Both the position numbers and the translations under genes were made by a program. Below the pieces are notes generated by a model that was not told where the DNA came from, did no database searches, and was given only the letters and a program-made list of their open reading frames with translations. A DNA stretch of 16,972 nucleotides, from the NCBI GenBank assembly GCA_019038735.1, contig JAHOYW010000126.1, positions 1-16,972 of the forward strand. The letters run 5' to 3'. Origin of the DNA: Victivallales bacterium (lineage in GTDB: Bacteria; Verrucomicrobiota; Lentisphaeria; Victivallales; Victivallaceae). Positions 1 to 16,972 of the stretch are shown here, in pieces; the first letter of the stretch is position 1, and every line of letters starts with the position of its first letter.

Positions 1-1434
1 CTCCTAGAGCGTTTTGCCGAACAGGATGCCGATGGTTTATTAGACCAAATCGCTGATGAGACTATTGGCAGTGACGCTAATGAAATAAGGGCGTTCATGG
101 AAAAAGTCAAGCATCCGGCTCTTGAGATGCAGGATATGGCGGAACTCGCCGAATCCGCGGAAGTGGAGGGAAAAATTGAAGTTGAAGAAGAAATAATAGA
201 TACAGTCAAAGAAGAAGCTCCTGCGGCTCCTGCCGGAGTATTGAGCGCTGAAATGATTGAAGAAATCAAAGAACAGGTCAAAACTGAAATAAGTTCTTCT
301 TTGAAGACTGCGGTAACTCAAGAAGTGGTGCGTGATATTATCGCCACTCTCAGTAGTAAATTCCTCGGAGAGGAAATCGCTGTTGCTGAAACTCCGCTCG
401 AACTCGAAAAAGTCGTGGAGCAATTCCCGACCGCGGCGGAACGCCTTGCCGAAGTAAATGCGTTCAAACTGCCGAAAGAAAGCTGTGATGTTCCGATTTG
501 TACCGTAAAAATCGGCGCGACAAAAGCTGATGGCGGTACTCGCGGCGTAAGTTATGAAATCGGCGGCGCGACATCTATGCCATTCCATTTATGGGAAGGC
601 GAAATGCCTAACCGTCCGCTGGTAGCTCTGGAAGTATTTGACCTAGTTAGTGCCAAGTATCCTGAAGCCCTGCGCAAAATATATGGCAACCTGCTGGAAA
701 ATCCGGCAGAAATGGCAAAAGTATGCGTTGATAAATACGGTGCGGATCTGATTAGTGTAAGACTCGAAGGTACTCACCCTGAAAAAGGTAACCGCAGTGC
801 GGAACAGGCTGTTGAACTGGTTAAATCAGTTCTTGCGGCGGTTGATGTTCCCTTAATCGTTACCGGACACAGTAATTTTGAGAAAAATAATGAAGTGATG
901 AAAGCTGTAGCGCAGGCATGTGCTGGTGAAAACTTGATTCTCAACTGGGTTGAGCAGGATAACTACCGCACTATCGCCGGAGCCGCAATGGCTTATGGTC
1001 ACACTATTGTCGGACAGAGTCCAATTGATGTAAACATTGGTAAACAGTTGAACATCCTGATGGGCAACATGGATATCAAGAGTGAACAGATTATCATGGA
1101 TCCGATGACCGGAGCTACCGGATACGGTATTGAATATACATATTCAGTAATGGAACGTATCCGGCAAACAGCTTTGGGCGGCGACAAGATGCTGGCTCAA
1201 CCAATGATCGTATCTCCCGGTCAGGAATGTGCCAAAATCAAGGAAACTAAAGCGCTTGAAGCTGATTTCCCTGAATGGGGCGATCTAGATAAACGTTATG
1301 CCGTATGGGAATTGACAACAGCTGTCAATTTACTTTATTCCGGTGCCGACATTCTGATTATGTACCACCCGGAAGTGGCGGTTCAAGTCAAGAAGACCAT
1401 CTTTGAATTGATGGACGGAACAGTTACTAAATAA
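1..1434 (+). CDS. acsD: Corrinoid iron-sulfur protein small subunit (AcsD/CdhD), 5'-partial, apparently fused to an acetyl-CoA synthase C-terminal tail
   Basis: Small subunit of the corrinoid iron-sulfur protein (CFeSP), a TIM-barrel partner that helps carry the methyl group from methyl-tetrahydrofolate to acetyl-CoA synthase (ACS). The family core starts near residue 169 of the open frame (KIGATKADGGTRG) and runs to the stop, with QSPIDVNIGKQLNIL at 339-353 and GYGIEYTYSVMERIR near 380; it is closer to the long archaeal CdhD form than to the short Moorella AcsD. The frame is open from base 1 with no stop. Residues 1-45 (DQIADETIG, then FMEKVKHPALEM) resemble the end of the ACS catalytic subunit as I remember it. 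An acidic, helix-prone linker with AAPAAPA-like sequence joins the two parts (about residues 50-130). So this is probably an ACS-CFeSP fusion cut by the window edge. The alternative is an internal start at ATG 97, which has an AAGGG six bases upstream, but that ATG lies inside the ACS-like stretch. The function of the core is secure; the start is not. Confidence 0.88.
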   Translation, partial: LLERFAEQDADGLLDQIADETIGSDANEIRAFMEKVKHPALEMQDMAELAESAEVEGKIEVEEEIIDTVKEEAPAAPAGVLSAEMIEEIKEQVKTEISSSLKTAVTQEVVRDIIATLSSKFLGEEIAVAETPLELEKVVEQFPTAAERLAEVNAFKLPKESCDVPICTVKIGATKADGGTRGVSYEIGGATSMPFHLWEGEMPNRPLVALEVFDLVSAKYPEALRKIYGNLLENPAEMAKVCVDKYGADLISVRLEGTHPEKGNRSAEQAVELVKSVLAAVDVPLIVTGHSNFEKNNEVMKAVAQACAGENLILNWVEQDNYRTIAGAAMAYGHTIVGQSPIDVNIGKQLNILMGNMDIKSEQIIMDPMTGATGYGIEYTYSVMERIRQTALGGDKMLAQPMIVSPGQECAKIKETKALEADFPEWGDLDKRYAVWELTTAVNLLYSGADILIMYHPEVAVQVKKTIFELMDGTVTK

Positions 1435-1480
1435 TAAAAGTAGTCAGTAATCAGGGTGCAGTAATCAGTAAAAGAAAAAA

Positions 1481-1515
1481 CTGATAACTGATAACTGATA
1501 ACTGATAACTGATAA
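1481..1515. repeat. Five perfect tandem copies of the heptamer CTGATAA
   Basis: Five uninterrupted copies of CTGATAA lie in the 100-base gap between the two CFeSP subunit genes. They end six bases before the AAGAGG ribosome-binding site of the large subunit gene. Just upstream are two direct copies of CAGTAATCAG (1445-1454 and 1459-1468), which is nearly the reverse complement of CTGATAACTG (9 of 10). In RNA the upstream copies could pair with the repeats in several registers. This is seen directly; any effect on translation is inference. Confidence 0.95.
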
Positions 1516-1534
1516 CTTAAAAGAGGATTGAATA

Positions 1535-2890
1535 ATGGCTAAAAAATTAACAGGTCTTCAGATTCAGAAGCTGTTGCCCAAAACCAATTGTAAAGAGTGT
1601 GGTTCTAATACCTGCCTTGCTTTCGCGATGAAACTCGCCGGCGGCAAAGCAGAACTCGCGGACTGCCCATACGCTTCCGATGAAGCAAAGGCAGTGCTCG
1701 GAGCAGCCAGTGAACCACCGGTAAAAGGCGTCGCTTTCGGTGCTGAAAAAAATATTAAAACCGGCGAAGAAACTTGTTTCTATCGTCATGAAAAAACATT
1801 CGTCAACCAGACTCTGTTCGCAATCAATATCAATGATACTGATTCAGCCGAGGATATCGATAAGACTTTAGCGGAGGTGGCAGAATACGAACTCGACCGC
1901 GTCGGTGAACTGCTCTCAATCGAAATGATTGCTATAAGTCAGAAAGGCAGTGATGCCGAAGCTTTTGCCGCGCTTGCGGAAAAAGCCTGGACTAAAGCAA
2001 AACGTCCGCTGATTCTCTACAGCAAAGACGCGAAAGCCCTTGCGGCGGCAGCGAGTGTGGTAAAAGGTTCAAACTCTCTTATCGGTCCAGCAACACCGGA
2101 AAACGCTGATGACTTAATTGAAATAGCAAAAACTAATGAGCATGCCTTGATAGTTACTGCTCCGAATTTGAATGAGCTGGTTCTATTGACCGCGAAAATC
2201 AAAGACGGCGGTTTTAATAATCTGGTCATCCAGTTTCAGACAAACTCTCTGGCTGAACATTTTCAGGTGAATTCAATTGCCCGTAAAGCGGCATTGAAGG
2301 ATTCTTACAAAGCACTTGGCTATGCCAGTTTGAATTTTATCACGGATACTGATTTGCTGAGTTCTTCAGTTACAGCAATCAATGATATAACTAAATTTGG
2401 CGGAATCTGCGTACTTCCAGAGTTTGACAAGGCACAACTTGTCGGATTGATGGCACTGCGTCAAAATATTTATACCGACCCGCAGAAACCAATTCAAGTT
2501 GAACCTAAAGTCTATGCTATCGGTGAGCCGGACAAGGATTCTCCTGTGTGGGTTACTACCAATTTCTCGCTTACCTACTTTATTGTGGCAGGTGAGATTG
2601 AAAATAGCGGTCTGAACGCCTGGCTGATAATCCCCGAATGCGAAGGCATGAGTGTACTTACCGCATGGGCGGCAGGTAAATTCAGCGGTGCTACTATTGG
2701 TAAATTCTGCAAAGAAATCGGAATTGAAGATAAAGTAAACACTCGCGAAATAGTCATTCCCGGCTATGTCGCGCAAATCAGCGGTGAACTTGAAGAAAAT
2801 ATGCCCGGATGGAAAGTCATCGTAGGCACACAGGAAGCCGGAGATATTGAAAGTTTTGTCAAAGCAAAATTTGACAAGTATTTGACTTAA
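1535..2890 (+). CDS. acsC: Corrinoid iron-sulfur protein large subunit (AcsC/CdhE)
   Basis: Large, cobalamin-carrying subunit of CFeSP. Its cobalt centre cycles between Co(I) and methyl-Co(III) and passes the methyl group to the A-cluster of acetyl-CoA synthase in the cytoplasm. The N-terminus holds the 4Fe-4S motif with C19, C22, C27 and C44 (CX2CX4CX16C); in this family the cluster helps reductive activation. The middle is the TIM-barrel-like domain, and the last ~110 residues (GKFSGATIGKFCKEIG to the end) fit the C-terminal domain that binds the corrinoid. The length of 451 residues is normal for the family. The start is supported by AAGAGG at 1521-1526, eight bases before ATG. It follows the small subunit gene on the same strand, separated by the heptamer repeat array, and is followed after 16 bases by its activator gene. 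Confidence 0.95.
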   Translation: MAKKLTGLQIQKLLPKTNCKECGSNTCLAFAMKLAGGKAELADCPYASDEAKAVLGAASEPPVKGVAFGAEKNIKTGEETCFYRHEKTFVNQTLFAININDTDSAEDIDKTLAEVAEYELDRVGELLSIEMIAISQKGSDAEAFAALAEKAWTKAKRPLILYSKDAKALAAAASVVKGSNSLIGPATPENADDLIEIAKTNEHALIVTAPNLNELVLLTAKIKDGGFNNLVIQFQTNSLAEHFQVNSIARKAALKDSYKALGYASLNFITDTDLLSSSVTAINDITKFGGICVLPEFDKAQLVGLMALRQNIYTDPQKPIQVEPKVYAIGEPDKDSPVWVTTNFSLTYFIVAGEIENSGLNAWLIIPECEGMSVLTAWAAGKFSGATIGKFCKEIGIEDKVNTREIVIPGYVAQISGELEENMPGWKVIVGTQEAGDIESFVKAKFDKYLT

Positions 2891-2906
2891 TAGCGGGGAC
2901 GTTTAC

Positions 2907-4802
2907 ATGCCAGTTATAAGCTTTCAGCCATCAGGAAAAAACATTGAGGCAAAAGCGGGGTCAAACCTGCTCGAAGTCGCCAGAGAAGCCGGAGTTGAGA
3001 TTATTGCTCCATGCGGCGGCAAAGGTACTTGCGGCAAATGTATTGTCAGGATAAGTTCGGGGAATGTTGAATCCAACAGCCTCGGCATTCTGACTGCTGA
3101 TGAATTAGCTGGAGGCTATGTACTGGCATGCAAAACCCAAATAAATGATACTCCTGTTACAGTAGAAGTACCCGAACAAATAGCTAGAAAAGGTGGAAAA
3201 TTCACCTCAAGCGAGGAGGATTGCGGACTTATCAGGGAAGAACTCTTCCCGCATAACTGGCAATTCGACCCGCTTGCTTTGAAATGGTGTGTCTCTGTAG
3301 CGGAAGCAAAGTTGGAAGACGGACTTTCAGACCTTGACCGTCTCTCTCAGGCTATTCAAAAAGACTGGGGGAAAAATGAAGTCGTATATTCTTTTGAAGT
3401 AATCAGAAAAGTCGCCGACACTATCCGCGAGGATAATGGCAACGTAACGATTACAATGATCCGTGAGCCGGGACGCTCACATATAATCGGCATTGAAGCG
3501 GGAAACAAAACCGAACAGCATTACGGAGTCGCGATTGATATAGGCACTACTACTGTATCCGTGCAGCTTATTTACCTGCCGGACGGCAAAGTCGTGGGTA
3601 CTCAAACAGATTACAATGACCAAATCACCTGCGGACTGGATGTTATCAGCCGCATCAATTATGCCGCCAAAGCAGGCAATCTTGAAGAATTGAGAAAACG
3701 GATTCTGGATACACTAAACAAGTTGCTGGCAAAACTTGAGACCATGCACCATATCGAGTCGCATGATATTTATAACGCGGTTATTTCAGGCAATACCACT
3801 ATGATTCATCTTTTACTGGGTCTAACTCCTGAATATATCCGTCTGGAACCATATACTCCAACTATTCTCCAAGCTCCATATCTAACCGCCAGCGAAGTCG
3901 GGATAGATATAAATCCGCAGTCATGGGTCTATTTGTCGCCAAGTGTGGGAAGTTATGTCGGCGGCGATATCAGCGCCGGAATTCTCTGTACCGATCTGGC
4001 AACAGACAGTGAAGACTTGAGTCTATTTATTGACATCGGCACCAATGGCGAAATCGTTATCGGTAATTGCGACTTCATGATGACCTGCGCGTGTTCCGCC
4101 GGTCCGGCTTTTGAAGGCGGCGGCATAAAATGCGGCATGCGCGCCGCACTGGGAGCAATTGAAAAAGTCGAAATAGACCCGAAGACCGCCGATGCGAAAT
4201 ACCAGACAATCGGCGATGTAAAACCCAAAGGTATCTGTGGTTCCGGCATGATTTCCTTGCTGGCAAAGCTCCTGCTCACCGGCTGGATCGACCCTGCCGG
4301 CAAGCTTGACCGCTCCAGGCCATCTAAATTTATAAAAATTGAAAAGCGTTCCGCAAGTTACATCATAGTTCCCGCCGAAGAGAGTGACAACGGCAAGGAA
4401 ATTGTCATAAATGAAGTTGATTTTGAAAATATTATCCGCACCAAAGCGGCAATATATTCCGCTTGTTCATTGATTCTCAATCAAGTTGAAATGTCCTTTG
4501 ATGATATTTCAAATATCTATATAGCCGGGGGATTCGGACGTTTTCTGGATCTGGAAATGTCGATTACTATCGGTTTACTCCCCGACCTTGACAGAAGTAA
4601 CTTTAAATATATCGGCAATTCATCGCTGATGGGCACATATATGGTGCTTATGTCACAGGAATTTAGAGAAAAACAACTTGATATAGCCAAGCGCATGACC
4701 TATATTGATTTGAGCAGTGATCCTAAATACATGGATCAGTATATGAGTGCGCTATTCCTACCGCATACAGATAAATCACTGTTTCCATCAGTAAAAATTT
4801 AA
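2907..4802 (+). CDS. Reductive activator of CFeSP (RACo), ferredoxin-ASKHA ATPase
   Basis: ATP-dependent activator that reduces CFeSP from inactive Co(II) back to Co(I) after accidental oxidation. Residues 1-80 form a plant-type 2Fe-2S ferredoxin domain with ligands C36, C42, C45 and C75 (CX5CX2CX29C). After a linker domain, an ASKHA nucleotide-binding fold starts at about residue 205 (AIDIGTTTVSV), with a second phosphate loop DIGTNGEIVIG near 374 and the adenosine-type motif AGGFGRFLD near 538. This is the layout of the DUF4445/RACo family, and 631 residues is usual for it. The gene sits 16 bases behind the large CFeSP subunit, the classical position for RACo. Similar proteins activate other corrinoid proteins, such as those of methyltransferase systems (RamA/RACE types), but the neighbours point to CFeSP. 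Confidence 0.92.
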   Translation: MPVISFQPSGKNIEAKAGSNLLEVAREAGVEIIAPCGGKGTCGKCIVRISSGNVESNSLGILTADELAGGYVLACKTQINDTPVTVEVPEQIARKGGKFTSSEEDCGLIREELFPHNWQFDPLALKWCVSVAEAKLEDGLSDLDRLSQAIQKDWGKNEVVYSFEVIRKVADTIREDNGNVTITMIREPGRSHIIGIEAGNKTEQHYGVAIDIGTTTVSVQLIYLPDGKVVGTQTDYNDQITCGLDVISRINYAAKAGNLEELRKRILDTLNKLLAKLETMHHIESHDIYNAVISGNTTMIHLLLGLTPEYIRLEPYTPTILQAPYLTASEVGIDINPQSWVYLSPSVGSYVGGDISAGILCTDLATDSEDLSLFIDIGTNGEIVIGNCDFMMTCACSAGPAFEGGGIKCGMRAALGAIEKVEIDPKTADAKYQTIGDVKPKGICGSGMISLLAKLLLTGWIDPAGKLDRSRPSKFIKIEKRSASYIIVPAEESDNGKEIVINEVDFENIIRTKAAIYSACSLILNQVEMSFDDISNIYIAGGFGRFLDLEMSITIGLLPDLDRSNFKYIGNSSLMGTYMVLMSQEFREKQLDIAKRMTYIDLSSDPKYMDQYMSALFLPHTDKSLFPSVKI

Positions 4803-4812
4803 GGAAACTATT

Positions 4813-5400
4813 ATGTTATCAAATAAACAACAAGCTGTTGAAAAAGCCGTAAATATAGCTATTAATAAACTCAAAAATATTAATATAAAAGAACGCTGTA
4901 AACTGCATGGGCTTGAAATATCAACTGATAATAAAATTGACATGCGCCTCTTTGGGAAAAATATAAGTTTGGATATAAATGATTTCTCCACTGACGCCAA
5001 AGCTTCCGATATTCTTTTAGTTCTACATTATCTTCTCTGTGATATTCCAGTCAAAAAAACTGGTGAGCTTATCTCATTTAGGGAATTTACCGGCGGACAA
5101 TTTTATTACGAACCTTTTTTATCTAAAACCGTAAAACCGCTTATCAATAAATATGCTAATGATATTGAAAGTATTAAAAAATGCATGGGAAAATTTGATT
5201 ACGAGGAAGTTAAACTCGGAGATTTTGGAGCAAAAATCCAGTCTTTCGGACCTTTTGAAATAACTTTAATATATCACCTCGGCGATGACGAATTTCCGGT
5301 TGACGCGGAAGTCTTATTCGATTCATCATTCAAGCGTATCTTTGTAGCCGAAGATGCCTCAGTTATAGCCAGCAGAATCTGCATAGGACTACTCTTTTAA
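4813..5400 (+). CDS. DUF3786-type protein of unknown function
   Basis: A 195-residue soluble protein resembling the DUF3786 family, recognised from memory by a central block around LLVLHYLLCDIP, GELISFREFTGG and the C-terminal DDEFPVDAEVLFDSS. No signal peptide, membrane segment or metal-binding cysteine cluster is visible; it has only three cysteines. DUF3786 proteins occur mainly in anaerobes with corrinoid or Wood-Ljungdahl enzymes, so a helper role for CFeSP or its corrinoid is a reasonable guess but unproven. AAGGA stands seven bases before the ATG, and the gap to RACo is ten bases, so it should be co-transcribed. Base composition is more AT-rich than that of the enzyme genes before it. 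Confidence 0.72.
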   Translation: MLSNKQQAVEKAVNIAINKLKNINIKERCKLHGLEISTDNKIDMRLFGKNISLDINDFSTDAKASDILLVLHYLLCDIPVKKTGELISFREFTGGQFYYEPFLSKTVKPLINKYANDIESIKKCMGKFDYEEVKLGDFGAKIQSFGPFEITLIYHLGDDEFPVDAEVLFDSSFKRIFVAEDASVIASRICIGLLF

Positions 5401-5427
5401 AGAAAAAATAAGCGATAAGGTATATTT

Positions 5428-6429
5428 ATGAATCTTTTTGTTATAGCCGGTTTTTTAGGATCAGGAAAAACAACTTTGCTGCTTTCAATTGCAAAAGCGG
5501 TTTCCGCCGCAGGAAAGAAAATGGTCGTCATCGAAAATGAAATCGGCGACATCAGTGTTGACGATGTAATGCTTGAAGGTGAAGGACTCGAAGTCAGAGA
5601 GATTGCTTCCGGGTGCATTTGTTGTTCTCTGCGCAGTGATTTGATAAATACATTACTCGAAATAGAACGCGACTATAATCCTGATATTGTAATCCTTGAG
5701 CCATCCGGCGTGGCATCTCCTAAACAAGTTATGAGTGCCCTAGTCGGCTACGGCGGTAAAATTGAACATAAACATGTAGCGGTAATTGTTGACGCTAAAC
5801 GTTATCAAAAAATAATGCATGCCGATATTCCAATTGTAAAAGACGGTATTAACAGCGCGGACATCCTGGTGATAAACAAGTGTGATCTGGTCAATAATGA
5901 TGAACTTGAAATGATTGAGCAGGGCTTAAAGAAAATCAGACCAGAGATAAAGACTCTGCAGGTTTCCACGCATGCTAATATAAATGTCGATAAACTAATA
6001 AATACATTTCTGGCGGTGCCGGACAATGGAAAAAGTAAAGACAAAGTATATTTTGATTTAAACAAAGGCAAAGGTACTGCCCCGATAGCCTATGCGCATG
6101 GCTTTGATATTCCAGTCAATGACGATTTCAACGGGAAAGTATTTGCCGAGGAAATATCTGCTGTACTAAAAGAAATAAGCCTTGAACTTGAGCAGACGGG
6201 ATGTAAACTTATTGGTCATATAAAAGCAATCGCTAAATGTTCCAGCGGCGGTTATATGATGTTCAGCGTAACTTCTGCCGGACAATGCCCGGATATAAAA
6301 GGACGCCTACCCCGCAAACCTGAAAACCTGAAAATTGCTCTAAATGTAATTGTTTATGGAATAAATAAAAATATAGTAGAACAGATTGTAATAAAATGTC
6401 TTAATAATGGAGGAATAAACAATGGTTAG
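5428..6429 (+). CDS. CobW/G3E-family GTPase, putative metallochaperone
   Basis: A SIMIBI-class G3E GTPase (CobW/HypB/UreG group) that uses GTP hydrolysis to deliver a metal to a target protein. Seen in the sequence: the P-loop GFLGSGKTT at residues 8-16, the metal-binding CXCC motif GCICC at 62-66 (C63, C65, C66), an EPSG switch at 91-94 and the guanine-specificity motif NKCD at 150-153. The C-terminal third does not clearly show a standard CobW C-terminal domain. Placed among CFeSP genes, it could load nickel into ACS/CODH or handle cobalt/corrinoid; the metal cannot be read from the sequence. Its last eight bases overlap the next gene, which implies translational coupling. AGGTATATTT lies just before the start, so the ribosome-binding site is only fair. 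Confidence 0.85.
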   Translation: MNLFVIAGFLGSGKTTLLLSIAKAVSAAGKKMVVIENEIGDISVDDVMLEGEGLEVREIASGCICCSLRSDLINTLLEIERDYNPDIVILEPSGVASPKQVMSALVGYGGKIEHKHVAVIVDAKRYQKIMHADIPIVKDGINSADILVINKCDLVNNDELEMIEQGLKKIRPEIKTLQVSTHANINVDKLINTFLAVPDNGKSKDKVYFDLNKGKGTAPIAYAHGFDIPVNDDFNGKVFAEEISAVLKEISLELEQTGCKLIGHIKAIAKCSSGGYMMFSVTSAGQCPDIKGRLPRKPENLKIALNVIVYGINKNIVEQIVIKCLNNGGINNG

Positions 6430-7138
6430 ATGTCCCGGACAAGACACCAGATATTGGACTCCTGAAGATATTTTTGATGTAAAATGTCCTTTCTGCAATA
6501 AAGAACTGGAATTTTTCAAAGACGAACCGTTCAGGATTTGTCCTGAATGTGAAGCTGAAGTGCGTAATCCTAAAATTGACCTCGGCTGTGCTAAATGGTG
6601 TAAATACGCTAAAGAATGTTTAGGGAAGCTCGCTCCGCAGGACGATGGAGAAGTCACTATGTGCGATCGGCTTATCGCTGAAATGCGGGATATATTCGGC
6701 GATGATCGCAAGCGTATAAGTCATTCGTTAAAAGTTTTAAGTTTTGCCGAAGAAATTCTCAAACACGAAACAGGCGACCCGCTAACTGTCAGAGCGGCGG
6801 CGATTCTCCATGATATAGGTATTCATGAAGCTGAACACAAGTACAATTCATCCGCCGGGAATTATCAGGAGATCGAAGGTCCGCCGATTGCTGAAAAAAT
6901 AATGAAAAAGCTTAAAATACATGACGAAATCATTGAGCATGTATGCCGAATCATCGCTTCGCATCATAGTGCCAAAAACATTGACACTATAGAATTCCGT
7001 ATAATATGGGACGCGGACTGGATTGTCAACATCCCCGATGAATATCCTGACTTAGAGAAAAAAAGCATTGCAGAATTAATCGAACGCAGATTTAAAACCG
7101 AATACGGCAAAAAAATGGCATTAAGGAAATATACCTAG
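6422..7138 (+). CDS. Zinc-ribbon HD-domain phosphohydrolase-like protein
   Basis: Residues 20-45 form a zinc ribbon (C22, C25, C40, C43), followed by a second cysteine-rich stretch with C56, C60 and C66. From about residue 97 there is an HD domain: H101, the H130-D131 pair in AILHDIGIH, H181-H182 in ASHHS and D197 in IWDADW, the metal-ligand pattern of HD phosphohydrolases. The substrate is unknown; HD proteins may act on nucleotides, phosphoesters or as metal-dependent sensors. The gene starts inside the end of the GTPase gene (8-base overlap) and has a strong GGAGGA at 6409-6414, so the two are probably made together. It is the last gene of the Wood-Ljungdahl group and converges on a minus-strand operon 56 bases further on. 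Confidence 0.85.
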   Translation: MVRCPGQDTRYWTPEDIFDVKCPFCNKELEFFKDEPFRICPECEAEVRNPKIDLGCAKWCKYAKECLGKLAPQDDGEVTMCDRLIAEMRDIFGDDRKRISHSLKVLSFAEEILKHETGDPLTVRAAAILHDIGIHEAEHKYNSSAGNYQEIEGPPIAEKIMKKLKIHDEIIEHVCRIIASHHSAKNIDTIEFRIIWDADWIVNIPDEYPDLEKKSIAELIERRFKTEYGKKMALRKYT

Positions 7139-7164
7139 CATTTCTCCATCCCCTATATGCCGGA

Positions 7165-7181
7165 GCGAGGCTACGCCCCGC
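7165..7181. other. GC-rich palindrome in the convergent intergenic gap
   Basis: GCGAGGC-TAC-GCCCCGC forms a 7-bp stem with a 3-base loop in the 56-base gap between two converging operons. One pair is a G-U wobble only in the minus-strand RNA (A-C in the plus RNA). No T-run follows on either strand, so a simple intrinsic terminator is not shown; it may still help end transcription from both sides. Confidence 0.5.
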
Positions 7182-7194
7182 ACAACTTTGGATA

Positions 7195-7338
7195 TTATTC
7201 TATAATTAATTTCTGGGTTTTGCTAGTCTTTTTTGTATATGTTTCGCTTTTCACTCCGTCCGGGTTGGATGTTTTGCAAGCACTGAGAAATACGCTAATT
7301 CCTACTGCTAACAAACCCATAAATACAAACTTTTTCAT
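7195..7338 (-). CDS. Small lipoprotein, 47 residues, translationally coupled to the kinase
   Basis: A very short gene on the minus strand. The product begins MKKFVFMGLLAVGISVFLSAC: a positively charged start, a hydrophobic stretch and a lipobox LSAC with the lipidated cysteine at residue 21. The mature peptide is about 27 residues, polar and lysine/threonine-rich (ending in KLIIE). A good ribosome-binding site (AAGGAGAG) lies nine bases before ATG, inside the end of the kinase gene. Its ATG shares bases with the kinase stop (ATGA), a classic sign of coupled translation. The residue after the cysteine is lysine, not aspartate, so by the E. coli rule it would go to the outer membrane. No function can be assigned; it may be a surface or regulatory partner of the kinase. 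Confidence 0.82.
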   Translation of the reverse strand: MKKFVFMGLLAVGISVFLSACKTSNPDGVKSETYTKKTSKTQKLIIE

Positions 7339-8732
7339 TTTGTCTCTCCTTTTTTTTCATTAAAACTATTTTTATCAGGGCAAAAAACATCCGCATTCCC
7401 TGCCACTGGCATCCATGAAATTATAACTGGCTTAAGCCATGAATTCTTTTTGAGCTCGATAGTCAATTTATCTCCAGATTTGTAAAATAAACTTCCTGAA
7501 CTCTCGAATCTTGAATCTATCGAACGAAGTGTCGTCTCGCCTGTTTTGAAAGTGATGAAACATTTATCCGGCAATGAATAATAAAGCGCGCCCATTCCAG
7601 CAAAGGATGAATCCGTCGCGAGTTCATGCTTTAAGGCTTTCCATTCTGTTTGTAAATCTTCAGGAGCTGAATTTTTATAAAAAGTTTTTCTATTGCTGAC
7701 TACTTTTGGAACAGCTGTTACTTTCGTTTCAACGGTCTTGATAACTGGCGGAGTATTAATGCGCGGAGCTATTACATTATTTTGTATTTCTGATTCAGGA
7801 CCAGACAAGAGCTGATATATAATCCCGACAGAAATTCCGGAAACAACAATCACCGCCGCGACTCTTCCAGCAGTATTGCCTTTATTTTCTACTGAAAAAG
7901 CTTTCATTACTTTCGCAAATTCAAATGCGGACGGACGCTCAGCTGGATTAATACTCAAACCCCGTTTTATAATTTGCTCGACTTTAGCTGGAATTTTTTC
8001 TTTGAATGGAGTTTCCATAGTTTTCGGAGTTTCACTGCTTATCACCTCGGATAATTCCTTGAGCGACAAAAAGTCAAGTTCATAAGGCAGGAACACACAT
8101 ATCATTTCGTATGTCATCACCGAGAGCGAATAAATATCGGCGGCAGTAGTAATTGAGTTTACCTTTTTATCATTAAGAGCTTCCGGCGGCATATATGCCG
8201 GTGAACCGGAAATCTGAAAATCGTTTATGAGGGTCATTTCATCTTCAAGCAAGGTCACCAGCCCCAAATCAAGCAATTTCACATGACCGTATTCATCAAT
8301 CATAACATTACGGGGCTTTATATCCCGGTGAAGCATGCCTTTTTTGTGCAGTTCGCCGATAATCCCGGCAATATCACCAATCAAAGAAAATTTATTCTGC
8401 AAAGTCAGATGATTATCCCAGCAATATTTTTCAAGACAGGTTCCGTTCACCAGTTCCATGGTGTAGTAAAGTCCATGAGGCGAATCCCCGCAGTCAAAAA
8501 CCCGAACAATGCCGGGGATATTCAAGCCGGCTTGAAGCTTGATTTCCTTGAAAAACTGCTCACGCATCGCCTCGTCAGCATTGAAACGCTGTGACAACAA
8601 TTTCAAAGCCACATAGCGTTCGAGTGCCGGATCAAAAGCTTTAAATACTTTTGCGCAACCCCCCTCGCCTATCAGCGAAAGCTCTGTATATTTGCCGGTT
8701 TCCAACGGCAGTTCAGTTTTATTCGATTCCAT
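7335..8732 (-). CDS. Transmembrane Ser/Thr protein kinase (Hanks type, PknB-like)
   Basis: A membrane-anchored eukaryote-like protein kinase. Seen: glycine loop IGEGGCAKVF (21-30), catalytic lysine K44 in VALKLL, helix-C glutamate E63, catalytic loop HRDIKPRN (135-142), DLG (155-157) in place of DFG, which is common in bacterial kinases, and the PPE motif at 182-184. The kinase domain ends near 280, a single transmembrane helix spans about 291-309, and some 155 residues lie outside the cytoplasm with no PASTA repeat; that C-terminal domain is unrecognised. I chose ATG 8732 because AAGGA stands ten bases upstream; a longer reading from TTG 8777 would add 15 residues but has no good ribosome site. 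All catalytic residues are present, so it is probably active. It is the first gene of a two-gene unit with the lipoprotein. Confidence 0.9.
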   Translation of the reverse strand: MESNKTELPLETGKYTELSLIGEGGCAKVFKAFDPALERYVALKLLSQRFNADEAMREQFFKEIKLQAGLNIPGIVRVFDCGDSPHGLYYTMELVNGTCLEKYCWDNHLTLQNKFSLIGDIAGIIGELHKKGMLHRDIKPRNVMIDEYGHVKLLDLGLVTLLEDEMTLINDFQISGSPAYMPPEALNDKKVNSITTAADIYSLSVMTYEMICVFLPYELDFLSLKELSEVISSETPKTMETPFKEKIPAKVEQIIKRGLSINPAERPSAFEFAKVMKAFSVENKGNTAGRVAAVIVVSGISVGIIYQLLSGPESEIQNNVIAPRINTPPVIKTVETKVTAVPKVVSNRKTFYKNSAPEDLQTEWKALKHELATDSSFAGMGALYYSLPDKCFITFKTGETTLRSIDSRFESSGSLFYKSGDKLTIELKKNSWLKPVIISWMPVAGNADVFCPDKNSFNEKKGETK

Positions 8733-8966
8733 AAAAAAAACATCCTTATATATACTCTGTACGCATAAAAACAACAAATCTCACGCGACATTTAAGTATT
8801 ACGCTGCTTTATTCTTTATCTGAATATCCCTCTTAATTAATAAAACCTAAAGAAATCGGCAGGATAAATCCCTTACAAAATAGAGCGTATGCACTAATAT
8901 ATACTAAATATCACAATATTCCAGCCAATATTAATGCTTCGTATGTATTCGTCGATGCAAAAAAAT

Positions 8967-8995
8967 AGTGCCGGTGTATTTTCTACACTGACACT
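8967..8995. terminator. Hairpin with T-runs on both sides, likely bidirectional terminator
   Basis: AGTG-C-CGGTGTA, loop TTTTC, TACACTG-A-CACT: an 11-pair stem with one mismatch and one G-U pair in the plus-strand RNA. Six T follow on the plus strand, and seven A precede it, giving a T-run in the minus-strand RNA as well. On the minus strand it could end transcripts coming from the dehydrogenase gene; on the plus strand no upstream gene is visible. Confidence 0.7.
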
Positions 8996-9001
8996 TTTTT
9001 G

Positions 9002-9183
9002 ACCGCTCGAACACTCGCATCTTTTAAAAATAACGCAAGCTTATTTTTAAAAGCCTCGTTTCCCGAGTAAAATATTGGTCTAATGCGCCCTCCGTCGCAA
9101 AGCTTGGAGGGCTTAAGTTTCGCCCATGGGAGATGGGCGACCAGCGCTTTCGCCCGCTGGATCAACGACCGCGGTCAAGCGGT
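9002..9183. other. Multi-hairpin element with matching ends, possible structured RNA or mobile repeat
   Basis: The ends match as inverted repeats (ACCGCTCGA at 9002-9010, TCAAGCGGT at 9175-9183, 8 of 9 paired). Inside are a 13-bp AT-rich stem (9021-9053), then three GC-rich hairpins: GCCCTCC/GGAGGGC (9087-9112), TCGCCCAT/ATGGGCGA (9120-9140) and CCAGCG/CGCTGG (9141-9160). An alternative final hairpin CCGC/GCGG (9169-9182) is followed by seven T at 9183-9189 on the plus strand, like an intrinsic terminator. It resembles none of RNase P RNA, tmRNA, SRP RNA or 6S RNA as I know them. It could be a small RNA, a 3'-UTR structure or a dispersed non-coding repeat. Confidence 0.5.
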
Positions 9184-9194
9184 TTTTTTATTTT

Positions 9195-10052
9195 TTAGAC
9201 GCCGGAAAATGCTGAGAAAGCTCCATCTACCGGGATAACTGTACCGTTGACAAAACCCGCTGCTTTATTATCAACTAACCATAATAAAGTACCGAACAAG
9301 TCTTCAACTTCACCAAATTTACCCATTGGAGTTTGTGAAATAATTGTTTCGCCACGCGCGGTTAATGAACCGTCTTCATTAGTCAGGAGAGCACGGTTTT
9401 GATCGGTCAGGAAAAATCCAGGCGCAATCGCGTTGACACGGATATTTACTTTTGACATGTGCACCGCCAACCATGCGGTAAAGTTGCTGATCGCAGCTTT
9501 TGCTCCACTGTAAGCAGGGATTTTTGTCAGAGGCGTGAAAGCATTCATTGAAGAAATATTGAGAACTACACCACCATCTTTTTTAGCCATATCACGGCAG
9601 AAAATTTGAGTAGGTAATAATGTACCTAAAAAGTTGAGGTTGAAAACAAATCCGACACCAGCAGGGTCAAGATCAAAGAAAGTAGTTAAACCTTCGACTT
9701 TTTCCTGTAAATCCTCTTTAAAAAGATATTCTTTTGAAGTTGTGCCTTTAGGATGATTGCCGCCTGCCCCATTAATCAAAATATCACATGCTCCATAAGC
9801 TTCTTTGACAATTTTTTCAGCTTCACGCAAGCTGTCGTATTCCAATACATTCGCGGCTACGCCCATTGCTTCGCCACCAGCAGCAACAATTTCCGCAGCG
9901 ACTTTGTCCGCATTTTCTTTACGCAGGTCGAGAATCGCGACTTTCGCGCCACACTCAGCTAATGCCTTAGCCATACCGCCACATAAAACACCGCCACCAC
10001 CAGTTACTACCGCGACCTTATCATTTAAATCTACTTTAAACGGAACGCTCAT
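9195..10052 (-). CDS. SDR-family oxidoreductase resembling D-mannonate (fructuronate) oxidoreductase
   Basis: A short-chain dehydrogenase/reductase using NAD(P)(H). Seen: the dinucleotide loop TGGGGVLCG at 17-25, NGAGG at 94-98, catalytic serine in NISSMN (167/168) and the YSGAK motif with Y181 and K185. The 285 residues and the insert after NGAGGNHPKGTT match the B. subtilis YjmF/UxuB-like group that interconverts fructuronate and mannonate in hexuronate breakdown; the exact sugar is not proven. AAGGAG lies seven bases before ATG. No uxuA or uxaC neighbour is visible; the next gene upstream is arnC, 136 bases away with no clear terminator between. Two palindromes in that gap suggest its own regulation. 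Confidence 0.86.
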   Translation of the reverse strand: MSVPFKVDLNDKVAVVTGGGGVLCGGMAKALAECGAKVAILDLRKENADKVAAEIVAAGGEAMGVAANVLEYDSLREAEKIVKEAYGACDILINGAGGNHPKGTTSKEYLFKEDLQEKVEGLTTFFDLDPAGVGFVFNLNFLGTLLPTQIFCRDMAKKDGGVVLNISSMNAFTPLTKIPAYSGAKAAISNFTAWLAVHMSKVNIRVNAIAPGFFLTDQNRALLTNEDGSLTARGETIISQTPMGKFGEVEDLFGTLLWLVDNKAAGFVNGTVIPVDGAFSAFSGV

Positions 10053-10086
10053 GAAATACTCCTTTATTTTAAGCTTGAACTGCTCT

Positions 10087-10111
10087 ACTTTGTTTAATTA
10101 ATTAACAAAGT
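10087..10111. promoter_or_regulatory. Operator-like palindrome upstream of the SDR gene
   Basis: ACTTTGTT and AACAAAGT, perfect 8-bp arms around a 9-base AT spacer, centred about 47 bases upstream of the dehydrogenase start. The arrangement suits a dimeric repressor or activator. No T-run follows, so it is not a terminator. The regulator is unknown. Confidence 0.45.
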
Positions 10112-10114
10112 CTT

Positions 10115-10136
10115 AATTGACACTCTCAAGTCAATT
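10115..10136. promoter_or_regulatory. Second inverted repeat, overlapping -35-like TTGAC elements
   Basis: AATTGAC and GTCAATT, perfect 7-bp arms around 8 bases, just upstream of the first palindrome. On the minus strand it contains TTGACT and neighbours TTGACA (10138-10143), both possible -35 elements for the dehydrogenase gene, but no strong -10 sits at the right distance. Confidence 0.4.
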
Positions 10137-10188
10137 TTGTCAAACTCTTTATACTGAATCATCAAGAAAAAAGTAAGAAAAAGGGTAG

Positions 10189-11172
10189 CTATTTTTTTGT
10201 TTTTTTCTTTTGTCCGAGGATTTCTTCAATAAAGTAACGAGGTCTAGCGCGGACATCAGTATAAATACGTCCGATATATTCCCCGACAATACCTAAGGCA
10301 GTAACTTGGAATCCGCATATAAAAAAGAGAACTGCAAAGAGTGTAAATACACCTTGCATCGCCCATACTTCATCCATGATAAAATAACGCATTATTAAGA
10401 TATAAAGACCAAGCAGAATACCCAAACCTGAGATCAATCCGCCAATTATACTTAAAACTCGTAATGGGAAAGTAGTCATACAAGTCAAAAGATTGAATTG
10501 CAAATTGATAAGTTTCCATAAAGAATATTTGGAATCACCAATCGCGCGTTCATTATGTTTGACTGGTATCTCACAAGTATAACGGGCAAAACTATTTCCC
10601 AAAACAGGAATAAATGTACTATTTTCACGGCACTCAAGCATAGCCTTGATGATATTAATGCGGTAAGCACGCAGCATACAGCCGTAATCTTTCATATTGA
10701 CGCCAGTAGCTTTTTGGGTTGCCTTGTTAACTATTTTTGATGCGTAACGACGGAAAAAAGTATCCTGACGTTTTTGACGAATAGTGCCGACAACATCATA
10801 ACCTTCTTCAGCTTTAGCAACCAAGCGCGGAATTTCTTCCGGCGGATTCTGCAAATCAGCATCAATAGTTATTATTAAATCTCCACGAACAATTGAAAAA
10901 CCTGCCATAATCGCATTATGTTGACCATAATTACGATTCAGGATACAGGAAACAACTATATCCTCGTGTTGCCTGGAAGCTGCCTGAAGTATTTCAAGAG
11001 TTCCGTCTTCACTGCCATCATCAATTAAAATTATCTCAAATTTCTTTTTACTTTCTTCACAGGCTTTAATCGTACGGTCTATCAGCTCTTGCAGGCAACC
11101 TTCCTCATTATAAACCGGAACCACGACAGATAAGTATTTCACTTTGTACTTTTGTATATTTTTTGTAGTCAT
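10189..11172 (-). CDS. arnC: Undecaprenyl-phosphate glycosyltransferase, ArnC-like (GT2)
   Basis: A GT2 glycosyltransferase that, in the Arn pathway, links (formyl)aminoarabinose from UDP to undecaprenyl phosphate on the cytoplasmic face of the inner membrane. Seen: [12 protein letters not shown] at the N-terminus, DDGSEDGT (51-58), [10 protein letters not shown] (104-113), the YGCMLRAYR block (163-171), and two C-terminal membrane spans (about 237-262 and 273-296) followed by the family ending [17 protein letters not shown]. The C-terminus is lysine-rich. The 327 residues match ArnC (about 322). Related DPM1/GtrB-type transferases share this layout; the arnB and arnT neighbours favour ArnC. 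Its ATG overlaps the arnT stop by four bases (ATGA). Confidence 0.85.
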
Positions 11173-12902
11173 TGAAGTCCTCTATTTTTATTATTAATCA
11201 ACCATATGTAAATTTTACGCGATTTTTTCTTATTCTCAAAAGGTGTAAACTCCTCCTTGTAATCAGGATTATCAACAACTTTTCGTGGAATAACTTTTGC
11301 TAATTCGCTCAAGTAACCTTCTTTATTATACGACACGATTGCAAATTTACCAGTTGTACCATCTATTATTTCTCTCATATCCTCGATATTATTAACAACA
11401 TGTACTGGACTATTCAGTCCCATATAAAAAATTAATTTAACAGGAATCTTGGGGTAAACAATTATATTTTCCGGTTTAATATTGATAAGTTCACTTTTCA
11501 TTTTCAGAGCAAATGGTTTCTCGCTGCGGAATTTATTAATTGACGGCAGTTGAAAACTAAATAAACCGCACATAAGGACAGTACCGCCGAGAATAATTCC
11601 ACCAATGGATTTAGGCATACCTGTAAATTGCTTGATCTGCTGACGGTCACCACGCTCGTCAATAAACATAATCATTAAAGTAATAAGTCCAAGTATCGGA
11701 GTACTCAAAAGTAGCATCCAGGGCAAGTCAATATCAAATATCTGCTTCCAGAGAGAAGCAAATACAATACTGATGGCTTCTATTATCGCTATACTGATAA
11801 TTATCCAACGTACTATTTCAATGATTATCTTTTCCCACTTAAGATGTGATGCAGAACATAAAAAGCGTGCAATCATCAATGAACAGAAAGGCATTATCGG
11901 CAGGATGTAGTACCATCTTCGTGAACTTGATGACGAAAACAGCGCAAATATCACCAAAGTTGCCCATGCCAGCCAGCGGTCATTTTTATTCAAGTTTTTC
12001 CAGCGTATAAGCACCACTATAATCGCCGGAATAAAGAATACTATCCATGGTGCCATGATACGCGGCAGATGGTAAAAATAACTGAACCAGTATTCATGAT
12101 TATGGTCAAGCGGATTAAACACGCGCAAAATATTTTCCTGCCAGACAAGTTCAAGCCCACTTAAATTGCTTGACGGATTGAAGTAATGTGCCGGCATATC
12201 AATTTTAGAGGCAAGGTAAAAAGGCAGAAAATATATAGCCGCACCTGTAAAAGCTGCTAAAAAATTAGAAAACTTAAGATGTTTTCTCCAGCGCCCTTCC
12301 ATTAAGACATAAGGTACGACGATTGCTATCGGCACGACCAAAGCAGGAAGACCTTTAGTCATAGCACCCAAGAAACAAATCAGATAAAATAACATATAGG
12401 AAAAAAAACCGGCCTTCTTCTCCCGAGCTAGAAACCATGCCACCGCAATAACAATAGCGGCAAGATTTTCCATATCAGCAGCAGCGGTACGTCCCCAAAA
12501 TAAAAAACCCATTGAAGACAATAAAATCCAAGCAGCAGTAAGTCCAACTTTACGCTCAAATAACTTGCGTCCAATATAAACCGTAGCGTAAATCCCGGCA
12601 AGAGCACTCAATGCACTTGGAACTCTGACAATAAACTCGTCCAAATAGTCAAAAAAATAGGCGACAATGACAATCAACCAATACGACAACAAGGGTTTGT
12701 CAAAGTAAACCTGACCGTTTATAGCAGGATGAATGTAGTTTTTATTGAGGATCATCTCACGCGCGATTTCCGCCCAGCGGTCTTCAGACCCCCACAAAGC
12801 ATAATGTCCCAAGCCCAAAAACAAAGCCAAAACAGCCGTAATTCCCAGAGTCCAATAACCCCAGTTCGGCCTTTGAGTATTTTCTGATAATTTTTCAGGC
12901 AT
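11169..12902 (-). CDS. arnT: Aminoarabinose transferase ArnT-like membrane glycosyltransferase (GT83/PMT_2)
   Basis: A large inner-membrane GT-C glycosyltransferase. In the Arn system it moves aminoarabinose from undecaprenyl phosphate to lipid A on the periplasmic side. The first periplasmic loop after helix 1 has the family pattern around residues 38-72 ([13 protein letters not shown], then [10 protein letters not shown]), corresponding to DETRYAEI and YFEKP in E. coli ArnT; about a dozen hydrophobic spans follow, with [10 protein letters not shown] and [11 protein letters not shown] as further shared blocks. The 577 residues are slightly longer than the usual ~550. The soluble C-terminal domain (about 470-577) is divergent. 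It overlaps arnB by eight bases and arnC by four. The acceptor may be lipid A or another envelope glycan. Confidence 0.83.
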
Positions 12903-14046
12903 TGTTCAACACAAATTTGATTGCGGTTACTACGTCTCTGACATCATCAGCAGTCATCGCCGGAAAAAGCGGCAGAGAGCAGATGCGGTCACTGTTCCAT
13001 TCTGTATTCGGCAGATCGCCGGGTTTGAATCCCATATTTTCACGATAATATTTCTGTAGATGAATCGTCCGAAAATGCAAACCGGTACCAATATTCTGTT
13101 CTTTAAGTGCTGCCATAAAATCATTACGGTTAATTTTCTCCGAACTAACTCGGACAATGAACAAATGCCAGGCGTGTTTAAAATCATATCCGACAGGGTC
13201 GTGCAACGGCTCAATCCCTTCAATATCCGCGAGTAACTCCCGGTAAAGCAGGGCTAATTCTGTACGTTTAGCGTTGATTTCATCAATACGTTCAAGTTGT
13301 GATAGCCCTAGAGCCGCGCAAATATCGGTCAAATTGCATTTGTAGCCGGGCTCAAAAACTTCCGCCTGTGGCGAGCGTCCTTTATTTTGACGGTCAAAAG
13401 CATCGACACCAAGACCGTGAAATTTATACATTTTGATTTTCTTAAGCAGTTCATCATCATCTGTAGTGAGCATCCCCCCCTCGCCACAAGTAATATTCTT
13501 GATAGCGTGAAATGAATAAAGCGCGGTATTAGTTCCACCGATATGACGACCTTTATAGAGAGTTCCCAAAGAATGCGCGGCATCCTCAACAACCGGAATA
13601 TTATGTTTGTCAGCAATCGCCTGAATAGCATCAATATCAACCGGAGCACCGGCATAATGAACAGGTATAATTAATTTTGTACGCTCGCTGATGCAAGCTT
13701 CAACAGATTCGGGAGTAATCAACATAGTATCGCGGTCGATCTCAGCAAAGACCGGTGTCGCTCCGACCAGAACAATCATGTTCGCGGTCGAGACCCAGGT
13801 TAAAGCAGGCGTTATAACTTCATCACCCGGACCAATCCCCATGGATTCAAGAAGGATATGCATACCGGCAGTAGCGGATGATAAAGCGACCGCGTTTTTG
13901 CTATTGGTATATTCACAAATTTTTTCTTCAAAAGCAGCATTCTTGGGACCATTGGTCAGCCAGCCTGATTTCAAAACGCTGACTACTTCAGCTATATCAT
14001 TATCAGTAACTTCAGGGCGGGTAAACGGCAAGAAATCTTTTCTCAT
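12895..14046 (-). CDS. arnB: UDP-4-amino-4-deoxy-L-arabinose aminotransferase ArnB
   Basis: A PLP-dependent DegT/DnrJ/EryC1 aminotransferase that turns UDP-4-keto-pentose into UDP-aminoarabinose. It follows the E. coli ArnB sequence closely through its whole length: FLPFTRP, GWLTNGPKN, SSATAGMHI (56-64), IIPVHYAGAP, EDAAH (154-158, D155 contacting the PLP ring), SFHAIKNITCGEGGM with the PLP lysine K183, KFHGLGVDA, and the end block GTGLHFR plus NTEWNSDRICSLPLFP. The length of 383 residues matches. GAAGG lies before ATG. It is the first gene of arnB-arnT-arnC; since a terminator lies just upstream, the operon promoter must be in the short AT-rich gap, where TACAAT (14070-14075) is a possible -10. 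Confidence 0.94.
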   Translation of the reverse strand: MRKDFLPFTRPEVTDNDIAEVVSVLKSGWLTNGPKNAAFEEKICEYTNSKNAVALSSATAGMHILLESMGIGPGDEVITPALTWVSTANMIVLVGATPVFAEIDRDTMLITPESVEACISERTKLIIPVHYAGAPVDIDAIQAIADKHNIPVVEDAAHSLGTLYKGRHIGGTNTALYSFHAIKNITCGEGGMLTTDDDELLKKIKMYKFHGLGVDAFDRQNKGRSPQAEVFEPGYKCNLTDICAALGLSQLERIDEINAKRTELALLYRELLADIEGIEPLHDPVGYDFKHAWHLFIVRVSSEKINRNDFMAALKEQNIGTGLHFRTIHLQKYYRENMGFKPGDLPNTEWNSDRICSLPLFPAMTADDVRDVVTAIKFVLNNA

Positions 14047-14132
14047 TATATTCTACCTTCTATAAAAGTATTGTATCTGCTTTAAAATATTATCTTTTTC
14101 AAAAAAAGCAAGAAGCTCACACTAAAAAAAAT

Positions 14133-14154
14133 GCGGAACCGTTTATGGTTCCGC
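14133..14154 (-). terminator. Intrinsic terminator of the small basic protein gene
   Basis: A perfect 8-bp stem GCGGAACC/GGTTCCGC with a 6-base loop. In the minus-strand RNA it is followed by A and eight U, and it lies about 20 bases past the stop of the small basic protein gene. It separates that gene from the arn operon. Confidence 0.9.
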
Positions 14155-14173
14155 CATTTTTCAAAAGCAAGAA

Positions 14174-14326
14174 TTAGTCTTCAGATTTAGTTTTAGGTAA
14201 ACCCAAAACTTTATCTTCTTCAATTCTACCTTCAGCTCTGAGAGCGTCAATACGCTCATAGCGTTTCATTACATTACGTTTCTTACGGATTTTTCCGCCA
14301 ACGCGTAAACTTGGATGCTGTGACAT
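14174..14326 (-). CDS. PVC-type small basic protein, 50 residues
   Basis: A short gene giving MSQHPSLRVGGKIRKKRNV and then MKRYERIDALRAEGRI, ending in GLPKTKSED. It is strongly basic (K/R-rich) in its first half. The start MSQHPSL followed by RKKRNVMKRYERI and the later GLPK motif match the 'small basic protein' family that I know from Verrucomicrobiota and Chlamydiota relatives, thought to be ribosome- or RNA-associated; the exact role is unproven. GAGGTAAT precedes the ATG, and a clean terminator follows, so it is a single-gene unit. The AT-rich 130 bases upstream must hold its promoter. This gene is the best taxonomic marker in the window. Confidence 0.88.
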   Translation of the reverse strand: MSQHPSLRVGGKIRKKRNVMKRYERIDALRAEGRIEEDKVLGLPKTKSED

Positions 14327-14460
14327 TTTATTACCTCATATATTAAATGTATTTAGAATCATATAAAACAAGCTCATACAATGCTACTTTTTTTAAATAT
14401 TTCAAGTAAATAATTAAAAAAAACAAGAAAAAATAAAATTGGATTGCTACACAAAAAAAC

Positions 14461-14483
14461 GCTGTCGATATTTTATCGACAGC
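14461..14483 (-). terminator. Intrinsic terminator of the RRM protein gene
   Basis: A perfect 10-bp stem GCTGTCGATA/TATCGACAGC with a 3-base loop, followed in the minus-strand RNA by G and seven U. It lies 17 bases beyond the stop of the RNA-binding protein gene. Confidence 0.93.
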
Positions 14484-14500
14484 ATTTTCATTATATCTAA

Positions 14501-14809
14501 TTAATAGTCGCGTTTGTAAGAACCGCGATCGCCGCCACGCTTGCCGTCACGACCACCACGACGTGGTTCACGCGGGCGCGCTTCGTTTACAACAATATCA
14601 CGACCGTCAACTTCTGTTCCGTTAATAGCTTCAATAGCTGCTTTCGCTGCTGTTTCATCACTCATCTCAACAAAGCCAAAGCCCTTAGAACGTCCTGCTA
14701 TACGATCCATAATAACTCTGGCAGCGTCAACAGTTCCATGAACCGAAAACAAATCGTTCAAATCATCATCTCTCATCGAATACGCTAAATTTCCAACATA
14801 CAAATTCAT
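14501..14809 (-). CDS. RRM-domain RNA-binding protein with arginine/glycine-rich tail
   Basis: A single RNA-recognition-motif protein of 102 residues. RNP2 is LYVGNL (3-8) and RNP1 is KGFGFVEM (42-49), including the aromatic residues that stack on RNA bases. Residues about 79-102 form a basic tail rich in R and G (RRGGRDGKRGGDRG). The layout matches the small glycine-rich RNA-binding proteins of cyanobacteria and several other phyla, often cold-induced; the target RNA is unknown. GGGAGG sits seven bases before ATG. It starts 45 bases after the gnd stop with no visible terminator, so it may be partly read through from gnd, and it ends at a strong terminator. Confidence 0.93.
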   Translation of the reverse strand: MNLYVGNLAYSMRDDDLNDLFSVHGTVDAARVIMDRIAGRSKGFGFVEMSDETAAKAAIEAINGTEVDGRDIVVNEARPREPRRGGRDGKRGGDRGSYKRDY

Positions 14810-14854
14810 AACTATCCTCCCTTAAGGATTATTTGTTATTATAAAATTAATTGA

Positions 14855-16312
14855 CTACACTACATATGTGCTGGATGTGGTGTTTCCGCTATTTTCTGTC
14901 CAAGCTGTATGGAAAAATTCGCCGCGAGCTTTATCCACGCGTTCATAAGTATGAGCACCAAAGTAGTCACGTTGCGCCTGTAGCAAGTTTGCCGGCAGAA
15001 CTTCTGAACGATATGAATCGTAATAGCAAAGAGCACTTGAGAATGCTGGAACAGGAATGCCGTTAAGTGCGGCAGTAGCAACAACTTTACGCCATGCGTC
15101 CTGACATTCGTCAATGATGTTTTTGAAGAAATCATCGAGAAGCAGATTAGCAAGATCAGGTTTTTTATCAAAAGCAGTTTTTATATCGCCGAGGAAACGA
15201 GCACGAATAATACATCCGCCACGCCACATCAAAGCGATTTCACCATAGTTAAGATCCCAGCCGTATTCAGCGGCAGCCAGTTTCATCAATTGATAACCCT
15301 GCGCGTATGAACAAATTTTGGAAGCATAGAGAGCTTTACGGATATCTTCAACAAAGGCAGCTTCATTGCAATCAAAATCCGCAACCGGACCGCTCAAGAC
15401 TTTGCTCGCGGCAACACGTTCGTCTTTGACCGCTGACAGACAGCGGGCGAAAACCGCTTCCGCGATAGTCGGAGCAGGAGCACCAAGATCTAAAGCACTT
15501 TGGCTAGTCCATTTACCAGTACCTTTCTGACCAGCTGTGTCGAGAATAACATCGACAACAGGCACTCCTGTTTCAGGGTCATTTACAGCTAAAATATCTT
15601 TAGTAATCTCAATCAGGTAACTGTCAAGTTCGCCATCGTTCCAGTCAGAAAAAACTTTCTGCATTTGCGGAACATCCATACCGAGACCGTTTTTCATCAA
15701 ATTGTATGCTTCACAAATCATTTGCATGTCACCATACTCGATTCCATTGTGAACCATTTTCACATAATGCCCGGCACCATCATTACCGACCCATTCACAG
15801 CAAGGGCTGCCGTCGTCAACTTTAGCTGAAATAGATTGAAAAATAGGTTTAACAGCTTCCCATGCCTGCGGAGAACCACCGGGCATAATAGAAGGACCTA
15901 GCAATGCGCCTTCTTCGCCACCGGATACACCAGTACCGATGTAAAGCAAGCCCATTTCTTCAAGTTTAGTAGTACGACGGATAGTGTCAGGAAAATGGCT
16001 GTTACCGCCATCAATGATAATATCGCCTTTATCCAGATGCGGAGCGACCATATCAATAAAACTATCAACTGGTGCTCCAGCTTTTACCATCAACATTATT
16101 TTACGTGGAGCCGCGAGATTTTCAATAAGTTCTTCGATTGTATGGCAGCCGATGAAGTTTTTACCTTTACCACGACCTTCCATGAAATCATCAACTTTAG
16201 CTGTTGTACGGTTAAAAACCGCTACAGTAAAATCTTTGCTTTCCATATTAAGTACGAGATTCTCACCCATTACAGCGAGACCGACCAAACCAATATCAGC
16301 TTTCTTAGTCAT
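14855..16312 (-). CDS. gnd: 6-phosphogluconate dehydrogenase (decarboxylating)
   Basis: Oxidises and decarboxylates 6-phosphogluconate to ribulose 5-phosphate with NADP+ or NAD+ in the oxidative pentose phosphate pathway, in the cytoplasm. Seen: the dinucleotide-binding N-terminus [13 protein letters not shown] (7-19), GGNS at 102-105 and [19 protein letters not shown] (128-146), catalytic [13 protein letters not shown] with K185, H188 and N189, and the all-helical C-terminal domain including the [14 protein letters not shown] block. The 485 residues fit the long homodimeric form (about 470-485). AAGGAT lies before ATG. A promoter is visible about 45 bases upstream. Confidence 0.96.
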
Positions 16313-16355
16313 TTCTTTTATCCTTTATTTAAATTTAGCTTTATAATCAGATGCT

Positions 16356-16383
16356 AATATAAACCTCAATCTTTGTAAAGCAA
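16356..16383 (-). promoter_or_regulatory. Likely sigma-70 promoter of gnd
   Basis: On the minus strand, TTGCTT (16383-16378) and TATATT (16361-16356) are separated by 16 bases, with the -10 end 44 bases upstream of the gnd ATG. The -10 matches the consensus in five of six bases and the -35 is fair. Confidence 0.5.
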
Positions 16384-16472
16384 CTTAACAAAGCAAAATA
16401 ATTGCTTTTTTTTGACTTTGCTTTTCAAATCAAGATGCGTATTCTCAATTCAGTTTTATCTCACTTCTTTTA

Positions 16473-16548
16473 GCAAAAAAAATGGAGGGCGAAAGTCTCT
16501 TGAGACGCGCACGATAAACGCCAGCGGCTCGACAGAGTTTCGTCCTCC
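16473..16548 (-). terminator. Long GC-rich hairpin and T-run after thioredoxin
   Basis: GGAGGGCGAAA (16484-16494) pairs with TTTCGTCCTCC (16538-16548) around a 43-base apical part that can fold further (GTCT/AGAC at 16495-16506). In the minus-strand RNA a run of eight U follows directly, 25 bases past the thioredoxin stop, so it works as a terminator. It is far larger and more GC-rich than the other terminators here. One stem pair is G-U only in the plus-strand RNA. Confidence 0.65.
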
Positions 16549-16572
16549 AGTTGAATCTTTAATACAATAAAT

Positions 16573-16887
16573 TTATACAGATTTTAGAGCGTTTACCAGA
16601 GTGGCTTTGTCTTTGACGCCAACAAATGACTCTCTAACTTCACCATCTTTAAGGATGAACATAGCAGGGATACTACGGACACTAAACTTGACAGCGAGAT
16701 CTTGTTCTTCATCAACATTAATTTTACCAATCACCACATCATCACCCATTTCAGCAGCGACTTGATCTAAAACCGGACCCAACATACGACAAGGACCACA
16801 CCAGGTTGCCCAAAAATCAATCAATACAGTACCTTTTGAGGTTAATTCTTCGAAGTTCGCGCTAGTTAAATGTTTTACGTCGCTCAT
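16573..16887 (-). CDS. trxA: Thioredoxin
   Basis: A general protein disulfide reductase of 104 residues, the normal size. Seen: the active site WCGPC (C30, C33), the buried aspartate D24 in LIDFWATW, the cis-proline P74 in VRSIPAMF, and the C-terminal GVKDKATLVNAL helix region. It works in the cytoplasm with thioredoxin reductase, which is not in the window. AAGGA lies eight bases before ATG. The gene stands alone between its own promoter and a large terminator hairpin. Confidence 0.96.
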   Translation of the reverse strand: MSDVKHLTSANFEELTSKGTVLIDFWATWCGPCRMLGPVLDQVAAEMGDDVVIGKINVDEEQDLAVKFSVRSIPAMFILKDGEVRESFVGVKDKATLVNALKSV

Positions 16888-16920
16888 GATGATTTTCCTT
16901 ATATTTTATGTTGATAATTA

Positions 16921-16948
16921 AACATAACCGTTTAAAAAAAGAAGTCAA
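16921..16948 (-). promoter_or_regulatory. Likely trxA promoter with overlapping inverted repeat
   Basis: On the minus strand, TTGACT (16948-16943) and TATGTT (16926-16921) are 16 bases apart, 34 bases upstream of the trxA ATG. The -10 is only moderate. A TTATGTT/AACATAA inverted repeat (16906-16927) overlaps the -10 and could be a regulator site, but this is uncertain in AT-rich DNA. Confidence 0.45.
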
Positions 16949-16972
16949 TTACTTTTCAAAACTTTTGCTATT

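Follow-up and report, generated by a model that had tools for sequence, protein, structure and literature searches.

ACS::AcsD, a widespread single-frame fusion of acetyl-CoA synthase and the CFeSP small subunit, seen at a contig end in a Victivallales bacterium

A gene joining ACS to the CFeSP small subunit

We analyzed a 16,972-nucleotide stretch of DNA from a Victivallales bacterium (the window), which opens with a gene that joins the C-terminal end of acetyl-CoA synthase (ACS), which forms acetyl-CoA from a methyl group and CO, to the small subunit (AcsD) of CFeSP, the protein supplying this methyl group. This single-frame ACS::AcsD fusion is real, as confirmed by intact genes in relatives, and represents a widespread new architecture of known parts that is visible in annotation and undescribed in the accessible literature.

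The first reading frame of the window, ORF1 (1–1434, 477 codons), is open from base 1 to a stop codon at 1432–1434, in agreement with the original prediction that the small-subunit frame extends back to the start of the window. Base 1 is also the first base of contig C4 in the assembly of the organism's own genome (G000; 1.74 Mb, 382 contigs, 72%-complete). Because ORF1 begins at this contig end, approximately 680 N-terminal residues lie off the contig, and ORF1 is only the 3' part, 477 codons long, of a larger gene; it encodes an ACS tail, a tether and AcsD. Only 47 ACS residues are within the window and nothing spans the contig end. The fusion and the genes that follow it are laid out as listed below.

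1–141, plus strand: end of the ACS catalytic (A3) domain, 47 residues (ORF1 residues 1–47; PF19436), aligning to residues 680–726 of the intact relative L023, with the remaining ACS beyond the contig end
142–504, plus strand: tether of 121 residues (ORF1 residues 48–168), consisting of an acidic/Pro-Ala linker, a predicted helix and a second linker, placed by alignment to L023
247–363, plus strand: predicted amphipathic helix within the tether, corresponding to helix 759–797 in the L023 model (low confidence); consensus T-x-E-[IV]-V-x-x-I-I-x-T-L-S-x-K-F-L-G, not strict
505–1434, plus strand: CFeSP small subunit (AcsD/CdhD; ORF1 residues 169–477), a TIM barrel, to the stop codon (PF03599, 141 bits; NF003376, 374 bits; the L023 model domain resembles 4djd_D)
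1535–2890, plus strand: CFeSP large subunit AcsC/CdhE, with [4Fe-4S] and corrinoid-binding domains (PF04060, PF03599; NF003195, 511 bits, cut-off 306)
2907–4802, plus strand: RACo-type reductive activator of CFeSP (PF14574, PF17651, PF17650, PF00111)
4813–5400, plus strand: DUF3786 protein (PF12654)
5428–6429, plus strand: CobW-family P-loop GTPase, a possible metal chaperone (PF02492)

Both halves of ORF1 were recognized by domain models. Residues 5–46 match the last 43 positions of the ACS C-terminal domain PF19436 (positions 202–244 of 245) with 31.3 bits against a cut-off of 25, and among solved structures the first 120 residues match best to the ACS C-termini of 3git and 1oao, bearing out the proposal that the first ~45 residues are the end of the ACS catalytic subunit. 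The acidic Ala/Pro linker that had been proposed to lead into the CdhD core is the tether. Residues 155–471 match the CFeSP small subunit model NF003376 well above its cut-off of 280 bits; the scores for NF040759 WLP_AcsD (266 vs 430) and TIGR00381 (244 vs 253) are below cut-off. No second ACS piece and no PF03598 match was found in the whole of the 72%-complete G000 genome.

Upstream of the junction, the ACS domain continues in the same frame in relatives, beyond what the window's own contig contains. In the same-genus genome G002, the whole gene is a single 1,153-codon frame with the domain order CODH_A_N, CdhC, ACS_CODH_B_C, CdhD and a score of 1038 bits to the NF040764 alpha/beta family (cut-off 800). 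ORF1 is 89% identical to this gene, aligning to its residues 680–1152, and the differences over the first 53 codons (22, 7 and 5 at codon positions 3, 1 and 2, respectively) follow the pattern of a gene that is under selection. Intact frames of 1,153–1,186 codons occur in eight relatives belonging to its genus, family or order, and each of the nine relatives with the gene has one ACS match, located in a fused frame in eight and in a broken frame in G048. In the five ACS-carrying relatives from the genus and family, neither a stop codon followed by a new start nor a non-ACS upstream sequence was found. The joined gene recurs in many genomes, those of unrelated anaerobic bacteria among them; more distant members of the window's phylum carry ACS and AcsD as two genes.

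The suggestion that methyl acceptor and methyl carrier are on one polypeptide holds in part: the acceptor, ACS, is joined to a CFeSP subunit, but the corrinoid belongs to the separately encoded AcsC, which, from its established corrinoid role, we take to be the methyl carrier. Given that the corrinoid and [4Fe-4S] domains are on AcsC and the small subunit is a TIM barrel, the carrier would be tethered via its partner subunit.

The ACS part of the fusion matches the bacterial ACS sequence over its whole length and keeps the six cysteines of the A-cluster (68/68 complete fusions and 61/61 unfused rows in the alignment; the part of ACS that bears them is missing from the window). In the archaeal ACDS complex (CdhABCDE; PDB 9c0s, 9c0t), the ACS and CFeSP functions are combined in one assembly as separate subunits; its ACS beta chain, which lacks the ACS N-terminal domain, matches the fused gene from L023 residue 319. 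The bacterial ACS of CODH/ACS (Moorella, Carboxydothermus, C. autoethanogenum; PDB 1oao, 1ru3, 6ytt) has the same domain set, CODH_A_N, CdhC and ACS_CODH_B_C, but the solved full-length proteins, of 708–734 residues, end at the HPAL.M tail, whereas the fusion continues via the tether into AcsD. Likewise, the AcsD part has the same barrel as the CFeSP small subunit AcsD/CfsB (PDB 4djd_D, 2h9a_B, 9fzy_E; TM-scores of 0.92–0.94 by target length for the L023 model), but the known AcsD/CfsB proteins are separate chains of about 310–323 residues.

The tether and its proposed role

Among the 68 complete fusions found in the best 80 of 171 loci, the tether, measured from the conserved HPAL.M.DM end of ACS to the barrel, is 72–200 residues long (median 133) and enriched in Ala, Glu and Pro relative to the AcsD core. 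Both its sequence and its length are poorly conserved. The best conserved stretch is the helix, and a loose search retrieved the helix-like pattern from 62 of the 68 fusions, in many phyla. The pattern is missing or degenerate in L050, L051, L058, L074, L091 and L098, and three of these (L050, L051 and L098) have short tethers without residues in the helix columns. Nine unfused AcsD proteins start at the barrel in the alignment, without tether or helix (9/10 unfused genomes of the phylum, with G211 left out).

An AlphaFold2 model of the L023 protein, obtained from 66 aligned sequences (mean pLDDT 82.6, pTM 0.48), consists of two mostly confident domains connected by a low-confidence tether, with the relative placement of the domains not predicted. 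The pLDDT is mostly above 70 in the enzyme domains and below 50 at residues 731–758, 776–784 and 798–818; the helix at 759–797 is accordingly uncertain, with block means of 50–69. Foldseek matched the ACS part of the model to 6ytt_A (TM 0.85) and the small subunit to 4djd_D (TM 0.94; both by target length). The tether is probably flexible.

We consider it likely that ACS::AcsD acts as a single chain with a flexible tether, AcsC pairing with the fused AcsD and CFeSP being held on each ACS through its swing. The chain would run from a bacterial ACS, with its N-terminal, middle and A-cluster domains, through a long tether with one predicted helix to the CFeSP small subunit. Pairing of AcsC with the fused AcsD domain would keep one CFeSP per ACS, and ACS could swing between its closed, CO-accepting and extended, methyl-accepting states while retaining its methyl-delivery partner. 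With the tether leading from the mobile end of A3 to the small subunit, both states might form with CFeSP still attached, and the gain could be a high local concentration and a fixed 1:1 stoichiometry. In a published AlphaFold3 model of CODH-ACS-CoFeSP with extended ACS, the small subunit contacts the N-terminal domain of ACS, and the corrinoid domain of the large subunit contacts its C-terminal domain (PMC12289521).

A possible but clearly less probable explanation is that the fusion only secures 1:1 expression and assembly, with a non-catalytic tether and CFeSP docking as in the unfused enzymes. Tight co-expression is favored in these operons anyway, as in 40 of the 60 loci measured an 8-base overlap links the ACS start to the CODH gene upstream, and the poor conservation of the tether in sequence and length is compatible with a passive connector. 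However, adjacent, translationally coupled genes would achieve the same, and the recurrence of the helix-like pattern in the great majority of the fusions, across many phyla, suggests a specific contact. Much more doubtful still is that the chain is made as one and then cut in the tether, yielding ordinary ACS and AcsD: a long, poorly conserved tether modeled with low confidence is perhaps open to proteases, but the tether column counts revealed no obvious conserved cleavage motif and show conservation peaking at the helix.

As a natural single-chain version, ACS::AcsD offers a ready construct for trapping the contact between CFeSP and ACS. Capturing CFeSP on the swinging ACS is difficult, and one group's grids were too crowded with CFeSP, although for C. 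autoethanogenum a CFeSP-ACS complex has been observed (PMC12289521; PDB 9fzy).

Distribution and origin of the fusion

In a scan of genome contigs, 198 stretches matched; 171 of them encode relatives, and the best 80 of these 171 loci were kept, a set biased towards the query. By our score rule, ACS and AcsD are in one frame in 76 of the 80 loci, several of which are cut by a contig end; outside this count are L094, L097 and L102, cut at contig ends, and L089, with the frame split inside AcsD. All 68 complete fusions share one architecture and, going by submitter titles, 57 are spread over 14 phylum labels, the other 11 having none. The window does come from a fragmented, 72%-complete genome and starts where its contig does, but with the same frame open in G002 and in these 76 loci, and with one architecture in all complete fusions, a joined frame produced by an assembly or sequencing error (a missed stop or an indel) has a negligible chance of being the explanation, and for the lineage it is refuted by the intact frames of the relatives.

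Within the window's phylum, 26 of the 387 genomes surveyed had a match: 15 are fused across the junction, 10 are unfused and one (G295) is cut short, ending before the junction. Among the fused genomes, the frame is intact in 12; the other three are G000, G247, where the gene is divided between two contigs, and G048, where a run of N interrupts the frame. G383 was counted as unfused: the 1,316-codon fusion that the genome search suggested for it was rejected, as ten stops lie in between and a CooC-like frame separates ACS and AcsD. Separately, G383 carries a nearly identical ACS N-terminus on each of two contigs (L198, L133), reflecting either two copies or an assembly overlap.

Searches with two unfused ACS queries yielded no fusion-length proteins among the best 120 of 8,000 scored for each, the lengths being 691–755 and 731–734 residues. 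Of 31 shorter proteins listed in the first protein search, many keep a remnant of the ACS end and most others start within the tether; we took them to be fragments or products of mis-called starts and left them out of the unfused examples. A few shorter proteins on contigs longer than 10 kb (e.g. P0037, P0056) could be re-split genes. The source-given protein names mostly mention one half of the fusion, and two JGI names (P0009, P0108) list both. No mention of an ACS-AcsD fusion was found in the accessible literature, which takes in few subscription journals and preprints.

In phylogenetic trees, which used 34 of the 68 fused rows and roughly one in three of the unfused database rows, the fused ACS domains group as a single clade (bootstrap 81; 65 rows, 31 unfused), as do the fused AcsD domains (bootstrap 100; 42 rows, 8 unfused). 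The sister group of the fused ACS is the G383 type (support 99), and the placement of the long branch L091 is unsure. The same split between fused and unfused sequences had a support of 0.54 at the midpoint root of an earlier 129-row FastTree, which left out ten unfused loci that the later 65- and 42-row trees took in. On the fused tree, the phylum labels require 21 changes where 13 would be the least possible, a count that is also raised by binning errors and odd labels. Taken together, the trees appear to fit best with a single fusion event and subsequent spread between phyla. Separately, 18 tree rows comprising Treponema, Oscillospiraceae, Christensenellaceae, Clostridia, Synergistaceae and Actinomycetota fusions form one group (SH-aLRT 100), a hint of transfer among bacteria that share habitats.

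The operon and its methyltransferase

Another contig of G000, C129 (4,923 bases; locus L199:216–4923), carries the gene order HcyMT, core-MetE-like, CooC2, CooC1, CODH, with CODH breaking off at about residue 282, at the contig end. C129 and C4 most likely derive from opposite ends of a single operon, with ~3 kb missing between them, a join that we infer.

Among the METHYLTRANSFERASE partners, AcsE was found in 0 of 80 fused loci and the core-MetE-like gene in 56 of 80, both within the fetched stretches of up to 8 kb on each side, many of which are shorter. In the 53 fused loci with more than 6 kb upstream, the core-MetE-like gene is present in 51 and a stand-alone homocysteine methyltransferase in 29. 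In whole genomes of the phylum, the core-MetE-like gene was detected in 14/14 fused genomes (70–100% identity) vs 3/10 unfused ones (38–53%), and a single-domain AcsE adjoins AcsD in 8 of the 10 unfused genomes (in G211, by contig coordinates only). The 14 fused genomes of the phylum had no single-domain AcsE: 11 match only in frames of ~800–1,230 codons and three have no match.

Five of the long AcsE-matching frames were scanned, and each has the set of homocysteine, pterin and B12 domains known from MetH; the three of 805–812 residues lack the activation domain. G000 itself encodes, on contig C74 (locus L159:529–2943), an 805-residue MetH-like protein without the activation domain, and its pterin domain scores 263 against the NCBI cut-off of 259 for the methyl-THF:CFeSP methyltransferase domain, a cut-off that the AcsE query itself, at 253, just misses. 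Similar frames are present in other fused Lentisphaeria genomes. In 28 other fused genomes, we found four with AcsE-sized proteins of 29–34% identity located away from the fetched operon, three scoring over the NCBI cut-off (323–336) and one below (239); in the rest, there are three weak matches of similar size (25–31%), six genomes have none, and the others match in longer frames. Complete loss of AcsE from fused genomes is at odds with the AcsE-type domains present within the MetH-like protein of G000 and as single-domain proteins in three of the 28 others. MTHFR scores over its cut-off in 22 of 24 genomes of the phylum, and therefore methyl-THF is probably made. So AcsE appears to have left the fused operon, and a folate route to CFeSP could still operate.

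The core-MetE-like protein has a MetE-like barrel in which the zinc ligands H-x-C and a distant C are present. Although 36 of its 43 members match PRK00957 at E up to 0.001 (best E 1e-10), the scores, 34.6 and 36.9 bits for two members, are far below the cut-off of 258. Five of the 43 also weakly match the CoM methyltransferase MtbA; the family profile gave no match to PDB sequences at E 0.1, and Pfam gave only scattered matches, in one or two members. A half-size MetE-like barrel with the ligands H-x-C...C is likewise described for the core-MetE of Dehalococcoides (PMC7005905), but the operon protein is only a distant relative of it and sits in a CODH operon together with the fused ACS::AcsD. 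The authors of that study hypothesise that CFeSP is the methyl donor for the Dehalococcoides enzyme where acsE is absent (PMC7005905).

Because AcsE is missing from the operon and the core-MetE-like zinc methyltransferase is usually present, the tethered CFeSP might conceivably exchange its methyl group with a thiol such as homocysteine/methionine. In a fuller version of this idea, the acetyl-CoA pathway would have a distinct branch: ACS tethers CFeSP, the core-MetE-like zinc enzyme replaces the operon AcsE, and tetrahydrofolate takes no part in the step that moves the methyl group between acetyl-CoA and a thiol (homocysteine/methionine). We regard this branch as rather unlikely, having first rated it somewhat higher, though still short of even, and then lowered that estimate because AcsE-type domains turned up elsewhere in some fused genomes. 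The unfused sister lineage G383 has no single-domain AcsE match, and a 53%-identical core-MetE lies there beside CODH and an ACS start; the enzyme swap thus seems to be older than the fusion. If the methyltransferase change is functional, the reading of carbon flux from many uncultured genomes would be altered.

Two further observations concern the window itself. After RACo, at 4813–7138, genes for DUF3786, the CobW-type GTPase and an HD-domain follow in the same direction, and a relative of the DUF3786 protein recurs beside fused operons in 15 of the 80 loci (best 80 of 171). Between the fusion stop and the AcsC start, at 1479–1517, there is a perfect 7-bp tandem repeat, AACTGAT, in 5.6 copies.
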